Virus record (IMG/VR): IMGVR_UViG_3300025071_000006
Span: 1 to 64,000 of that record
Origin: a virus
Direction: 5' to 3' (one strand)
DNA length: 64,000 bases
How positions within the stretch are numbered: the stretch's first letter is position 1; each line of letters begins with the position of its first letter. The translations under genes and the position numbers were made by a program. Shown one piece after another: positions 1 to 64,000 of this stretch. The notes beneath the pieces were generated by a model. The model was not told the DNA's origin, searched no databases, and was given only the letters and a program-made list of their open reading frames with translations.

Positions 1-2
1 AC

Positions 3-491
3 ACAACTTACACAGATGTTTATAGCGGACAAGAAGTTGGAGACTGGATATGGAAAGATGAAAATGGAGAAATAGTAGCTCACACTGATCTTGAGTTTAG
101 AGAGCAAGTATTTACAGAGTTAATGAATAGATATAATGGTGAACAGTGGGAATTATTAGATCCTTGGGTAGAGATTGCTCCTATTATAGGTGCAGACTTC
201 TATCATTACAAATCAAAGTTCTGGCTTCACGCATATGCTAACTATATACTACCAATGCATAAATACATTGAAGGAGATAAAGACTTTTCTTACTTAAATA
301 GAAACAATTGGGGTAAGGGAGGATTAATAATAGATAATGAACCAGAACAATGGAATGATTACTCTGCAGGAATTAGTGTAGGATGGAAACTAAATAAACA
401 TCTAGGTGTATTTGCAGAAGGAGAGTATGCAAAAATGTGGGACAGTGAAATATATCAAACTACATTTGGAATCAACTATACTTTTAAATAA
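3..491 (+). CDS. C-terminal part of an outer-membrane beta-barrel-like protein (5' truncated)
   Basis: The reading frame is open from the first complete codon at position 3, so the start lies outside the window. The visible 162 residues alternate polar and hydrophobic/aromatic positions (SAGISVGWKL, GVFAEGEYA) and end in FGINYTFK, a terminal aromatic-lysine strand typical of outer-membrane barrels. An internal Met at 123 is only an in-frame codon, not a convincing start. It sits directly before the lysis module, and its stop overlaps the next start by one base (TAATG). A role in the host envelope or in exclusion of other phages is inference. Confidence 0.6.
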   Translation, partial: TTYTDVYSGQEVGDWIWKDENGEIVAHTDLEFREQVFTELMNRYNGEQWELLDPWVEIAPIIGADFYHYKSKFWLHAYANYILPMHKYIEGDKDFSYLNRNNWGKGGLIIDNEPEQWNDYSAGISVGWKLNKHLGVFAEGEYAKMWDSEIYQTTFGINYTFK

Positions 492-784
492 TGGCAGAAC
501 AACCACCACAAATCGGAGAAGGAACTCAAGTAGTACTAGATCTTAAAACAATAGGTATCATAGTATCTTTTGTTATATCACTAACAACTGTATATTTCAC
601 TCTTAAATCTGACATAGCTCTAGCTATGGAAATGCCTAAGCCAGAAATATCAAAAACAGAATATGAATTAAAAGATGAACTTGTTAGACAAACAATTATG
701 GACACACAAGAAGATGTAGAAATGTTGTTACAAAAGTTTGATAAAATGGAAGAGCGTATCTACGAACTAACCAAAGATCGATAA
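491..784 (+). CDS. Small protein with one membrane segment and a coiled coil
   Basis: 97 residues. A hydrophobic segment at about residues 19-41 (IGIIVSFVISLTTVYF) is followed by an acidic, heptad-like tail (EDVEMLLQKFDKMEERIYEL). This is the shape of a holin accessory or small membrane protein, but no family is recognised. It is coupled to both neighbours by one-base TAATG overlaps, so it belongs to the lysis operon. A function in lysis is inferred from position only. Confidence 0.65.
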   Translation: MAEQPPQIGEGTQVVLDLKTIGIIVSFVISLTTVYFTLKSDIALAMEMPKPEISKTEYELKDELVRQTIMDTQEDVEMLLQKFDKMEERIYELTKDR

Positions 785-1182
785 TGAAATATTTTATCAC
801 ATTAGTATTTTTACTTATATCAACTAGTGTGGTAGCACAAAACTATGTAACAGAAAAAGAATTTGACATAGTTATATCTGGTGCAAATGCATTCGGTGAA
901 AACCATAGAATTGTTGTTATAGAAGTATGGGCTGAATTCAATCAAGCTAACGCATTTAAGGATTGGAAAAACCTTAAAGGAGCGAAATACCATCGATTAG
1001 ACTTGTCTAAGGCACCTAATATAAAGAAAAGGTTTAGAATAAGAATGGTTCCCACTATACTAGTATTTCTAGATGGGTCAAAAGAATTAGAATATAAAGC
1101 TGGCTTGGATCTAATATGTCCTGTCACGTTACAAGAACTTAATAAAGACATAGAGGAACTGGATACAGCCTCTCAGTATTAA
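784..1182 (+). CDS. Secreted thioredoxin-fold protein without the CxxC active site
   Basis: 132 residues. Residues 1-18 form a signal peptide ending before VVAQ. The mature part reads like a thioredoxin fold: a hydrophobic strand VVIEVWAEF where thioredoxins have the WCxxC loop, then MVPTILVFLDG, which carries the cis-proline of the fold. The active-site cysteines are replaced (WAEFNQANAF), so redox activity is not expected; the only Cys is in the C-terminal part. It probably works in the periplasm as a binding or stabilising protein. The export signal suits its place among lysis genes. Confidence 0.65.
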   Translation: MKYFITLVFLLISTSVVAQNYVTEKEFDIVISGANAFGENHRIVVIEVWAEFNQANAFKDWKNLKGAKYHRLDLSKAPNIKKRFRIRMVPTILVFLDGSKELEYKAGLDLICPVTLQELNKDIEELDTASQY

Positions 1183-1197
1183 CTTAAAATAAATGTT

Positions 1198-1383
1198 ATG
1201 AAAAAAGTATTTAACAAAGTAAAAGATTGGATCGTTGCAAACGGTATTGAAGGAGTTGCTGGCCTTGGAGCTGGAGTAGGCCTTTGGATTTTTGGATATA
1301 AAATTTTTGCTGGCGTAGCTTTCGGAATTTTTATACATAAGAATTGGGATATAGCTAAGAACGCAGTAAAAGGAAAATTATGA
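1198..1383 (+). CDS. Small glycine-rich membrane protein, holin-like
   Basis: 61 residues with a basic N-terminus (MKKVFNKVKDW) and a continuous glycine-rich hydrophobic stretch from about residue 17 to 47 that could form one or two helices. Size and charge fit a small holin or pinholin, but no family can be named. The stop overlaps the start of the CDGSH miniprotein in an ATGA arrangement, so the two are translationally coupled. Confidence 0.6.
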   Translation: MKKVFNKVKDWIVANGIEGVAGLGAGVGLWIFGYKIFAGVAFGIFIHKNWDIAKNAVKGKL

Positions 1384-1481
1384 AAGAAAGTTGTTGCTCC
1401 CCTAAAACACAATGTGCCTGTGGACAAACTCAAGACCCACAAGGACTATGTGATGGCTCTCATCTACAACTAAATACGTAG
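1380..1481 (+). CDS. 33-residue CDGSH-type iron-sulfur miniprotein
   Basis: A short gene starting with ATG in an ATGA overlap with the gene before it and ending two bases before the next ATG. The 33 residues contain CAC-GQT-QDP-QGL-CDGSH. That matches the CDGSH ligand pattern: CxC, a Thr/Ser, a Pro, then CDGSH, with one residue more between the two halves than in mitoNEET-type proteins. CDGSH proteins bind a 2Fe-2S cluster through three Cys and one His, all present here. The protein is little more than the binding loop, and its extra N-terminal CC is unusual. Cluster binding is inferred from the motif. Confidence 0.65.
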   Translation: MKESCCSPKTQCACGQTQDPQGLCDGSHLQLNT

Positions 1482-1483
1482 AG

Positions 1484-1708
1484 ATGAGCTGGAAGAATAT
1501 ATTTAAAGATGATAACACATGGAATGAAAAGTCTATAGTAGGCTTTATCTCGTTCCTTATCATGGTGATTGTAATGATCGCTGATCTAGTGAGTGGTATT
1601 CTAGGCAAAGACCTGGTTATAAACGAGTTTGTTTATGATGCTTTTGTTCTACTCTCACTGGGCTGCTTTGGTATAGCCGGACTTGAAAAATTTGCAGGTA
1701 AGAAATAA
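1484..1708 (+). CDS. Two-transmembrane protein, holin candidate
   Basis: 74 residues with two hydrophobic segments at about 18-39 and 46-66, a short charged turn (GKDLVINE) and a basic C-terminal KK. Two-helix topology, length and the place directly before the endolysin gene are what a class II holin would show. No sequence family is recognised. It follows the CDGSH miniprotein by two bases. Confidence 0.6.
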   Translation: MSWKNIFKDDNTWNEKSIVGFISFLIMVIVMIADLVSGILGKDLVINEFVYDAFVLLSLGCFGIAGLEKFAGKK

Positions 1709-1728
1709 AAACATTACATTCGTGACTT

Positions 1729-2340
1729 ATGAGTTGTTATTCAAGAGAACAAATAGAAGAAACAATGGCCTTCAAAGGCTATAAGTACTTCGATGGTGAT
1801 GGTGATTATGATGTAAATATTGTAGGAGTGAGAAACTCTGAAACAAAGAACAGAGTGACAAACGCCTTTGATGATTGCATGACACTCTCATACAAGGTGG
1901 ATGGAGAATGGCACTTCCACTGTTATAAGTGTACAACAGATCCTGGAACACATTGGATGGCCAACCTTCTTAATGAGAAAGGTGTAGCTATACTTAAGCC
2001 CGGACAATACAGAGGTGCTTACAAAATTAGAAAGCATCAAGGTAAATATGATGCTCTTTGTCAAAGAGGTCCTGTTAAAGTGTATAGAGATAAAAACAAG
2101 GATCATGTATACGATCTTACAGAAGAACATGTGCACGAAGGTGTATTTGGTATAAACATACACAGAGCCACAGCTAAAAAAGGTGGTAAATCATGGCGTG
2201 TAGATAAATGGTCAGCTGGTTGTCAGGTGATTGCTGCTAATGATGATTGGAAAGAATTTCTGGATATCTGCAAAAAGTCTGCAGCTATATGGGGAAATAA
2301 GTTTTCTTACACTCTAATAGAGTCAAATGATATAGTATGA
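1729..2340 (+). CDS. Endolysin with L,D-transpeptidase (YkuD)-like catalytic motif
   Basis: 203 residues, no signal peptide. The key motif is His145 (GINIHRA) followed 17 residues on by SAGC with Cys165 (WSAGCQVI). This resembles the YkuD pattern H-x14..17-[ST]HGC, with the His before Gly changed to Ala. Proteins with this layout (GVRN near the N-terminus, then PGTHWM and PGQYRGAYKIRKH) are common as putative peptidoglycan hydrolases in Bacteroidota phages. It lies between the holin candidate and the spanin pair, which supports a lysis role. Hydrolysis rather than transpeptidation is inferred from context. Confidence 0.7.
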   Translation: MSCYSREQIEETMAFKGYKYFDGDGDYDVNIVGVRNSETKNRVTNAFDDCMTLSYKVDGEWHFHCYKCTTDPGTHWMANLLNEKGVAILKPGQYRGAYKIRKHQGKYDALCQRGPVKVYRDKNKDHVYDLTEEHVHEGVFGINIHRATAKKGGKSWRVDKWSAGCQVIAANDDWKEFLDICKKSAAIWGNKFSYTLIESNDIV

Positions 2341-2669
2341 TAACAGTACTTAAATGGATAAAATATCAATGGTTTGGTGTTCTTATAATTATTGTTCTAT
2401 TATTTCTACAATATAAAGCTAGTCAAGAGATTGAGCTTTACAAATTAAAACTAAAAGAAATCGATAAACAGATAGAAGTTTACAAGATAAAGGATGAGCA
2501 ACTACAAATAAAGATAGATAGTTTAAGTTCTTTAGATGTAAAGGTGGTGGAGAAGATACGAACCATAAAAGAAAAAGAATATGTTCAACTTAAAGTGGTT
2601 GATTCTATGCCTATTAGTGAGCTTCAAGAGTTTTTCACAGATAGATACTCCGGTAGTAATTCTAACTGA
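2337..2669 (+). CDS. Inner-membrane spanin-like protein (Rz-like)
   Basis: 110 residues. An N-terminal membrane helix at about 12-26 (GVLIIIVLLFLQY) is followed by a long charged coiled coil (about 30-95) facing the periplasm. This is the i-spanin design: anchor plus periplasmic coiled coil. The start overlaps the endolysin stop (ATGA), and the 3' quarter overlaps the next gene in another frame by 89 bases, the genetic hallmark of Rz/Rz1 pairs. No sequence identity to lambda Rz is claimed. Confidence 0.65.
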   Translation: MITVLKWIKYQWFGVLIIIVLLFLQYKASQEIELYKLKLKEIDKQIEVYKIKDEQLQIKIDSLSSLDVKVVEKIRTIKEKEYVQLKVVDSMPISELQEFFTDRYSGSNSN

Positions 2670-3045
2670 GGACCAAGCTAGACTAGTAGTAAAGGATCTA
2701 ATACAATTTGACAATCTAAAACTTATAACTAAACAACTAGAAGATAGAATTTATCTTTTTGAACAAAAAGAAATAGATTTTATCTCACGACTTAAGACCA
2801 AAGATAATATCATTTCTTCTCAAGTAGAATATATATCAACTCAAGATGAGGTTATAAAGGCCAAAAAGAAGTTAAACTTCGGAGGCTATATAGGAGTTCA
2901 GACATATCAAGTAACCTTAAACGACCCTATGTTATTTGGGGAAGTTACATTGGGTTTAAATAAAATAGATATAGGAGCTAGAATCTTTGTACAACCTAAT
3001 AACCCTAGTGGTTTTGGTATTGTAGTGAGATATAAGATCTTCTAA
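2581..3045 (+). CDS. Secreted coiled-coil protein with C-terminal beta domain, outer-membrane spanin candidate
   Basis: 154 residues. Residues 1-19 are a signal peptide ending in SFSQ, with no lipobox Cys. Residues about 25-95 form an acidic/basic coiled coil. The last 60 residues contain four amphipathic strand candidates (GGYIGVQTYQVT, LFGEVTLGLN, IDIGARIFVQ, FGIVVRYKIF) and end in Phe. The gene begins inside the i-spanin gene. A coiled coil plus four strands per chain is also the plan of trimeric autotransporter anchors, so the protein may be held in the outer membrane by a trimeric barrel instead of a lipid. That model is inference. Confidence 0.6.
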   Translation: MFNLKWLILCLLVSFKSFSQIDTPVVILTEDQARLVVKDLIQFDNLKLITKQLEDRIYLFEQKEIDFISRLKTKDNIISSQVEYISTQDEVIKAKKKLNFGGYIGVQTYQVTLNDPMLFGEVTLGLNKIDIGARIFVQPNNPSGFGIVVRYKIF

Positions 3046-3075
3046 CTAAACTGATTATTTTAATTTCACGATATG

Positions 3076-3107
3076 TTGAAATTATTCGTATAATATTAAT
3101 AAATTTG
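3076..3107 (+). promoter_or_regulatory. Bacteroidota-type promoter
   Basis: TTG at 3076-3078, 21 bases, then TAAATTTG at 3100-3107, a full match to the TTG / TAnnTTTG consensus of Bacteroidota primary sigma factor promoters. It lies in the 89-base gap after the lysis genes, with transcription expected to start about 20 bases before the gene at 3135. Confidence 0.65.
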
Positions 3108-3120
3108 TTTATATAAACAA
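3105..3120. promoter_or_regulatory. 16-bp perfect palindrome at the transcription start, operator candidate
   Basis: TTGTTTATATAAACAA is its own reverse complement. It overlaps the last three bases of the -7 element and the expected start site, exactly where a dimeric repressor would block initiation. No repressor gene is identified. Confidence 0.45.
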
Positions 3121-3134
3121 TTAAAAGAATTAAC

Positions 3135-3536
3135 ATGGCAATACCAAATAAACAACAAGGATGGGGACCAGTTGAAAGACTTCTTTGGCAGATCTCTAAG
3201 CAGTTAGACCGTCTTATCAATGTAACAGGAAAGTGTAATCAATGCACTACAACAACAACTACAACAGCAGCTATTTCATTCCCTGCTGGACAGATTTCTG
3301 TAGCAAGTGATGTAGCAGATGCATGTGCATTAACGCTAGACACAGTCGTATATCTAGACTTAGCAAGTGGTCCTGCTATAGCCGTTGGTGACATTATATT
3401 TAATGATGCAGCAGGAACTAATCCATATGATGGAAGTGGTCCAGATTATCAGAGAGTAGAAAGTACTGATGGTCAAGACTGGAATGTACAAGTTGGAGTT
3501 GATGGACAAATTGACTCAGCAACATTGTGTGCATAA
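3135..3536 (+). CDS. Particle-display protein with poly-Thr linker and C-terminal beta domain
   Basis: 133 residues in three parts. An N-terminal helix (about 1-35, GPVERLLWQISKQLDRLINVTG) resembles the short attachment helices of structural genes further right. A Cys pair then leads into seven threonines and AA. A beta-rich module of about 85 residues begins SFPAGQ and ends in LCA. The module recurs at the end of the gene at 4604 and, more distantly, at the end of the gene at 55663. A surface or fibre-tip function is inferred. Its own promoter lies just upstream. Confidence 0.6.
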   Translation: MAIPNKQQGWGPVERLLWQISKQLDRLINVTGKCNQCTTTTTTTAAISFPAGQISVASDVADACALTLDTVVYLDLASGPAIAVGDIIFNDAAGTNPYDGSGPDYQRVESTDGQDWNVQVGVDGQIDSATLCA

Positions 3537-3564
3537 CTTAAACTAATAAACCAACAACTACATA

Positions 3565-4584
3565 ATGAAAGAACTAAAATACGTCTGTGCTCAACCAGAT
3601 GATACTTATTACACATGGCAAGTCCATATGTGGTTAGAGAGTCTGAAGAAGCAAGGTAAAGTACAAGATGCAATTGTATTAGTGTACACACCTCAAAAAA
3701 GAATGTTCAACGACAAGTGGAAGAAGATACAAGATCTGTATCCAGAAGCTGAGTTTAACTTCTATAAAGATGAAGAAGGTGATTTAGGTAAACTTATTCC
3801 TATATACATACCAATATTAAGACCTTGGTTATTATGGAAGTATTGGTCAGAGCATCCAGAGATGAAAGATCATTCTATATTCTACTGTGATTCTGATATA
3901 CTATGGACAGATAAGTTTAACATTGATGACTTTGTACAAGATGATGTATGTTATCTTTCAGATACGAATAGCTATATAAATGCAAAATACTTTGATAGTA
4001 AGGTTAACCAAGTGTTACCAGAGAAACTAGAAGAGTATAAGACTAGAGATATACTTGCTGAAATAGGAAGTGTAGTTGGCATAAGTAGAGAGGTTGCTGA
4101 GAAGCACAATGATCACTCAGGAGGTGCACAGTATCTAATTAAGAACATAGATGCTGCTTTCTGGAGTAAGGTGATGAATGATTGTATATTAATCAGGACT
4201 TACCTTCAAGGAATTAATAGAGAGTTCTTTAAAGACGAGAATGCTGGATATCAATCATGGTGTGCAGATATGTGGTCAGTGTTATGGAACCTTTGGGTAA
4301 GAGATAAAGAGGTCAAAGTAATTCCAGAAATGGGATTCTGCTGGGGACCAGACCCAATAACTAAATTAGAAACCCACCCTATATATCACAATGCAGGTAT
4401 TGTAGGTACAGAGCAGGGAGGTTATCCTTGTTTCTATAAGGGTAAATATCATGCAGGATCAGACCCTATGGTGGATCCTCACTTAGACGTTGTACTAAAC
4501 AACGAACAAAGTATGAAGCACTGCACAGGATACTATGCAGGCAAATTACATGAATTGAAAATTAAATATAACCTAACTTACTAA
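3565..4584 (+). CDS. GT-A-like glycosyltransferase
   Basis: 339 residues. A Rossmann-like N-terminal part leads to the DxD-type motif CDSDILW (Asp109 and Asp111), which in GT-A enzymes binds the metal and nucleotide sugar. Trp- and His-rich sequence follows (HSGGAQYL, WCADMWSVLW, HNAGIVG). The sugar and acceptor cannot be read. It sits between two related display-protein genes, so glycosylation of those proteins or their Thr-rich linkers is plausible but unproved. Confidence 0.65.
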   Translation: MKELKYVCAQPDDTYYTWQVHMWLESLKKQGKVQDAIVLVYTPQKRMFNDKWKKIQDLYPEAEFNFYKDEEGDLGKLIPIYIPILRPWLLWKYWSEHPEMKDHSIFYCDSDILWTDKFNIDDFVQDDVCYLSDTNSYINAKYFDSKVNQVLPEKLEEYKTRDILAEIGSVVGISREVAEKHNDHSGGAQYLIKNIDAAFWSKVMNDCILIRTYLQGINREFFKDENAGYQSWCADMWSVLWNLWVRDKEVKVIPEMGFCWGPDPITKLETHPIYHNAGIVGTEQGGYPCFYKGKYHAGSDPMVDPHLDVVLNNEQSMKHCTGYYAGKLHELKIKYNLTY

Positions 4585-4603
4585 CCCTTTAAAACAAAAA
4601 CAA

Positions 4604-5047
4604 ATGGGAAGCATTAATAAAAGACCGTTAAACGCGTACGTCAGATATGATGGATCTGGACGTGTAGTAGCTGGTTCTCTTGTATTACGCAGGAAGATAC
4701 CAAAAGTTGGAAACTGGAAGGAATTACCACAAAATATAGCATATGAGTGCTGTTATCCTACCACTACCACAACATCAACAACAGCAATAGTATATCCTGC
4801 AGGTCAGGTATCGTCTGCTTCAGATGCAAGTAATGCATGTGCATTAACATTAGATACAGTCGTGTACTTAAAACTAGCTACAGCTAACGTAGTAGCAGTT
4901 GGAAGTATTGTATACAATGATGCAGCTGGATTAAATCCTTTCGATGGAAGTGGTGCAGCTCACAGAGTAGAAGCACCAGATGGTCAAGATTGGAATGCAG
5001 TGATTGGCGTAGATGGAGCTGTTACAGCAACGAATTTATGTGCATAA
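4604..5047 (+). CDS. Second display protein with Thr-rich linker, paralogue of the gene at 3135
   Basis: 147 residues. The N-terminal 55 residues (NKRPLNAYVRYDG) differ from the paralogue at 3135, but after the linker TTTTTSTTA the last 85 residues match it closely: shared runs include ACALTLDTVVYL and DGQDWN, and both end in LCA. The unrelated N-terminal parts and shared C-terminal module indicate domain exchange through the Thr linker. It probably attaches to a different place on the particle than its paralogue. Confidence 0.6.
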   Translation: MGSINKRPLNAYVRYDGSGRVVAGSLVLRRKIPKVGNWKELPQNIAYECCYPTTTTTSTTAIVYPAGQVSSASDASNACALTLDTVVYLKLATANVVAVGSIVYNDAAGLNPFDGSGAAHRVEAPDGQDWNAVIGVDGAVTATNLCA

Positions 5048-5061
5048 ACTAAACTATATAG

Positions 5062-5084
5062 CTCAGGGACCTAATGTCCCTGGG
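5062..5084 (+). terminator. Hairpin terminator after the second display gene
   Basis: CTCAGGGAC, loop CTAAT, GTCCCTGGG: a nine-pair stem with one T-G pair, followed by TTTATATATT. It lies 15 bases after the stop at 5047 and just before the ATG at 5100. The T tract is short, so termination may be partial. Confidence 0.55.
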
Positions 5085-5099
5085 TTTATATATTACATA

Positions 5100-5390
5100 A
5101 TGGAGATACAAAGAAAATTCTTTCCTGAAATAATGCGTGAGAACGACAAAGCTTACTTTGCTCACCTAGAAGGACTTATTGACTCTGTTGACGAATACTC
5201 TAGTATGCAAATTACTAAGAGTGGTGAAGCTTATATCTTTAGAATTGCTCCTAGCATGCCTAAGTATGGCGAGTCACTATTACAAGAGATATTAAGACTT
5301 CATAATATGTTTAAAATCAGGCTAGATTTATCCAAAAGCATAAAGTCCTCAGGGACTATAGTTTTCAGAATAAATTTGGAAGATGATTAA
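5100..5390 (+). CDS. Small conserved-looking protein of unknown function
   Basis: 96 residues (MEIQRKFFPEIMRE...). The ATG at 5100 is chosen because a longer frame back to 5013 would run through the terminator hairpin and into the preceding gene. The protein mixes helix and strand with no Cys and no membrane segment. No family recognised. The downstream promoter overlaps its 3' end. Confidence 0.55.
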   Translation: MEIQRKFFPEIMRENDKAYFAHLEGLIDSVDEYSSMQITKSGEAYIFRIAPSMPKYGESLLQEILRLHNMFKIRLDLSKSIKSSGTIVFRINLEDD

Positions 5391-5406
5391 AAATATATTA
5401 CATTTG
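5376..5406 (+). promoter_or_regulatory. Bacteroidota-type promoter for the basic-protein cluster
   Basis: TTG at 5376-5378, 20 bases, then TACATTTG at 5399-5406. The -33 element lies inside the end of the preceding gene and the -7 element just after its stop. Transcription should start about 25 bases before the ATG at 5437 and run through the four basic-protein genes. Confidence 0.6.
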
Positions 5407-5436
5407 TTCTTATAATAACTTTAAAAATCAAATAAA

Positions 5437-5697
5437 ATGGCAGATTACAATCCTAACAGCAGGTACACATGGAAACCTGAGGACAAATTCGAGATTACTG
5501 GACAACAGTTCGGTTTAATATTAAACATGGTTAGACAACATTTATCAACAGAAGAAGCTGGTAAATTTATGTTAATGCAACAAACTAATGATGTAATTGA
5601 AAGCATCATGAAAGAAGGTGTAGAAAAGGGTGTCATTGTTGATGCACCAGAACCTGAAACACCAGTAGTTGCTCCTGCATTGGAACCGGTGAAATAA
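5437..5697 (+). CDS. Small soluble protein of unknown function
   Basis: 86 residues. A helical core (about 20-60: FGLILNMVRQHLSTEEAG) is followed by a Pro/Glu/Val-rich tail (PEPETPVVAPALEPVK). First gene after the promoter at 5376 and the only acidic protein in this unit. An acidic chaperone or partner for the basic proteins is one possibility, but nothing in the sequence proves it. Confidence 0.6.
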   Translation: MADYNPNSRYTWKPEDKFEITGQQFGLILNMVRQHLSTEEAGKFMLMQQTNDVIESIMKEGVEKGVIVDAPEPETPVVAPALEPVK

Positions 5698-5703
5698 AAA
5701 CTT

Positions 5704-5889
5704 ATGGCTGAAAAAGCTAAAAAAGGAATGATTAAACGTAAGGATGGATCCTATAGCAAAAGAGGGCTATGGGATAACATCCGTGCTAATAAAGGTAGTG
5801 GTAGAAAGCCCACCAAAGCTATGTTAAAGCAAGAAAAAAAGATCAAAGCAAAAACAAAAAAGAAGAGGGGCACTAAAAAGAAGAAATAA
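5704..5889 (+). CDS. Very basic small protein 1 of 4
   Basis: 61 residues, rich in Lys/Arg with almost no acidic residues; the last 20 are nearly all Lys, Arg and Gly/Thr (KTKKKRGTKKKK). It has no hydrophobic core, so it is probably disordered until bound to nucleic acid or to the head interior. It starts seven bases after the previous stop and is followed by three more proteins of the same kind. Confidence 0.65.
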   Translation: MAEKAKKGMIKRKDGSYSKRGLWDNIRANKGSGRKPTKAMLKQEKKIKAKTKKKRGTKKKK

Positions 5890-5905
5890 CTTAATTCTAA
5901 TAAAT

Positions 5906-6151
5906 ATGCCACGTGTAAAAAAGAAAGCTGTTAAGAAATCCCAATATGGTTCTAACATGGCAGCTGGAGCTAAGAAGCTCAAGAAAGGTGGAAAATCCAA
6001 GAAGAACTGGATTCAAGGTGTAAACAAGTCCATCAAGAAAAGAGGAACCAAAGGTAAGTGTACTCCTATTACTAAGAAAGGATGTACCGGTAGGGCCAAA
6101 GCTCTTGCGAAGACATTTAAAAAAATGGCTAAGAAACGTAAGAAGAAATAG
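5906..6151 (+). CDS. Very basic small protein 2 of 4, KGKCTP/GCTGRAKAL type
   Basis: 81 residues, strongly basic. The C-terminal KGKCTPITKKGCTGRAKALAKTFKKM is a short two-Cys module that recurs in small basic proteins of phages and large DNA viruses. No enzymatic function is known to me for it. Binding or compaction of DNA is the natural inference from charge. It is part of the unit driven from 5376. Confidence 0.65.
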   Translation: MPRVKKKAVKKSQYGSNMAAGAKKLKKGGKSKKNWIQGVNKSIKKRGTKGKCTPITKKGCTGRAKALAKTFKKMAKKRKKK

Positions 6152-6153
6152 CA

Positions 6154-6450
6154 ATGCCTCGCAAAAAAGCAAAAGCAATTCGTAAAACCACTGGTAAAGG
6201 TGGCAATTATAGAAAGACTAAATCTGGTGCTGGGATGACTAAAAAAGGAGTCAAGGCATACAGGAAGGCTAACCCTGGCAGTAAACTTAAGACTGCAGTA
6301 ACAGGGAAAGTTAAAAAGGGGAGCAAATCAGCTAAAAGACGTAAGTCTTATTGTGCAAGAAGTTTGGGGCAGTTAAAACGCAGTAGTGCGAAAACTAAAA
6401 ATGATCCTAATTCTAGAATAAGACAAGCTAGAAGAAGGTGGAAATGTTAA
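6154..6450 (+). CDS. Very basic small protein 3 of 4, conserved YCARS / RRRWKC module
   Basis: 98 residues. It contains KAYRKANPGSKLKTAVTG, then KRRKSYCARSLGQ, and ends DPNSRIRQARRRWKC. This ordered set of motifs recurs in small basic proteins of marine and other phages as a domain of unknown function. The terminal Cys and internal YCARS could form a disulfide or metal site. Starts two bases after the previous stop. A virion DNA-packing role is inferred. Confidence 0.65.
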   Translation: MPRKKAKAIRKTTGKGGNYRKTKSGAGMTKKGVKAYRKANPGSKLKTAVTGKVKKGSKSAKRRKSYCARSLGQLKRSSAKTKNDPNSRIRQARRRWKC

Positions 6451-6474
6451 TTAACCTCAAATAATCTAAATACA

Positions 6475-6846
6475 ATGGGAACAAAAAAAGGAATGGTACG
6501 TAAAACAGCTCGTAACGCTTATGTAAAGAAAGCTAAGAGTGGAGTAAAAAAAGCAAGAAACTCTGCTCGTATGAATAGACTAGAAGAACTAGGTCGTATT
6601 GATGCTGAGAAGAAAAACAAAAACAGAATGGCTGAAAAGCGTAGAGTTGTAAGAGAACTAAATGCTAAGAAAGGTAAGAAAGTAGTTAAGAAAGCTGGTT
6701 ACGGTATGAGGAAAGCTAAATCTGGATTAAAGAAACCTAAGTCTTCACAAAAAGGGCTTAAAGCACTACCTAAAGCTGTACGTAATAAAATGAACTATGC
6801 TAAAAAAGGTGGATCTACACGTAAGTGTAAGTCAGGCTGTAAATAG
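6475..6846 (+). CDS. Very basic small protein 4 of 4
   Basis: 123 residues, histone H1-like in composition: Lys/Arg-Ala-Gly rich, with a more helical middle part (about 35-68, RLEELGRIDAEKKNKNRMAEK) and a Cys-containing tail (RKCKSGCK). Last gene of the rightward unit; its stop codon abuts the 3' end of the tRNA on the other strand. Confidence 0.65.
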   Translation: MGTKKGMVRKTARNAYVKKAKSGVKKARNSARMNRLEELGRIDAEKKNKNRMAEKRRVVRELNAKKGKKVVKKAGYGMRKAKSGLKKPKSSQKGLKALPKAVRNKMNYAKKGGSTRKCKSGCK

Positions 6847-6920
6847 TGATCTTAGGAGGATTCGAACCTCCAACCTCTTCATTCGTAGTGAAGTGCTCTA
6901 TCCAATTAAGCTATAAGACC
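6847..6920 (-). tRNA. tRNA-Arg (anticodon ACG)
   Basis: Read on the minus strand the 74 bases fold as a full cloverleaf. The acceptor stem GGTCTTA pairs with TAAGATC (one G-T pair). The anticodon stem-loop is CTTCA-CTACGAA-TGAAG with anticodon ACG. The T arm is GGAGG-TTCGAAT-CCTCC. The discriminator base is A and CCA is not encoded. ACG, normally converted to ICG, reads CGN arginine codons. The AT-rich phage itself uses mostly AGA, so this tRNA may serve the minority CGT codons. It is the last element of the leftward transcript. Confidence 0.93.
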
Positions 6921-6922
6921 GA

Positions 6923-7030
6923 TTAGAATATAAACTTGTAAAGGGTGCTCCATATTACATACGTAATAAGTAATATTAACATCCACACGGATATTTTTAA
7001 CATTTGATCTTTTGGGTTTTCTGGACTCAT
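6923..7030 (-). CDS. 35-residue single-span membrane miniprotein
   Basis: The start overlaps the preceding stop as ATGA, and the stop lies three bases before the tRNA. A soluble N-terminus (MSPENPKDQ) leads into one hydrophobic helix (VWMLILLITYVIW) and a short tail. The coupling to its neighbour is the main support; the function is unknown. Confidence 0.5.
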   Translation of the reverse strand: MSPENPKDQMLKISVWMLILLITYVIWSTLYKFIF

Positions 7031-7176
7031 ACTTTCATAACATTTTTATAAGCTTCTTCATAAACACTTTGTAGAGGTTTATGAGGGTGCTCGTTTCTAA
7101 TTCTAGTTACTTCTCTAAACAAAGAACTTCTTTGTCCGTGCTCTTCAGCACCATATACAATATCTTCTATACTCAT
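7027..7176 (-). CDS. 49-residue soluble miniprotein
   Basis: Lies between two ATGA overlaps: its ATG overlaps the stop of the glycosyltransferase gene at 7173, and its stop overlaps the next miniprotein. It is charged and helical (MSIEDIVYGAEEHGQRSS) with no Cys or membrane segment. Chained overlaps on both sides argue for a real gene. Function unknown. Confidence 0.55.
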   Translation of the reverse strand: MSIEDIVYGAEEHGQRSSLFREVTRIRNEHPHKPLQSVYEEAYKNVMKV

Positions 7177-7808
7177 ATTCCATCGTTTACTAGTCTAGTG
7201 CCCCAGGTTGATATTCCTGCAGCATAGTCTAAATAATGTTTCCATTCATAATCAATATTCTCTTTAGTAAGATACCAAGGTTTGTGTTTTATAGTGTAAG
7301 GTCTATCTAATCTTACAGCATCATATCTAAATGATATGTTCTGTCTATATAATGCAAAAGTAGTGTCTATATTAGAATCCCATCCATGTGAATGTCTTTT
7401 CTTCCAGAACTGACTTTCGTGAGCATAAGCTTCCTTACCTATCTTACTGTCCGGTAAATCATTAATCTCTAATGAAAATCCTATCTTATCTACTTTAGCA
7501 GCTAGCATCTTATCTAACCAGTCATCTGGTACGCCATCATATGTACAATCAGGATCTGTTACTATGAAATAGTCTCCACTTCGTAAATCTTTATATTTAG
7601 AATTCCAAGCATAATGTGGGCCGTTATTAGTAGGAGAGTAATGAATTGTTTCTGGTATAGATTTATAGTAATCTAGTAAAGGAGTATAAGTAGATTTTTG
7701 ATCTAATATATGAATCTCATTTACCCTGTCCTCTTTTCTTAAGAACTCTATAGTACTCTTTAAAGTAGTTAAAAGGTTTCTATTAACTATTATTGCTTTT
7801 ATTAACAT
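7173..7808 (-). CDS. Glycosyltransferase, GT-A fold
   Basis: 211 residues. The N-terminal strand MLIKAIIVNRN and helix are typical of family 2-like transferases, and TDPDCTYDG at about residues 84-92 is the DxD-type nucleotide-sugar motif. Shorter than many full-length GT2 enzymes. It overlaps the gene before it by 26 bases; that neighbour is also a glycosyltransferase, so they may act in sequence on one glycan. Substrate unknown. Confidence 0.65.
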   Translation of the reverse strand: MLIKAIIVNRNLLTTLKSTIEFLRKEDRVNEIHILDQKSTYTPLLDYYKSIPETIHYSPTNNGPHYAWNSKYKDLRSGDYFIVTDPDCTYDGVPDDWLDKMLAAKVDKIGFSLEINDLPDSKIGKEAYAHESQFWKKRHSHGWDSNIDTTFALYRQNISFRYDAVRLDRPYTIKHKPWYLTKENIDYEWKHYLDYAAGISTWGTRLVNDGI

Positions 7809-8592
7809 AATCTTTTAACATTTGTTTGTAATCATGTTTCCATGTAGGAACTAAATGTATATCTCCTGTAGGAATGTTACCAGCTTTACGCTGTGATTCT
7901 ACATGAGCACTGTGACGTTTAATGATATCAGGTCTTGATCCATCATCTGTACCCATACCGGATTGATGATAACCTCTACCTCCCCACATATAAAACCACG
8001 AAGCTTCACTGTCTGGCATTTTAACGTCCACCTTACCTCCTAATGCATGTATTCTATTAGTTAGTGTCATATCACCTCCTGCGTTCTCTAGAGGGCTTTT
8101 ACCTATTCTTTCCCATACATCTTTACTGTATACTATACCTGAGTTACCAACACCCATTATACTTGTAATGTTAGGTTCGTTGTAATATATACCGGTCTCC
8201 CAGTGAATAATATTAGTATCCTTCTTCCAGTGTCTAGCTATGTTGTTTAGATGATTAGGTAAGGCCACATCATCATCATCCCAAACAGCAATAAGAGGAC
8301 CTTTACATCTTTCAATAGCATAGTTCTCCTTTTCACCTATAAGAGGGAAAGTTTCATCAAGATTATATATTGTGACTTGTGGGTGAGGGTAATGTAACTT
8401 CTGAAGAGGGTAGTCATTAACTATTATTAGCTCGCACTTATCTTTTGGATAGTCCTGAAGTAGGAAACTATGTAAAGATTCTACTAATAAATCTGTTCTT
8501 CCATAAGTTATACACTTACAAGAAATAAAAGGCAACTCCTTGTTTTCTATAACATGAGCTGCCTCTGTTCCTGATATTATTTCATAACTCAT
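7783..8592 (-). CDS. Glycosyltransferase family 2-like
   Basis: 269 residues from the ATG at 8592, which overlaps the preceding stop by one base (TAATG); two more codons upstream would need a TTG start. The GT2 opening (PFISCKCITYGRTDLLVESLHSFLLQDYP) is followed by ELIIVND and the acidic motif WDDDDV (Asp105-108), the metal/nucleotide-sugar site. Later HALGGK and a WGGRGYHQSG segment may form the acceptor site. Modification of the phage particle or host surface is possible. Confidence 0.75.
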   Translation of the reverse strand: MSYEIISGTEAAHVIENKELPFISCKCITYGRTDLLVESLHSFLLQDYPKDKCELIIVNDYPLQKLHYPHPQVTIYNLDETFPLIGEKENYAIERCKGPLIAVWDDDDVALPNHLNNIARHWKKDTNIIHWETGIYYNEPNITSIMGVGNSGIVYSKDVWERIGKSPLENAGGDMTLTNRIHALGGKVDVKMPDSEASWFYMWGGRGYHQSGMGTDDGSRPDIIKRHSAHVESQRKAGNIPTGDIHLVPTWKHDYKQMLKDYVNKSNNS

Positions 8593-8885
8593 TACCAAAC
8601 ATGGATAATGTCAAATGGAGAAAGAAGTAAAACTTCTTGATCATCTGTAAGGGGAATTAAGAGTGCGTCTTTTAATTGCCCTGGGTCTACTAAGACCTCA
8701 TCTCCAGCTTTGAATGTTGATACTAAATCTCCAACATCATAGACTTTTAATCTAGACATCTTCTTTAACATTTCTCTCTGCAGTGCTTCTTTAGTGTTAG
8801 CATCTACTTCAAGTTTACTTTTCTTTCTTTCAGGTACCTCTACATATACACGGTTACCTAATAACTTTTTATATGGTTTTTTCAT
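8592..8885 (-). CDS. GroES-like (Cpn10-fold) co-chaperonin candidate
   Basis: 97 residues, the usual Cpn10 length. It begins with a GNRVYVEVPE strand and has KAGDEVLVDPG in the position of the GroES dome-base strand. The end, LLLSPFDIIHVW, matches how GroES-type proteins close their barrel. The middle resembles a mobile loop but is not conserved. T4 gp31 shows that phages carry such caps to fold capsid protein in host GroEL. The match is to the pattern, not a strong family identity. Confidence 0.45.
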   Translation of the reverse strand: MKKPYKKLLGNRVYVEVPERKKSKLEVDANTKEALQREMLKKMSRLKVYDVGDLVSTFKAGDEVLVDPGQLKDALLIPLTDDQEVLLLSPFDIIHVW

Positions 8886-9193
8886 GAGTCTATATTTGTT
8901 AGTTTTTCAAATCTTACTTTATCATCACCTGTTAGATAAGCTTCTGTTTGAAACACTTCAACTTTCTTTTTTGTACCAATCACTTTGTTGGTCTTGGTGT
9001 TGATGTTAGGTACTTCTGTAATACGCTCATGCATATCATCTAAGAGTACAACAATTATATCAGATGATGTTTGTACACTTCTGATTACTTTGTTTAAATT
9101 AATACTGTCTAAGAACTCTGCATATTCAACAGGGTCTGTATCTTCTATAGCTTCCTTTCGCGTATAGAAGAATTGGTTTTTAGTGTAACTCAT
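8882..9193 (-). CDS. Hypothetical protein
   Basis: 103 residues, soluble and mixed helix/strand (SDIIVVLLDDMHERITEVPN, QTEAYLTGDDKVRFEKL). Not recognised. Overlaps both neighbours by four or more bases, so it is an integral part of the operon after recA. Confidence 0.6.
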   Translation of the reverse strand: MSYTKNQFFYTRKEAIEDTDPVEYAEFLDSINLNKVIRSVQTSSDIIVVLLDDMHERITEVPNINTKTNKVIGTKKKVEVFQTEAYLTGDDKVRFEKLTNIDS

Positions 9194-9590
9194 ATTTTTT
9201 TAATAGTTTGGTTCTAAGTTGGTTAATAATATCAAATTTATATATATCTGACTCTACGTCAGCATGTTCATCTGTTGTCAAAAGTATAATATTTTCTTCA
9301 TCCATCCTAACATCAGGATATTTATTTTTAGGTAGTATGTGATGAAAGAACACACTTAATGGTTCTTTTCCTAGCCACTTACCACTAATTTCAGAAGTAT
9401 GTGGTCTCTTCTTCCATATATTTATAAAGAATAAATGGTCTTTGTTAGGAGAAGACGCTCCCTTAGGCTTATGTGACCTAAGGGTTGTCCCCCTCTTAGC
9501 TGCGAGATGAGATACAGCTAATGGTTTTCTAGGCTTATGCCTAAAACAATATTCACTTTCGCTTGATGTACCACAAACCTTACAGTTCAT
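9180..9590 (-). CDS. Zinc-finger HNH-like protein, NinG-type candidate
   Basis: 136 residues from the ATG at 9590, which overlaps the recA stop by 11 bases; four more codons would need a TTG start. An N-terminal CKVCG...CFRH cluster could bind zinc. The C-terminal part has SVFFHHILPKNKYPDVR then ENIILLTTDEHADVES, a His-His / Asn / His arrangement as in HNH-fold nucleases. Lambda NinG-type recombination proteins combine similar elements and also travel with recombination genes. Nuclease activity is inferred. Confidence 0.5.
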   Translation of the reverse strand: MNCKVCGTSSESEYCFRHKPRKPLAVSHLAAKRGTTLRSHKPKGASSPNKDHLFFINIWKKRPHTSEISGKWLGKEPLSVFFHHILPKNKYPDVRMDEENIILLTTDEHADVESDIYKFDIINQLRTKLLKKYELH

Positions 9591-10698
9591 CTGGTAAATC
9601 AAATAGTCCAGCTGTAAGTTCTGTAGGACTCACAACTTCTACTTCTTTAATAGTATCAGTAGTTTCCACTATGGGAGACTCTTCTTCTTCTACTTCTTCT
9701 ACACCTTTAATAGCTGTAATGATTTTATGTTTTAAATCATTGTAAAAGATTTCATCATTACGTACCATATCTTTAAACTCTTCAAGATCATGCTTAACAC
9801 CATCTACCGTCATAGTCTTACCATACTTTCTACCTAACTCATAATCATTAAGTAATTGCATCATCTCTCCAACTTTATCAATACCTACACCATATAGAAC
9901 TTCAAAGTCTGATAACACATAAGGAGGATTCATCTTATTCTTGATAGCTCGCACCTTAGTAATATTACCATACACTTCTCCAGCTTCTTTAGCTAATGAC
10001 TTACTAACTTCTATTCTTACATCAGAATAAAACTTTAGTGCATGACCACCTTGTGTAGTTGTAGGGTTACCAAACATAACTCCTATCTTTTCTCTGTATT
10101 GAGATACTATTATAACACATGTCTTAGTATTATGTGCCATAGATTTAATCTTAGGATATGCACTACTGTTAAGTCGTGCTTTTTTACCTATTGCATGCTC
10201 ACCAACAGCACCGTCTAGTACTGCTTTAGGTATAAGTGATGAATCAGAATCTATAATGATTAGATCTACATCACCTGTTTGCATTAACTCTACTGCAATG
10301 TTGAAACCTTCTTCACCACAGGATGGTTGTGCAATCATCATAGTGTCAGTATCTACACCTAAAGAATTAAAGTAGTTTGTATCAACAGCATGTTCACCGT
10401 CAATATATACCACTTTACCTCCATTAGATTGACAGCTAGCTACAGCATGTCCACATATAGTAGACTTACCTGTACCTTCCCAACCCATGAGTTCATACAT
10501 TTTACCCTTCACAAATCCTCCTACGCCTAATGTTTTCCAGTCAAAACCTATAGATCCTGTGCTGATTGCATCGTACGTCCCCTCAGACTTACTCCCTAAT
10601 GATAATACAGTTCCCTTACCGTATTGTTTGTTTAATCTTTCTAGTGCATCTTCAAAAGTGTTTGCACCATCTGCCGTTTTTGTGACTTTTTTTGCCAT
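9580..10698 (-). CDS. recA: RecA/UvsX-family recombinase
   Basis: 372 residues from MAKKVTKTADG. The frame is open further upstream but crosses a terminator and promoter region, so the ATG at 10698 is chosen. It contains an N-terminal helix (FEDALERLNKQYGKG), the RecA-type STGSIGFDWKTLGVGG, Walker A GWEGTGKST (72-80), Walker B VDLIIIDSDSS, and the DNA-binding loop region (ARLNSSAYPK, NPTTTQGGHAL). The C-terminal tail is acidic. It catalyses ATP-dependent strand exchange, here probably for phage recombination and repair. It has its own promoter after a terminator, so it can be expressed apart from the reductase genes. Confidence 0.9.
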   Translation of the reverse strand: MAKKVTKTADGANTFEDALERLNKQYGKGTVLSLGSKSEGTYDAISTGSIGFDWKTLGVGGFVKGKMYELMGWEGTGKSTICGHAVASCQSNGGKVVYIDGEHAVDTNYFNSLGVDTDTMMIAQPSCGEEGFNIAVELMQTGDVDLIIIDSDSSLIPKAVLDGAVGEHAIGKKARLNSSAYPKIKSMAHNTKTCVIIVSQYREKIGVMFGNPTTTQGGHALKFYSDVRIEVSKSLAKEAGEVYGNITKVRAIKNKMNPPYVLSDFEVLYGVGIDKVGEMMQLLNDYELGRKYGKTMTVDGVKHDLEEFKDMVRNDEIFYNDLKHKIITAIKGVEEVEEEESPIVETTDTIKEVEVVSPTELTAGLFDLPDEL

Positions 10699-10721
10699 AT
10701 TTAATTGTTTTAAGTTATATG

Positions 10722-10755
10722 TAAATATACGAATATTCTTGCTAATTATAAACAA
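10722..10755 (-). promoter_or_regulatory. Promoter candidate for recA
   Basis: On the minus strand TTG (10753-10755) is followed by 23 bases and TATATTTA (10722-10729), one mismatch from TAnnTTTG. It starts within the T tract of the terminator at 10754-10782 and would give a leader of about 20 bases before the recA ATG. Confidence 0.4.
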
Positions 10756-10782
10756 AAAAAGCCCTGGATTTACACCCAAGGC
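10754..10782 (-). terminator. Rho-independent terminator of the ribonucleotide reductase unit
   Basis: Minus strand GCCTTGG / CCAGGGC stem with one mismatch and a loop of eight bases, followed by seven T. It ends transcription coming from nrdA before the recA promoter. Confidence 0.75.
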
Positions 10783-10845
10783 TCTTCTTCTACAATTAAA
10801 AAACAGAACAGAAATACTTAATTCAAAAATCATCAGAAAACCACA

Positions 10846-10889
10846 AAGGGTCCTCTTTCTAGGGTTAGTTGTTTTTAAAGTGGACCCTT
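10846..10889. repeat. 8-bp inverted repeat with 28-base loop between nrdA and recA
   Basis: AAGGGTCC at 10846-10853 and GGACCCTT at 10882-10889 are exact inverted copies in a gene-free stretch of about 280 bases (10699-10978). The rest of the stretch holds the recA promoter and the terminator. It could be an RNA hairpin or a binding site for a dimer. Confidence 0.4.
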
Positions 10890-10978
10890 CCACCTCTTTC
10901 TGATTCAAATATACAACTAGTATATGAACCAACCAAAACAATTCTAACCTTCTCGATGAAGTTTTTTAACTAAGTTAG

Positions 10979-12604
10979 TTAGCCTTCACAGCTTGCACAC
11001 TCTAAAATATTACGTGCAAACGCTTGAGCTGAACTCTGACTGAACTGATAATATAGTGTTTTAATTCCCTGCTCGTGAGCAAATAGATACAATTGATTTA
11101 TATCTTTTGCCGGTACACTAGGATCTATCATTAAGTTTAAACTTTGTGACTGATCAATGTACTTTTGACGACTAGCAGCTTGGATGATTATCTCTTTTGG
11201 ACTAATCTCTATAAAAGACTTGAACACAGACTTAGTAGGAAAGTTAAGATGTTGTACTGATCCGTCCTTCTTTAATATACTGTCCCAAGTTTCTTTATTA
11301 TTAAGCTCATACTTATCTAACTCTTTAATAAGGAATGGATTCTTATACACTGTCTTAGACTTAGCAAGATCCTTTATAAAGTAGTTGGACTTAATTGGCT
11401 CAATACCCATAGATACTGCACCGTGTATAAATGAACTAGATTTAGTTGGTGCTATAGCCATTAATGTAGTGTTAGCATAACCTTCTCTAATTGATGTATA
11501 TCCTTTTGCTTCATGTAACCATCTAGATGCTTCTTCTGTTCGCTCCTTAATAGTTTTAAAGATCTTAGTGTTAATCATCTTAGCTTCCATAGATTCAAAC
11601 TCTATAAGCTTAGACTGTAAATAGGAATGATATCCTAAAGCTCCTACACCAATTGCTCTGTGTTGTGAAGCAAACCTCCATGCTCTTTTCATACCTGGCA
11701 TATACTCTGCCTTCTGTATGAACTCATTCATCACTGCATTAAGAAACTTAGTATAAATCTCTATTGCATCAGTCTCTACTAACTCGTCCCAATGAAGAAG
11801 ATTAATAGATCCTAAACAACAAACAAAGCTATTAAAGCTGTCTGTTGGTAATTGAATCTCTGAGCATAAATTAGATGCTGTTATCTTATATCCATAGTCT
11901 TTGTAGGGTGTGTTGTTATTGGAGTTGTCATAGAACATAATATAAGGAAATCCAAACTCATTACGTTGTTGAATAATCTTAGCCCATATCTTACGCTTCT
12001 CTTGGTGTCCACCTTTCATAGACTTTAACCAGGCATCAGTAACTGTAATACCATACTGTAAATTCTGTATAGGATTACCCTCAGTACCTATGTCTAGAAA
12101 CTCTTCTATATCTTTGTGCTCAACCGGTAGATAAACTGCACAGGCACCTCTTCTGGCTTCTGATTGTTTACATACGTCAACTACAGTATTGTAGATTCTT
12201 GCATAGTGAACTGGTCCATCAGCCTTTCCTCCTGTACTAATAGCTCCTCCCCTTGGTCTTATGTTACCAAGAAAGGCACTTGTACCTCCTCCGTACTTAG
12301 ACATCATACCTATCTCACGTCCTGCATTTAATATACTATCTAGGTTATCATCTACATTAGACCCATAGCAGCTGATAGGTAGGCCCTTTCGTTTTCCAAA
12401 GTTAATCCAGACTGGAGTTGATAAACTATAAAACCCTCTAGCCATGTAGTCTTCAAACTTAGCAGCAAATCCTGTCTCGTCTAAATACTTCTCAGCTATG
12501 TTAGCAATGTCTCTTATACGTTGCTCTGGTGTTTCTGTTATATATCCTCTAGATAAAAACTTTCTACTGTCTTGATTAAGCCAGTAGTATCTTGTGTGTT
12601 CCAT
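10979..12604 (-). CDS. nrdA: Class I ribonucleoside-diphosphate reductase, large subunit
   Basis: 541 residues, shorter than bacterial NrdA because the N-terminal ATP cone is absent. The catalytic residues are in place: Cys79 (GLPISCYGS), Asn245-Cys247-Glu249 (SNLCSEI) with the thiyl-radical Cys247, and Cys262/263 (VCCLGSINL). The C-terminal CASCEG is the redox tail that re-reduces the active site. It makes dNDPs from NDPs together with the small subunit at 12760. Loss of the cone suggests weak or no dATP feedback, useful for a replicating phage. Confidence 0.95.
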   Translation of the reverse strand: MEHTRYYWLNQDSRKFLSRGYITETPEQRIRDIANIAEKYLDETGFAAKFEDYMARGFYSLSTPVWINFGKRKGLPISCYGSNVDDNLDSILNAGREIGMMSKYGGGTSAFLGNIRPRGGAISTGGKADGPVHYARIYNTVVDVCKQSEARRGACAVYLPVEHKDIEEFLDIGTEGNPIQNLQYGITVTDAWLKSMKGGHQEKRKIWAKIIQQRNEFGFPYIMFYDNSNNNTPYKDYGYKITASNLCSEIQLPTDSFNSFVCCLGSINLLHWDELVETDAIEIYTKFLNAVMNEFIQKAEYMPGMKRAWRFASQHRAIGVGALGYHSYLQSKLIEFESMEAKMINTKIFKTIKERTEEASRWLHEAKGYTSIREGYANTTLMAIAPTKSSSFIHGAVSMGIEPIKSNYFIKDLAKSKTVYKNPFLIKELDKYELNNKETWDSILKKDGSVQHLNFPTKSVFKSFIEISPKEIIIQAASRQKYIDQSQSLNLMIDPSVPAKDINQLYLFAHEQGIKTLYYQFSQSSAQAFARNILECASCEG

Positions 12605-12614
12605 ATTGGTTTAT

Positions 12615-12758
12615 TTATATTGTTCTGTTTCTTCTTGAATTATCCCACATTACTTTTTTAGACTGCCCTAAAATTCTATATCTAGAAACTCTGTTATTAA
12701 GGCTTGCTCGTTCTGAATTCAATTGGGTGTTTCCGTTATTTGATTTTTCTGTACTCAT
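12615..12758 (-). CDS. 47-residue basic miniprotein between the reductase genes
   Basis: Begins one base after the nrdB stop and ends ten bases before the nrdA start. It is polar and basic (MSTEKSNNGNTQLNSERASL; SRYRILGQSKKVMW) with no Cys, so it is not a thioredoxin or glutaredoxin. Its place inside the nrdB-nrdA unit suggests a link to the enzyme. Function unknown. Confidence 0.5.
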   Translation of the reverse strand: MSTEKSNNGNTQLNSERASLNNRVSRYRILGQSKKVMWDNSRRNRTI

Positions 12759-12759
12759 T

Positions 12760-13743
12760 TTAAAATAGATCATCTGATGTTATACTCTTACTTTTCTTAT
12801 TGTAGTCTACAGACTTTTTATAGAAGAAATCTCCTTCTTTTGTTGCAGTAATTTCTACATCAAACCATTGTGTTGATTCTAATAATGATTGATCTACATC
12901 AAAGATTGAGTCCATACCAATTTTATTCAAAGAGTTATTGAACCTATTCATTACAAAATGTTGTATAGTTTCTTTAGGTAAGAAATCTAGTTCACCTTGC
13001 TCAAAAATCCAGTCTAGTATATCACACTCAGCTACATAAGCTTTCTTACATGCTGAGTATATTAAGTCTTTGAATTCTTCATCAAACCATTCAGGATTCT
13101 CTTTCTTGATAATGTTAATTAACTCTGCTCCAAAGTTACCATGTATCTCTTCTTCTTTACTAGTAGCTTCTACAACGTTAGATATACCCTTGAATACATT
13201 TCTATCTTTGTTAAAGCTCATCATAATTAAGAACTGACTGAACAAACTTACGTGCTCTATAAATAAAGAGAATAACAATACAGACTTAGTGTACATCTTA
13301 TTATCTTTAGATCTAGTTCCATCTAAGTACTTCTTTAGATACTTAATCCTGCCTGCAATTGCTGGCACCTCTACTACATTTTGAAACTCTTTTTCTAAGC
13401 CAAGTATTCGCATTAGTCTAGCATATGCATCTTTGTGTCTTACTTCTGACTCTGCAAACGTAAATCCTACATCACCTATTTCTGTAATGGGCATTCGTTT
13501 ATACAAATCACCCCAGAATGTTTTTACATTAACTTCTATTTGTGCAATAGCTAACATAGTCTTCTTTATAACATCACGTTCTTGATCTGTAATAGTTATC
13601 TTGAAGTCTTGTATATCTTCAGTAAAGTTAAACTCTGTATCAATCCAATACGAGTGTCTGATTGCGTCTTTATAAGCTAATAGTTGGGGATATTCATAAG
13701 GCAAGATATTTGTTCTTGATTGAAATATGTTTTTATTCATCAT
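12760..13743 (-). CDS. nrdB: Class I ribonucleoside-diphosphate reductase, small subunit
   Basis: 327 residues (two adjacent Met codons; either could start). The di-iron/tyrosyl radical site is visible as ESEVRHKDAY with Glu100, His103 and Tyr107 in the spacing of E. coli Glu115-His118-Tyr122. A second ligand set lies in SKEEEIHGNFGAEL. The radical Tyr is present, so a standard tyrosyl-radical enzyme is expected. Transcribed ahead of nrdA with a 47-residue gene in between. Confidence 0.93.
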   Translation of the reverse strand: MMNKNIFQSRTNILPYEYPQLLAYKDAIRHSYWIDTEFNFTEDIQDFKITITDQERDVIKKTMLAIAQIEVNVKTFWGDLYKRMPITEIGDVGFTFAESEVRHKDAYARLMRILGLEKEFQNVVEVPAIAGRIKYLKKYLDGTRSKDNKMYTKSVLLFSLFIEHVSLFSQFLIMMSFNKDRNVFKGISNVVEATSKEEEIHGNFGAELINIIKKENPEWFDEEFKDLIYSACKKAYVAECDILDWIFEQGELDFLPKETIQHFVMNRFNNSLNKIGMDSIFDVDQSLLESTQWFDVEITATKEGDFFYKKSVDYNKKSKSITSDDLF

Positions 13744-14068
13744 TTGTTAAGGGTTTACCGTGTTTGTCTAAATTAAGTGATTGTAATCTTTGCTCAACTT
13801 CAAACTCTACTTTCATAATCATACTAATCTTTTCTTCAATCTCTGCATGTATAGTGTGCCCTGCCCACGGCATAAGGTCCACTAAGTTACTCTGCATTCT
13901 AGGTATTCCACGTACTGTAGAAATCTCTGTTAGTCTGAAACCTTCTATCTTACAAAGGTCATCAAATACCACAGCTAAAAATCCTACAACTTGTGGGACC
14001 TCTATACCTAAACCTGCTCCATCAATGATGAGAGTGTATACTTCATTAAAATCTTTATTTGTTCTCAT
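13733..14068 (-). CDS. Hypothetical protein upstream of nrdB
   Basis: 111 residues, soluble, with two hydrophobic strands near the start (VYTLIIDGAGLGIEVPQVVGFLAVVF) and a helical acidic C-terminus. Not recognised. Its end overlaps nrdB by 11 bases and its start overlaps the gene before it by 14, so it is translationally linked to nucleotide metabolism. Confidence 0.6.
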   Translation of the reverse strand: MRTNKDFNEVYTLIIDGAGLGIEVPQVVGFLAVVFDDLCKIEGFRLTEISTVRGIPRMQSNLVDLMPWAGHTIHAEIEEKISMIMKVEFEVEQRLQSLNLDKHGKPLTNDE

Positions 14069-14249
14069 AGCGAATGTTTTTTAAATTATATGTACTAGTT
14101 GTGCACCATCCACTAAAAGGAACTCGATTACCTTGATCAAGAAGAATACTAGCTTCTTTCTTAGTTATCAATTTTGAGGATAGCAAATCTAATACAATTA
14201 TTAATAGTGACCTAGTCTTTTTTTGGTTTTTCTTTCTTGTTTTTGGCAT
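14055..14249 (-). CDS. Small basic hypothetical protein
   Basis: 64 residues with a Lys-rich start (MPKTRKKNQKKTR), a short hydrophobic helix (SLLIIVLDLLSSKLITKKEAS) and a polar tail. It overlaps both neighbours (38 bases with the gene before, 14 with the gene after). The overlap chain supports it. Function unknown. Confidence 0.45.
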   Translation of the reverse strand: MPKTRKKNQKKTRSLLIIVLDLLSSKLITKKEASILLDQGNRVPFSGWCTTSTYNLKNIRYENK

Positions 14250-14625
14250 TTGTTTTAGGTTTTAATTTATCTTCTAATAATTCAAAAGCTTTAAATATAG
14301 CTTTAGTTTCAGCCTTCTTTCTATTGGTAAAAGGTATGCTAGGATTTTCATAAGGATGTGCTATATCCCAAACAAAACCTATTTCATCTTGATAGACTAT
14401 ATTTATGTATATTTTATGCTTGTCAAATACATCAAATAAACCACGTGGTCCTTCTGATATCATAACTGCTAACTTAGCGTCATCAATAGTTTGAGCCTTT
14501 ACAAACTCTTTGAATTCTTCTGGCATTCCTTCATCTACAGTTTTTAGTAGATTATTAAGAAACCAGTTTTGCACCTGTTTACTTGATAAAGGGTGATCTT
14601 GCAATAATTTAATTACTTGTTTCAT
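14212..14625 (-). CDS. Hypothetical protein with Lys-rich tail
   Basis: 137 residues. A globular part (VIKLLQDHPLSSKQVQNWFL at the start, then YINIVYQDEIGFVWDIAHPY) ends in about 20 mostly Lys/Pro/Asn residues, which could contact nucleic acid. No family recognised. Operon member between the PD-(D/E)XK nuclease and nrdB. Confidence 0.6.
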   Translation of the reverse strand: MKQVIKLLQDHPLSSKQVQNWFLNNLLKTVDEGMPEEFKEFVKAQTIDDAKLAVMISEGPRGLFDVFDKHKIYINIVYQDEIGFVWDIAHPYENPSIPFTNRKKAETKAIFKAFELLEDKLKPKTNAKNKKEKPKKD

Positions 14626-15175
14626 ATTTTTCTTTTTTAATTTCCATCATGTTTAATATTTCTTTTGATTCATCCCATCCATTCCACACTTCCATGTTAT
14701 CTGTCCAGGTTATTCCTAGTTTCTTCTCCCAAAACTCTATAAGATCTGGTGTTCTGTTAAACACTCTAAACTGAAGACTGACCTCATCTCTATGTAGACC
14801 ATTCTTTTTAATCTTAATTATTTTAGGAAACTGTTTTTGAAATAGTAGAGAGGTTTTGGAATATTTACCTTGTTTAATAATATCAAAGTCTTTTTTAAAT
14901 ATGGGATCTAACTTATATATTAAAATCACATATCCATCTATATAATCGTAGTCTTCTATAATATTGTCTGTTCTATCATACTCTGTGTCAAGAAACTCTC
15001 GAAAGATATCCATGTCATCAGGTTTAAATAGGAGATAAATAACCTTATCTTTTCCATAATCCATATCAGCATCCATGTCTTGTTGAAATGCATTAATAAA
15101 CCCAAGGGAACGTAATGCTCCCTTAGGTATTCTTAATGTTGGAACCATAAAAATAGTAGTTATAGTTTTTGTCAT
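14609..15175 (-). CDS. Hypothetical protein next to the nuclease gene
   Basis: 188 residues, soluble, rich in Asp, Lys and aromatic residues (KVIYLLFKPDDMDIFREFLD; GLHRDEVSLQFRVFNRTPDL). Nothing in it identifies a family. The start overlaps the nuclease stop as ATGA, so the two are made together and may form a complex. Confidence 0.6.
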   Translation of the reverse strand: MTKTITTIFMVPTLRIPKGALRSLGFINAFQQDMDADMDYGKDKVIYLLFKPDDMDIFREFLDTEYDRTDNIIEDYDYIDGYVILIYKLDPIFKKDFDIIKQGKYSKTSLLFQKQFPKIIKIKKNGLHRDEVSLQFRVFNRTPDLIEFWEKKLGITWTDNMEVWNGWDESKEILNMMEIKKEKYETSN

Positions 15176-16212
15176 GTTATATTTATAATTCCATTAGCAT
15201 TATAGTTTTGTTTTGTCATGTCCCATATATTATTCGTATGTGCCCAAGATAATGAAGACACTAAGTCCTTAACACCAGGGTAAGTTCTACCCTTGTGGTT
15301 AAAACCAAGGTAAGCATCTTTTAAGTCTCTATTAGATAAAGTAAATATTAGAGGCTTATAATAGTTAGCACTATCACAAACTAAGAATCTTGGATTCAAT
15401 ACTTCAAAGTCAAGATACTCTGCTGCAAAGTATTCTTTTGCAGCCTGTAAATATAAATAGGCTTGAATGTATGCTCTTCTGTAAAGATAGTATTCCTCAT
15501 AGAAGTTCTCTACATTCCATGTGCACTTAAGATCATATACTTGGATTGTTTTATCAAAGTGATCTATTATAACACGGTCCATCATAGACTTAAACTGATG
15601 ACCATCTAACTCATAGTCTTCTACCTGCAGTTGATCAATTACTGTATATCTCTCACTAGTAACCATATTAACTATGTCTTTAGTGTAAGAAGTTGTCTTC
15701 AGTTTATCTATAATCTTCTCAGCTGTAGCTACTTGTTGTGTATCTACTACTGTTAGGTTTCTAGATCTCACTGTGCGTATCTCATTGTAATATAGTTCTG
15801 CATTTGTACCTATGAACTTCTTAAGTACTGCTTCAAACTTAATCTTAAAAGATGATAATGTGTACGCCTCTTCTGCTAGCTCTTTAAAGCCTCTAGATAT
15901 ATTACCTGACTCATCTGTAGAGTCTAGTGTCACCTGATATAAACACTCTACGAACTCTAACATAAGTCCGGTTGGTATAGACTCACATGTAGACATAAAG
16001 AACTTTTCATCAAATAGCTCTGGCTCCCATAGCATAGTTTCTACTAGTCTACCTAAGTTTGCAGCTATAGAGTCTTTCTCTTTAACGTCTTCATTGAGTA
16101 TGTGTTTTCTGTGATATTTCTTTCTGTCCATTGAAAAATCTTTCAACGAGCTAGAACTATCTAGCATCACAGCTCTATATAGTTCTTCTGTTTTTACTGT
16201 CCCTTGTATCAT
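15172..16212 (-). CDS. PD-(D/E)XK-fold nuclease
   Basis: 346 residues. The core is MMDRVIIDHFDKTIQVYDLKC at about 210-230: Asp in the first strand, then DLK, the D...(D/E)xK catalytic pattern of the RecB/lambda-exonuclease-like fold. Before it lies a Glu-rich helical part (AANLGRLVETMLWEPELF) and after it an aromatic helix (YYLYRRAYIQAYLYLQ) often seen in this family. crAss-like phages carry such a nuclease near replication genes. Probably a 5'-3' exonuclease or recombination nuclease; polarity is not visible. Confidence 0.75.
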   Translation of the reverse strand: MIQGTVKTEELYRAVMLDSSSSLKDFSMDRKKYHRKHILNEDVKEKDSIAANLGRLVETMLWEPELFDEKFFMSTCESIPTGLMLEFVECLYQVTLDSTDESGNISRGFKELAEEAYTLSSFKIKFEAVLKKFIGTNAELYYNEIRTVRSRNLTVVDTQQVATAEKIIDKLKTTSYTKDIVNMVTSERYTVIDQLQVEDYELDGHQFKSMMDRVIIDHFDKTIQVYDLKCTWNVENFYEEYYLYRRAYIQAYLYLQAAKEYFAAEYLDFEVLNPRFLVCDSANYYKPLIFTLSNRDLKDAYLGFNHKGRTYPGVKDLVSSLSWAHTNNIWDMTKQNYNANGIINIT

Positions 16213-16214
16213 AT

Positions 16215-16616
16215 CTATTTCATTTTATATTTCTTTAATTGTTTTTCTAGATTGGTTTTCTCGTCATGACATTCTTTACATAGTACTTGTAGATTATCCT
16301 GTTCACAAAACAGTGTCTCTACAAATCCTGGTAAGTCATCATACTTTCGTAAACTACCTGCTTGCTCTATGTGATCTACATTAACTTCGTCACTTTTGTA
16401 GTACTTACTACATTTGTTACATTTGTATTCCCACTTTTGTCTTTTATTTCTTCCTTTATGAGCTCTTCTTGCAAGTTTTTTACATTCAGCAATCGGTTTC
16501 CACCATCTACTTTTTTGCCTTAGAGCACTTCTGATCATAGACCAGAATGCTGATTCTGTCATCGTTCCAGCATTTCTTGTGCGAGCGACTCTTGGCTTTT
16601 GTACTGTTTTTGCCAT
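16215..16616 (-). CDS. HNH endonuclease with zinc-binding Cys pairs
   Basis: 133 residues. A basic N-terminus with Trp-rich helix (SAFWSMIRSALRQKSRWW) leads to CNKCSK, then VDHIEQAG (the catalytic His of the first HNH strand), then FCEQDNLQVLCKECHDEKT with Asn and His. Two CxxC pairs should hold the zinc. It could be a free-standing homing-type enzyme or act in DNA processing. It directly precedes the PD-(D/E)XK gene. Confidence 0.8.
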   Translation of the reverse strand: MAKTVQKPRVARTRNAGTMTESAFWSMIRSALRQKSRWWKPIAECKKLARRAHKGRNKRQKWEYKCNKCSKYYKSDEVNVDHIEQAGSLRKYDDLPGFVETLFCEQDNLQVLCKECHDEKTNLEKQLKKYKMK

Positions 16617-16635
16617 TGTTTAGTTTTTTAATTAA

Positions 16636-16670
16636 TGATGTCCCAAATATAATAAATAAATGAGACATCA
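16636..16670 (-). promoter_or_regulatory. Promoter-like element framed by an inverted repeat
   Basis: In the gap before the HNH gene, TGATGTC (16636-16642) and GACATCA (16664-16670) are exact inverted copies. Between them, on the minus strand, lies TATATTTG (16644-16651), a perfect -7 element. No TTG is found at the usual distance, so the promoter may need an activator that binds the repeat. Confidence 0.4.
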
Positions 16671-16682
16671 CATAAATTAAAA

Positions 16683-18134
16683 CTACTCAATTCTACTAAC
16701 TCTCTGATTTATAGCTGCTTTCATTTTACTAAGACTAGCAACAATATCTTCGATTTCTGTATAAGTCATATGAGGTATATTAAACTCATGCTTGTTAATC
16801 TCAGCAGTAAAGCCTTCTTTAGCCTTGTTTTCTAGTTCTTCAAGCTCTCTTATAGCATAATCCTCATCCAGTTCTAAAGTGTTAAATCTCAAGTCATGCA
16901 AGATAGTTGTAGCTTCTTCTCTAGGAACAGTCATAATTGGAAGATACTCATAGCATCTACCTTTATGTTCACCAATACCTACAACTTTCATAGGATTAAT
17001 AAGTACTAGAACAGACTGATCACCACAACCTACATAATGTATTTGATCTGCAGTAAAGTGTAACCCTGCTGCCATACAGTCTTGTGTAGACCAGTTGCAA
17101 TCTTCTTTAGGCATACTAACTGGTTTACCAACACGTATATCAAACGTCTTAGTCCAATCATCAGTAAATCTGTTTTCACTTCTGTTTGGTAAGTCAAGAT
17201 ATATGTCTTTAAGATTACCTATACGCTCACCATATTCAATAGGAACTTCAAAGCTGTTTTCATATGGTTCGCATTCTATGTAACAGTCTTCATAATCATC
17301 CCACTCTTCTTCAATCAACTCTGTTCTAGTTTCGTACAGACCTTTCTCATGAACAATCTTGTACTCACCGTTGTCTAGAAATACAGTATACTTCTTAGGC
17401 TTCTTACCCCATACAGCTTTTACTTTGTTGTATGTGTTAGATATAAAGTGTACAAGCTCTGGGCTACCGTGTAACGTTACTACATTACGTAGAGCTACAA
17501 AGAATCCTTGCTTAGTAATCCTAAAGCTGTTCTTCTGTAAGAACATGTATAGCTCATTAGCTACCTCAGCTCTTGGATTTAAACAACACCACATAAAGAA
17601 GTTCTTTAGAGATTGATACTCGTCATCTTTATCACAAAGCTCCTGTATCGATGTTGGTCCATTCCAAGAATTAGTCTTAATCTTATAAACTACTTCAATG
17701 AACTTCTCTACTAGTAAACTAGGCATTGTTCTATTGGTCCCTACTAAATAACAATTGTTTCCATCTGTTTTAAAATCATCAAGTTCCACAAGTGCATCAA
17801 TACCTATTTGTAAAGCCTTGGCTTTCTCAATATCTCTACGCTCTTGAAGTCGTTGATCCATAACTTCTTGGTTCATCATAAGACTTTCTAATTGTTGCTC
17901 AGTTTTAGCATTGTTTACTGCATGAAATGTATCTTCATCAGCATCTGTCTTGGTAAAAATTCTACCAGTACTTGTCACTACAGTCAATTGGTCATTAACC
18001 AATTTGATCTGCTTAATAATAACAGAAGAAGAATTGTCTTCTTCTGTCATACTGTCTAGCTTGTTAGCTATAACTCTGTCGATAGAATTCTCTACCCTTC
18101 CCTTGAACCAGTCAAGAGATAAAAATTTACTCAT
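16683..18134 (-). CDS. rIIB-like protein
   Basis: 483 residues, soluble, following the rIIA-like gene as in T4. An N-terminal segment IIKQIKLVNDQLTVVTSTG, a long middle helical part with QGFFVALRNVVTLHG resembling the conserved centre of rIIB proteins, and repeated YGERIGN/DCYIECEPYE segments are visible. It is longer than T4 rIIB (about 310 residues). In T4 the rII pair prevents abortive infection by lambda prophage; a similar anti-exclusion role here is inference. Confidence 0.6.
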   Translation of the reverse strand: MSKFLSLDWFKGRVENSIDRVIANKLDSMTEEDNSSSVIIKQIKLVNDQLTVVTSTGRIFTKTDADEDTFHAVNNAKTEQQLESLMMNQEVMDQRLQERRDIEKAKALQIGIDALVELDDFKTDGNNCYLVGTNRTMPSLLVEKFIEVVYKIKTNSWNGPTSIQELCDKDDEYQSLKNFFMWCCLNPRAEVANELYMFLQKNSFRITKQGFFVALRNVVTLHGSPELVHFISNTYNKVKAVWGKKPKKYTVFLDNGEYKIVHEKGLYETRTELIEEEWDDYEDCYIECEPYENSFEVPIEYGERIGNLKDIYLDLPNRSENRFTDDWTKTFDIRVGKPVSMPKEDCNWSTQDCMAAGLHFTADQIHYVGCGDQSVLVLINPMKVVGIGEHKGRCYEYLPIMTVPREEATTILHDLRFNTLELDEDYAIRELEELENKAKEGFTAEINKHEFNIPHMTYTEIEDIVASLSKMKAAINQRVSRIE

Positions 18135-18152
18135 AGTTTCTGTTTTTAATTA

Positions 18153-20471
18153 TTAATTATTGATTTCTGTTTCGATTATATTATTTTCTGTCATATAGTG
18201 CTTAGAATTTACTTTACACTTGTAATACTTAAGCATGTCTATAACTATTCTTAATTGAATGTTATTGTCTTGAGTATTACTATGAACCTGTAGTCTTTGC
18301 ATCAATACCAATATCCATGGAACTTTTTCTGTTACAAACTTTTCTATTTGTAGAAACTCTGGATACATCTTCATATCATAAAGATTATACTTATCAGCAA
18401 CTTCAAACATAGCTTTGTACATAGCTTCTTCACGGCCATATCCATTATGATTTCTATAGTATTTATTTCTATAGTTAATTAAATCATTTAATTGATTTGC
18501 TAAATCAGTAGACGCATTTTTGATTATACCATCTCGATGATTAAATATTGCTTCATATTGCTTTATAAAGGTATGAACCTTGGCTGATGTTACCATACGC
18601 TTAAATGGTTTTGTTTTTCCTTTCATAAATTCTTCTCTTGATATTAAGTTATGTATCTGCAGTGCTTCAACTATCTTTAACTCTCTAGGAGACAAAGATA
18701 TTATTTTAACTCTGGTATGATCTACGTGTCTATAAATAGGATCTAATAGTATTTGATTCTCATGAGTATCATATATATAAAACAAACCACTCTTTACAAG
18801 TTTCTGTAGATCATATATCTTAGATTCAAACTTACAGTTTCTACCATCATTATACCTAAGAAGATCAATAGCTTCTTTACCAACTATCTCACCCTTAACT
18901 TTTCTACGTCCTGTTCCACCAACCTTATTAGCTTTCTTCTGAAGTTTCTTTTGATTTCTATCGTCTAGAAAAGGCTGAGGCACTGTCATAGCATCTAAGT
19001 CTATAAAATTCTTCATTACCAATTCTTCTACTGTTTTCAAATCTTCTATTCTATCAAGATGTTCTGTAGCAGGATGTGTACTAAGATTAAGCAATACTTT
19101 GTAAGATGTTATAGTTGAACCAAGTGCAACAGTTGGATCGAATCCATCAGGTCTATCTTGTATTTTCACTAAGAAACAATCTTCGCTATGGATTGATCTT
19201 AAATACTCTTTCATTATACCACCCACTTGATTCTCATAGTAATAAACTACAGGTATGTTACCATTATAACCTGCACCTACTAAATCTGCTACTGACCAAT
19301 GACTATTATAAGTATTCTGAGCGTTGTATAACTTACTGTTCTTCATACTGAACTTACATGTTACTCTTTCTAACCATTGAGCTTTAATTTTCCACAGCTC
19401 AGAGAATCCTGTAACCTTAAGTTTAGATAATGTTGGCTCTTCTACTTTAATTGAAGCATGATTTATAAGCTTTCTAATATCTAGGGTTTTTCCTAAATGT
19501 TTTACAGCTCTCTCATTATTATTAAAGTACTTATAAAGAGCTAATATGTTATCTCCTGCTTCTATCTCATCATTGTATTTTTGTACAAAATGATCTGCTA
19601 CTAGACTTATATTGTGCAAGATAATGTTCTTAGCTTCAGTTGTGTATCTTAGAGCTTCTCTGTTTGGTGTTGGAAATAATCCATCTTTTAGACTAAATCT
19701 AATACCTATAGGTATCCTAATTCTTTCTATACCAATCTTAGCAAAGTCAAGAGGATAATAAACATCGTCTAAACAAACATGCATATCATCTTGTTCACAC
19801 ATTTCTGAAAATTGATAACTATCACCTCTATGTATAGTGAAATCATTACTAATTCCTTCTACATCAAAATACACATCTTGAAAATAACATAGCTGTTCTT
19901 TAATCTTACGTTTGAAATCATGTTGATCATAGGATTTAATAGGAATAATAATCTTAACACCATCTCTTTCGGTGGTGGGTTCACTATATATCAAATCAAT
20001 AGTATTTACGTCTTCTCCTTCGTACATCATGTACTTACGTTCCATTCCATACTTTCTGGCTATAAAGTAAAAGCTAGAACAGTAAGCTAATGGGGCCTTA
20101 AATCCTAACCCCATCATACCTAACTCATTCTCACTCTCACGTTTAGTAGACTTACCGTATTTACTGATGATGTTTTCTACATCTCTGTGATTAAGACCTA
20201 TACCAAAGTCTTCAACGGTAAATTCCCAGGAACTACTCTCACCTACACGTAGAGAAACTACTATAGGGTCTGTAACTCCTGCTCTTCTGTGGCTGTCTAG
20301 TGCATTACTTGCACACTCACGAATAGCAGAACCTATCTCATCAGAATATAAATTCTTACTCAACATCTGCATTAAGATTTGAGCTGAGTCCATGTCTAAT
20401 GACATCTTAGTACTGCTTTGAGTTACTCCGGTCTGGAGAACTCTGGCTTCTGTTTGTTTTTGAACTATCAT
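18153..20471 (-). CDS. rIIA-like GHKL ATPase
   Basis: 772 residues. The N-terminal GHKL (HATPase) domain is clear: N-box AIRECASNALDS (Glu52, Asn56), G1 box DFGIGL (Asp88), G2 box GMMGLGFKAPL (118-128). Length and the rIIB-like neighbour match T4 rIIA, which also carries a GHKL domain. The C-terminal 500 residues show no other recognisable domain. It probably acts at the membrane or on host exclusion systems. Also similar in layout to MORC/Hsp90-type folds, but the context favours rIIA. Confidence 0.8.
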   Translation of the reverse strand: MIVQKQTEARVLQTGVTQSSTKMSLDMDSAQILMQMLSKNLYSDEIGSAIRECASNALDSHRRAGVTDPIVVSLRVGESSSWEFTVEDFGIGLNHRDVENIISKYGKSTKRESENELGMMGLGFKAPLAYCSSFYFIARKYGMERKYMMYEGEDVNTIDLIYSEPTTERDGVKIIIPIKSYDQHDFKRKIKEQLCYFQDVYFDVEGISNDFTIHRGDSYQFSEMCEQDDMHVCLDDVYYPLDFAKIGIERIRIPIGIRFSLKDGLFPTPNREALRYTTEAKNIILHNISLVADHFVQKYNDEIEAGDNILALYKYFNNNERAVKHLGKTLDIRKLINHASIKVEEPTLSKLKVTGFSELWKIKAQWLERVTCKFSMKNSKLYNAQNTYNSHWSVADLVGAGYNGNIPVVYYYENQVGGIMKEYLRSIHSEDCFLVKIQDRPDGFDPTVALGSTITSYKVLLNLSTHPATEHLDRIEDLKTVEELVMKNFIDLDAMTVPQPFLDDRNQKKLQKKANKVGGTGRRKVKGEIVGKEAIDLLRYNDGRNCKFESKIYDLQKLVKSGLFYIYDTHENQILLDPIYRHVDHTRVKIISLSPRELKIVEALQIHNLISREEFMKGKTKPFKRMVTSAKVHTFIKQYEAIFNHRDGIIKNASTDLANQLNDLINYRNKYYRNHNGYGREEAMYKAMFEVADKYNLYDMKMYPEFLQIEKFVTEKVPWILVLMQRLQVHSNTQDNNIQLRIVIDMLKYYKCKVNSKHYMTENNIIETEINN

Positions 20472-20491
20472 ATTTATTTATTTATTAATTA

Positions 20492-20857
20492 TTAATCGCA
20501 GTTGAACATATCAACTTCTTGTATTCTGTAAATGTTTTTGTAATTAAAATCCATTTTTTCTACAGGATCATCTTCCTTAGGCATTCTAAACTCATACTCT
20601 TTCCAAGTGTAGCTACTGTTATTACTACTTCTGGTTCCCATGGGCACCTTACATTTTACTGAAACATACCTCTGTCTCTGTTTACCATTAGGAAGGTTAG
20701 TGTTCCAACGTTGTGTGCCGTACTGATATTTATCAGCACTTAGTCTTGGTTTTTCCATAAGTTTGAAGACCACTAGATCTGATCCTTTGTTTGTTAGTAC
20801 AACATCACCTGGGTTTAGTTTACTAAAGTCTGTAATTAAATTTTGTTTCATATCCAT
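20492..20857 (-). CDS. Hypothetical protein
   Basis: 121 residues, beta-rich (LNPGDVVLTNKGSDLVVFKLM; RQRYVSVKCKVPMG), possibly an OB- or SH3-like barrel. A second Met three codons in is an equally likely start. Lies between the UDG-like and rIIA-like genes. Not recognised. Confidence 0.6.
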   Translation of the reverse strand: MDMKQNLITDFSKLNPGDVVLTNKGSDLVVFKLMEKPRLSADKYQYGTQRWNTNLPNGKQRQRYVSVKCKVPMGTRSSNNSSYTWKEYEFRMPKEDDPVEKMDFNYKNIYRIQEVDMFNCD

Positions 20858-20867
20858 AATTGTAGTT

Positions 20868-21590
20868 TTAAAATGGTGGTTCAGTATCTTTAAGCCATTC
20901 GATACTAAATCCGTTGTTTTGCATTAATAATTGATCTATTTTACTAAAGACTCCTTCTGAGTCCCAATCTATTCCCTTGTACGAAGCACTGGCTGGGTGA
21001 CTTACTACAAAAGAATGTGAAAATATACCCATATACCTCTCATACTTACCTGCATCTTTACCTAGAAAGACAACAGGAATACCAAGTGGTACTAGAACAT
21101 TCTCAAACAAATATTTAATAAAAGGTTCCCATATCTCTAAGTGAGAACCAGCCTTGTTCTTTTCTACAGTCAAAGAGGCATTTAATAAAAGCACACCTTG
21201 CTTAGCTAAATAGCTGAGGTCTGGTGTAGGGTCATAGCTCAAATTAAGTCCTTTATGAAATTCAGTTTCAAAGGCTTTATATAATTGCGTTAATGATGGC
21301 TGAAGAAAATTAGTAACTGAACAACTCATCATAAGGCCATCAGCTACTGGTAATCCATGTTTAAAAGTGTGATAAGGACACATGCCCATTAACACAAACT
21401 TAAGTTCATCCATAGGTGTAAGCATAAATGCTTTCCATACATTACTAGAAAGAGGTGCTACTTGCTTTCCTCTCTTACTTTCTTTCTTCAAGTATTCATA
21501 GATTGCTTTACATTCATCGCTCTCGACAAATGGTTTCATCTTTTCATGCCACGAAGGGTGAAAGTTTTGTTTAAATTTATCCCAATTCAT
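20868..21590 (-). CDS. Family 1 uracil-DNA glycosylase fold with catalytic Asp replaced by Cys
   Basis: 240 residues from the ATG at 21590, which overlaps the epimerase stop as ATGA (six more upstream codons are less likely). Family 1 landmarks are in order: GMCPYH (69-74) where UNG has GQDPYH, then ADGLMMSCS, QGVLLLNASLTVEKNKAGSH (132-150), VVFLGKDA, and HPASAS (198-203) where UNG has HPSPLS. The water-activating Asp of GQDPYH is Cys71 here. Either activity is changed or lost, or the protein works as a DNA-clamping subunit like poxvirus D4. A UDG gene is characteristic of crAss-like phages. Confidence 0.85.
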   Translation of the reverse strand: MNWDKFKQNFHPSWHEKMKPFVESDECKAIYEYLKKESKRGKQVAPLSSNVWKAFMLTPMDELKFVLMGMCPYHTFKHGLPVADGLMMSCSVTNFLQPSLTQLYKAFETEFHKGLNLSYDPTPDLSYLAKQGVLLLNASLTVEKNKAGSHLEIWEPFIKYLFENVLVPLGIPVVFLGKDAGKYERYMGIFSHSFVVSHPASASYKGIDWDSEGVFSKIDQLLMQNNGFSIEWLKDTEPPF

Positions 21591-22459
21591 AGTTTTGATT
21601 TTATCCACTCTTTGAGTGAGGTTTTAGGTTTCCAGTTAATCCAGAAGTATGCATTATAAACATCTGATAGTGATCTTTTTATTTCCTTTCGTTTAGGAAT
21701 AAAATCAATATCATCTTTAAACATCTTAGCTATATCTATTATACTTACTTCAGTGCCAGATCCTATATTAAGTACACCGTTAAAGTTTATAGATTTCTCT
21801 ATAGCTTCTACTAAGTCTCCTACATAAATAAAGTCTCTAGTCTGTTTACCATCACCTGTTACTGTTAGTGGTTCGTTATTATTATATTGTTTTAGAAAGA
21901 TAGGAATGGCTGATAGATATCCTCCTTCGTTTCTTTGTCCTTCACCATATACATTAAAGAATCTGAGTATTGCTACACGTTGATCTTTAAATTGTTCTGC
22001 CATATATTCCATCAGTAATTTAGATGTTGCATAGGGTGATTCTGGATAAGGTTTAGCATCTTCATCTAAAGGTAGATTAGAGTTTCTTCCATACACTGCA
22101 GCTGTAGATGCTAGAACAAAGTTCTTGCACCCACATTTTACAGCCCACTTCATCAACTCATTAGTCCCATAAGCTATCTGGTCGAAGTACTTCTCAGGAT
22201 CCATAAAGCTTTCACCTACTGAAACAGGTGCAGCTAAATGTATCATTGTTTCGAACTGTATTCCAGTATAGTCTTTGCAAGGAAGAGGTGTATCACCTCC
22301 TACTGTACATATATGTAGACTCTCTACTTTCTTATTAAGGTTTTTTGCTTGACCGGTGCTAAAGTTATCCATCACTATCACATCGTAATTATGATTAATC
22401 AGATGGTTAACTAGGTGGGTGCCTATAAAGCCTGCCCCACCTGTAACTAACACTCTCAT
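21587..22459 (-). CDS. NAD-dependent sugar-nucleotide epimerase/dehydratase (extended SDR)
   Basis: 290 residues. Residues 7-13 GGAGFIG are the GxxGxxG dinucleotide site, STAAVYG carries the catalytic Ser/Thr region, and Tyr143-ATS-Lys147 is the YxxxK pair. The C-terminal half has the substrate-domain signature RFFNVYGEGQ and TRDFIYVGDLVEA. Closest to UDP-glucose 4-epimerase or dTDP-glucose dehydratase types; the substrate is not decided. It would supply nucleotide sugars for the glycosyltransferases at 3565, 7173 and 7783. Confidence 0.85.
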   Translation of the reverse strand: MRVLVTGGAGFIGTHLVNHLINHNYDVIVMDNFSTGQAKNLNKKVESLHICTVGGDTPLPCKDYTGIQFETMIHLAAPVSVGESFMDPEKYFDQIAYGTNELMKWAVKCGCKNFVLASTAAVYGRNSNLPLDEDAKPYPESPYATSKLLMEYMAEQFKDQRVAILRFFNVYGEGQRNEGGYLSAIPIFLKQYNNNEPLTVTGDGKQTRDFIYVGDLVEAIEKSINFNGVLNIGSGTEVSIIDIAKMFKDDIDFIPKRKEIKRSLSDVYNAYFWINWKPKTSLKEWIKSKL

Positions 22460-22677
22460 CAGTTTATACAGAGCACATCACCGTCTCCTGTAGCTTTAGA
22501 CTCAATAACTATGTAGTTGTTGTCAAGTCCTTGACTTAACATTATAGAGGGTGTGAAGTTTACTTTTTGAAAAGTATTACCTTCATCATCTACAGAGTAA
22601 ACAACTTCCATATCTTCTATTTCTGGGTTCCTTTTTAACATCTCTACGAGAGTGTTAACATATTGTTTAACTTTCAT
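22459..22677 (-). CDS. Hypothetical 72-residue protein
   Basis: A helical start (MKVKQYVNTLVEMLKRNPEIEDM) leads to beta strands (EVVYSVDDEGNTFQKVNFTP) and a Cys near the end. It resembles many small phage proteins with a KQYVNTLVEMLKRNP-type opening, but has no known function. Its stop abuts the epimerase start with a one-base overlap. Confidence 0.6.
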   Translation of the reverse strand: MKVKQYVNTLVEMLKRNPEIEDMEVVYSVDDEGNTFQKVNFTPSIMLSQGLDNNYIVIESKATGDGDVLCIN

Positions 22678-22679
22678 AA

Positions 22680-23465
22680 TTAAAACATTTCTAATTGGTT
22701 CATCATACTTTCTTTGAATACTTTATCAACTTCTATGTTATGTTGTGAACTTACTTCAGCCATAAAGAACTCATGTAATGCTATGTGATCCTTCATCCAT
22801 ATTCTAGGATGTATTTCTTTCATAGCAAAAGTAGAATGATTGTAAAGCTCCCATAAAGAATCAGGACAACCATAATCATGTGTAGGATCTAGAAGCTCTT
22901 TACGTATAACGTTCATCTGACTAGATTGTATAAGGTTGTCATTAAAGAACATGCGTCCTAAGATCTCTGCTCTTCTTTCTTTAGAAACCTCATGAGCTTT
23001 GAGACCTTCACGGTCATTTTGCATAGTTTTAAATGAATCACCTGATTGTTTAATGTATTCAGTTATAGCTGCTGGTGCAAATGTTTGTACATCACCTACA
23101 TGTTTAGTCTTAAAGTGACCATTATCACCAGACACCATACCATTCTCACACACTATAACTTGAGCACCTATTGCAAACTTCAGAGTTGTAGTCTTATCAT
23201 AACTATTTTGCCACGCTATCTGCAGTCTCATCTCACTGTCTTGTACACTTGATATACCATACTTACCTGTAGCTACTTGGCCTTCTCTTCCTGATATATA
23301 TGATTGGCTTGCTATTTCAAAACCTGATTGATATATACTTTCAAGAGTTAAATCAATTAGCTCTTGATGACTAACTGGTTTGTATGTTCTTGTTTCTTTT
23401 GGTACTTCTGCTGTCAGTATTTGATCTTTAGCTGACTTCCATGTTTTTACTGTTTCTGTAATCAT
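22680..23465 (-). CDS. DUF932-like phage protein
   Basis: 261 residues. It has GFEIASQSYISGREGQVATG then KFAIGAQVIVCENGMVSGDN, the conserved core of the DUF932 (phage/plasmid-like) family. A long helical C-terminal half follows (HEVSKERRAEILGRMFFND). The family is widespread in phages and plasmids with no settled function; it is often near replication genes, as here. Its start overlaps the primase stop (ATGA). Confidence 0.7.
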   Translation of the reverse strand: MITETVKTWKSAKDQILTAEVPKETRTYKPVSHQELIDLTLESIYQSGFEIASQSYISGREGQVATGKYGISSVQDSEMRLQIAWQNSYDKTTTLKFAIGAQVIVCENGMVSGDNGHFKTKHVGDVQTFAPAAITEYIKQSGDSFKTMQNDREGLKAHEVSKERRAEILGRMFFNDNLIQSSQMNVIRKELLDPTHDYGCPDSLWELYNHSTFAMKEIHPRIWMKDHIALHEFFMAEVSSQHNIEVDKVFKESMMNQLEMF

Positions 23466-24469
23466 CTTATTAGTTTTTTATTTATTAATATATTTTCTAT
23501 TGTTTTTAGTCCGTAATGTTTAGCAAGATCTGCCCAGTCATTTATTCCTTCTCCTAGGTATTTCCTTGGTACATTACAATATTCAAAATCAAACTTCTTT
23601 GTAATTGTTTTTGAATTCTCTACGCCTGTTTTATCTGAATCAAAAGACAGAACTTGTATTTCTGAATTAGATTTGATATAATCTACGTTATCATCATTGA
23701 AGCAACCTATCCCCTCGTTCTGCACTGCACAACATGTAGGGAAGACTTTCTTCATTACCATATAATCTTTCTTACTCTTAGTTATAAATGCTGTGTGACA
23801 ATCTTTAATGTCTTCCAGTCCATCCATAGCTGTAATAGGAACATTATTGGGTACCCATTTATATTTCTTATCTGCTAATGGTTTATAGATCTTCCAATGT
23901 CCATCATATAGATAGCCAAATGTTAGTACTTTAGGATCTACTACCCACCTCTTTTTATTAAGAAATAGTTCTTTAATTGAATAGATATTATTTGCTTTAA
24001 GATCTTCCTCATCTTGATAGTAATTATTCCAATAGGCCAACTCTTCATGTGTAAAAGGTTTAGTCTTTACTTGTATAAAAGAATATGATTTAACTACCTT
24101 CTCTGGTTGTTTATAATCAGCTACTATCTTTTTATAATCTTTAACTGCTCTAGTTGATATACCTAGACCAAAGTCAGCATCTATTTTCTTTAGAACATCA
24201 TCATAATTACTACACATATATAGCATCTTAATGAACGCAAAACAGTCACCTTTCTTACTAGTGTCACCAAAATCATAGAATGTTAATCCATGATGAGCTT
24301 GACTGATTATAAAAGATGGTGTCTTCTCCTCTCTAAATGGAGAGTGAGTTTTAACATTTAGGTTCCAATTATTATCAGGCATGTAATATCTAAATATGTC
24401 ATATTCTGAGATCTTATCTAGAATAGACTCTTTGTTTAGTTTTGTTTTCTTTGTTCCTGTTATTGCCAT
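23462..24469 (-). CDS. DnaG-type DNA primase
   Basis: 335 residues. Residues 43-52 SPFREEKTPSF are the conserved tail of the CHC2 zinc-binding domain, although the zinc ligands themselves are missing (LNVKTHSPF). The C-terminal half is a small Toprim domain with QNEGIGCFN and the acidic FDSDKTG near residue 280, where two Asp bind Mg2+. It should make RNA primers for PolB and cooperate with the DnaB-like helicase. First gene after a terminator, so it is separately controlled from the SSB-ATPase unit. Confidence 0.75.
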   Translation of the reverse strand: MAITGTKKTKLNKESILDKISEYDIFRYYMPDNNWNLNVKTHSPFREEKTPSFIISQAHHGLTFYDFGDTSKKGDCFAFIKMLYMCSNYDDVLKKIDADFGLGISTRAVKDYKKIVADYKQPEKVVKSYSFIQVKTKPFTHEELAYWNNYYQDEEDLKANNIYSIKELFLNKKRWVVDPKVLTFGYLYDGHWKIYKPLADKKYKWVPNNVPITAMDGLEDIKDCHTAFITKSKKDYMVMKKVFPTCCAVQNEGIGCFNDDNVDYIKSNSEIQVLSFDSDKTGVENSKTITKKFDFEYCNVPRKYLGEGINDWADLAKHYGLKTIENILINKKLIR

Positions 24470-24485
24470 ATTTATTGGTTAAAAA

Positions 24486-24509
24486 AAGCCCCACATTTCT
24501 GTAGAGCTT
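24486..24509 (-). terminator. Rho-independent terminator after the SSB-like gene
   Basis: Minus strand AAGCTCTACA, GAAA tetraloop, TGTGGGGCTT: a ten-pair stem with two G-T pairs, followed by a run of T (24487 down to 24481). It separates the SSB-like gene from the primase gene. No consensus promoter is seen in the remaining 15 bases, so read-through or a non-standard promoter must feed the primase. Confidence 0.85.
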
Positions 24510-24531
24510 TCATTATTAATTTATATAATTA

Positions 24532-25410
24532 CTAATAGTCAGCACCGTCATCAGATATGTAATCATCTGAAGCTACTAAGTTATCGTCTGGGTTATAATC
24601 TTCCATTTCTTTAAGCTGGTAGTAATCTTTACATCCATACTCACCAGAAACTTTAACTACAAATCTTTCATGTGGTCTTAGATCTCTAGGCTTACGTTCT
24701 TTAAGAGAGTTAACTACCTTATTATCTGTATAGTCTACTAATCTAAACTGACGCATAGTATATCCAGACAAGAATGCTTTGTTATAGATTCCTTGATATT
24801 CTTTTGTCTCACCGTCACGTTCTTTAGTAACTACTGTAGCTAGTGCAACAATTGTATTACACCATTCACCATCTACTTGGTCCTTAAGGTCTTTTACATT
24901 ACCACGCATAAGTTTTGTCCAGTCTAGTGTTAGTGTAGTCTCTGCACTTCTATAATCTAATTGGCCTAACCATGTACGCATAAAGTCATACAAATCTTCT
25001 TCACCAATGAATGCTACTCTAACCTCACGGTTCTCTTTGAACCAATCAAATAGATTGTTTTCATCATCAGCCCAAGATGTCATACCTACACTATTTAGAT
25101 ATTGTTTCTTAGTTTGGTCTCTATTCTCACGCTCTCTATCTTCTAGAAAGAATGATACTTTAAAGTTTGCCTCTGTTTTTACTTGTTGTAACCATACATC
25201 CACACGTAGATAAGTGTTACCATCTCTGGTCTCACCTAAATAGTTTGTTGCTTTACTCTCTTCACTAAGCTCTATACCAAGTACATCTTTGTACTCTTCG
25301 TTAGTAGGATTGATAGCTATAACATTAGCTTCAAACAACCCAACCTTCTTACTGAATTTAGTTTCTTGTCCTCCTAGGGATTCTCTTTTTACTCCACCAA
25401 TTGTGCTCAT
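24532..25410 (-). CDS. Single-stranded DNA-binding protein candidate
   Basis: 292 residues. A beta-rich N-terminal half contains NTYLRVDVWLQQVKTEANFKVSFFL, and the end is acidic and aromatic (ASDDYISDDGADY). An OB-like core plus an acidic tail is the design of phage SSBs such as T7 gp2.5 and T4 gp32. It lies beside the ATPase and helicase genes, in the place where crAss-like phages carry a conserved replication protein. The SSB call rests on tail and context, not on a family match. Confidence 0.5.
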   Translation of the reverse strand: MSTIGGVKRESLGGQETKFSKKVGLFEANVIAINPTNEEYKDVLGIELSEESKATNYLGETRDGNTYLRVDVWLQQVKTEANFKVSFFLEDRERENRDQTKKQYLNSVGMTSWADDENNLFDWFKENREVRVAFIGEEDLYDFMRTWLGQLDYRSAETTLTLDWTKLMRGNVKDLKDQVDGEWCNTIVALATVVTKERDGETKEYQGIYNKAFLSGYTMRQFRLVDYTDNKVVNSLKERKPRDLRPHERFVVKVSGEYGCKDYYQLKEMEDYNPDDNLVASDDYISDDGADY

Positions 25411-25425
25411 ATTTATTTATTTAAT

Positions 25426-26094
25426 TTAGTTATAATATTCAATTACTTGTTCTTTCACTAACTTTAAGTCATTAGGTATCTTTGTTGTTGCAAACATTCC
25501 ATCAGGACTCTTAGCTGGTCTCTTTCTATATCGATTAGTTAAGAAGCTATATTCCACACCGTCTTTTGTCTCTTCTACATTAGTATACAAACATACAGTT
25601 AATAGTCCTTCTAACAATACTTGGTTGTCAATAAGTTTACCAGCTGTTTTAATTTTGTATCCTATTATCTCACCTGCGTCTTCAATAGTCTCAGGATGAG
25701 AGAAGTAAAAGATAACTAAGTCATCACGTAAGTCTCTAGCTTTTCTAAACATGTCTACCATGTCTTTAGCCATCACACTAAACTTTGTGAATCCTGTTTC
25801 AGTAGCTTTCTCTACCATTCTAAATCCCATTAGATAATTACTATCTTCAATAACAATAGTTTTTATGTGTGGGGCTTTTTCAGAAATAACCTTTAAGAGT
25901 CTAGTGACCTCAACCGGATCATCTATCTCTTTGTAGTTTTTCTTCTCTGCATTGTAAAGTTTCTGAGAACCTTTGAAGGGTAACTCTTTCTTTGCAACGT
26001 TAATAATGTAAGTTTCTTCAGGGTTAAGGTGCTTCACTGCTGTTGACTTACCTGTCCCTGTTTCGCCAACAATTCCAATTAATTTTGAACTCAT
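25426..26094 (-). CDS. P-loop ATPase of the replication/recombination module
   Basis: 222 residues. Walker A GETGTGKST at 10-18; the Walker B strand is probably TIVIEDSNYLMGF. It belongs to the single-domain RecA-like ATPases (AAA_24 / Sak4 type) common in crAss-like phages, which probably load or remodel recombination and replication proteins. It is followed by the SSB-like gene, a pairing also known for Sak4-type annealing systems. Confidence 0.75.
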   Translation of the reverse strand: MSSKLIGIVGETGTGKSTAVKHLNPEETYIINVAKKELPFKGSQKLYNAEKKNYKEIDDPVEVTRLLKVISEKAPHIKTIVIEDSNYLMGFRMVEKATETGFTKFSVMAKDMVDMFRKARDLRDDLVIFYFSHPETIEDAGEIIGYKIKTAGKLIDNQVLLEGLLTVCLYTNVEETKDGVEYSFLTNRYRKRPAKSPDGMFATTKIPNDLKLVKEQVIEYYN

Positions 26095-26127
26095 TTTTTA
26101 TTTATTTATTTATTAATATTAGGTCTA

Positions 26128-26135
26128 CAAATATA
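26128..26135 (-). promoter_or_regulatory. -7-like element before the ATPase gene
   Basis: TATATTTG on the minus strand, a perfect TAnnTTTG, lies in the 47-base gap between the SF2 helicase and ATPase genes and about 33 bases before the ATPase ATG. No TTG sits at the usual distance, so this is only half a promoter by sequence. Confidence 0.3.
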
Positions 26136-26141
26136 CTAAAT

Positions 26142-27224
26142 TTATATGTATTTGACCTTACTTTTGTCAAAGAACTCTAGTGCTTTTTCTAGCCACTTTA
26201 ACTCTACTGATTCATTAGATGATATGATATATATTTCGGATTTCTTATCCGGAGTATCATACTCCATGGCCATACATCTGTTAATCTTTTGAGCTAAGTT
26301 CTCTGCGTTACTATCAAAGTAATTTATGATTACCTTGTTTAATGGCTTATAGGTCACACCGGTGTTACCGATCTTAACTACAGCCATGTGATTCCCTTCC
26401 CCTTCAGCAAACTTTACGAATGCTTCTTTATCTTTAGACTTACTGTGATGGGAAGGTATACCCAGTGCGTCTGCTATTTTAGTTATACCACAAAATACTA
26501 GGATGCGTTCATCTTTGTACTTGTTTAGTATAGACTTTGTCATTTTTTGTTTTGATAAACTATTCTGTATAATCCTCATACGTGCAAGTCTTGCAAACAT
26601 ACTATTACCTCCTGAATACATCATCTTTCTAATAGTTCCAGAAATATACTTATACTGCTGAAGTTCTGTCTTCTTGATCTTCTTCTTAGTGTATTCCTGT
26701 ATAACAGTATTGTCTAGTGGTACCTGCACAACAGTTATCTGGTAGTCTGCTATAACTCCTTCTTCAATAGCTTTATGAATAGGGTACTCTGCTATTACAG
26801 AAAGATCTAATGCATAGAGTAATTCTTTTTTACTCCATTTAGATAATGTTCCTGTAAGACCTAATACATAATCATTTTGTCCAATTAACTCTTTACATGT
26901 GTTGGTTTGTGCTTCTGATAGTAAATGTATCTCATCAATTATAATTATGTCATACTCACCTAAGTTCTTCTCTATAGATCTATGAGTTGTATATGTTATG
27001 TTCTCATTTATATAACCCATTAAGTCAAACTCATCTATCCAAGACTGCTTAATCTTGTTATCAGGATATGCAATCAACATAGTACAATTGTCGTTCATCT
27101 GGTCAAGGATGTTGATGGTCGTTCTAATCTTACCAAACCTAGGACACAAATTTAGGATCCCAAACTTACCATGACTTAGCCATATATCAGCAAACTCTTT
27201 TTGTCTTTTATCTCTTATTGTCAT
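26142..27224 (-). CDS. SF2 (SNF2/DEAD-like) helicase with atypical P-loop
   Basis: 360 residues. Motif I is PRFGKIRT (28-35), not the usual GxGKT; motif II is DEIH (97-100); motif III is LTGT soon after. Later motifs include ARMRIIQ, RILVFCG, and the C-terminal NLAQKINRCMA, which matches the motif VI region. It unwinds or translocates on DNA or nucleoprotein. crAss-like phages carry an SF2 helicase in this position. The start overlaps the DnaB-like gene stop by one base. Confidence 0.8.
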   Translation of the reverse strand: MTIRDKRQKEFADIWLSHGKFGILNLCPRFGKIRTTINILDQMNDNCTMLIAYPDNKIKQSWIDEFDLMGYINENITYTTHRSIEKNLGEYDIIIIDEIHLLSEAQTNTCKELIGQNDYVLGLTGTLSKWSKKELLYALDLSVIAEYPIHKAIEEGVIADYQITVVQVPLDNTVIQEYTKKKIKKTELQQYKYISGTIRKMMYSGGNSMFARLARMRIIQNSLSKQKMTKSILNKYKDERILVFCGITKIADALGIPSHHSKSKDKEAFVKFAEGEGNHMAVVKIGNTGVTYKPLNKVIINYFDSNAENLAQKINRCMAMEYDTPDKKSEIYIISSNESVELKWLEKALEFFDKSKVKYI

Positions 27225-28285
27225 TATAAAAAGTATGATTTGTTAGTAATAGCTGCATAATCTGCATCAGTAATAGAAATACGTTTAGGTAATTCTTTAA
27301 ACATACCAATCTGACCTAAGAAACCTAGACCAATTCTGATATCATCCTCACCATAACTGTTTTTGATAACACGAAGACTTCTAAAGTATTTACCTCCATG
27401 CTCATCCTTAAGCTTGTTAAGATCATAACCTGATGGGTCTGCAACCTTGTATCTCATAGGGTCAAACAAAGCCATACATACATCAGAGTCATTCTGAGTA
27501 GTAGAACTATCTGCAAAGTCTTCTAGTTGTGGTTCAACATCACCATTCTTTATTCTAGTAGGATTAGATATAGATCGATTGAACTGACTAACAACTACTG
27601 GTGAATACCCATAGAAATCACGTGCATAACGTAACTCATCAGACATCTTATCAATTGCTTGCTTCTTAGTAGGCTGTGCACTTGTTGTCTTCAATAAACC
27701 TATATGATCTAACACAACTAGTGTTATCTCTGTAGGATCATTAGGTATGTATCTCTTGTTATACTTATCTATCTGTTCTATCTTTCCACGCTCTAATGCA
27801 TAAGCCTTTAGTTCTTTAGCTATACCCACAGGGTTCTCTGGCCCATCGATAATAGTTACTATCTCAGTTAGCTCATTCATATAATCCTCATACTTAAGAA
27901 ACAGGTCATGTTCATCTTTAGTCATCTTGCTTGTCCAGCCTAATAACTTGTTAACAGGAATAATAATGCCTTCTTCTTGAAAGATCTTCCTGCAGGTCCA
28001 CTTGGCTAGCTTGTAAGTCTGACTACGCTCCATGGATCTGTACCACACCTTCACCTTTATACCAGACTTCTGTCCTTCTTTAGATAAGGCCCAGTCTACT
28101 GGATTAAGAACAAACGCATCATCAATAAAACTAGTCTTACCTGAACCGGTTAGTCCACCTATCAAGTAATACATAGACCTACGAATGCCAACATATCTAT
28201 TTAGTCTGTCAAAACCCATTGGTATCCCACCGTTATTACCAGCTAGACCCTTGTCTACCTCCTCTTTTAATAGTTTAAAGCTCAT
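27224..28285 (-). CDS. DnaB-type replicative helicase
   Basis: 353 residues, essentially the RecA-like motor without the DnaB N-terminal domain. IPMGFDRLNRYVGIRR leads into Walker A GGLTGSGKT (43-51). Walker B is LVVLDHIGLL, and VVVSQFNRS carries the sensor Gln/Arg typical of DnaB motif H3/H4. It probably forms a hexamer on the lagging strand and partners with the primase at 23462. The gene upstream is a likely loader. Confidence 0.85.
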   Translation of the reverse strand: MSFKLLKEEVDKGLAGNNGGIPMGFDRLNRYVGIRRSMYYLIGGLTGSGKTSFIDDAFVLNPVDWALSKEGQKSGIKVKVWYRSMERSQTYKLAKWTCRKIFQEEGIIIPVNKLLGWTSKMTKDEHDLFLKYEDYMNELTEIVTIIDGPENPVGIAKELKAYALERGKIEQIDKYNKRYIPNDPTEITLVVLDHIGLLKTTSAQPTKKQAIDKMSDELRYARDFYGYSPVVVSQFNRSISNPTRIKNGDVEPQLEDFADSSTTQNDSDVCMALFDPMRYKVADPSGYDLNKLKDEHGGKYFRSLRVIKNSYGEDDIRIGLGFLGQIGMFKELPKRISITDADYAAITNKSYFL

Positions 28286-28287
28286 AA

Positions 28288-28509
28288 TTATTTCTTTTTC
28301 TTACCCTTTAATAATCTTTCCTTGTTGATTTCATCAATCTTCTCTCTCAAAGCCTTCTTAGCATAATATCTGTCCATTATGTGAACAGGTATTGTGGTAC
28401 CACCTTTCTTGTTTGTCCTCTGCCAGTGGTATGTAGCCTGGAATTCAGTTGCAGGTATAAATTTAACCTTTTTTCCGTCTACTATTATTGTCTTGTTTTT
28501 CTTTTTCAT
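28288..28509 (-). CDS. Small very basic protein
   Basis: 73 residues, Lys-rich at both ends (MKKKNKTIIVDGKKVK; LLKGKKKK) with KGGTTIPVHIMDRYYAKKALR in the middle. Probably nucleic-acid or replisome binding. It fills the gap between the loader-like and helicase genes exactly (two-base spacers), so it is part of the replication unit. Confidence 0.6.
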   Translation of the reverse strand: MKKKNKTIIVDGKKVKFIPATEFQATYHWQRTNKKGGTTIPVHIMDRYYAKKALREKIDEINKERLLKGKKKK

Positions 28510-28510
28510 A

Positions 28511-29134
28511 TTATATATCTGTTGAGCCAGTTGGTTCTGAAGGTTGATCTTTTTCTTCTTCCATCAATTCTACATATGCTTCATATGTTCTTTGATTAAG
28601 ATACGTAAGAGTATTTTGCTGATAGGTGATTCTATTAGTACCTGTCTTATATGACATGTTTACTTTTTGTAGTATCTCAAAGTTTAGTGCGTCTAACAAT
28701 TGTTCAGATGTATAATCACCCTCTATTAGTATTGCATCAAACTTAATCTTACATGCTTGTTTATCTTTACGTAAAGCTCTAGTACCTGTAAACTTCTTAT
28801 TCTTATATGTAAAAGTATCAGTACCAGGATATGCTTTCCACCACTCTTCAAATGCTGTAGCTTTTGGTTTTCTTTTTATAAACTTTTTATTGTCTTTATC
28901 TTCTCCTACAAACTCTAGGAGATCTTTGCCTACTGTTGTAAGCTTGTGTTCATCTTTCACTATAAGACCTTTTCTTATTAATGATTGATAGATAGCAGAG
29001 AGACGCATACTGTTCCCATAGAGAGGTTCAACGTCATACTCTTGATCTATCAATTTCAGTAAGTATATTATATCTAAGCTATAGCTTTTTTTGATGAGCT
29101 CTTCGAATTGTTGAGGCGTTATGTGTAGCTTCAT
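28511..29134 (-). CDS. Replication initiator / helicase-loader-like protein
   Basis: 207 residues. The N-terminal 70 residues resemble a winged-helix domain (SAIYQSLIRKGLIVKDEHKL). The C-terminal part has FEEWWKAYPGTD, then KFDAILIEGDYTSEQLLDAL and ITYQQNTLTYLNQRTYE. The WxxYP and TYLNQ elements are typical of the C-terminal domain of phage replisome organisers and DnaT-like loaders. Two genes upstream of the DnaB-like helicase, which supports this role. Confidence 0.6.
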   Translation of the reverse strand: MKLHITPQQFEELIKKSYSLDIIYLLKLIDQEYDVEPLYGNSMRLSAIYQSLIRKGLIVKDEHKLTTVGKDLLEFVGEDKDNKKFIKRKPKATAFEEWWKAYPGTDTFTYKNKKFTGTRALRKDKQACKIKFDAILIEGDYTSEQLLDALNFEILQKVNMSYKTGTNRITYQQNTLTYLNQRTYEAYVELMEEEKDQPSEPTGSTDI

Positions 29135-29300
29135 CTCTTTTTGGTTTTATAACTTTAATAATTATAGGCTTCTTTTTTATCTTAGCCTGCTCATGTTCCC
29201 ACTGATAGTACTCTAGTTCTGCTATGTACTGGCGTTCTGCAGCATACATGTTATCATTGCATGCTGCATGTTCCCAGTCTTCGTTAACTAACTTAGACAT
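29079..29300 (-). CDS. Hypothetical 73-residue protein
   Basis: Helical and charged (NEDWEHAACNDNMYAAERQY, AELEYYQWEHEQAKIKKK) with a basic C-terminus. It overlaps the loader-like gene by 56 bases and the gene before it by eight. Not recognised; the large overlap makes the annotated extent less certain. Confidence 0.45.
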   Translation of the reverse strand: MSKLVNEDWEHAACNDNMYAAERQYIAELEYYQWEHEQAKIKKKPIIIKVIKPKRDEATHNASTIRRAHQKKL

Positions 29301-29487
29301 GTGTCTTAAGCTTTGGCTTATTCTTAGATCCTTTTGGTCTACCTCTGCCTCTTTTCTTCTTTTTTACTGGTACTATTACATCATTCTCATCCGGTGGATA
29401 AGTTGCATCTGGTCCAAAGAAAGCATATACTATACCTCCTGCTAATGCTAAAATCATTACTACGCTGATTACTGTTTTAATTTCCAT
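29293..29487 (-). CDS. Membrane-anchored AT-hook protein
   Basis: 64 residues. One membrane helix at about 5-24 (VISVVMILALAGGIVYAFF) is joined by an acidic stretch (PDENDVIVPV) to KKKKRGRGRPKGSKNKPK. That segment has the RGRP core of an AT-hook, which binds the minor groove of AT-rich DNA, flanked by lysines. The arrangement would tether phage DNA to the inner membrane. Located between replication genes. Function inferred. Confidence 0.6.
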   Translation of the reverse strand: MEIKTVISVVMILALAGGIVYAFFGPDATYPPDENDVIVPVKKKKRGRGRPKGSKNKPKLKTHV

Positions 29488-29511
29488 TTTTATTTAATTT
29501 AATTGTTAATA

Positions 29512-29775
29512 TTAATCTTTGATTCTTACTCCAAACTGTTCATGAAACCATGATAAACAATCTTTTGCCTTGTTAGTGTTAAACTTAAACAACTTTTTTA
29601 AGGTTGTAATTGCATATTTATTAAATTCTATACGCTGTTGACTGGTCATGGTCCAGTTGAAATACCACTTGTCATCATCTAATGTGTCTACTAATCGTTT
29701 ACCAATCATGTCTAGTTGTTTCTCCATTAAATGTCTCATGATATTTGCTCTATTTATTGCTGCTTTCTTTTTCAT
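29512..29775 (-). CDS. Small helical basic protein after PolB
   Basis: 87 residues, helical and basic (MKKKAAINRANIMRHLMEKQ; KYAITTLKKLFKFNTNKAKD). Its start overlaps the polymerase stop as ATGA. A polymerase accessory role is possible by coupling, but no family is seen. Confidence 0.55.
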   Translation of the reverse strand: MKKKAAINRANIMRHLMEKQLDMIGKRLVDTLDDDKWYFNWTMTSQQRIEFNKYAITTLKKLFKFNTNKAKDCLSWFHEQFGVRIKD

Positions 29776-31736
29776 ACAAATAAATTTAATTGATTAGGTG
29801 ATACAATTGTCTTAACTCTTTTACCACCTGCCATTATTTTCTTTATTAACTTCTCTGCCTTAAATATGTAATACTCATAATTTACATTGTCCAACACGTC
29901 TGGTTTATCAAGATAATTACACACTGTACATACCCATTCACCTGCTTCAGCTTGTGAACGTTTAGCAGCTCTACTAGTTGATGCATCATTCCTCACCTTA
30001 AATATCTTCTCACCTGATCTAGACACATAGTACCTTATCAGTTTATTATACTTTGTAGTTTGGTTTGTTGTTCTATGAACTCCTTCAAAGTGAAAGTCTT
30101 TAGAAGACTTCTTTCTTATACAGAAGTCAAATAGATTAGTATGTTGTTTTATAGTATCCCTAACTGGAATATTATTTACATAGTATTGCTCAAGAGCAAT
30201 AGGTACAATCCTAGCAGACTTATTCTTATGTAGTTCAAAGTCTGTTAAGAAATCTCCTTTCTTCTTGACATAACCATCAGGCATGATAGCTAAATAATCA
30301 TTAACTGTTGAAAAGATTATCTTTGTGTAGTCTGTTCTTTCCAAAATGTACTGTGTTAGCTCAGACCACTCTGCATTTAATTCATGCATCTTAGGTATTA
30401 GTTCTTTCTTAATCTTTATAGTAACACCGTCCGTGTTAGCAGAGATCACATGAATGCCATTCATCTCATATAGTTCAATAAGCATCATTAAGCTAAGCTC
30501 ACCAGTTATAGTGGTGAACATAGTTAACTGCCTATCATAGATCCATGAAAGCATGTCTGATGATTTACCATAGACAGAGTTTACTGCAAGCTTAAGAGCC
30601 CCAATAATACCTTTGGTTTTTCCATCCTTTTTTCCACTAGCTTTCAGTTCAAGTCTTTTCTCAAACATCTGCTTGTAGCCAAATAGAAACTCTTTTCCTA
30701 AATGTGCAGGATACTTTGCATTGTTAATTATAATTGCAGGATAGTAACTAGCCACATCCCAGTCAATGATCTCATGGTCTTCATCAGCCTCAAACACAGT
30801 TGGTTTATTTTCAGTGTGTAGTCCACCTCTCATAAAGGAATATACATTACCGTGATAATTAATGTGTTCTTTGAAGTCATCTTGAAGACCTAAGGTCATC
30901 TTTCTTATATTAATAAGGAACTTTTGCAGTTGTTCAGTTTTAAACTTAACATATGGTGCAATACAGTTCTTCATAGCAATAGTCTTTCTGAAGTAACCTT
31001 TTCTTGGAAGCTCTTTAATGTCCATGTTCTTCTCATGACAGTAGTACTTCTTGATTATCTCATCACCTATCTTACTATCAGAGTAGTTAAGACATTGGAT
31101 ACCAAACTCTTCTTGTATATCTAGTCTCAATTGTATCTGATTGTTACCCTTATACAGTGGGTGATCTGTTTCTCCTATGGTTACCTTATAAAACTCATAG
31201 GTTGCATCAACATCATTAAAACAATACTGTAATGACAGGTATACCTCTTCATTAGTCATGTTTGTCTTAGTGTGATGTATAGGCATCTCTTCAATGTTCT
31301 CAAGATCCATCTCAAACTCTAACCTCTTCAGGCTTACACGCCTGTTCTTGTTATCATAGTGATGTATCTTAAATAAGTCAAGCTGCTTTAATGATAGGTC
31401 CCACTCTCTATACTCTGGAAATACATCATAATTAGCATCATGTATTACGTCTTGAGCTTTCTGTGCTATCATTGCACATATCTCTAGACCAGTACCTTCA
31501 TGCCATTGCTCATGGTTTCTTAGTATCCACTCTACTACTTGTGCATCAAATCGTAGGTTGTTATAACCTACCCAGTGTGCATCTTTATGTGTGTCTGTAT
31601 ACTTTACAAACGCATCTAGTTGATTCTGCCACTTACTAACAGTAAAGCTCTTAGGTGTCTTACCTGGTTCCATGCATACAACTATGAAGCACTCCTGCAT
31701 AGTTTCTATGTCATATATAATTATATTCTCAATCAT
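29772..31736 (-). CDS. Family B DNA polymerase with 3'-5' exonuclease
   Basis: 654 residues. Exonuclease motifs: ExoI YDIET (Asp9, Glu11), ExoII YNNLRFD (Asp64), ExoIII YCFNDVD (Tyr171, Asp175). Polymerase motifs: A WDVASYYPAI (Asp327), B KLAVNSVYG (382-390), C SANTDG (Asp436). The first Asp of the usual YxDTDS is Asn434, but the second, metal-binding Asp is present. It is compact, without the long N-terminal domain of T4-type polymerases. This is the replicative polymerase of the phage; many crAss-like phages have this type. Its gene is coupled to a zinc-finger miniprotein gene. Confidence 0.93.
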   Translation of the reverse strand: MIENIIIYDIETMQECFIVVCMEPGKTPKSFTVSKWQNQLDAFVKYTDTHKDAHWVGYNNLRFDAQVVEWILRNHEQWHEGTGLEICAMIAQKAQDVIHDANYDVFPEYREWDLSLKQLDLFKIHHYDNKNRRVSLKRLEFEMDLENIEEMPIHHTKTNMTNEEVYLSLQYCFNDVDATYEFYKVTIGETDHPLYKGNNQIQLRLDIQEEFGIQCLNYSDSKIGDEIIKKYYCHEKNMDIKELPRKGYFRKTIAMKNCIAPYVKFKTEQLQKFLINIRKMTLGLQDDFKEHINYHGNVYSFMRGGLHTENKPTVFEADEDHEIIDWDVASYYPAIIINNAKYPAHLGKEFLFGYKQMFEKRLELKASGKKDGKTKGIIGALKLAVNSVYGKSSDMLSWIYDRQLTMFTTITGELSLMMLIELYEMNGIHVISANTDGVTIKIKKELIPKMHELNAEWSELTQYILERTDYTKIIFSTVNDYLAIMPDGYVKKKGDFLTDFELHKNKSARIVPIALEQYYVNNIPVRDTIKQHTNLFDFCIRKKSSKDFHFEGVHRTTNQTTKYNKLIRYYVSRSGEKIFKVRNDASTSRAAKRSQAEAGEWVCTVCNYLDKPDVLDNVNYEYYIFKAEKLIKKIMAGGKRVKTIVSPNQLNLFV

Positions 31737-31876
31737 TTTGTTGTTTTTTTTATATACTCATCTTTATCTTCTGATGCATACCACTCATCCATATGTTCTT
31801 CAAAATGCATTCTATAGTCAAATCCTCCACTGAATGTTTTATCACATCTACTACACTTAATGGTTGGTCTACTCAT
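31733..31876 (-). CDS. 47-residue C2H2 zinc-finger miniprotein
   Basis: Cys8-x2-Cys11-x12-His24-x3-His28 with Phe15 at the conserved hydrophobic position (IKCSRCDKTFSGGF) is a full classical C2H2 finger. An acidic helical tail with DEWYASEDKDE and a Lys-rich end follow. The stop overlaps the PolB start as ATGA, so every ribosome that finishes this gene is placed to start the polymerase. It could bind DNA or PolB itself. Such fingers are rare in phages. Confidence 0.65.
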   Translation of the reverse strand: MSRPTIKCSRCDKTFSGGFDYRMHFEEHMDEWYASEDKDEYIKKTTK

Positions 31877-32066
31877 TTGGTTGGTTTTTATAGTCTTTAT
31901 AGTCTAAATAGAATCCAATGCCTACAATTATATGCAAACCTATACTACTTGCTATTTCGTATAGGTCATGAAAGTTATGGATAGATAAATGGATGTGTCC
32001 AACTATCCAGAATGGTATAGCCAGCTGTTGACTTATCCATCTAATTAGAAAGGTTATAAACTTCAT
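31869..32066 (-). CDS. Small two-span membrane protein
   Basis: 65 residues, hydrophobic over most of its length (FITFLIRWISQQLAIPFWIV, GLHIIVGIGFYL), with His-rich loops and a charged end (DYKDYKNQ). It is the first gene after the promoter at 32088 and overlaps the zinc-finger gene by eight bases. Function unknown. Confidence 0.5.
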   Translation of the reverse strand: MKFITFLIRWISQQLAIPFWIVGHIHLSIHNFHDLYEIASSIGLHIIVGIGFYLDYKDYKNQPNE

Positions 32067-32087
32067 AAAGTTTGTGTGATTATATTA

Positions 32088-32117
32088 CAAAAATAACAAA
32101 TTTAATTAGATTACCAA
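32088..32117 (-). promoter_or_regulatory. Bacteroidota-type promoter for the PolB unit
   Basis: Minus strand TTG (32115-32117), 19 bases, TATTTTTG (32088-32095): a full consensus match. The -33 element overlaps the end of the preceding gene. It would drive the membrane protein, zinc finger, PolB and following replication genes, separating them from the upstream small genes. Confidence 0.55.
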
Positions 32118-32680
32118 ATAGAAAAGCCACCACAATGTCTCAAGAACGTAATAAATTCATCTATCAACCATTTAGGTGAACCATGTGATGGATAATATAT
32201 ACTATCATCACGTACTATACCTGTCATAGTTACTTTTCCATAAGGTAATACCTCATTAAGTTCCTCTACTATATCTTCTGATACCATACCACCATTCATA
32301 TTGCTCCATGAACCCATGTTACAATATATTTGATCATCTTCCTCTTCAAAAGATCCATCTTTATCAATAAGATCTTGTAAAGCATCAGCTAGAGCAGTGC
32401 ATTCTTCCCATGTATCTGGGCCCATTCCATCATTACCCATCCATGACTCTGTCTTTGTATCTAATCCATGATTCTGTGATGCTACATCACATAACATTAC
32501 TATTGGTCTCCATCCCCACCAGTTACTTCTAAAGTAATAGCCAGGGTTTTTGTTCTCCCACTCTTCTAACACATCCCAGTAGGCTTTCTTATCTCCTTCT
32601 GATATTGCATCATTGTCCCAATCCATCTCAGGTTTCTTACCTATTAGCTTAGGATTTTTACCGTATATATCTACTCCCAT
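32111..32680 (-). CDS. Conserved phage protein, MGVDIYG type
   Basis: 189 residues. The opening MGVDIYGKNPK, then YYFRSNWWGWRPI and a Gly-rich end, is a pattern shared by many phage proteins of unknown function. It is acidic in the middle (DKDGSFEEEDDQ) and has several Trp. No catalytic site is evident. It is the last gene before the PolB-unit promoter. Confidence 0.65.
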   Translation of the reverse strand: MGVDIYGKNPKLIGKKPEMDWDNDAISEGDKKAYWDVLEEWENKNPGYYFRSNWWGWRPIVMLCDVASQNHGLDTKTESWMGNDGMGPDTWEECTALADALQDLIDKDGSFEEEDDQIYCNMGSWSNMNGGMVSEDIVEELNEVLPYGKVTMTGIVRDDSIYYPSHGSPKWLIDEFITFLRHCGGFSIW

Positions 32681-32682
32681 AA

Positions 32683-32805
32683 TTATTTGATTTTTTTATA
32701 TGCTGCTAGCATTTGTTTCTCGTCTTTAACGTATTTATTATTTATCTTAAGCATCCATCTTTGAAATGCTTGCCTTCTTAACATCTTGTTTGTACCTGTT
32801 GCCAT
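32683..32805 (-). CDS. 40-residue basic miniprotein
   Basis: MATGTNKMLRRQAFQRWMLK start, strongly basic and helical. It ends two bases before the next ATG and starts two bases after the previous stop, so it fills a 127-base gap with operon-like spacing. Function unknown. Confidence 0.5.
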   Translation of the reverse strand: MATGTNKMLRRQAFQRWMLKINNKYVKDEKQMLAAYKKIK

Positions 32806-32807
32806 AT

Positions 32808-33038
32808 TTATTTATTTATTGCTCTTTCCCAATCATAGTTAGGATCTTTCATTGCATCAAGTGCTTCGTTTAGCTCTTGTTCTGCTGTTTTTCTCTTAAC
32901 CCTAACTATAGGTGGTCTCTTTACTTCTATTTCTAATGCATTTGCATTACAATAAAAGCATTTCTGTTCCGTATCATTACTTATGTAACTTGCGTCACAA
33001 CTTCTGCAATGATAATCATAAAATGTTTCTTCACTCAT
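32808..33038 (-). CDS. Zinc-ribbon protein
   Basis: 76 residues. CRSCDASYISNDTEQKCFYC holds two CxxC pairs 13 residues apart, a rubredoxin-like zinc knuckle pair. A basic linker (RPPIVRVKRKTAEQ) and an acidic helix follow. It may bind nucleic acid or host RNA polymerase; only the zinc site is seen. Confidence 0.65.
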   Translation of the reverse strand: MSEETFYDYHCRSCDASYISNDTEQKCFYCNANALEIEVKRPPIVRVKRKTAEQELNEALDAMKDPNYDWERAINK

Positions 33039-33048
33039 TGTTTAAGTT

Positions 33049-33504
33049 TTATGGAACTTCATCATCTTCTTCTTCTTCTTCAGGGCTGAGCCCACGTAAG
33101 ATAACTAGTTCCTGTTCATATATTGGTTCGACTTTACCTTTCTCGTACTCATCTTCATCAACAAATACTTCTAGTAACCCATCAAAATCTCTCATAACAA
33201 TATTCATCTCTTTAGTAGTAAATTCTTGTAGTTGAGGTTCATTTGGGTGATCAAACCAGCCTATTTCATCTGGTGTTATTACTACTGTACCTTCTTCATC
33301 TAATAAGAAAGGTCTAACAGGATAACCATATTCATCTATGTTGATTAATCTTTTGTTTGCTAGTTCAGTAGTACTTTTGTCTATTGCAAAGACTTCAACT
33401 ACTTCTTTATCTGTACCAACATACAACAAGTTCATGAATAATGATCCTGGTTCTATTTCATCCGGTCCGTACGAATGAAACACTAATTCTAAAGCTATCC
33501 ACAT
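33049..33504 (-). CDS. Acidic hypothetical protein
   Basis: 151 residues, acidic, with a Glu/Asp run at the end (SPEEEEEDDEVP). Beta-rich segments (TDKEVVEVFAIDK, EGTVVITPDEIGWF) suggest a globular fold. Not recognised. Its acidity could mimic DNA, a common trick of phage inhibitors, but nothing proves this. Confidence 0.55.
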   Translation of the reverse strand: MWIALELVFHSYGPDEIEPGSLFMNLLYVGTDKEVVEVFAIDKSTTELANKRLINIDEYGYPVRPFLLDEEGTVVITPDEIGWFDHPNEPQLQEFTTKEMNIVMRDFDGLLEVFVDEDEYEKGKVEPIYEQELVILRGLSPEEEEEDDEVP

Positions 33505-33505
33505 A

Positions 33506-33667
33506 TTATTTATATTTTAATGTCATACCGTTTAAGGTAAAGTTAGTATTACATACATTACATTGGCCATCATGTTGTGTATATCTCATCACAACTGTGC
33601 CTTTAAAGCACTCTGGACACATGATGTGTGGTTGCTTATTACTTGCCATTTCGTTTAAATCTTTCAT
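33506..33667 (-). CDS. 53-residue zinc-ribbon miniprotein
   Basis: CPEC and CNVC pairs 15 residues apart (MCPECFKGTVVMRY, DGQCNVCNTNFTL) form a classical zinc ribbon; little else is present. The stop is one base before the next ATG. It is the second such ribbon within 1 kb (see 32808), so a shared target such as RNA polymerase is possible. Confidence 0.6.
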   Translation of the reverse strand: MKDLNEMASNKQPHIMCPECFKGTVVMRYTQHDGQCNVCNTNFTLNGMTLKYK

Positions 33668-33672
33668 ATTTA

Positions 33673-33921
33673 TTAGTTTATTATGTAACCCTTAGGGTCA
33701 TCGGTTATATTTACTTCTACCCATCCTTTCTCAGAATAGTCTGCTTCTGCGTTATGGCCTTCTTCTCTTAGCTCTCCTTCTAGAATTAAAGCTGCTTCCC
33801 ATAAACTGCGTTCAGGTATCTCATCGTGCTCATCATCATATACTATTGCACCTCTTGCTTCATAACAATGATTACCTTTATCATAGTTAAATATAAGTCC
33901 GTTTATCTTTCTTCTTTTCAT
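33673..33921 (-). CDS. Hypothetical 82-residue protein
   Basis: Starts basic (MKRRKINGLIFNYDKGNHCY) and becomes acidic, with strand-helix-strand pattern (SLWEAALILEGELREEGHNA, WVEVNITDDPKG). Possibly a small ferredoxin-like fold. Five-base spacer to the zinc-ribbon gene. Not recognised. Confidence 0.55.
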   Translation of the reverse strand: MKRRKINGLIFNYDKGNHCYEARGAIVYDDEHDEIPERSLWEAALILEGELREEGHNAEADYSEKGWVEVNITDDPKGYIIN

Positions 33922-33931
33922 TTCGTTTATG

Positions 33932-34174
33932 TTAATTATCTTCTAAATTATTTATTGCTTCTGTCTCTAGCTCTTCTAATAAGTCTTCACGTACAAGATC
34001 TATTATATCTGTATCTTCTATCATGACTTTGTATACTTCATATTCTGAAGCACTGCCTGGATAATCGTGTGTCATATCTTCTGATGGTGTATAGTATCCT
34101 TCTAATGTTAGGTATATATCACAACATTTAACTATTACTGTTGTGGTTCTATGCTCATTGTTATATTTTGCCAT
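33932..34174 (-). CDS. Hypothetical acidic protein with a strong Shine-Dalgarno
   Basis: 80 residues: strands (TTTVIVKCCDIYLTLEGYY) then an acidic helix (VREDLLEELETEAINNLEDN). The start lies 40 bases inside the preceding gene in another frame and is preceded by AAAAGGAGGAAAATG, an almost perfect Shine-Dalgarno sequence. No other gene here shows one. Unknown function. Confidence 0.55.
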   Translation of the reverse strand: MAKYNNEHRTTTVIVKCCDIYLTLEGYYTPSEDMTHDYPGSASEYEVYKVMIEDTDIIDLVREDLLEELETEAINNLEDN

Positions 34175-34491
34175 TTTCCTCCTTTTAATTCTTTATTGAC
34201 AAGAAAGTCTATCCTTCTAGTCCATCTCTTATTCATTCTGTCTTGTACAGTCCATAGTCCGTCCATAATCCCTGCACCTTCAATACAAACTAATGTACCA
34301 AATGTATAACCTAAAGGTTCAAGATCTCTGGACACTGCTATCCATCTATGTCCTGCAGGATTGAGACTATCAATAACCTTGTTGGATGCTGTAATGAATG
34401 GTGTACTGTCTGTCTGTGCTGGCACAGCATGATAAATCGTAGCTGTAACTGACACTTTCAATGTAAATAGTATTAGTATAAATGTTTTCAT
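34135..34491 (-). CDS. Secreted 3D-domain (RlpA/MltA-like double-psi barrel) protein
   Basis: 118 residues. Residues 1-17 are a signal peptide (MKTFILILFTLKVSVTA). The mature part has WIAVSRDLEPLGYTFGTLVC, then GAGIMDGLWTVQDRM and RRIDFLV, matching the order of the 3D domain: a start Asp region, GTLV strand, central Asp, terminal RIDF. Such barrels bind or cut peptidoglycan. Being in the small-gene part of the leftward block, it might change the wall early in infection instead of at lysis. Activity is inferred. Confidence 0.6.
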   Translation of the reverse strand: MKTFILILFTLKVSVTATIYHAVPAQTDSTPFITASNKVIDSLNPAGHRWIAVSRDLEPLGYTFGTLVCIEGAGIMDGLWTVQDRMNKRWTRRIDFLVNKELKGGKWQNITMSIEPQQ

Positions 34492-34503
34492 TTTTTTAGA
34501 TTT

Positions 34504-34581
34504 TTATAGATAGACTGTCTGCTCTCCTGCAGCGTTGAGGTTTACTAGTATACCATGATTGTTTTGCCAGTCTTCTATATG
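34504..34581 (-). other. 25-codon open stretch in frame after the stop of the preceding miniprotein
   Basis: After the TAA at 34582 the same frame stays open and reads HIEDWQNNHGILVNLNAAGE before a second TAA at 34504. It has no ATG, GTG or TTG start of its own. The composition looks protein-like, so this may be the remnant of a longer gene or be reached by read-through. The remaining gap to the next gene (34492-34503) holds nothing else. Confidence 0.25.
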
Positions 34582-34692
34582 TTAGTAAAATGGTGTATCA
34601 TCTCGGTCAGGATCTTCACCTTCTCCTATATCAGGAAGAAAGTAACAAATGACTATATATGCCACTATTATTAGGCCTATGATTTTTTCCAT
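34582..34692 (-). CDS. 36-residue single-span miniprotein
   Basis: One membrane helix right after the start (MEKIIGLIIVAYIVICYFLP) and an acidic tail (GEGEDPDRDDTPFY). Starts two bases after the previous stop. Third of three consecutive miniproteins. Function unknown. Confidence 0.5.
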   Translation of the reverse strand: MEKIIGLIIVAYIVICYFLPDIGEGEDPDRDDTPFY

Positions 34693-34694
34693 AG

Positions 34695-34844
34695 CTAGTA
34701 TCCTATATCTTCTAGTTGATCATCATCTGCTTCCACAGTGTATTCAGAGTTCTGTATTGAGCATAAGAATAGTAGTCCTGTTGCAAATGCAACCTTTCTG
34801 AATCTATAGAATGCTGTAGGTAATAGTTTAATCTTGCGTTTCAT
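34695..34844 (-). CDS. 49-residue membrane-associated miniprotein
   Basis: Basic N-terminus (MKRKIKLLPTAFYRFRK), a short hydrophobic stretch (VAFATGLLFLC) and an acidic end (EADDDQLEDIGY). The ATG overlaps the previous stop as ATGA. This resembles a signal or membrane anchor with an acidic periplasmic or cytoplasmic tail. Confidence 0.5.
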   Translation of the reverse strand: MKRKIKLLPTAFYRFRKVAFATGLLFLCSIQNSEYTVEADDDQLEDIGY

Positions 34845-34981
34845 AATCTTATTATATTTATTATTAGTAATAGTATAAAGGAAACTATCAAACCTATATA
34901 GGAGATAGTTGTAATAATCATAGTAGACTCATACTGTTGTTCTGATCTACCTTGTCGGTATTTATAATCTTCTTTTGTCAT
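34841..34981 (-). CDS. 46-residue single-span miniprotein, first of the small-gene string
   Basis: A polar N-terminus (MTKEDYKYRQGRSEQQYEST) is followed by one long hydrophobic helix to the end (MIITTISYIGLIVSFILLLI). It heads the string of small genes that follows the regulatory stretch at 34982-35187. Coupling with the next gene supports it. Confidence 0.5.
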   Translation of the reverse strand: MTKEDYKYRQGRSEQQYESTMIITTISYIGLIVSFILLLIINIIRL

Positions 34982-35187
34982 GTTAATGCTATATATTTAT
35001 TATAGGTGTGTTATATATTAGAGTGGGAAATAGTGGTGAAAAGTGGGTACTGAGTACACTACTTCTTTAGTATTCACATAAAATACATCAGAAGTACACA
35101 AATAGTAGTAGTATCCGTACTATATAGGTGTTATGTCTTATAATAAAGCCCAACCCTAACTCTTCCCACCCTATATATAAAGAAACT
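34982..35187. promoter_or_regulatory. Gene-free regulatory stretch with hairpin
   Basis: No gene is seen here. TACTTCT (35060-35066) and AGAAGTA (35090-35096) are inverted copies, with an inner GTATT/AATAC pair that makes an imperfect hairpin. GTACTGAGTAC just before it (35048-35058) is a second small dyad. The stretch lies after a terminator and before the small-gene string, so it should hold a leftward promoter, but no exact TAnnTTTG element is present. A phage-specific promoter is possible. Confidence 0.4.
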
Positions 35188-35212
35188 AAGAGTGCAATTG
35201 CTCGCACTCCCA
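35188..35212 (-). terminator. Terminator after the first leftward gene
   Basis: Minus strand GAGTGC, loop GAGCAATT, GCACTC (extendable by two G-T pairs), followed by TTAGTTTCTTT. It lies about 20 bases after the stop of the gene at 35230 and makes it a one-gene unit. Confidence 0.6.
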
Positions 35213-35229
35213 GTACTTATTAGTTGCTA

Positions 35230-35676
35230 TTAGAATGCAACCAGTTCACTTGCGTCAAGCACAGGTGCAACGTAAGCTTCCACTTTGCCAGCATCAAACT
35301 CAAGCAATGCATTAGCGTTATCAGGCATCTCGATTGCAGGGTAGCTCTCAAACAATTCAGCACCTGTTTCAGGGTCATGCATTTGATCGCCATTACTATC
35401 ACGCTTGAAGGCTTGACTTTCGTAAATGCTAAAGCCTAATAGGTTAGGAATGCTGATGCTCTTATCACGAATGCCTTCACTTACTTTCTTGGAGCAAGTG
35501 ATAGCAAGCTCTGTTCCGTCAGCCTTCTGCAGGATGCACATTACTCTTCGTGTGCCACTAAGGTTGGACTTGATCAACTTAAGTTTTCCATCTGTTCCAA
35601 TTAGTTCTGCAACTACTGCAAGTTCTTTTCTGTCAATGAGGGTTCTCTCCCCAAATTTTAATAAATCTTTATTCAT
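35230..35676 (-). CDS. First leftward gene, unknown function, monocistronic
   Basis: 148 residues, soluble and beta-rich (TRRVMCILQKADGTELAITC; FSIYESQAFKRD), with an acidic C-terminal third (DAGKVEAYVAPVLDASELVA). Closed off by its own terminator and adjacent to the divergent control region. Its codons are richer in G and C than those of its neighbours (for example gcg, acg, gcc), which may reflect high expression or a different source. In position it is a candidate first-expressed protein; no family is recognised. Confidence 0.7.
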   Translation of the reverse strand: MNKDLLKFGERTLIDRKELAVVAELIGTDGKLKLIKSNLSGTRRVMCILQKADGTELAITCSKKVSEGIRDKSISIPNLLGFSIYESQAFKRDSNGDQMHDPETGAELFESYPAIEMPDNANALLEFDAGKVEAYVAPVLDASELVAF

Positions 35677-35820
35677 CTCTAATGTATTAGGTTTGCATGT
35701 CTTATGCTAAGGGGGGATACCCCCACCATGCTTTTTTTAATTGGGGTTTCAATTGGAAGGGGTCTTCTATCGCACACACACGAGGGGTGGGGTGGTTTGG
35801 AAAAAAGTTTTATATAAAAT

Positions 35821-35852
35821 TTGGAACTTTGGGGTAGAATGTTATACCTTTG
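35821..35852 (+). promoter_or_regulatory. Distal rightward promoter
   Basis: TTG at 35821-35823, 21 bases, TACCTTTG at 35845-35852: full match to the Bacteroidota consensus, with the same spacing as the promoters at 3076 and 35960. Its start site would fall in the G-rich run GGAGGGTGGGTGGG. Confidence 0.5.
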
Positions 35853-35959
35853 GAGGGTGGGTGGGTTATTAATAATAAGAAATATGCTTAGCGATGTTCC
35901 TAAAGACAGGTTAAAGTATGAATGATTAAACATAATATAGCTTTTATAGCAAGATAATT

Positions 35960-35991
35960 TTGATATGTTAATTATATTTTATATATATTTG
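35960..35991 (+). promoter_or_regulatory. Proximal rightward promoter
   Basis: TTG at 35960-35962, 21 bases, TATATTTG at 35984-35991. The predicted start is about 22 bases before the ATG at 36021. It probably drives the DNA-binding, packaging and structural genes. Confidence 0.65.
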
Positions 35992-36020
35992 CATATAGTA
36001 TAAGCCAACATAACTAAATA

Positions 36021-36449
36021 ATGGAAACAAGGAAACAAAAGATAGTACAAAAGCTAGGTAAAGAGTATGATGACAAGTATAAACTTGCACAGAAGTACTA
36101 TGCTGTACTGTCTGCTTTGAATAACTTAAAGCTTACAGAAAGAGAAGTACAACTTATAGCCTATACAGCTATTAAGGGCACAATCACCTATGCAAACGCA
36201 AGGAATGAGTTCTGTGATAAGTACAAAACCACTACAGCTACAATCAATAACATTGTAAGTAAGCTTAAGAGAGTGGGTATATTCATCAAAGAAGATGGTA
36301 AAGTGAAAGTCAATCCTGTAATAGTTTTAGACTTTGATAAGCATATTAATCTGTTTATACAACTACAACATGAAGAAGATCGACAAGAAAACATTATCAC
36401 TCAGGCAGCATATAGTAAAGAAGATGTCAGTGAAGATGGTGGTAAGTGA
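36021..36449 (+). CDS. Winged-helix-like DNA-binding protein candidate
   Basis: 142 residues. The central LTEREVQLIAYTAIKG, then TTTATINNIVSKLKRVGIFIKEDGKV, reads as helix-turn-helix plus wing, as in MarR or replication-initiator winged helices. An acidic tail follows. First gene of the rightward block next to the promoter region, so a regulator is plausible. A regulator of late genes or of the origin is inference. Confidence 0.55.
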   Translation: METRKQKIVQKLGKEYDDKYKLAQKYYAVLSALNNLKLTEREVQLIAYTAIKGTITYANARNEFCDKYKTTTATINNIVSKLKRVGIFIKEDGKVKVNPVIVLDFDKHINLFIQLQHEEDRQENIITQAAYSKEDVSEDGGK

Positions 36450-36717
36450 GACAGTTATTGAGAGAGTGATCACACATCAGTTTAATGCTGCAGAAGATGC
36501 CACTAAAACAAACAACAGTTTGGAGATTTCTGGGTTTGGAAAATTTGTTTTTAATACATCTAAAGCGAATAAAAAAATCGTAAAGCTTATTAAAGCAAAG
36601 AAGGTATACGAACAGCAGCTAGTCGAGAATACATTGCCAACAAAGAAATTAGATGTAATCAAAAGCAAGTTGAGCAATCTTAATCTTACGTTGAACTCAA
36701 TCGCACCTAAAGTCTAA
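36424..36717 (+). CDS. HU/IHF-like DNA-binding protein
   Basis: 97 residues from the ATG at 36424, 26 bases inside the preceding gene. Longer frames would need a TTG start or use an ATG deeper in that gene. The N-terminal helix pair (VSETVIERVITHQFNAAEDA) and SLEISGFGKFVF, the conserved saddle strand of the HU/IHF fold, are clear. The C-terminal half departs from HU with a Lys-rich helix. crAss-like phages typically carry an IHF-like subunit; it bends DNA in packaging or replication. Confidence 0.75.
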   Translation: MSVKMVVSETVIERVITHQFNAAEDATKTNNSLEISGFGKFVFNTSKANKKIVKLIKAKKVYEQQLVENTLPTKKLDVIKSKLSNLNLTLNSIAPKV

Positions 36718-36720
36718 GCT

Positions 36721-37023
36721 ATGTACAAAAACCTAAAAATAAACGTAGGTCAAATATACGAAGGATGGAAGAATAAGCTACTCCCTGATGCAGATATGAA
36801 GGAGCAGATAGATTTAGTTAGTGCTGAAAGGATAGCCATCTGTGAAGCCTGTGACAATCATTCTAATAACCACTCAACGAAAAGACCAGATGCACATTGC
36901 GTTAGTTGTGGATGCACTTTGTCAGCTAAAACAAAATGCCTATCTTGCGAATGTCCTATACATAAATGGGCAGCAGTGTTAAATGATGATCAACAAGATA
37001 TAATTGAAGATAGAAAGTTATGA
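36721..37023 (+). CDS. Cys-rich zinc-binding protein
   Basis: 100 residues. The second half has CEACDNHSNN, then HCVSCGCTLSAKTKCLSCECP: ten Cys/His ligands enough for two zinc sites. This module (ERIAICEACD through PIHKW) appears in many Bacteroidota phages beside packaging genes. Function unknown. It follows the HU/IHF-like gene by three bases. Confidence 0.65.
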   Translation: MYKNLKINVGQIYEGWKNKLLPDADMKEQIDLVSAERIAICEACDNHSNNHSTKRPDAHCVSCGCTLSAKTKCLSCECPIHKWAAVLNDDQQDIIEDRKL

Positions 37024-37292
37024 GCATAAAGTTAACTAAGGTATCAGTATCAGGTATGATAGATATGTTAAAAAAGATTTATGACGATGGTGCAGATTAT
37101 GTAGACATCGAAGCTCATCCAACAGATGGGGAACAAGACATGATTAAGATCAATGTCAGACCGGAGTACTATATGGATTCAGAACAGTCTGATACATATG
37201 ATACAGATCCAGAATATATGGTTACCGAACAAGATTTTGAGGAAGATTTTCCTCCTATATCTGATGAGGACATAAATGACTTAATCAAGTAA
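37020..37292 (+). CDS. Acidic hypothetical protein
   Basis: 90 residues, very acidic in its second half (DTYDTDPEYMVTEQDFEEDF). It starts with a short alpha/beta part (KLTKVSVSGMIDMLKKIYDD). Overlaps the gene before it by four bases. Not recognised. Confidence 0.55.
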   Translation: MSIKLTKVSVSGMIDMLKKIYDDGADYVDIEAHPTDGEQDMIKINVRPEYYMDSEQSDTYDTDPEYMVTEQDFEEDFPPISDEDINDLIK

Positions 37293-37296
37293 ACCA

Positions 37297-37545
37297 ATGT
37301 ACGTAAAGAAAATAATTAAGATTATAGATCTCCTAAAGAAGCTACATCCTACAGTAAATATAGGAAAGCATATTGCAACAGCTTTAGATGGTGAAGATGT
37401 ATGGTCTATAACAGATAAAAAGTTTTATAACTTAATAAACGATTACCAAGCTCAATTAGATCTTGTAGAGATTACAGATTCTAACTTTGATGTAGATAAG
37501 ATAATAGAAGATGGGCTATCAATAGGTAATAACCTAATAGATTAA
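37297..37545 (+). CDS. Hypothetical protein near terminase genes
   Basis: 82 residues, helical (KKIIKIIDLLKKLHPTVNIG; DVWSITDKKFYNLINDYQAQ). Conserved-looking operon member four bases after the previous gene. It might be a small packaging factor; no family evidence. Confidence 0.55.
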   Translation: MYVKKIIKIIDLLKKLHPTVNIGKHIATALDGEDVWSITDKKFYNLINDYQAQLDLVEITDSNFDVDKIIEDGLSIGNNLID

Positions 37546-37549
37546 CTGG

Positions 37550-37879
37550 ATGCCAGTAAAAAAAACTACATTTATAAATGCAGAACTTGATTGGGCTGAA
37601 GGACAATTAGTCCAATGGAAAGCTTATGTTGATGCAAACCCTCTACCTGAATTAAAAGATAGAATAGAGTGGAAACAAACTGCCAATGGTGGTTCTATAC
37701 CAATGGTTGTAGCTTCTATTGAAGCACAAGGTAAGTTTATACAAGATACTATGAAGAACTACTTATCCTTACTTGGTCAAGTAGATGGATTACGTGAAAG
37801 AGAAGTAAAAAAAGTAGAAACAAGAGGTGGTGCAACATTAGGTAGTATGGCTGAAGACTTTCTAAAACAAAGAGACTAG
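37550..37879 (+). CDS. Terminase small subunit candidate
   Basis: 109 residues, helical throughout, with a central VVASIEAQGKFIQDTMKNYL and a coiled-coil-like KNYLSLLGQVDGLREREVKK. The gene ends two bases before the TerL start, the usual place for TerS, and its size fits the oligomeric coiled-coil part of such proteins. No DNA-binding domain is obvious, so the call is mainly positional. Confidence 0.4.
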   Translation: MPVKKTTFINAELDWAEGQLVQWKAYVDANPLPELKDRIEWKQTANGGSIPMVVASIEAQGKFIQDTMKNYLSLLGQVDGLREREVKKVETRGGATLGSMAEDFLKQRD

Positions 37880-37881
37880 GT

Positions 37882-39903
37882 ATGAAGCTTCATAACATTA
37901 CTCATAGTGAATGGTTTATTAACCAGAAGCGTATACCACCAAAAGACTCAGCAGATCACAAAGCCTTCTTTGATTTTCAAAAGGAACTATGTATGAACGG
38001 ATGCATGATGGATGGTGTATACATAAATCCATTTTTATATTGGCACTTAAATGTATGGCATACAGAAGTAGATACTATAGATGAGTATGGTAGGATAAAT
38101 CAAAAGTATGCAAACCCTCTACTAAGAGATAATGAGTGGTTAGTAACTAATGAGATAGACAGAGCACATAAAGAAAAGAAAGGACTAGTTATACTAGGAA
38201 TTAGACGTTTTGCAAAGTCTGTTATAGAAGCTAGTTACATTGGTCACGGTGCAACCTTTGATGAGAACTCACAAAATATTATTGCAGGTTTGAATGCACC
38301 TGATATAAAACTAATTACAGATAAAATAGACAAAGGTCTAAACTTTCTTCCTAAAGAATGGAGATGGCAAAGAGTAGAAGACAATTGGAAAAACCAAGTC
38401 ACCTTAGGTATAAAAACTAAAGGTGGAACAAGAATACCATTCTCACAGATTCTTATTCGTAACTTAGATGGAGGTAATAACGAAGAAGCTATTGCAGGTA
38501 CAAAACCTAGAAGACTAATTATTGATGAGATAGGTAAAGGCAATTTCCTACGTGGACTACAAGCTGCAATACCAGGATTCACCACACCATTTGGGTGGGG
38601 TTGTTCTCCTATACTCACCGGTACAGGTGGGGACATGAAAATGTTTATGGATGCAAAAAGCTTAATGTTTGATGTAGATAATTTTAACTTTCTAACATAT
38701 AACAATGCAAAGGACACTAAAAGAATCCACGGATTATTCATTTCACATAAGTATAGAATGGAAGCAAAAGAAGACTCCACATTGGGTTCTTTTTTGGGCA
38801 AGAAAAAAACATCCTCTCTGCACGAGATACCTATGTTAGTTTCGAATGAAGAGAAAGCTACCAAAATTACAAATGAAATATTAGAAAGATTAAAGAAGGC
38901 TGGTGACAGAGTTGCTTTCTTAAAAGAAAAGATGTACTACCCTCAAGAGGTGGATGATATATTCTTAAATGAAGATACAAACATCTTTGATATAGAAGCT
39001 GCAAAGAGACAGAAGTATAGAATTAATGAACAAGAAAAAACAGGAGTTCCTGTAATTTTATATGATGATGGAGAAGGTGTAAAACATGACTTTACAGATA
39101 AGTTACCTATTACTAACTTTCCATTAAAACAAACAGATCTAAAAGATGCACCTGCTGTTATATATGAATTTCCTGTAGAAAATCCTCCATATGGCCTGTA
39201 TGTTGCAGGAATTGATCCATATAGACAAGGTAAATCAGCATATAGTACGTCATTAGGTTCTATATACATATATAAACGTATGCATGCTATAGCTGGTGAG
39301 AAGTATCAAGATATGTTTGTTGCAAGCTATTGTGCACGTCCTGACAAGAAAGAAACATGGGATGAGCAAGCTAGATTACTAATTAAGTATTATAATGCTA
39401 GAGCGTTATGTGAAAACGATGAGATATCTTTTATTGATTATATGATTAGTAAAGGAGATGCACATTACTTAGAAAGACAACCAGAATGGTTAAAAGAAAT
39501 AGTACCAAACACTACAGTGAGACGTGACTATGGAATACACAGGTCTTCAGAAAAAGTAAGAGACTTTCTACACGGATGTCTTAAGAAATATACTGAAGAT
39601 GTTATACATACCGAACTTGATGATGAGGGAGAAATAATCTCATCAGTTAAAGGTATGGCTAAAATATTAGATCCTGTACTACTAGAAGAGATGATACAAT
39701 ATAATGAGTCTGGTAACTTTGATAGAATTATTGCAGCTGAGTTAGCAATAGGACTAGCAATGAAGTTAGACCCAATGATGGGTAGAGTAGGAGATAAAGA
39801 AGATGCGAGACTAACGTCCCTCTTCAAAACAAATAAGAAAAACATTCTTTTTACAGAGTCAAGAAATCTCTTTGGAAGGAAGAAAAATAAACTTTTTTCA
39901 TAA
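37882..39903 (+). CDS. terL: Terminase large subunit (packaging ATPase-nuclease)
   Basis: 673 residues. ATPase: Walker A is the unusual GIRRFAKS (106-113) in the form seen in crAss-like terminases, and Walker B is LIIDE (212-216). Nuclease: GIDPYRQGKSAYS near 440 gives the first metal-binding Asp, with ALCENDEISF later. An N-terminal part with INPFLYWHLNVWH precedes the motor. It pumps DNA into the prohead and cuts it. Its stop overlaps the portal start by one base. Confidence 0.93.
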   Translation: MKLHNITHSEWFINQKRIPPKDSADHKAFFDFQKELCMNGCMMDGVYINPFLYWHLNVWHTEVDTIDEYGRINQKYANPLLRDNEWLVTNEIDRAHKEKKGLVILGIRRFAKSVIEASYIGHGATFDENSQNIIAGLNAPDIKLITDKIDKGLNFLPKEWRWQRVEDNWKNQVTLGIKTKGGTRIPFSQILIRNLDGGNNEEAIAGTKPRRLIIDEIGKGNFLRGLQAAIPGFTTPFGWGCSPILTGTGGDMKMFMDAKSLMFDVDNFNFLTYNNAKDTKRIHGLFISHKYRMEAKEDSTLGSFLGKKKTSSLHEIPMLVSNEEKATKITNEILERLKKAGDRVAFLKEKMYYPQEVDDIFLNEDTNIFDIEAAKRQKYRINEQEKTGVPVILYDDGEGVKHDFTDKLPITNFPLKQTDLKDAPAVIYEFPVENPPYGLYVAGIDPYRQGKSAYSTSLGSIYIYKRMHAIAGEKYQDMFVASYCARPDKKETWDEQARLLIKYYNARALCENDEISFIDYMISKGDAHYLERQPEWLKEIVPNTTVRRDYGIHRSSEKVRDFLHGCLKKYTEDVIHTELDDEGEIISSVKGMAKILDPVLLEEMIQYNESGNFDRIIAAELAIGLAMKLDPMMGRVGDKEDARLTSLFKTNKKNILFTESRNLFGRKKNKLFS

Positions 39904-42479
39904 TGGCAATTATAAGATACACAAATGATTCATCTATTAAGTACGCATACTTAAACATCTTTCCAGATCAGTTTAAAACTACAAAACAAAAGAAAGATGA
40001 TAGTTGGATTAAAAACACAATGGATTACTTTGCAAATCAATCATATGCAATGTATGTTAGAAATAGAGAAACGTTTGCAAAAAACTATGATTTAATGAAA
40101 GGGATTCTTCGTAGGGAGGATTTTTATCAAGAACCAGAAGTAAGAAGTTTTACTGATCAACTAGTAAGTGATATTGATCTTCCTGCTTATGTAAAGATGT
40201 ATTCTATTATAACAACTCCTGTTAATGAATTAGTAGGAGAGATATCTAAACGACCAGACTCTTTTAGAGTAAAAGCATTTGATGATGAAAGTCAAGCACA
40301 AGAATTACAATTCAAAACAGACACACTTCAAAAATATGTAATATCAAAAGTTAAAGAACAGGTAGTAGCAAAAGTTGCTATGACTGGACAAGATATAAGT
40401 GAAGAGGATATAGATAAAATAACATTTGAACAAGTTAAAGATCAATTAGATAGTTATACTTCAGTAGCAGAAAAATGGGCTAATCATGTCCTCACTGCAC
40501 AGAAAGCAGATTTTAATATTAAAGAAAAGTCCGAAGAAGCATTTAGAGATCTTCTTATAACTGCTAGAGAGTTTTATCATATATATGAAGACAACTCTAA
40601 ACTAGGTTATAACATTGAAGTTACAAATCCTAAAAATACATGGTTCTTAACTACACCAGATAAAAAATATACATCAGATCCTACAGGAAGAAAACAAGGA
40701 TCTTATGCTGCAGGTACAGTACAGGTAATGGAACTATCAGAAATAATTGAAGCAGTTCCTGAATTAACTAAAGCTGAGATTGATCATTTAAGAACATCTT
40801 TACAAGACTATGGATTAATCAATGCAAGAGAATCTAATTTAACTAATGGTGTTACACCTGGTATTGATTCTATTACATATGATACATATGATCCTTTAGT
40901 ATTACAGACTCGTATGATGATTGAGTCTGAAATGAAAGAGAATGATGATGGTCTAAGAGACTTTTTAGGACTAGCTAATAATGTATCTGCATTTGGATAT
41001 AAGTATGTTGTAATACGTTCTTATTGGGTTTCTAAAAAGAAGATAGGTAAATTAATATACATGGATGAACTAGGAAATGAGCAATCAGTACTAGTAGATG
41101 AGAATTATAAAAGTGGAATGATGCCTACAGAACAATCACTAGAGTGGGGTTGGATCAATCAATGGTATCAAGGAATTAAAATAGGTCCGGACATCTATCA
41201 TGTTAAACCTTATAAATTATTAGACTACTGTCCAATCATTGGTACAGTGTATGAGCAAAAGAATACCGAAGCAAAATCGTTAGTAGATTTAATGAAGCCT
41301 TTCCAGGTTATATATAATGTTTGTATGAATCAATTATATAAACTACTAGAGAAAGAAGTTGGTAAGGTTCAACTGATGTCACTAAGACATATCCCTGTTC
41401 CGAAAGATGGAGATGCACAAGATGCTCTTGATGTATGGGAAATGGAAGCTCGTAATAGAGGTGTTGTATTTGTAGATGATAGTCCAGAGAACTTAAAAGC
41501 TCCAAGCTCATTTAATCAATTTACTGCATTAGATCTTACACGTACACAAGAAATACAATCAAGATATACACTAGCCCAACAAATGAAAATAGAGTGCTGG
41601 GAATTAATAGGTATGTCTAAACAACGTATGGGTAATATAGCTGCATCAGAAACAGCCACAGGTACAAATACAGCAATGCAACAGAGTTACTCTCAAACAG
41701 AGCCTCTATTTGTTGCACATGAGTATGTAATGGGTCAATTATACCAAGCAATTGTAGATGCTGCACTATATACAGAAAGTTCTAAACCACAATCTACTCT
41801 TTCATATATAACTAATGAAGGTGAATCTGCATTTGTACAAGTTAATGGTACTGATTTATCATTACGTGATATTCAAGTATTCTTAACTAATAGACCAGAA
41901 GACACTCAAATGTTTAATGAGCTTAGACAATTATCTCAAGCTGTTATTCAAAATGGTGGTACACTTTATGATATTATTGAATTATATAGTACTAAGTCTA
42001 TGAGAGAAATGAAAAAGACTTTCAAGGATCTTAAAGATAGACAAGAACAGCAACAGCAACAACAGATGGAACTTCAACAGCAACAGCAGCAAGCTCAGCA
42101 ACAACAAGCTCAAGCAGCATTAGAGCAAGCTAAGCAGATGGCAATGGAAGAACAGGTTAATGAAGATAGACAAAATGAACTAGATAGAGTTAATAAGAAA
42201 GAAGTTGCTCTTATTAATGCTATGGCTAAAGGTCCAGAAATAGTTGGAGCAGATTTAGACAATTCAGGATCACCTGATATAGTAGAGCTATCTAAATTAG
42301 AAGCTGAAACTAATAAAGCTAATAGAGATTACCAAGGTAAAATGGCAGAGATCCAAAGTAGAAATTCAATGGCTCAACAAAAACTACAATTAGAAAGAGA
42401 TAAAATAAAATTAGCTCGTGAGAACCAAGCTAATGATCTAGCTGTAGCAAAACAAAATGCAAAAGGAAGAAATAAATAG
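39903..42479 (+). CDS. Portal protein
   Basis: 858 residues, the size of crAss-like portals. A long helical and mixed core with the conserved NEFLVGE-like PVNELVGEISKRPD, then DEEDIDKITFE, leads to a C-terminal barrel region. Residues about 712-745 are mostly Gln (QQQQQQMELQQQQQQ), followed by a Gln/Ala/Lys coiled coil that would line the DNA channel inside the head. Located between TerL and scaffold/capsid genes. It forms the ring at the head vertex. Confidence 0.85.
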   Translation: MAIIRYTNDSSIKYAYLNIFPDQFKTTKQKKDDSWIKNTMDYFANQSYAMYVRNRETFAKNYDLMKGILRREDFYQEPEVRSFTDQLVSDIDLPAYVKMYSIITTPVNELVGEISKRPDSFRVKAFDDESQAQELQFKTDTLQKYVISKVKEQVVAKVAMTGQDISEEDIDKITFEQVKDQLDSYTSVAEKWANHVLTAQKADFNIKEKSEEAFRDLLITAREFYHIYEDNSKLGYNIEVTNPKNTWFLTTPDKKYTSDPTGRKQGSYAAGTVQVMELSEIIEAVPELTKAEIDHLRTSLQDYGLINARESNLTNGVTPGIDSITYDTYDPLVLQTRMMIESEMKENDDGLRDFLGLANNVSAFGYKYVVIRSYWVSKKKIGKLIYMDELGNEQSVLVDENYKSGMMPTEQSLEWGWINQWYQGIKIGPDIYHVKPYKLLDYCPIIGTVYEQKNTEAKSLVDLMKPFQVIYNVCMNQLYKLLEKEVGKVQLMSLRHIPVPKDGDAQDALDVWEMEARNRGVVFVDDSPENLKAPSSFNQFTALDLTRTQEIQSRYTLAQQMKIECWELIGMSKQRMGNIAASETATGTNTAMQQSYSQTEPLFVAHEYVMGQLYQAIVDAALYTESSKPQSTLSYITNEGESAFVQVNGTDLSLRDIQVFLTNRPEDTQMFNELRQLSQAVIQNGGTLYDIIELYSTKSMREMKKTFKDLKDRQEQQQQQQMELQQQQQQAQQQQAQAALEQAKQMAMEEQVNEDRQNELDRVNKKEVALINAMAKGPEIVGADLDNSGSPDIVELSKLEAETNKANRDYQGKMAEIQSRNSMAQQKLQLERDKIKLARENQANDLAVAKQNAKGRNK

Positions 42480-42488
42480 CTAAATAAT

Positions 42489-42512
42489 TATTCTCATTAT
42501 AAAGTGAGAATA
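42489..42512 (+). promoter_or_regulatory. Hairpin after the portal gene
   Basis: TATTCTCA, loop TTATAAAG, TGAGAATA: an eight-pair exact stem ten bases after the portal stop. No T run follows, so it is more likely an RNA-stability or processing element than a terminator. Confidence 0.4.
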
Positions 42513-42572
42513 GTTAATGCTATATTATCTCGGATATTTATAAAAATATATAAATAAAGTTTTGTAAATCAA

Positions 42573-42599
42573 TATGACTGAATTAACTTTACAGTCATA
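42573..42599 (+). promoter_or_regulatory. Second hairpin before the scaffold-like gene
   Basis: TATGACTG, an 11-base loop, CAGTCATA: eight exact pairs 40 bases before the ATG at 42639. With the hairpin at 42489 it occupies the 159-base gap between portal and scaffold genes. It may protect or process the downstream transcript. Confidence 0.4.
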
Positions 42600-42638
42600 G
42601 CAAGTAAAAACCAAGCTTTTAACAAAAAATAACTACAT

Positions 42639-43913
42639 ATGTCTGATAATTTACAGCCACCAGCTAACTTTGGTATACAAGACACCATGAATATGGGTGC
42701 AGGCGATACACAATTATTGAATGATCTACTAGCTCCAGAAACTGCACAGGCAGATCCTGAGTCTGTAGAACCAATAGTAAAAGAAGTTGAAGATACAATT
42801 CCTGCAAAAACAGCAGCTAAGGGAAAAGAAATTGTTCCTCCTCTTAGTCCAGACGGAAAAACTGATGAAGAAAAACAAACAGGGGAATCCCTAATTGCTG
42901 ACTTTCTAAGTGATGATCCGGATGATACTGAAGAAGAATCAGTTGAAGAAGCTCCAATAGTTAAGGAACCTGAAGATATTCTTGATCAAGTAGGTACAGA
43001 AGAATCTGAAGATACTGCAAATGCAAACTTTGAAGCACTCTCAAATGATCTTTTTGATCTTGGAGTATTTAACAAAGAAGATGAAGAGGAAGTTTCTATA
43101 TCTACCCCTGAAGAATTTCTAGCTCGATTTGAATCTGAAAAGAAAAAAGGAGCACAAAGTTTAGTACAAGATTTCATAGGTCAATTTGGAGAAGATTATC
43201 AACAAGCCTTTGATTCTATCTTTGTAAAAGGAGTAAACCCAAAAGAATATTTTGGAACATACAACCAGATAGTAAATTTCTCTGAAATGGATCTATCAAA
43301 AGAAGGTAATCAAAAATCAATTATGCAACAAGCATTAGCTGATCAAGGTTTTGAAAAAGAAGACATAGGTAAAGAAATTGAAAGATTACAAAATTACGGA
43401 GATCTAGAATCTGTATCTACTAGACATCACAAGGTGCTAGTTAAAAAGGAAGCTGCAAAGCTTTCAAAACTAGAAAAACAGTCTCAACAAGAGCTACAAG
43501 CAAAGAGCCAAATTAAGGATCAGTATGTAACTAATGTACAGACAATACTTTCTGATAAAGTAAAAGATAAAGAATTTGATGGTATACCTATCAATTCTAA
43601 TTTAGCAAATGAACTACAAGACTTCTTATTAGTAGACAAGTGGAAAACACCTACTGGAGACACCCTGACTGACTTTGATCGTGCTATTTTAGATATGAAA
43701 AGACCTGAGAATCATGAATTAAAAGTTAAAGTGGGATTACTCCTAAAGATGTTAGAAAAAGATCCAACCTTGGCTTCTATACAAAGAGCAGGTGTGACTA
43801 AAAAATCTAACCAGCTATTTGGAGAAGTTGCTAGACAAGTAACTAAATCAAAAACAGTTGCTTCTCAACAGAAAACAACTAGTAAAAAGAAACCAAATTC
43901 ATGGTTCTTATAA
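42639..43913 (+). CDS. Acidic coiled-coil protein, capsid scaffold candidate
   Basis: 424 residues. The N-terminal 170 are disordered and very acidic (DDPDDTEEESVEEAPIVK); the second half is helical and Lys/Glu rich (KVLVKKEAAKLSKLEKQSQQ), with a basic Ser/Lys end (SKKKPNSWFL). An acidic, helical protein directly before the major capsid gene is the usual form of an internal scaffold. No protease or capsid motif is seen. Confidence 0.55.
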   Translation: MSDNLQPPANFGIQDTMNMGAGDTQLLNDLLAPETAQADPESVEPIVKEVEDTIPAKTAAKGKEIVPPLSPDGKTDEEKQTGESLIADFLSDDPDDTEEESVEEAPIVKEPEDILDQVGTEESEDTANANFEALSNDLFDLGVFNKEDEEEVSISTPEEFLARFESEKKKGAQSLVQDFIGQFGEDYQQAFDSIFVKGVNPKEYFGTYNQIVNFSEMDLSKEGNQKSIMQQALADQGFEKEDIGKEIERLQNYGDLESVSTRHHKVLVKKEAAKLSKLEKQSQQELQAKSQIKDQYVTNVQTILSDKVKDKEFDGIPINSNLANELQDFLLVDKWKTPTGDTLTDFDRAILDMKRPENHELKVKVGLLLKMLEKDPTLASIQRAGVTKKSNQLFGEVARQVTKSKTVASQQKTTSKKKPNSWFL

Positions 43914-43942
43914 TAATTATTAATTAACAAAAAACGAATAAA

Positions 43943-45508
43943 ATGGCAATTCAAACAATCCCAGGTTTAACTGGCTTTACTTATGCACGTGTAGCGTCTA
44001 TGGATGCACGAGCTGTAGGTAAGCTGACAGATGCGAACCACCTAGAGTCCTTTCACTCTACTGAGCCTGCAGACTATGATAAAAAGATTATCAGTCTGTA
44101 TACTCAATCTTCATTGTATAGCAATGATTTTCTAGACATGATTAACAAGAGTACTCCTTATTACATTGACACAAACTCAGATGCGTGGAAGTGGAATATA
44201 GCTGTACCTTACAAATTCCCTAAAATTATTGACATTCCAAAATCTACTAAAGATATCATTGCTGGTACTGGTAAGGTTGGAATTGATGGTCAAGAGTTTG
44301 AGCTTATATTAAGTTCTAACGAGTTCTCTAAGAACGCTATCATCTCTGTAGGAACACGTCAATATGGACCACGTTTTTACGTGATAAAAGATCCACAACC
44401 ATGGAACATGGGATGGATTTACAAATTTACATTAGTAAGTGATAACCCAACAGTAGACTTCGTTAATACTACATTTTTAGCACAAGGTGTTGAATTAGAA
44501 TTAGTAGATGCTGCAATTGGAGAATTTGATCAAGACTTATTAGGTCTTCCTAGATTAGGTGAAGAAATCACTATGTTCGAATCATTAGGTTCTGCATATG
44601 GTTATGAGCACAAAATTACGGAATGGGCTGATGATAAAATGTTAAGAGACTCTTCTGGGAAACCATTAGATATTTTAGTATATGCACCACAACAACGTAA
44701 TCAACTTCCTTTAAGAAGAGAAGACGTTAAATGGGAACCGTTCATTGAGTTCTGGATGCGTAAGTCTATGTTAGAATTAAAAGTTAAACGTATGATCTGG
44801 GCTTCTCCAGGTACGGTTAAAACTAATGGATCTAAACAAGAATTAAAAAGAACTTCTGCTGGTGTATACCACAGAATGAGAAATAATGGAAACTTAGTAC
44901 AGTATAACAGAGGTGAATTCTCTGCTAACTTAATACGTGCAGTTTTCGGTGATCTATTCTATCGTAGAGTGGATGTTAAAGATCGTAGAGTTAAAATGTA
45001 TACTAATGAGGCTGGATTCGATGTATTCCAACAAGCTCTTAAAGATGATGCACTTAATTCAGGTCTTACTTTCATGGCAGATTCTGGAAACAGATACATG
45101 CAAGGTGAAGGACAAAACATTACTTATAACTTTGCTTTCGATGCAATGGTTACGAGAGAAACAGGTCGTGTTGAATTGGTTCACTTAAAAGAACTAGATT
45201 TACCACAAACTAATTTAGAATTTGGACAAAACATGAAATCTACGCCAGTATTTATGGTGTTTGATGTTTCTCCATTATCTGATGGTGCAATGGTAAATAA
45301 TATCCGTGAAGTTCGTATGCAAGGTGCTCCTTCTATGACTTGGGGTTATATTGATGGTACTCGTTCCCACTTAGGCTTTGCGAAGTCTCAAGGAATGCAG
45401 TCTGCTAACAAATTCCCAGGATATGAGTTATGGATGAAAGATCGTTGTGATGTATTCATTGAAGACTTATCTAGAACTGTGTTAATTGAAGAAATTCCAC
45501 AATTCTAA
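43943..45508 (+). CDS. Major capsid protein
   Basis: 521 residues, the size of crAss-like capsid proteins. Gene order TerL, portal, acidic scaffold, then this gene is diagnostic. Its sequence is rich in beta and mixed segments (RFYVIKDPQPWNMGWIYKFT; WSSNEFSKNAIISVG-like strand runs) without hydrophobic helices. It should have the HK97 fold. Long intergenic hairpins follow the gene. The family assignment is by order, length and general pattern, because no short motif is diagnostic. Confidence 0.85.
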   Translation: MAIQTIPGLTGFTYARVASMDARAVGKLTDANHLESFHSTEPADYDKKIISLYTQSSLYSNDFLDMINKSTPYYIDTNSDAWKWNIAVPYKFPKIIDIPKSTKDIIAGTGKVGIDGQEFELILSSNEFSKNAIISVGTRQYGPRFYVIKDPQPWNMGWIYKFTLVSDNPTVDFVNTTFLAQGVELELVDAAIGEFDQDLLGLPRLGEEITMFESLGSAYGYEHKITEWADDKMLRDSSGKPLDILVYAPQQRNQLPLRREDVKWEPFIEFWMRKSMLELKVKRMIWASPGTVKTNGSKQELKRTSAGVYHRMRNNGNLVQYNRGEFSANLIRAVFGDLFYRRVDVKDRRVKMYTNEAGFDVFQQALKDDALNSGLTFMADSGNRYMQGEGQNITYNFAFDAMVTRETGRVELVHLKELDLPQTNLEFGQNMKSTPVFMVFDVSPLSDGAMVNNIREVRMQGAPSMTWGYIDGTRSHLGFAKSQGMQSANKFPGYELWMKDRCDVFIEDLSRTVLIEEIPQF

Positions 45509-45555
45509 ATATATAAGATAGGTGAATTATTATTAACTTAATGTTCACCATTCTC

Positions 45556-45655
45556 AGAGAAGTGTCCCCTCACCCACACTGTCCCTCCTCAGAGGGGACA
45601 TACTTCTCTAACTTGAGTACTGGATTAAGTTCCTACCTGTTCAATCAGAGTACTC
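45556..45655 (+). promoter_or_regulatory. Two stem-loops after the major capsid gene
   Basis: Stem 1: AGAGAAGT (45556-45563) pairs with ACTTCTCT (45602-45609), continued inward by GTCCCCT (45564-45570) with AGGGGAC (45593-45599); two unpaired bases lie on one side. Stem 2: GAGTACT (45615-45621) pairs with AGTACTC (45649-45655). No T run follows. Together they fill most of the 189-base gap and could stabilise the capsid message or limit transcription beyond it. Confidence 0.6.
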
Positions 45656-45697
45656 TACAAATTATAAAACCAAAGAATTAATTAATCAAACTACATT

Positions 45698-46666
45698 ATG
45701 GGTAAATTAGGTAAAATCTCTACGATAACGAGAGTATATAACAATACACAAGTTCAAACTTTACAAAGTGGTCTATCAAAGGCAGGTATGACAAGAATTC
45801 CTGGAACAGGAGTTTTTAAATATCCTTACAAAGAATTAGATGGTAAATACAGAACAGGACTAGATCCTGATGCTGGTTATATCAGAAGAATTCAAGATCC
45901 AACTGAAAAAGAACTTGAAATAGAAAGAGTAACTGCTCTAAAAGAAAAGCTACAAACTGTATTAGGAGATATTGATTTAGGACCAAGAGCAAAATTCTGG
46001 AACTATGGATTATCTACAGGAGTAAATGATTCACTTCATGTTAAAGCAGTAAAGCTTTTAGATGGTGATAATATGTATGACTTAGATGTACCAATTCAAG
46101 AGATTTCTTTTGCTTGGTTAAGAGTTCATCCAACTATTGCATCCTCATACCAAGCATGGGAAAGAGGAGAATTTCCAGCAGATACACAGTTTTATGTTGT
46201 TAATGATGAGATAGAAAGTCAACTAGTTTATAAAAAGAAACAACTTATCAACAAGGCTATTATCAAGTTTGATAGCATGAGTATAGAAAAGAAAAGAAAA
46301 GTTGCAAGACTTCTAGGATTACCAGTAACAGGCGACTCTAAAGAAGAAGTAGTTTATAACTTAGTAGATAACATGTTAAAGCTAACAGAAGTAAAAACTG
46401 GAAACTTCCAAGGATTAAATCCGATAGAAGTATTCAACAGATTTGCTGACATGAAAGAAAATTTACTCCATATTAAAGATTTAATTAAACAAGCTATACA
46501 ACATTCAATCTATAGACTTAAGCCAAGTGGCAAGGTTTATGAAGGAGAATACGAAGTAGCAATGGATGAAGAAGAATTAGTAAAATATTTAGTTGATGAA
46601 GATCATCAAGATGATTTACTAGTACTTGAAAAGAAATTGAAATCTAAAAAACTAGCTTCGGTATAG
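45698..46666 (+). CDS. Head-associated protein next to the capsid gene
   Basis: 322 residues. A basic N-terminal half (GKLGKISTITRVYNNTQVQT; KYPYKELDGKYRTGLDPDAG) is followed by helices. The segment KKRKVARLLGLPVTGDSKEE resembles a SAP/LEM-like small helical fold, and the end is acidic and Lys-rich. The position after the capsid gene suggests a conserved head component. No enzymatic motif. Confidence 0.5.
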   Translation: MGKLGKISTITRVYNNTQVQTLQSGLSKAGMTRIPGTGVFKYPYKELDGKYRTGLDPDAGYIRRIQDPTEKELEIERVTALKEKLQTVLGDIDLGPRAKFWNYGLSTGVNDSLHVKAVKLLDGDNMYDLDVPIQEISFAWLRVHPTIASSYQAWERGEFPADTQFYVVNDEIESQLVYKKKQLINKAIIKFDSMSIEKKRKVARLLGLPVTGDSKEEVVYNLVDNMLKLTEVKTGNFQGLNPIEVFNRFADMKENLLHIKDLIKQAIQHSIYRLKPSGKVYEGEYEVAMDEEELVKYLVDEDHQDDLLVLEKKLKSKKLASV

Positions 46667-46667
46667 T

Positions 46668-46826
46668 ATGAGCTTTAAAGAAGATTTTGAAAAGCTATAT
46701 CCAAACACTGATAAAAGAATAAAAAAAATCCTTTTAGATGAATTTGAAAAAGGAAATTGTAAAATAGATGAAGATAATACTTTATGTTATACTTCTAATA
46801 TAGCTAAAAAAATAGCATTATTATGA
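46668..46826 (+). CDS. 52-residue miniprotein
   Basis: Starts one base after the previous stop and overlaps the next start as ATGA. Charged and helical (MSFKEDFEKLYPNTDKRIKK) with two Cys (KGNCKIDEDNTLCYT). Operon spacing supports it. Function unknown. Confidence 0.55.
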   Translation: MSFKEDFEKLYPNTDKRIKKILLDEFEKGNCKIDEDNTLCYTSNIAKKIALL

Positions 46827-47554
46827 TACCAGTAGATAGTTTATTATATAAAATAGATCAAAAACTAAATAAACTATCAACTAACGAGCACCAACAGATT
46901 GCATTAGAAGACAAAATCTTAAGCTTGAACGAAGCTCAGATTAAGTTGATAAAACAAAAAGTTGATGGTTTTAGTGTCCCTAACCGATTAGGTTATGATG
47001 CTTTTAAGAAAAGGTATGAAGATTTACAGAATCTAGTTATAGATTTTACAAATCAACCATTACCGTTAGTGGAATCTAACAAAGAATTACATCAATGGAA
47101 TGCTGACTTAACTGTACTTAAACCTAAGTATATGTTTTATGTAGACAGTTATGTGTTAGCAGACAAAGGTAGATGCAAAGATCGAATAATATGGATTAAT
47201 AAAGATCTTAGTAAACATGGAGATTTATCTCTTTTACTAAATAATGATCATTATAAACCAAGCTTCGAGTATCAAGAAACCCTAAATGGAATATCTTCTA
47301 ATACTTTAAGTATATATACTGACGGTACATTTACCCCCACAACTATACAAATTATGTACATGAGATATCCTGTCTATATAAATAAGGCAGGATACATCAT
47401 GTTAGATGGAACTCCATCAACTAACGTAAATTGTGAACTAGAACTATATCTAGAGGATGAGATTGTAGATTTAACAGTTCAGAATCTAGCTATGTACACA
47501 GAGAATGCTGCTGCTGTACAAAGTGCCCAATTTAGAATACAAACAAATGAATAA
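46823..47554 (+). CDS. Structural protein of unknown role
   Basis: 243 residues. A helical N-terminal 60 residues with SLLYKIDQKLNKLSTNEHQQ is followed by a beta-rich body (YMFYVDSYVLADKGRCKDRI, FTPTTIQIMYMRYPVYINKA) and a helical end. The opening resembles the short attachment helices (..IDxKLxxL) of other structural proteins here. Probably a head-completion or decoration protein. Confidence 0.5.
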   Translation: MIPVDSLLYKIDQKLNKLSTNEHQQIALEDKILSLNEAQIKLIKQKVDGFSVPNRLGYDAFKKRYEDLQNLVIDFTNQPLPLVESNKELHQWNADLTVLKPKYMFYVDSYVLADKGRCKDRIIWINKDLSKHGDLSLLLNNDHYKPSFEYQETLNGISSNTLSIYTDGTFTPTTIQIMYMRYPVYINKAGYIMLDGTPSTNVNCELELYLEDEIVDLTVQNLAMYTENAAAVQSAQFRIQTNE

Positions 47555-47581
47555 TAATATAACCCTTAAACACAATAAATT

Positions 47582-48721
47582 ATGAGTACATTCGCGTTAA
47601 CCACGTTATTCGTGGTGCCAGTAGGTCAGACAGCTCTGCCTAGCACTGGTTCGACTCAAGACCTTACAAAAGGTCAAGTAGGATTTTACAAAAGTGATTA
47701 TGCTTTAGCAACTGCTGCTAACATAGCTGCTTCTCCGTATTTCTACGTAGCACAAGGTAGAGAAAACACCTACCTACAAGGATCTAAAAGATCTGACAAA
47801 ATTAAAGGCTGCCCATCTGGGTCAGGTTGTAACTCTAACGTAACTGAGTGGTATAAAGCTTCTGGGTGTTCCCAAGCTGCTAACCAGATTACTGACGTTA
47901 CAGACTTTAAAGTACAATGTGGTGAGATAGTCACATTGACATTACGTGCTTTTTCTTCTTACATTAATACTTTATACTTCAACGGATTTACACGTTCAGT
48001 AACTGTTAACGCTCCATGTTGTGAGTGTGGTGGTGATGTGTGTACTGATGTAGATGTTAATGCATTAATCAATTCACTTATCGTTAAGTTAGAGCAATCT
48101 GCTCCTGGCGATAATCCAGACAACGTATCTTTCAAAAGTTTCTTTACATTTGAAAACGTTGGTGGAACAAAATTAAGAATACACGGTAAGCCATTAACTA
48201 AATATGGACAACCTTGTGATGTTGCTGCATTCCCATTTGAATATGACAGAATGTATTTCAACGCATTTATTTATGATGGACCAGCTACAACTGCTGACTT
48301 TATCGTTGCTGATGCTTGTGACATTGTTGCTAAAGCAACTATAATCCAAAATGCTACTTATCCTTCTGGATTAGCTGCTGAATGGAAACAAGCAGAAATT
48401 AATTACTATAGCTACCAAGCTGGGTATTTAAAATCTCTATACAGAATGGGAGGATACAATGAGAACTTTGAGTCTTATGTAACTGACGGAGTTGTATATG
48501 ATAGCTACTATATCAGATTCAATGAATATGATAGAGGTGCATATCAATGGGGTGATTTTATCCATCAAGACTCTATCGTAATGATAGCCGTACCTAATTC
48601 TGACACTGATGGTGGAAGTGGTATTGCTGCTGACGTAGAAGCTGTTTTAGTTGCTGCTCTTGGTGCTGTTGTTGATAATAATACTTGTATTACAACTACA
48701 ACTACTACAACTGCTGCATAA
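47582..48721 (+). CDS. Large beta-rich virion protein ending in a bare poly-Thr tail
   Basis: 379 residues. An N-terminal strand-rich part with TTLFVVPVGQTALPSTG leads to a Cys-rich middle (CCECGGDVCTD) and beta-rich body. The end is CITTTTTTTAA and stop. That is exactly the linker that in the gene at 3135 joins to a further 85-residue module, so the C-terminal module may have been lost here. It is followed by a strong terminator. It could be a major decoration or tail protein; size and position also suit an auxiliary capsid or head-fibre protein. Confidence 0.55.
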   Translation: MSTFALTTLFVVPVGQTALPSTGSTQDLTKGQVGFYKSDYALATAANIAASPYFYVAQGRENTYLQGSKRSDKIKGCPSGSGCNSNVTEWYKASGCSQAANQITDVTDFKVQCGEIVTLTLRAFSSYINTLYFNGFTRSVTVNAPCCECGGDVCTDVDVNALINSLIVKLEQSAPGDNPDNVSFKSFFTFENVGGTKLRIHGKPLTKYGQPCDVAAFPFEYDRMYFNAFIYDGPATTADFIVADACDIVAKATIIQNATYPSGLAAEWKQAEINYYSYQAGYLKSLYRMGGYNENFESYVTDGVVYDSYYIRFNEYDRGAYQWGDFIHQDSIVMIAVPNSDTDGGSGIAADVEAVLVAALGAVVDNNTCITTTTTTTAA

Positions 48722-48757
48722 GGAAGAAACTACCTAATACAATACTAACCTAATCTA

Positions 48758-48804
48758 ATACCAGAGAGGCGAGGATAACGCTCAATCCTCTGGTATTTTT
48801 TTTT
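48758..48804 (+). terminator. Strong rho-independent terminator 12 bases before the next gene
   Basis: ATACCAGAG (48758-48766) pairs with CTCTGGTAT (48788-48796), nine pairs, with a 21-base loop, then nine T. The next ATG is at 48816, leaving no space for a promoter. Downstream genes must be reached by read-through, so the element probably sets the ratio between proteins before and after it. Confidence 0.8.
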
Positions 48805-48815
48805 AAATAAAACTT

Positions 48816-49382
48816 ATGGCAGCCAATTTTCAGTTAGATCTTATTGTCCCTCCTAGTTATAGTGTAAAATTACTTGCTGTTACAGATGCGTCTATCTATC
48901 CAGATAACCCACCTATTGTATCATCACCAAGTATTGAAATTCAGGTTCCAGGATTTGGAACCAAGATATTACCTTTTGTACCTTTAGAGACAAACATTTT
49001 TGCATCAGATACCTTAGGTATTACTGAAGCTGGATGTAAGCAGGATCTTCCGGATGGTATTTACCATTTGAAGTATTCTGTAGCACCTGCATATCTAAAT
49101 TATGTTGAGAAAACAATTATGCGTATAGACAAACTTCAAGAGAAGTTTGATTCTGCATTTTTAAAACTTAACATGATGGAATGTGCAAGTGAATTAAAAA
49201 CACAATCAAATATTACATTAAATACAATTAACTTCTTTATTCAGGGTTCTTTAGCAGCTGCTAATAACTGTGCTGAAAAAGAAGCATTAAAATTATACAG
49301 TCAAGCTGGTAACATGCTTGATACATTTATAAAATCAAACTGTGGTTGTACAGGAAACAATTACAGAGTAAACTTCATTTAA
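48816..49382 (+). CDS. Tail or neck structural protein
   Basis: 188 residues. The N-terminal half is a beta domain (FQLDLIVPPSYSVKLLAVTD; SSPSIEIQVPGFGTKILPFV), the second half helical with conserved Cys (MMECASELKTQ, ANNCAEKEALKLYSQAG, CGCTG). Helical Cys-containing second halves of this kind recur in phage structural proteins of Bacteroidota. The role is not settled. Confidence 0.5.
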   Translation: MAANFQLDLIVPPSYSVKLLAVTDASIYPDNPPIVSSPSIEIQVPGFGTKILPFVPLETNIFASDTLGITEAGCKQDLPDGIYHLKYSVAPAYLNYVEKTIMRIDKLQEKFDSAFLKLNMMECASELKTQSNITLNTINFFIQGSLAAANNCAEKEALKLYSQAGNMLDTFIKSNCGCTGNNYRVNFI

Positions 49383-49383
49383 T

Positions 49384-49494
49384 ATGGCACAGTGTGCAGG
49401 ATGTGGAGCTCAGGTGGGATGTAGCTGTAGACTAAATAATGGTCTATGTGGAGCCTGTCAAGCGAAGTTAAAAGAAAATCAAGGTAAAAAGTAA
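49384..49494 (+). CDS. 36-residue Cys-rich miniprotein
   Basis: Starts one base after the previous stop and ends seven bases before the next ATG. CAGCGAQVGCSCRLNNGLCG holds CxxC, CxC and one Cys, with another CxxC completed by the next Cys; together they could bind one or two zinc ions. Lys-rich tail. Function unknown. Confidence 0.55.
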   Translation: MAQCAGCGAQVGCSCRLNNGLCGACQAKLKENQGKK

Positions 49495-49501
49495 GATATA
49501 T

Positions 49502-52500
49502 ATGTTATCACCAAGATTAACCAATTGCAAAGGATGTGCAGACATTCCTGATTTACTTAGAAGAATAGACTGTAAATTAGCAGAGCTAGGGAACAACTTA
49601 TACAATAATGTTGTATTTATGTTGAATAAACCTATAGCGGTTACTGATATATCACAACTTTTAGTATACAAACGTGTACTGATGTTTAGATATTGTGATA
49701 CACATTATGCAACAAGATGCCCAGAGATAAGTACAGAGGATATTGCTAGTAAAGTTATTCGTCTTACTACTGGTTGTGTTTCATTATGTAATGAACCAAC
49801 TGTGTGTGAGATAACTACACGTGCTATTAAACCATCTCCTAATCCTACAACTACTACTACTAGTACATCTAGTACAAGTACAACTTCTACAACTTCTACA
49901 AGTAGTACAACAACAAGTACAACAACACTTAACTGTAACTTTACTGGTGTAATTGATTGTAGTATTACAACAACAACCACTACTACACCTGCCCCTACTA
50001 CAACTACTACATCAACTTATTTCCCAGATCCATTTGGTGTACCATGTCTATGGTCTACTAATGGAGGCAATCCAGGAAATCTAGCTGTATACAGCTTTGA
50101 TACTAATACAGCTACTACAGTATTAGTTCCTAACGACTTTAATGAGACAGTGGGTATTGAAAGACCTATTTGTGCTACAGAAGATAAACTATGGTTAGTT
50201 AGTATAGTTGATCAAAATCCTCTTGATAATGATACAAGTGATAAGGTATATATTAGAGAGTGGGATATAGATGGAACTACACCAAATGCCCCTACATTAA
50301 CTTACGTAAGAGAGATAACAGTTAACACAGGAACATACAGTGGATATAATCTTGGAGGAACTTCTGTACAGGCCATGGCTGCAAAAGATAATGATACACT
50401 TATTATTGGAACAGGTAATGAATATGGATCAATACCAGCAGGTACTGGTGGAGTTGGTAACATGTATGCTCTTGAATTCAGCATTGCTGCGTCAGGAGAT
50501 ATTACAGTTACAGGAAATGATATATCTGCTGAATGGGTAGCTGCTTCAGGGACCAATGCAGGTAAAATGAGTAATCTTACTTATACAAATTCAGGGCAAC
50601 TTGTATTAGGATATAGAATAGATCTTAATCCTGATGGATCTGGACTTGGAAATATAGTAGGTAATTGGTTAAAAGTATTTCCTGCAACTCCTGCTGATCC
50701 TGCATTTAGTATAAATGATACAGCCATTCCATGGATTAAACTTCAAGACAATGGATATCCAGAATTTACAGCAAGTTATAATGGATCCAAAGATGCACCT
50801 TTCTGGGGTATAAATGGATTAGCACAATTATCACATGCAGAAACTTTAGCGGTGTATACTCTAAATCAATTACCTTCCTATTCATTATCATTGACTACTA
50901 ATGTGATTAGTTCAAATGATTGGTTAAGTTCAGCTACACACTGTTCTAATATTGAATTTAAAATAAATGATACCCCTGATTGTGGCCTTACTTATTTACC
51001 TGCATTACTTGATACTGAGGGTAATTATTTAGGACCCCAGACATTTGAGTACTTTGGAATGACATGTACAGCAAGCTTATCTGAAAATCTAGATGCCTGG
51101 TATATGGGAACAACTCCTAGTGGCTTCTTAGGATGTAGTGGACTTGTTAAACCATCATCTGAAGGAGTTAGTGTAACTCGAATAGTACAAGGTAATAACT
51201 TTAGTGTTACAATTGATTTCCCTCAATTAGTTAATAATATTCCAATTAGAGCTGGTGTTTTAAATAGTAATGCAGGTGGTACAAGTGGTGATGTATATTA
51301 TGTTAGCACTAATACAGGTGACCCTGTACTTTCTATAAATCAAGGATGTTATCTTCAAGTTGATGATAATAAATTATGGGGTGGAGTACAAAATCCTAAT
51401 CTTCCTAATGAAAACCCTATATATAATCCAGGATATGGAGAGGTTAAAGTTACTACTCCTTCCGACTTTACATCTATGACTATATATGGTAATGCACCAA
51501 CTGGTGGACCATTGTTTTTAGGATGTCGTCCTTTAAATTGCGATAATATGGTATACGTAAGATTTGGAGGATTGACTTGTTCTGATCCTGAAGAAGCAGG
51601 ACGTTGTGTAGCTCCACCAAATGTTCCAGTAGCACAGACTTCTTATCAACCAATTAAGGTATGGAATAAAACGACAGGTGTAATTACAGAAGTAGGACCT
51701 CCACCAGGTGAAGGTTTTGCTTCTGGCGATATTGGTATGTCTAATAATATAATTGTAGTATCAGCTAACTTTAACTATCAAAATGCAGCAGCACCTCCTA
51801 CAGATCAGTGTTTTATAAAATATACTTATGATAGTGTAGCTGAGGTTCCTACCAATTTAGAATGGGATGGGGTGAGATATGTATTACCTCCTGTCTGGGA
51901 CCAGTTCAATAACGGTTTTATTCCAAACATTGAAGTAATAAATGATAACACAATAGGTTTAACTGTAAGTACAACAAGTGGTGGTTTTGATCCTTTATAT
52001 GATACTAGATTTCTAGAGTGTACATTCCCTCAAACTGGTACAGAAATGATTACTGTAGAAAAGTTTGCACTTGCTGGAGCAGGTGTTAACAATGCTGGTA
52101 ATGCAGGAGATTTACTAATTACATATAAAGAAGATGGTGTAACACCAAATAAAGTAATAGTTTTAGGAACTGTAGATCCCTACGTTGATAATAATTTTAT
52201 AACTGCTCATCTTGCAGTTCAACAATATGATTATGAAACAGGAGCTTTAGAGGTAACTACAAGAGCTGAAGACTTTGGGGTTGATCCTATAGGTGGAGCA
52301 GCTATTGCTCTATTTGACGGAAAACTTTATGTAGGTGGTAGTAGATGGGCTACAATAGATCTAGAGTCTCCATATGGATGGACTGAATTAGTGCCTAATG
52401 CTCCTGGTACACCTGATCCAGCTGGTGGAGCAAGTCAAATACCTGGATGTAGAATAAGTAATGGGTTTATTATAGATCCTAATGTAACAACTACTACAAC

Positions 52501-52597
52501 TACAACAGATCCTAATACAACAACAACCACCACTACAGTACCACCTGGTGTAAGAACTATATTTACTAGATTTGGAATTAATAATAATCCAACATAA
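49502..52597 (+). CDS. Large fibre/propeller-like virion protein with Thr-rich linkers
   Basis: 1031 residues. Residues 1-110 are an attachment domain (LLRRIDCKLAELGNNLYNNV). A Thr/Ser linker follows (about 115-180). The body to about 1000 consists of repeated beta blades (LAVYSFDTNTATTVLVPN; TLTYVREITVNTGTY; GKLYVGGSRWATIDL) in beta-propeller style, interrupted near residues 500-720 by another beta domain. A second Thr linker (VTTTTTTDPNTTTTTTT) lies near the C-terminus. A receptor-binding or host-surface interaction protein is likely. Confidence 0.65.
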   Translation: MLSPRLTNCKGCADIPDLLRRIDCKLAELGNNLYNNVVFMLNKPIAVTDISQLLVYKRVLMFRYCDTHYATRCPEISTEDIASKVIRLTTGCVSLCNEPTVCEITTRAIKPSPNPTTTTTSTSSTSTTSTTSTSSTTTSTTTLNCNFTGVIDCSITTTTTTTPAPTTTTTSTYFPDPFGVPCLWSTNGGNPGNLAVYSFDTNTATTVLVPNDFNETVGIERPICATEDKLWLVSIVDQNPLDNDTSDKVYIREWDIDGTTPNAPTLTYVREITVNTGTYSGYNLGGTSVQAMAAKDNDTLIIGTGNEYGSIPAGTGGVGNMYALEFSIAASGDITVTGNDISAEWVAASGTNAGKMSNLTYTNSGQLVLGYRIDLNPDGSGLGNIVGNWLKVFPATPADPAFSINDTAIPWIKLQDNGYPEFTASYNGSKDAPFWGINGLAQLSHAETLAVYTLNQLPSYSLSLTTNVISSNDWLSSATHCSNIEFKINDTPDCGLTYLPALLDTEGNYLGPQTFEYFGMTCTASLSENLDAWYMGTTPSGFLGCSGLVKPSSEGVSVTRIVQGNNFSVTIDFPQLVNNIPIRAGVLNSNAGGTSGDVYYVSTNTGDPVLSINQGCYLQVDDNKLWGGVQNPNLPNENPIYNPGYGEVKVTTPSDFTSMTIYGNAPTGGPLFLGCRPLNCDNMVYVRFGGLTCSDPEEAGRCVAPPNVPVAQTSYQPIKVWNKTTGVITEVGPPPGEGFASGDIGMSNNIIVVSANFNYQNAAAPPTDQCFIKYTYDSVAEVPTNLEWDGVRYVLPPVWDQFNNGFIPNIEVINDNTIGLTVSTTSGGFDPLYDTRFLECTFPQTGTEMITVEKFALAGAGVNNAGNAGDLLITYKEDGVTPNKVIVLGTVDPYVDNNFITAHLAVQQYDYETGALEVTTRAEDFGVDPIGGAAIALFDGKLYVGGSRWATIDLESPYGWTELVPNAPGTPDPAGGASQIPGCRISNGFIIDPNVTTTTTTTDPNTTTTTTTVPPGVRTIFTRFGINNNPT

Positions 52598-52599
52598 TT

Positions 52600-53931
52600 A
52601 TGGAAGCAACTCAAGACATACATAATAAGATTTTAGAACTACACAAACAGTATCCTCATGCTACTGGTATTGGATGGGGCAAGAAGATTGTAGATGGAGT
52701 AGATACTGGAGAATTTGCTTTTCAAATAGCAGTTAAAAAAAAGAAACCACTTTCTGAAGTCTTAGCAAATGAACTAATCAGTTCTGAGGTTGATCTAAAT
52801 GGTGTAAAAATAAAAACTGATATAATAGAAATAGCTATAAATCAACGCATGACTTGTAGTCAGACTTGTGGTAATATAAATGCTGGTCCAAACAATGCCG
52901 CAAATAGAGCGTACACAAGACCTTTAAAAGGTGGAATAGCTGTATCAAGTAGAAACAATGATTCAACTGTAGGAACCCTAGGAGGTTTTGTAATACACAG
53001 TGATACTAATGGTGTGGTTGGTTTAACAAACAATCATGTTTCAATCAATGATGCTTTCTTTACATCCGATAGAGATATTAATGGTCCTTATTTAAATGAC
53101 TCATATGCAGTAAATAGAGTTTACAATAATGTACAAGGTCCTAACACCCCTACGTCTAATAACTTTGGAATAAGTTTAAGATATGTTCCTATACACTCGA
53201 TTGCTTCAGGACAAGTAAATCAAGTAGATGCTGCAATATGTTCAGTAGCACAGGAAGACTTCTCAACAACTGCCTCTTGGTTACAAGTAGGACTAGAATT
53301 AATAATGGGATCAGACGCTCCACCTTTTGCTAGTACATCTGAGTTAGATAATATATTAGCTACTAATCCTCCTTTATATACAGCTGGAAGAACAACTGGA
53401 CCAAAAGGATTAGAACCTGATTGTCCTCTTAGAGTGAGTGCAAGTCCTCAGCTTGTAACTCCAATAAGTTATCAAATGCAAAATCCTACACAAGCTGATT
53501 TATCTCTAGGTAATCAGAGTCCTTATGCTGTAGCATGTACATTTACAAGATCTATCCAATTTGTAAAACCAGCACAAGAAACTCCTAACGCTCAAACTCC
53601 AGGATGTCCAAATCCTATATATAGTGGTGATTCCGGATCTATGTTATTAGCAGATTTTAACGGAACTATTAAAATAGTAGGACTGTGTTATGCTGGTGCT
53701 GGTAATCCTGTAGAATATGGTCTGGCATGTAGAATAGATGACATTGCAGCTCAGTTAGGAATAGAACAATATGTAACTCAAGGTGGAGTAGGAAGTGAAA
53801 TAATGATAGATCCTGATAGTGTCCAATATAAAACTGTAGAAGGAACAAGTGATCAAAAAACAATAACATGCGATAATTTAGAATACTGGCAAACAGGATT
53901 TACAGATACATTACAAAATAATTGTCCATAA
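52600..53931 (+). CDS. Chymotrypsin-like serine protease in the tail module
   Basis: 443 residues. The trypsin-type scaffold is seen as LGGFVIHSDTNGVVGLTNNH with catalytic His146, a VDAAICSV strand later as candidate Asp, and YSGDSGSMLL with Ser345 (GDSGS). The N-terminal 75 residues (HATGIGWGKKIVDGVD; AFQIAVKKKKPLSEV) are a separate small domain common in such phage and bacterial S1-like proteins. It lies between the fibre-like and collar genes. It may mature tail proteins or digest host surface layers during entry. Confidence 0.75.
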   Translation: MEATQDIHNKILELHKQYPHATGIGWGKKIVDGVDTGEFAFQIAVKKKKPLSEVLANELISSEVDLNGVKIKTDIIEIAINQRMTCSQTCGNINAGPNNAANRAYTRPLKGGIAVSSRNNDSTVGTLGGFVIHSDTNGVVGLTNNHVSINDAFFTSDRDINGPYLNDSYAVNRVYNNVQGPNTPTSNNFGISLRYVPIHSIASGQVNQVDAAICSVAQEDFSTTASWLQVGLELIMGSDAPPFASTSELDNILATNPPLYTAGRTTGPKGLEPDCPLRVSASPQLVTPISYQMQNPTQADLSLGNQSPYAVACTFTRSIQFVKPAQETPNAQTPGCPNPIYSGDSGSMLLADFNGTIKIVGLCYAGAGNPVEYGLACRIDDIAAQLGIEQYVTQGGVGSEIMIDPDSVQYKTVEGTSDQKTITCDNLEYWQTGFTDTLQNNCP

Positions 53932-53955
53932 ACAAACAAATAAAATAATAAAATT

Positions 53956-55092
53956 ATGTCAACACAAAATTGCTCAAATTGTTACAACGGCTGTACTGAA
54001 ATTACTTCAGACAAGTGCGTTAAATATACAGGAGTAGATGTTCCTATACTAGGAATAAAAACTGGAGACTCTCTATCTTTTGTAGAGCAAGCTCTTATTA
54101 CCTTTTTAGGTTCTACTTTAGATGGCACAGGTATACAACCTGTAGTTCCTGCATCAGATATATGTCCTATAGTAGATGCTAATCTAGATAATTGTAATCC
54201 TCTATCTTTAAATAATTATCTTGTAGGTATTATCAAAACTATTTGTGATTTAAACATACAGATAGAAGCTATAGAAGTTTCTAATCCTAGTACAGTTTAC
54301 AATGTAGGATGTGTAGAAAATGTTCAAAATACATCTAGCACATCAGAGGTACTACAACAAACCATAGTAAAGTTATGTGAAGTTGAGCAATCACTGAATA
54401 CTTTTATTACTGATGTTACAAATAACTACGTACAGATTGTTGACATAAATACATATATAGAGAACTATTTAAATACTAATCCTCAACAACAGTTGCTGAA
54501 TAGTAGAATGGTTCCATTTTCTTCTCAGCCTTATTTTGGATCATTATCACCATTTGATGCATCTGGTGCTGGCATAGGGATATGGGATAGAATATTCTTA
54601 TGTAACGGAAATAATGGAACACCAGATCTTAGAGGTAGAGTTCCAGTAGGAGCTACTGATATGCCAGGTCAATCTATGGATAGTGCTGTCGATCCAGGAA
54701 ATAGTGGAAACCCTACATATAACCTAACTAGTTTAGTAGGAACAAATCAAGTTGTATTAACAACAGCAGAAATTCCTTCTCATACCCATATAGGAACAGT
54801 AAGTGCTCCTAGTCCAGAAACTCACACACATCAAATGTTAGTTAAACCAGGTGTAATGGGACAAGGTGGAGCTACTGTTTACCCTGATTATTCTAATCCA
54901 GGAGGAGAGAGGAGAGGTGAGAGAAGAACAATGGATTCTGGTGTTTCTGGTGTTGGTAGTTATGATGCAGCATATACAGAATTAGAAGGAAACCATACAC
55001 ACACTGTTACTATTGATGTAACTGGTGGAGGCTTAGGTCACAATAACTATCAACCTGGAATGGGAGCATATTATATAATTTACATACCTTAA
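53956..55092 (+). CDS. Tail-collar (MDP-type) protein
   Basis: 378 residues. The N-terminal 170 are helical and beta with Cys (NCSNCYNGCTEI) and serve as attachment stalk. From about residue 200 the tail-collar domain begins: IFLCNGNNGTPDLRGRVPVG, then AEIPSHTHIG, a second ETHTHQ, a third NHTHTV, and NYQPGMGAYYIIYIP at the end. These match microcystin-dependent/collar proteins that form trimeric receptor-binding tips. Probably the adsorption tip of a short fibre. Confidence 0.8.
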   Translation: MSTQNCSNCYNGCTEITSDKCVKYTGVDVPILGIKTGDSLSFVEQALITFLGSTLDGTGIQPVVPASDICPIVDANLDNCNPLSLNNYLVGIIKTICDLNIQIEAIEVSNPSTVYNVGCVENVQNTSSTSEVLQQTIVKLCEVEQSLNTFITDVTNNYVQIVDINTYIENYLNTNPQQQLLNSRMVPFSSQPYFGSLSPFDASGAGIGIWDRIFLCNGNNGTPDLRGRVPVGATDMPGQSMDSAVDPGNSGNPTYNLTSLVGTNQVVLTTAEIPSHTHIGTVSAPSPETHTHQMLVKPGVMGQGGATVYPDYSNPGGERRGERRTMDSGVSGVGSYDAAYTELEGNHTHTVTIDVTGGGLGHNNYQPGMGAYYIIYIP

Positions 55093-55103
55093 TACTAAAA
55101 ACT

Positions 55104-55415
55104 ATGGCATACTTAGCTACAAATCCTTGTTGTACCGATATAACATTAAACTCTACTTGTGGATGCTCAAGCACTACAACTGCTGACCCATGTAATACTG
55201 CAGTACACTATTCAAAATCTATTATATATAATGGACCCACATTACCTTGTTCAAATGTAGAGCCTTGTGACGATTTAAACGTTGCTTTGTCTAAAATTGA
55301 TGAACTTCTTTGTATATTGAAGACTCAACAAGTAACCAATACATCAGATATTGCTACTATTAAAGAACAAGTTATACTGATAAATCAAACATTAAATACC
55401 TGTTGTGCATCATAA
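55104..55415 (+). CDS. Small Cys-rich virion protein with coiled coil
   Basis: 103 residues. The N-terminal half is Cys-rich (NPCCTDITLNSTCGCSSTTT) and leads to CDDLNVALSKIDELLCILKT, a heptad coiled coil that ends in CCAS. It resembles the stalk part of the collar protein and could be a trimerising connector. Overlaps the next gene by one base (TAATG). Confidence 0.55.
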   Translation: MAYLATNPCCTDITLNSTCGCSSTTTADPCNTAVHYSKSIIYNGPTLPCSNVEPCDDLNVALSKIDELLCILKTQQVTNTSDIATIKEQVILINQTLNTCCAS

Positions 55416-55660
55416 TGGAAGCATTTATAAAACTAACTACTGCAGGAAATAACACTGGACCTTTCAATCTGTTCTCAGATATAGATGGGTTCACTACTGC
55501 TTTTGAAACTGGAATAACTAAAACTCAGTTATTAGCTGGATACACAACATCAGCTGTTGCTGATTTTACCACTACAATTAGAGTGGCATCAGATTCATTA
55601 TGTGAGAATAGTTTTGATATTATATTACAGCAAACAACTACCACTACAACAACAATATAA
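55415..55660 (+). CDS. Tandem paralogue 1: GPFNLFS module with Thr tail
   Basis: 81 residues. The ATG at 55415 shares its A with the preceding stop. About 70 residues form one copy of a module with the pattern GPF-[ND]-LFS-...-F-...-AF-E-TGI-...-QLLAGY and a Cys near the end (SLCENSFDIIL). The last 12 residues are QQTTTTTTTI. Three further genes carry the same module. Surface exposure is inferred from the Thr tail. Confidence 0.6.
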   Translation: MEAFIKLTTAGNNTGPFNLFSDIDGFTTAFETGITKTQLLAGYTTSAVADFTTTIRVASDSLCENSFDIILQQTTTTTTTI

Positions 55661-55662
55661 TT

Positions 55663-56793
55663 ATGGCCTTAATAGAGATAACATTAACAATAGACGGACA
55701 AGCAGGACCATTTGATTTATTTTCAAATGTAGACAGCTTTGGATCACCTTTTGCTACACAAGTGCCTGCTGCAAGTTTAACTGCTGGTTATTCAGTAGTA
55801 GCCCCTCCAGGAACCTCTACTGTTAAAGTTTGCTCTACTGGTGTTTGTACTAACTGTATAGACATTCTTACTAACTGTCCTACAACTACCACTACAACTA
55901 GTTCTAGTACATCTACTACTACAAGTACTTCAACTTCAACATCCACAACTACTACAGAAGTTCCACCAAATAAACTTAATTGGGAACTTATAACAAATAC
56001 CCCAGGTTCTCTACTTGCTGCTGACCCTCAACTATCAAATCTAGGAATAAAAGTTAATGGAATACCAGTAGTAGATGTAGAAATTACAGGCAATGCTTCT
56101 TCACAAAGTGGAGTAATAGACATATATCCAGGTGATACTGTAAATGCTTTTTTAAGAACTGATAGAACAGGAGTATATAACTTTGTTAACAGTATTATAA
56201 AAGATGGTATATTCTATCAAGCACAAGATACATGTGACGAATGTAGTAATTTTTACCAAACAGATCTTAGCCCACAATATGTAGGAGCAGGAGTTGATGT
56301 TGATTTCTCTTTTGTAGGTGATACTATTAAAGAAGAAGTTACTACAACAACTACCACAACTATAGCAGCAACTACAACAACAACTACAAGTAGTAGTTCT
56401 TCAACCACTACAACAACTACAACATGTGATTGTTCTTTAAATGGTGCAACAGCAATTGTTACTGCAGGAACAACAACAACACAAGTTCCAGCTACAACTA
56501 CCACTACAACAACACAAGCTGGAGGAACTAGACTATTAGCTGTAAGATCTACTCTGTTTGATGTAGCTTTATCAATAGGTATTTGTGATTATGCTTTAAA
56601 TCAATTTACTTTTAAAAGTGGACAACCTGTTCCACAAATTGGAGATATTCTTTATGATCAATCAACTGGTGGTTCAACATTTAATGGAGGTAATAACTAC
56701 TGGCATTATCAAACAAGTGGAGCATCCACAACCTACACTATAAGAGTAGGAGCAACCGGAATAATTTCATATGTAGACACATGCTTTGCTTAA
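55663..56793 (+). CDS. Tandem paralogue 2: module plus Thr-linked beta domains
   Basis: 376 residues. The first 70 residues are the module (GPFDLFSNVDSFGSPFATQV). Then come a Thr/Ser linker (about 75-100), a beta domain of about 130 residues, a second linker with a Cys-bounded insert (TTTTCDCSLNG) and a last 85-residue domain ending in DTCFA. The last domain aligns with the display domains of the genes at 3135 and 4604 (IGDILYDQST versus VGDIIFNDAA). The largest of the four paralogues, probably the exposed part of a fibre or decoration. Confidence 0.6.
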   Translation: MALIEITLTIDGQAGPFDLFSNVDSFGSPFATQVPAASLTAGYSVVAPPGTSTVKVCSTGVCTNCIDILTNCPTTTTTTSSSTSTTTSTSTSTSTTTTEVPPNKLNWELITNTPGSLLAADPQLSNLGIKVNGIPVVDVEITGNASSQSGVIDIYPGDTVNAFLRTDRTGVYNFVNSIIKDGIFYQAQDTCDECSNFYQTDLSPQYVGAGVDVDFSFVGDTIKEEVTTTTTTTIAATTTTTTSSSSSTTTTTTTCDCSLNGATAIVTAGTTTTQVPATTTTTTTQAGGTRLLAVRSTLFDVALSIGICDYALNQFTFKSGQPVPQIGDILYDQSTGGSTFNGGNNYWHYQTSGASTTYTIRVGATGIISYVDTCFA

Positions 56794-56804
56794 ACTAATT
56801 ATCT

Positions 56805-57050
56805 ATGGCACAACAAATTAAAATACAACTAACTTCTGCAGGGGCATGTTCTGGTCCTGTAGATTTATATTCAGATGCAGATAACTATGTTAATGCTTTT
56901 GCTAGTAATATATCTATTACAGTACTAACTAGTGCTTTAGGATATAATACATCTGCTGCACCAATTGGAACTACTACTATAAGAATACAAAATTCTCTTA
57001 CTAATCATGATTGCAATGATAACTTTGTAGATGTAATTATAATAACATAA
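56805..57050 (+). CDS. Tandem paralogue 3: module only
   Basis: 81 residues forming nearly one module copy (SGPVDLYSDADNYVNAFASN; GTTTIRIQNSLTNHDCNDNF) without any linker. Shares the Cys near the end with the other copies. Twelve-base spacer to the previous gene. Confidence 0.6.
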   Translation: MAQQIKIQLTSAGACSGPVDLYSDADNYVNAFASNISITVLTSALGYNTSAAPIGTTTIRIQNSLTNHDCNDNFVDVIIIT

Positions 57051-57052
57051 TA

Positions 57053-57718
57053 ATGACAGTATTAATACAAGCTAATAATATAGGAAGTGATGCAGGACCA
57101 TTTGATATATTCTCTCAAGTTAATGGGTATACAGAAGCTTTTGAAACTGGAATAACTGCAGCACAGCTTATTGTAGGTTTTGTATCTTACAATGTTCCTG
57201 ATGGAACTACAGTAGTAAGATTACTGTCGGTTAATTCTAATTGTAATAATCATGAAGATATAGTTATTAATATTCCACCTGTTTGTACAAATCAAACAAT
57301 AGTTTTTCAACTATGTAATACTAGTGCTACTGTACAAGATGACTTTGATATATTTTTAAATGGTATAAAAATAGGAGATGTAAGTTTAAATCAAAGTGCA
57401 CAAGTAGGATCAGTAATGGTAGGAAGTAATGTTACTCAAATTATAACACAACCAGACTTTGCTTGTCCTTTAGGTAATATGCAGTTATTCTTTTTTGATC
57501 CTGATCTTATATCATATAGAAATAGTATAACAATGACAAACACTCAGAACAATGGAAATGGTAATGTAGGAACACTCTCAATAAGAAACTACAATGTAGT
57601 AAATACCTCATTAGAAACACCTTGTGTAGTTCAAGATTTTAATTTTAGTGGAAGCTCTGGAGATAGCTTTAATTTTACATGGATACACAGTCAATGTTGT
57701 AATGACTTCAACCCATAA
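57053..57718 (+). CDS. Tandem paralogue 4: module plus beta domain
   Basis: 221 residues. The first 75 are the module (DAGPFDIFSQVNGYTEAFET; GFVSYNVPDGTTVVRL). A beta-rich second domain of about 145 residues follows with several Cys (QLCNTSATVQDDF; DFACPLGNM). Unlike copies 1 and 2 it is joined directly, without a Thr linker. A terminator follows this gene. Confidence 0.6.
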   Translation: MTVLIQANNIGSDAGPFDIFSQVNGYTEAFETGITAAQLIVGFVSYNVPDGTTVVRLLSVNSNCNNHEDIVINIPPVCTNQTIVFQLCNTSATVQDDFDIFLNGIKIGDVSLNQSAQVGSVMVGSNVTQIITQPDFACPLGNMQLFFFDPDLISYRNSITMTNTQNNGNGNVGTLSIRNYNVVNTSLETPCVVQDFNFSGSSGDSFNFTWIHSQCCNDFNP

Positions 57719-57719
57719 A

Positions 57720-57749
57720 AAGTTCTCTTTTGTTGGTTTTAGAGAACTT
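57720..57749 (+). repeat. Nine-pair hairpin before the terminator
   Basis: AAGTTCTCT, 12-base loop, AGAGAACTT: nine exact pairs directly next to the terminator stem at 57750. The tandem stems may stabilise the 3' end of the tail-module transcript. Confidence 0.5.
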
Positions 57750-57786
57750 CTCCTAGGGGCTAAATAGCCCTTGGGAGTTTTTATTT
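57750..57786 (+). terminator. Rho-independent terminator of the tail module
   Basis: CTCCTAGGGGCT, four-base loop AAAT, AGCCCTTGGGAG: twelve pairs including two G-T, followed by TTTTTATTT. It ends the structural unit that began after 48804. Confidence 0.85.
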
Positions 57787-57830
57787 ATAATCAAATTAAT
57801 TATAAAGAATAACCCTCACGATTAAATTTT

Positions 57831-57862
57831 TTATGTTTAGTCAAATAATTTATCTATCTTTA
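57831..57862 (+). promoter_or_regulatory. Weak promoter candidate before the metallophosphoesterase
   Basis: TTA at 57831-57833, 21 bases, TATCTTTA at 57855-57862: the right spacing but one mismatch in each element. A promoter is needed here, after the terminator at 57750, and this is the best candidate in the gap. Confidence 0.3.
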
Positions 57863-57890
57863 CCATATTTACTAATTAAATACAGGACAA

Positions 57891-59135
57891 ATGGCTGAAA
57901 ATCAAGGGCTTCTTAATGAGTTAAAATCATTACTAAAGCGAAAAAGAAGCAAACAGTGGTATGCAGAACAACTGAAAATAACACTGTCTGAAGTAAATGA
58001 ATTATTAAAAGAGATGAGGGGTAAGAATGTAGATGAAGGAGAAGAGTTTTTAAATGAACCAACTCACAGTAAAGAATTTGAACAGGCACTGCGGAAGGTA
58101 AGTAACGATAAGGGAACAATAGAAAGTACAATAACTCTTGACTTTGAACCAAAGAGTGATATAGAATTAGCACAATTACACAAGATAGATTTAGAAAAGT
58201 ATATAATTACTAACTATTGGTCTAAAGTACTTCCAACTGGTAAGTTTACATCTTCGATCTTTTCAAAAAGAAAAGGTCCACAAGATTATACAGCTGATGA
58301 TTTCAGCAAGTTCCTAGAGAACTACAAATCAAACTACATTCCTATTTCTTCTCCTAAACTAGATAATGATAAATCTCTTGTAGATATTGAATTATCTTTA
58401 TCTGATTACCATTTAGGTAAAAGATATGTTGATGGAGATAATGATCCAGAGACTAGAGCTACAAGGTTTGTACATATAGCAGAAGCTTTAACACATAAAG
58501 TTAGATCTGTTTATGATATAAATAAAGTAGTGTTTCCTATATCTAATGATTTCTTTCATACTGATAATTATCAAAACACTACAACCAATGGTACTCCACA
58601 GGATATAATCTTAGACTATGCTTCAGAGTATGAAATGGGATTTAATATTCTAGTAGATACTATTAAGATGCTTAAGACTAACTCCAAGCATGTTGAGGTT
58701 ATTCTAGTACAAGGTAATCATGATAGAACTAAATCCTATTATTTAGCTCATGCGTTAGATATATTCTTTAAGAATGATAAAAACATATCATTTGTTAGAG
58801 AGGAAGGATTAATCAAAGCTACCGTAGTTGGTAGTACATTTATTGGTTTTCATCATGGTAACTGTAAAATTGATGCGTTACCTTTATTGTTTGCAACACA
58901 TCCAGTTTATAGTAAATGGTTTGGAGATGCTACATATAGAGAAGTTCACACAGGTGATAAACATCACTATATGGCAAAGGAAATAAAGGGAGTAAGAATA
59001 CAACAAATGCCTAGTTTATCTGGAACAGATAGATGGCATAAAGATAATAATTTTGTACATAGTGTACGAGCTGCCTTAGCGTTAGTCTATGACTTTAAAG
59101 TAGGAAAGGTAGCTGAATTTGAAGAAAGAATATAG
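57891..59135 (+). CDS. Calcineurin-like metallophosphoesterase
   Basis: 414 residues. An N-terminal HTH-like part (SKQWYAEQLKITLSEVNELL) is followed by the phosphoesterase domain: SDYHLG (171-176, first metal pair), SNDFFH (the GDxxH position), GNHDR (275-279) and HTGDKHH (353-359). The middle metal ligands are present in order. It could be a phosphatase or nuclease (Mre11/SbcD-like). crAss-like phages carry such a gene among structural genes. Confidence 0.8.
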   Translation: MAENQGLLNELKSLLKRKRSKQWYAEQLKITLSEVNELLKEMRGKNVDEGEEFLNEPTHSKEFEQALRKVSNDKGTIESTITLDFEPKSDIELAQLHKIDLEKYIITNYWSKVLPTGKFTSSIFSKRKGPQDYTADDFSKFLENYKSNYIPISSPKLDNDKSLVDIELSLSDYHLGKRYVDGDNDPETRATRFVHIAEALTHKVRSVYDINKVVFPISNDFFHTDNYQNTTTNGTPQDIILDYASEYEMGFNILVDTIKMLKTNSKHVEVILVQGNHDRTKSYYLAHALDIFFKNDKNISFVREEGLIKATVVGSTFIGFHHGNCKIDALPLLFATHPVYSKWFGDATYREVHTGDKHHYMAKEIKGVRIQQMPSLSGTDRWHKDNNFVHSVRAALALVYDFKVGKVAEFEERI

Positions 59136-59137
59136 AT

Positions 59138-59284
59138 ATGGCAACAAAGTATGGAAAGCCTACACCAGGCAAAAATGTAAAAGCTCCTAAGATTCGTCCT
59201 TATAATATGAAGCGTAATTATATGAGAGAAGCTGATCAAATGGGAGGCATACAAGGATTCGGTAATTACAGAAAGAAAATATAA
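59138..59284 (+). CDS. 48-residue basic miniprotein
   Basis: Starts two bases after the phosphoesterase stop and ends one base before the next ATG. Basic and without hydrophobic core (KNVKAPKIRPYNMKRNYMRE). It might be a small virion protein or peptide linker. Coupling supports a real gene. Confidence 0.55.
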   Translation: MATKYGKPTPGKNVKAPKIRPYNMKRNYMREADQMGGIQGFGNYRKKI

Positions 59285-59285
59285 A

Positions 59286-60014
59286 ATGGCAACATTAAGA
59301 AAATTAGTTTCAGACGTGCGATCAATGCACAAGATTTTATCAACGGATGCACTTATAACAGATCGAGCAATCGCTTCTGAGGTTAAGAATACTGCTCAAT
59401 TGTTAATTAAAAGAGAAACTAACTTAAGAAAGCTATGGGCAAGTGATACATTGTTTACTACAATACCTTGTTTAGAGATGAAGGAAGTACCTATCTCTGA
59501 ATGTTGTGAGTATGCAGACGAGTGTAGTGTGTCACGAACAGTATTTAAGTTGCCTAGGATCTCCGAAGGTAACTATCAGTATGTAATTCAAGGTGTATAT
59601 TCTATAGATGCCATGGGTGGAAGAGGTACTAAATTAAAAGAAATAACAATCAATAGATATATTAATCTATTAAAACTACCTATAATAAAAAATGATTATT
59701 ACTTCTGGATATCTAGTGGGTATCTTTATGTAAATAATCCTTTATTAAAAGCAATAAGGTTAACAGCATTCTTTGAAGAAGATGTACCTAACGAGATCAT
59801 GTATCCAGAATGTGGATGTGGAAGTCCTGAATATACAGATGAAGAGTATTGTAAAAATCCTTTAGACAAGGAATATGCATTACCTGGTTATTTAGAACAA
59901 CAAGCATTATCATTAACTTCTCAAAAGTTATTGTCAACATATTTCCAAATTAAGGATGATATGAGTAATGAAGGCATAGATGGACAAGCTCCAAATGCTC
60001 AACCTACAAACTAG
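59286..60014 (+). CDS. Neck/tail adaptor candidate
   Basis: 242 residues. A helical N-terminal 50 residues (RKLVSDVRSMHKILSTDALI) leads to beta-rich body and a Cys cluster (YPECGCGSPEY). A hydrophobic C-terminal helix follows. Many crAss-like genomes have a protein of this kind before the tail tube; it would join the portal to the tail. No direct motif. Confidence 0.5.
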   Translation: MATLRKLVSDVRSMHKILSTDALITDRAIASEVKNTAQLLIKRETNLRKLWASDTLFTTIPCLEMKEVPISECCEYADECSVSRTVFKLPRISEGNYQYVIQGVYSIDAMGGRGTKLKEITINRYINLLKLPIIKNDYYFWISSGYLYVNNPLLKAIRLTAFFEEDVPNEIMYPECGCGSPEYTDEEYCKNPLDKEYALPGYLEQQALSLTSQKLLSTYFQIKDDMSNEGIDGQAPNAQPTN

Positions 60015-60022
60015 AACTATAT

Positions 60023-60502
60023 ATGTCAAGAGTAGCAGTTGACTGGAGAAGTGCAAGTAAAAATAATTACGAAGACTTCTGTAAAAAGAACCCTTTGATA
60101 TCTCTTACTTTTGATGAGTGGAGAAATATTCTGTATGCATTTAATGAATCATTCAAATACTACATTTTAGAGACAGGAGAGAAAGAAAAATTACCTACTG
60201 GGTTTGGAGAGTTTTCTATTAACAAAAAGAAAAGAAGAAGAACTAAAGGAATTGACGGTAAGGAATTTGTAAATCTTCCTATTGATTGGCAGAAAACTAA
60301 ACAGAAAGGAAAGGTTATATATAACTTTAACTATCACACAGAAGGATACTTCTTTGGTTGGATGTGGTTTAAACAAAGTGCTAGATTTAGAAATTCTGAT
60401 CTATGGTACTTTAAACCTTCTAGAAGAACTTCAAGAGATCTTTCTCACTACTTAAAAGCAGACAATAAATACCAACACATATACCATGAATGGAAAAAAT
60501 AA
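60023..60502 (+). CDS. Small conserved tail-module protein
   Basis: 159 residues, basic and aromatic (LPTGFGEFSINKKKRRRTKG; YFFGWMWFKQSARFRNSDLW). No known domain. It lies between two adaptor-type genes with close spacing and is probably a virion or assembly factor. Confidence 0.5.
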   Translation: MSRVAVDWRSASKNNYEDFCKKNPLISLTFDEWRNILYAFNESFKYYILETGEKEKLPTGFGEFSINKKKRRRTKGIDGKEFVNLPIDWQKTKQKGKVIYNFNYHTEGYFFGWMWFKQSARFRNSDLWYFKPSRRTSRDLSHYLKADNKYQHIYHEWKK

Positions 60503-60505
60503 CTT

Positions 60506-61510
60506 ATGTCATACTATTATAAATACGATTTTGTATCCCCAGAACCATTATATGCAACAGTAAAAGAAGAACTTAAAAGTTATTTTGATACTGGAGCTGT
60601 AGATGATTTATTATTCCCTACCTACCTAGATAAGTGTCTTAGGAAGATGGGTAGGACTACATTTCAAATTACTACTGAGATTTTATTTGTGGACGACTTT
60701 CAAGCAAGACTTCCTGATAACTTTTATGCAGTAAGAGAAGCATGGATGTGTGCAGTAGTGCAAGGAAATCCTTATCCTGCAGCATCTTCTTTATATACTC
60801 AAGCAGTTAACGCTACTACTATTCAAGTAGCTCCTCTAACAATAGGAGGAACTCCTTGTGATAATCCATCATGTCAACATCCTAGTTGTGATGGTACATG
60901 TATGCCTACAGTAGTACAAGCTGTATATAAAACAAATAGTGAAATTCCTAGATCCTGGAGACGTTCTTATTTATTAAAGCCAGGAAATATATCTGCACGT
61001 AAAAGTTGTAATTTATCCTATACTAATTCTTGGTCACAATTTAACCAATTAACTTTAGCAGGTCGTGAGTTTACACCTGGTGCTTCTTCTTTTGACTCTT
61101 TTGATATCAGAGATAATAACTTCGTAACAAATTTTAGATCAGGAACAGTACATCTAGTATTTTATGCAACAGACTATGATAAAATAGGCAATCAATTAAT
61201 ACCTGATAACTTTCGTGTTAGAGAATACATTGAAGCATTTATTAAATTTAAAGTATTTGAAACTCTTACAAATCAAACAGTAGACGAAACATTCAATCAA
61301 CTACAGACTAAACTTATGTATCATAAACAAGTAATGGATGAAGCCTGGGTAATGGCAGAAACAGAACTTAAAAAAGAAACAGTTTATCAAAAGCAAAGAA
61401 AAATTATTACTGACTTAAATCGTTTTAACCAATATGAACTTCCAGATGCAAAATCTCAAGTATCAGGTAGATATTCAAATAGACGTTGGAGACGTAATGG
61501 TTTTAATTAA
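60506..61510 (+). CDS. Tail-tube or ring adaptor protein candidate
   Basis: 334 residues. An N-terminal helical part (DDLLFPTYLDKCLRKMGRTT) precedes a beta-rich body with a small Cys-rich insert (CDNPSCQHPSCDGTC) and long C-terminal helices (FIKFKVFETLTNQTVDETFN, MDEAWVMAETELKKETVYQK). This resembles T7 gp11/P22 gp4-type gatekeeper rings in layout: helices, beta barrel, helices. The role is inferred from layout and position. Confidence 0.55.
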   Translation: MSYYYKYDFVSPEPLYATVKEELKSYFDTGAVDDLLFPTYLDKCLRKMGRTTFQITTEILFVDDFQARLPDNFYAVREAWMCAVVQGNPYPAASSLYTQAVNATTIQVAPLTIGGTPCDNPSCQHPSCDGTCMPTVVQAVYKTNSEIPRSWRRSYLLKPGNISARKSCNLSYTNSWSQFNQLTLAGREFTPGASSFDSFDIRDNNFVTNFRSGTVHLVFYATDYDKIGNQLIPDNFRVREYIEAFIKFKVFETLTNQTVDETFNQLQTKLMYHKQVMDEAWVMAETELKKETVYQKQRKIITDLNRFNQYELPDAKSQVSGRYSNRRWRRNGFN

Positions 61511-61515
61511 TATAT

Positions 61516-64000
61516 ATGGCTACTAGAAAAGAAATGGATGACTCTGCTTCAGGCTTAACTGCAGCTAAGAAGAAAGCTGCAGAAGCTAAGAAGATGGAAT
61601 CTGCTCAGAAAGGTCAAGTGAGAATGGAGTTTAATCAAGCTCAGTCTGGACTTAATATGGACAGTACAATTAACCAGGTGAAAACAGGGAACCTTACCTA
61701 TGCTTTAAATGCAACGGTTGAGAACTTTGATTCTAGTTCTATTAATTATCAAAATGAACCTGGTAATGAGCCTTGTCTTAGTTTTCCTGATGGTTATGAA
61801 CTTATAGGAAAGCATACTATTCCTGAGAAAAAGAAAAACATATTCTTTTTAGTAAACCCTTTAACTGGTGGAAGTGAAATTGGCTTCATGTTTAATAATG
61901 ATTGTCAGTATCGCACGCTAATCAATGCTCCATGTTTAAACTTTAGTGTTGATCACCCTATACCAAAGGTAGTACATAAAATAACAAACTGTACCACAGA
62001 GATATATTGGACTGATGGATTTAATGCTAGAAGATATTTAAATGTAGAAACAGACGAGAACTTAGAACCAATTGGTCTTCCTTATACATTAATTTCTGGA
62101 AGTCCTAATTGTGATCCTGTATATAGTGATATATTAGACTGTAATCAACTAAAGATACAGCCTAACTTTGACATACCTTTTTTAGATGTTAATGAAGTAA
62201 CTAATGTAGGATCATTAGAAGCTGGAATGTATCAGTTTGCTATTCAATACTCTGATGCTACAGGTAATGATTTAACATCTTATTATTCAGTAACCAACCC
62301 TTGTCCTATTGCTGATCCTCTTATAACAACAGTAAACTTTAACTATCCAGTAGGTAAATCTATTATAGTAAAAGTATCTAATTTAGATATATCAGGACAA
62401 TTTAATTACTTCAACTTAGCAGTAATTAAAACTATAAATAATATTACTTCAGTAGAACTAGTAGGTGTTTATAACATTACAGAAACTACAGAAGATATAA
62501 CCTATACAGGAGCAGATCAGACAGCTATAAGATTATCAATAAATGATATATTTGAAAAGTATCCTTATTATGATATTGCTAAAGATTTAACATCAGTTCA
62601 AGATGTATTAGTATGGGATAATTTAACATCTATAGATAGAATCAACTATCAACAGATTGCTAATGATATAACCTTACAATGGGAAACTCATAGATTACCT
62701 GCTGATGAAAATTATGCTGATGAAGAGAATGCTACAAACTTACGTGGATATATGCGTGATGAAGTGTATGCTTTTGAAATAGTATTTCTTCTTAAGAATG
62801 GAAAACAAACAGATTCTTTTCATATCCCAGGTCCTAACAATCTTAATGTACAACCTGACATACCCAACACTAATGATGATTTTATAGGTGAGCCAGATTA
62901 CTTTCAAAACGGTATAGGATATAGTCCATATTGGAAGATATATAACAATGCTATAAATCTAGGTTTCTCACCTGGCTATCTTTCTACTGAAAGCTACAAA
63001 GGACCTTATGAGTTTGGAGAGTTTGCATACTGGGAGTCTACTGAAAAGTATCCTTGTAATAAAGATGTATGGGGTAATTTAGCAGATCAACCTATTAGAC
63101 ATCATAAATTTCCAGATGTATTAATTAGTCCCATTATAGAAAGTCCTGTTATTACTTATGACGGAAACAATATGGTTCCTGTTATGCAAGATAGTAATCC
63201 AGTATTCCCTATGGGAGTAAAGATTAATGACAATCAAATTTCAAACTTAATATTAACTTCTGATTTAACACAAGATCAAAAAGATGATATTGTAGGATTT
63301 AAAATAGTTAGAGGAGATCGTGGTACAAATCGTTCAATTATAGCTAAAGGTATACTTAGAAATGTAAACTCTTATATAAGACAAGATCAAGAGTACTACT
63401 ATCCTAACTATCCATACAATCAAATTTCTGGAGAAGACTCATTTCTACAAGAGAATAACAATGCTTGGAATTATAAATCTAAAGCATGGCTTGTATATAT
63501 GCCAGATTCTGCATCAACTGCTCTTCCAGGAGTAGATCTTAACATAGTAGTAAATAGTGAGGATGGTGTATTTTCATATACCAGTGTCACTAATGGAAGA
63601 CCTACAGAGGCAGTTATTAAACCTAATTGTATTATAGAAGTATGTTCTATTACAAGACCTGTAGCTCTTAAAGGAGTAATGACTATAGGTCCTGGAGATT
63701 ATGATATATGGAAATGCTTTCATGATAGTGGTGCATATTGTGGTTGGAGATCAGTAACTCAAAATCCTTTTAATAATATAAACTTTGATGGAACTCTTGT
63801 TGGAAAAAAATGGTGGGCTGCATATTTCTTACCATTTCTTACTGATAAAACAGGTACTGTAATAACTGATTTTGATCCTGACTTTGATTATGATGGTCAA
63901 TTTAATGAAGATGCTGGAGGTCATGCTTTTAGACCAGGTATTGAAACTAAACAGTGTGTATCAATTAATGGAAGTAATGGTCGTAGACCTATGTTAAAAC
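61516..64000 (+). CDS. Large tail-hub protein, 3' truncated by the window
   Basis: 828 codons are visible and the frame is still open at the end. An N-terminal Lys/Ala-rich helix (SGLTAAKKKAAEAKKMESAQ) is followed by long beta-rich sequence with repeated D-x-G-x and blade-like strands (TNCTTEIYWTDGFNARRYLN; QPNFDIPFLDVNEVTNVGSL). In T7-like and P22-like short tails the tail-tube B / gp10 proteins have this place and pattern after the ring adaptor. It is probably the tail-hub or nozzle protein; the full size and C-terminal domains are outside. Confidence 0.6.
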   Translation, partial: MATRKEMDDSASGLTAAKKKAAEAKKMESAQKGQVRMEFNQAQSGLNMDSTINQVKTGNLTYALNATVENFDSSSINYQNEPGNEPCLSFPDGYELIGKHTIPEKKKNIFFLVNPLTGGSEIGFMFNNDCQYRTLINAPCLNFSVDHPIPKVVHKITNCTTEIYWTDGFNARRYLNVETDENLEPIGLPYTLISGSPNCDPVYSDILDCNQLKIQPNFDIPFLDVNEVTNVGSLEAGMYQFAIQYSDATGNDLTSYYSVTNPCPIADPLITTVNFNYPVGKSIIVKVSNLDISGQFNYFNLAVIKTINNITSVELVGVYNITETTEDITYTGADQTAIRLSINDIFEKYPYYDIAKDLTSVQDVLVWDNLTSIDRINYQQIANDITLQWETHRLPADENYADEENATNLRGYMRDEVYAFEIVFLLKNGKQTDSFHIPGPNNLNVQPDIPNTNDDFIGEPDYFQNGIGYSPYWKIYNNAINLGFSPGYLSTESYKGPYEFGEFAYWESTEKYPCNKDVWGNLADQPIRHHKFPDVLISPIIESPVITYDGNNMVPVMQDSNPVFPMGVKINDNQISNLILTSDLTQDQKDDIVGFKIVRGDRGTNRSIIAKGILRNVNSYIRQDQEYYYPNYPYNQISGEDSFLQENNNAWNYKSKAWLVYMPDSASTALPGVDLNIVVNSEDGVFSYTSVTNGRPTEAVIKPNCIIEVCSITRPVALKGVMTIGPGDYDIWKCFHDSGAYCGWRSVTQNPFNNINFDGTLVGKKWWAAYFLPFLTDKTGTVITDFDPDFDYDGQFNEDAGGHAFRPGIETKQCVSINGSNGRRPMLK

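Follow-up and report, generated by a model that had tools for sequence, protein, structure and literature searches.

How might the outer partner of a spanin-like pair be held in the outer membrane if it carries no lipid? The question is raised by two overlapping genes, P0001 and P0002, near the start of the window, i.e., the whole 64,000-nucleotide stretch analyzed here, which is the first 64 kb of the IMG/VR virus record IMGVR_UViG_3300025071_000006 (115,478 bases). An earlier note on this DNA had read the pair as spanin-like, placed it in a Bacteroidota phage and suggested that a trimeric barrel takes the place of the lipid. The terminase and the portal of the window were both matched by PHROG models. 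The terminase was closest mostly to those of crAss-like phages, e.g., Cellulophaga phi17:2 and several Crassvirales; the exception to this pattern was the single nearest one (39%), from a phage recorded from Leptolyngbya. The likeness to crAss-like phages and the Q-rule signal peptides described below support the origin from a Bacteroidota phage.

The lysis region consists of genes for a holin-like protein, an endolysin, P0001, and P0002, in this order and all on the + strand. The putative holin (1484..1708), upstream of the endolysin, is a small membrane protein of 74 aa with two hydrophobic segments; it was likened by eye to immuto35A_78 of Flavobacterium phage immuto, and family searches with it gave no significant match. 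The L,D-transpeptidase-like endolysin (1729..2340) matched phrog_33083 (endolysin, E 1e-18) and phrog_3000 (E 7e-36), with a weak match to YkuD (E 0.055), and is 45-50% identical to the gene on the 5' side of such an overlapping pair in a number of crAss-like gut phages. Just upstream of the lysis genes, positions 784-1182 encode a thioredoxin-like protein (Thioredoxin_2, E 8e-5) that is exported with its own Q-rule signal peptide (SVVA/Q, with the slash marking cleavage), and an open reading frame at positions 1-491, truncated by the contig start, has the C-terminus FGINYTFK, like that of an outer-membrane barrel.

P0001 (2337..2669, + strand) is a protein of 110 aa with the features of an i-spanin, namely an N-terminal transmembrane anchor followed by a periplasmic coiled coil. 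The transmembrane segment covers residues 12-27 (2370..2417), the hydrophobic stretch has a KD value of 2.19 across 17 residues, and heptad periodicity was found after the anchor (p = 0.006), which confirms the membrane anchor plus coiled coil noticed earlier. The conserved C-terminal segment reads IKEKEYVQ...SELQxFFTDRY. The Rz-like spanin model phrog_739 gave E 0.12 with P0001 and E 9e-4 with its relative at L085:2206-2571, the latter being a weak match in which coiled-coil bias is possible.

P0002 (2581..3045, + strand; 154 aa) starts within P0001 in the +1 frame and overlaps it by 89 nt, so that the overlapping arrangement was confirmed as described, and the two genes lie directly 3' of the endolysin gene, as spanin genes do in a lysis cassette. 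Residues 1-19 (2581..2637) form a signal peptide ending in SFS/Q, with cleavage before Gln20. In Bacteroidota, substrates of signal peptidase I as a rule have Gln directly after the cleavage site (PMC10653852). No Cys is present at the lipobox position, the sole Cys, C10, being placed midway along the hydrophobic core, which bears out the claim of a signal peptide without a lipobox. Sequence kinship of P0002 was sought in Pfam, PHROGs, PDB chains, and YadA anchors and none was found, nor was there a significant sequence match to any spanin family.

Relatives were gathered from IMG/VR by single-protein searches and then by alignments, and many of the contigs carried both genes. The resulting P0002 family set comprises 60 distinct proteins, including the one from the window. 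The S/Q site is present in all 60, and each has an overlapping 5' frame in the same frame relation (overlap of 71-104 bases), which encodes a P0001-like protein with a hydrophobic transmembrane anchor in 59/60. Between close relatives, dN/dS was ~0.1 in the non-overlapping parts of both genes. No plausible lipobox was found in P0002 or in 57/60 relatives; the other three are potential lipoproteins, with LVGC, LVGC, and LMSC at a possible position, and count against a non-lipid design. The LIAC at Cys10 in some relatives was rejected as a lipobox, as it sits in the middle of the short hydrophobic core. In the relatives examined, the gene directly 5' of the pair is often a wall hydrolase, of the Amidase_2, Peptidase_M15_3, Peptidase_M15_4, or GH19 type. 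Because the pair keeps its place while the preceding wall enzyme changes, it appears to be part of lysis, and this role is well supported by the gene neighborhoods; the proposal of an Rz/Rz1-style setting is supported by the endolysin on the 5' side and the overlapping P0001-like frames throughout the family.

P0002 was modeled as a single chain with AlphaFold2 using 30 natural sequences as input. The model (mean pLDDT 78.8) has a helix of 65 residues (30-94; 2668..2862), with block pLDDT mostly 79-95, followed by exactly four strands (98-107, 117-126, 129-138, and 141-151) in a C-terminal domain of residues 98-154 (2872..3042); its low pTM (0.33) counts against it. The coiled coil claimed for this protein was thus borne out as a long helix, with marginal heptad periodicity (p = 0.045). 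The strands are ~10 residues each. Strands 2 and 3 are joined by the tight turn NK, and the loops 1-2 and 3-4 are longer, so we infer that both ends of the domain are on the periplasmic side.

The strands are amphipathic in the manner of membrane strands. Hydrophobic and polar columns alternate more than shuffled columns (p <= 0.002 in a whole-domain shuffle with both definitions of strand 4), and over the 60 sequences the predicted outward face is 87% aliphatic or aromatic with 0/1200 charged cells, compared with 249/1200 on the inward face. Y151, F154, and G132 are kept in 60/60 sequences and G105 in 59/60. The conserved inward positions 99, 103, 119, 134, 138, and 150 include large residues, a hint that the lumen is plugged. 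P0002 ends in Phe, as do 60/60 relatives, and the four amphipathic strands ending in Phe thus stand as first described; however, this Phe is offset by one residue from the register of the outward-facing Y151 and I153 and so differs from the textbook C-terminal signature.

The fold was compared with known structures using Foldseek. Among 350,542 PDB chains, ranks 1-4 were taken by the Hia anchors 2gr7, 3emo, and 2gr8 and the AtaA anchor 9vnj (third), each with probability 1.00 and with E-values of 0.026-0.087, which are individually not significant; 2gr8 could be placed onto the model at 2.7 A over 56 columns. In BFVD, the library of predicted viral structures, the named leaders were phage proteins with YadA-like anchor domains (E 0.001-0.007). 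As the E-values are modest, the support for the fold comes from the ranking and from the agreement of the two libraries. The P0002 sequence had no Pfam profile match to PF03895 (YadA_anchor), and hhalign of the P0002 family against phage YadA anchors gave a probability of 0.4%. The comparison with YadA anchor domains thus upheld one part of the earlier idea, the helix and four-strand anchor fold of a single chain, and did not uphold membership of the YadA_anchor family by sequence; what the model supports is a trimeric-autotransporter-like anchor in fold and design. Such anchors have four strands per chain, which combine into a 12-strand trimer (PMC7247746). By the model, the apparent anchor of P0002 in the outer membrane is a small beta-barrel shared between chains, in place of a lipid tail.

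A larger sister class with a homologous N-terminal half ends differently. It is found, for example, in Flavobacterium phage immuto (MW353176; L023:4938-5601), as an overlapping pair that follows the endolysin gene. The profile of this helical class is matched by at least 390 IMG/VR loci, some of which may be members of the strand class; 80 loci were sampled (L103-L181 among the labels), and 36 of them were examined whole. The N-terminal half is homologous to that of P0002 (hhalign 99.3%), whereas the C-terminus consists of a Lys/Arg-rich stretch and about 17 hydrophobic residues. AlphaFold2 gave a single continuous helix, with which Foldseek returned zero matches, serving only as a negative control. 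No plausible lipobox was found in the members examined. In a tree of the shared part (67 columns only), one branch splits the two classes with support of 95/91; since a single branch divides them, the anchor appears, on this short tree, to have been exchanged once. No relative of either the strand or the helical class was found in the bacterial genomes searched.

Pairs of the helical kind also occur in the crAss-like gut phages crAss002, Rudgehvirus, cr271_1, cr107_1, and cr8_1 (L184, L186, L187, L190, and L191), where they follow an L,D-transpeptidase-like endolysin, with the terminase on the other side in 4/5. Bacteroides hosts are known for crAss002 and Rudgehvirus. The outer partners of cr271_1 and cr8_1 have both a possible lipobox (LLSC) and a C-terminal helix, which is the make-up of a unimolecular spanin, yet each has a partner protein.

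We consider it probable that the pair is a spanin-like bridge in which P0001 sits in the inner membrane and P0002 in the outer membrane by means of its four-strand anchor, the membranes being joined once the wall has been cut. The pair would probably break the host outer membrane at the end of infection. In the mechanism proposed, P0001 would be inserted in the inner membrane and extend its coiled coil into the periplasm, while P0002 would be exported, lose its signal peptide before Gln20 and insert in the outer membrane through the C-terminal domain. Most likely, three chains would form one 12-strand barrel from which the 65-residue coiled coils hang into the periplasm. The two proteins would meet through the N-terminal part of P0002, which both anchor classes conserve, and the conserved C-terminal segment of P0001, and this contact would bridge the periplasm through the wall. 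Removal of the wall by the endolysin would then let the complex collapse and bring the two membranes together. The helical sister anchor counts against the bridge, because after cleavage such a protein would be expected as a type I protein of the inner membrane, which would fail to reach across to the outer one, unless its weakly hydrophobic C-terminus goes on to the outer membrane. The mean KD of the C-terminal helix is 1.76, compared with 2.46 for the inner-membrane anchor of the partner, and this weaker hydrophobicity might let the helix pass the Sec machinery.

The anchor evidence (four strands, Hia/AtaA ranks, uncharged outward face) is identical for a pore or disruptor, in which a trimer or larger ring of P0002 opens or weakens the outer membrane, triggered or tethered by P0001, and the membranes do not fuse. 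Larger rings with four strands per chain do exist, as in CsgG. A bridge agrees better with the long coiled coil of each partner and with their universal pairing, and the large conserved inward residues suggest a lumen that is plugged, so that we regard a pore as unlikely.

The membrane placement of P0002 is a prediction, and its hydrophobic face could instead form the core of a protein; the four-strand domain would then be a soluble periplasmic oligomerization or wall-binding domain and P0002 a soluble partner of P0001. That the homologous helical class ends in another C-terminus is consistent with this. However, a domain of 57 residues is small for a soluble two-layer sheet that is not oligomeric, the outward face is uncharged over 60 sequences, and the best fold matches are membrane anchors, which makes a soluble domain quite unlikely. 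It is also improbable that the pair is a holin/antiholin regulator or another envelope factor merely placed in the lysis cassette: the lysis function of all family members is predicted, which leaves room for such a factor, but the Rz/Rz1-type overlap, the N-terminal anchor with coiled coil, and the fixed position behind unrelated wall hydrolases speak against it.

The direction of the coiled coil bears on the remaining alternative. In anchors of the YadA type, the pore holds the helix that leads into strand 1, and this helix has many small residues. In the P0002 family, the 28 residues ahead of strand 1 are 12% Ala/Gly/Ser and 35% charged, compared with 39% and 17%, respectively, for the corresponding stretch in phage YadA anchors, and in P0002 the helix and strand 1 are only about three residues apart. 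Because there is no small-residue pore segment, a periplasmic coiled coil with a TolC-like direction is more likely, judging from composition, than export through the pore, and the periplasmic placement fits the bridge, which needs it for the contact with P0001. The conserved inward glycines 105 and 132 could favor the opposite, threaded arrangement. In TolC, the helices are outside the pore in the periplasm, and four strands per chain form a 12-strand trimer (PMC8324772). The YadA-like anchoring first suggested is thus modified, as the coiled coil probably does not pass through the pore and TolC is the better topological comparison. That P0002 is a small trimeric autotransporter with its coiled coil threaded to the surface, as an adhesin or superinfection-exclusion factor, is highly improbable, for although the Hia/AtaA fold likeness, the two conserved glycines, and the location of YadA-anchor proteins of some phages away from lysis genes favor it, P0002 always overlaps a P0001-like gene beside a wall hydrolase, the helix ahead of its strands carries charges and is without the small residues found in the pore helices of YadA anchors, and the same secreted part is also found with a helical anchor. 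YadA-anchor proteins of other phages were considered as lysis proteins but lend no support: in phiEco32, the gene is a long way from those for lysis, and in SKML-39, none of the genes near it is annotated for lysis.

As a spanin-like bridge, the pair resembles lambda Rz/Rz1 (phrog_739; PMC6139136) in its overlapping genes behind the endolysin, the inner coiled-coil partner, and the exported outer partner. It differs in that P0002 is not a lipoprotein, is anchored at the C-terminus and not the N-terminus, combines a mostly helical make-up with an anchor of four strands and is free of cysteine after cleavage. Periplasmic cysteines are ubiquitous among two-component spanins (PMC6139136), and mature P0001 and mature P0002 are both Cys-free, which counts against the spanin reading; a trimeric barrel may, at a guess, make a disulfide unnecessary. 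The unimolecular spanin T1 gp11 is likewise a lysis gene product, and its C-terminal membrane segment resembles the helical sister class, but it is one protein with an N-terminal lipid, whereas the window has two proteins and a beta anchor; P0002 has neither a lipobox nor a C-terminal transmembrane segment and pairs with P0001. With the Hia and AtaA anchors (PF03895), P0002 shares a domain of 57 vs 60 positions in which a helix precedes four amphipathic strands, an aromatic C-terminal residue, and the one-chain fold, but no sequence kinship, no small-residue pore helix, and no extracellular passenger. The likeness to TolC is proposed from topology (four strands per chain, 12-strand trimer, periplasmic helices), and P0002 is far smaller, with contiguous strands and one helix per chain. 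The flavobacterial helical class shares the position of the overlapping pair after the endolysin, the export of the coiled coil, a homologous N-terminal half, and the lack of a plausible lipobox; there and in the gut-phage pairs, the basic stretch and ~17 hydrophobic residues replace the four strands.

About 13% of the genomes analyzed by Kongari 2018 (PMC6139136) were without a spanin, including those of Croceibacter phages P2559S/Y and Bacteroides phage B124-14, and an outer-membrane protein as o-spanin was named there as a mere possibility. The new spanin design claimed at the outset had thus already been suggested in principle, and no described example of a beta-anchored or outer-membrane-protein o-spanin was found in the literature searched, which covers part of the journals. 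In P2559S (JQ867099, L096:27300-28065), an N-terminally anchored coiled-coil protein is encoded behind an amidase. From an unannotated start that overlaps this gene, gene 30 would encode a Q-rule signal peptide, which is cut off in the gene as annotated, a coiled coil, and amphipathic strands, counted by reading the sequence, that end in ...GGRLSFAIW. P2559S looks like it shares the architecture of the P0002 pair, while a search with the gene 30 protein found only P2559S itself and no detectable kinship to the P0002 family. B124-14 was rejected as evidence for the barrel design, as it has an N-terminally membrane-anchored protein behind an M15 peptidase and a lipoprotein-like gene ~1 kb further on, and may carry a conventional separated spanin pair.

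More broadly, we propose tentatively that many Bacteroidota phages, crAss-like phages included, have two-component spanins with a C-terminally held non-lipoprotein outer partner, anchored by a helix in one clade or a trimeric 12-strand barrel in another, the anchors being interchangeable within one family. If true, this would help account for the spanin-less label that several such phages receive in surveys based on the lipobox. The lipobox is the starting point of spanin searches, and the P0002 family is a concrete conserved o-spanin candidate in which the anchor appears exchangeable; a rigid barrel replacing the lipid in the target membrane would constrain membrane-fusion models of spanin action. 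For annotation, the overlap, the Q-rule signal peptide, and the terminal strands or helix offer a route to the lysis genes of crAss-like phages.

Elsewhere in the window, adjoining rIIA-like and rIIB-like genes are located at 16683-20471 (- strand), with matches to PHROG lysis inhibitors (E 8e-53 and 1e-13, respectively), and these neighbors occur here in a crAss-like phage. The proteins encoded at 3135-3536 and 4604-5047 resemble each other, with a run of Thr and a common C-terminal half, and their genes flank that of a 339-aa phrog_4417 protein. Positions 5704-6846 encode four small proteins in succession, all of which are very rich in Lys/Arg.
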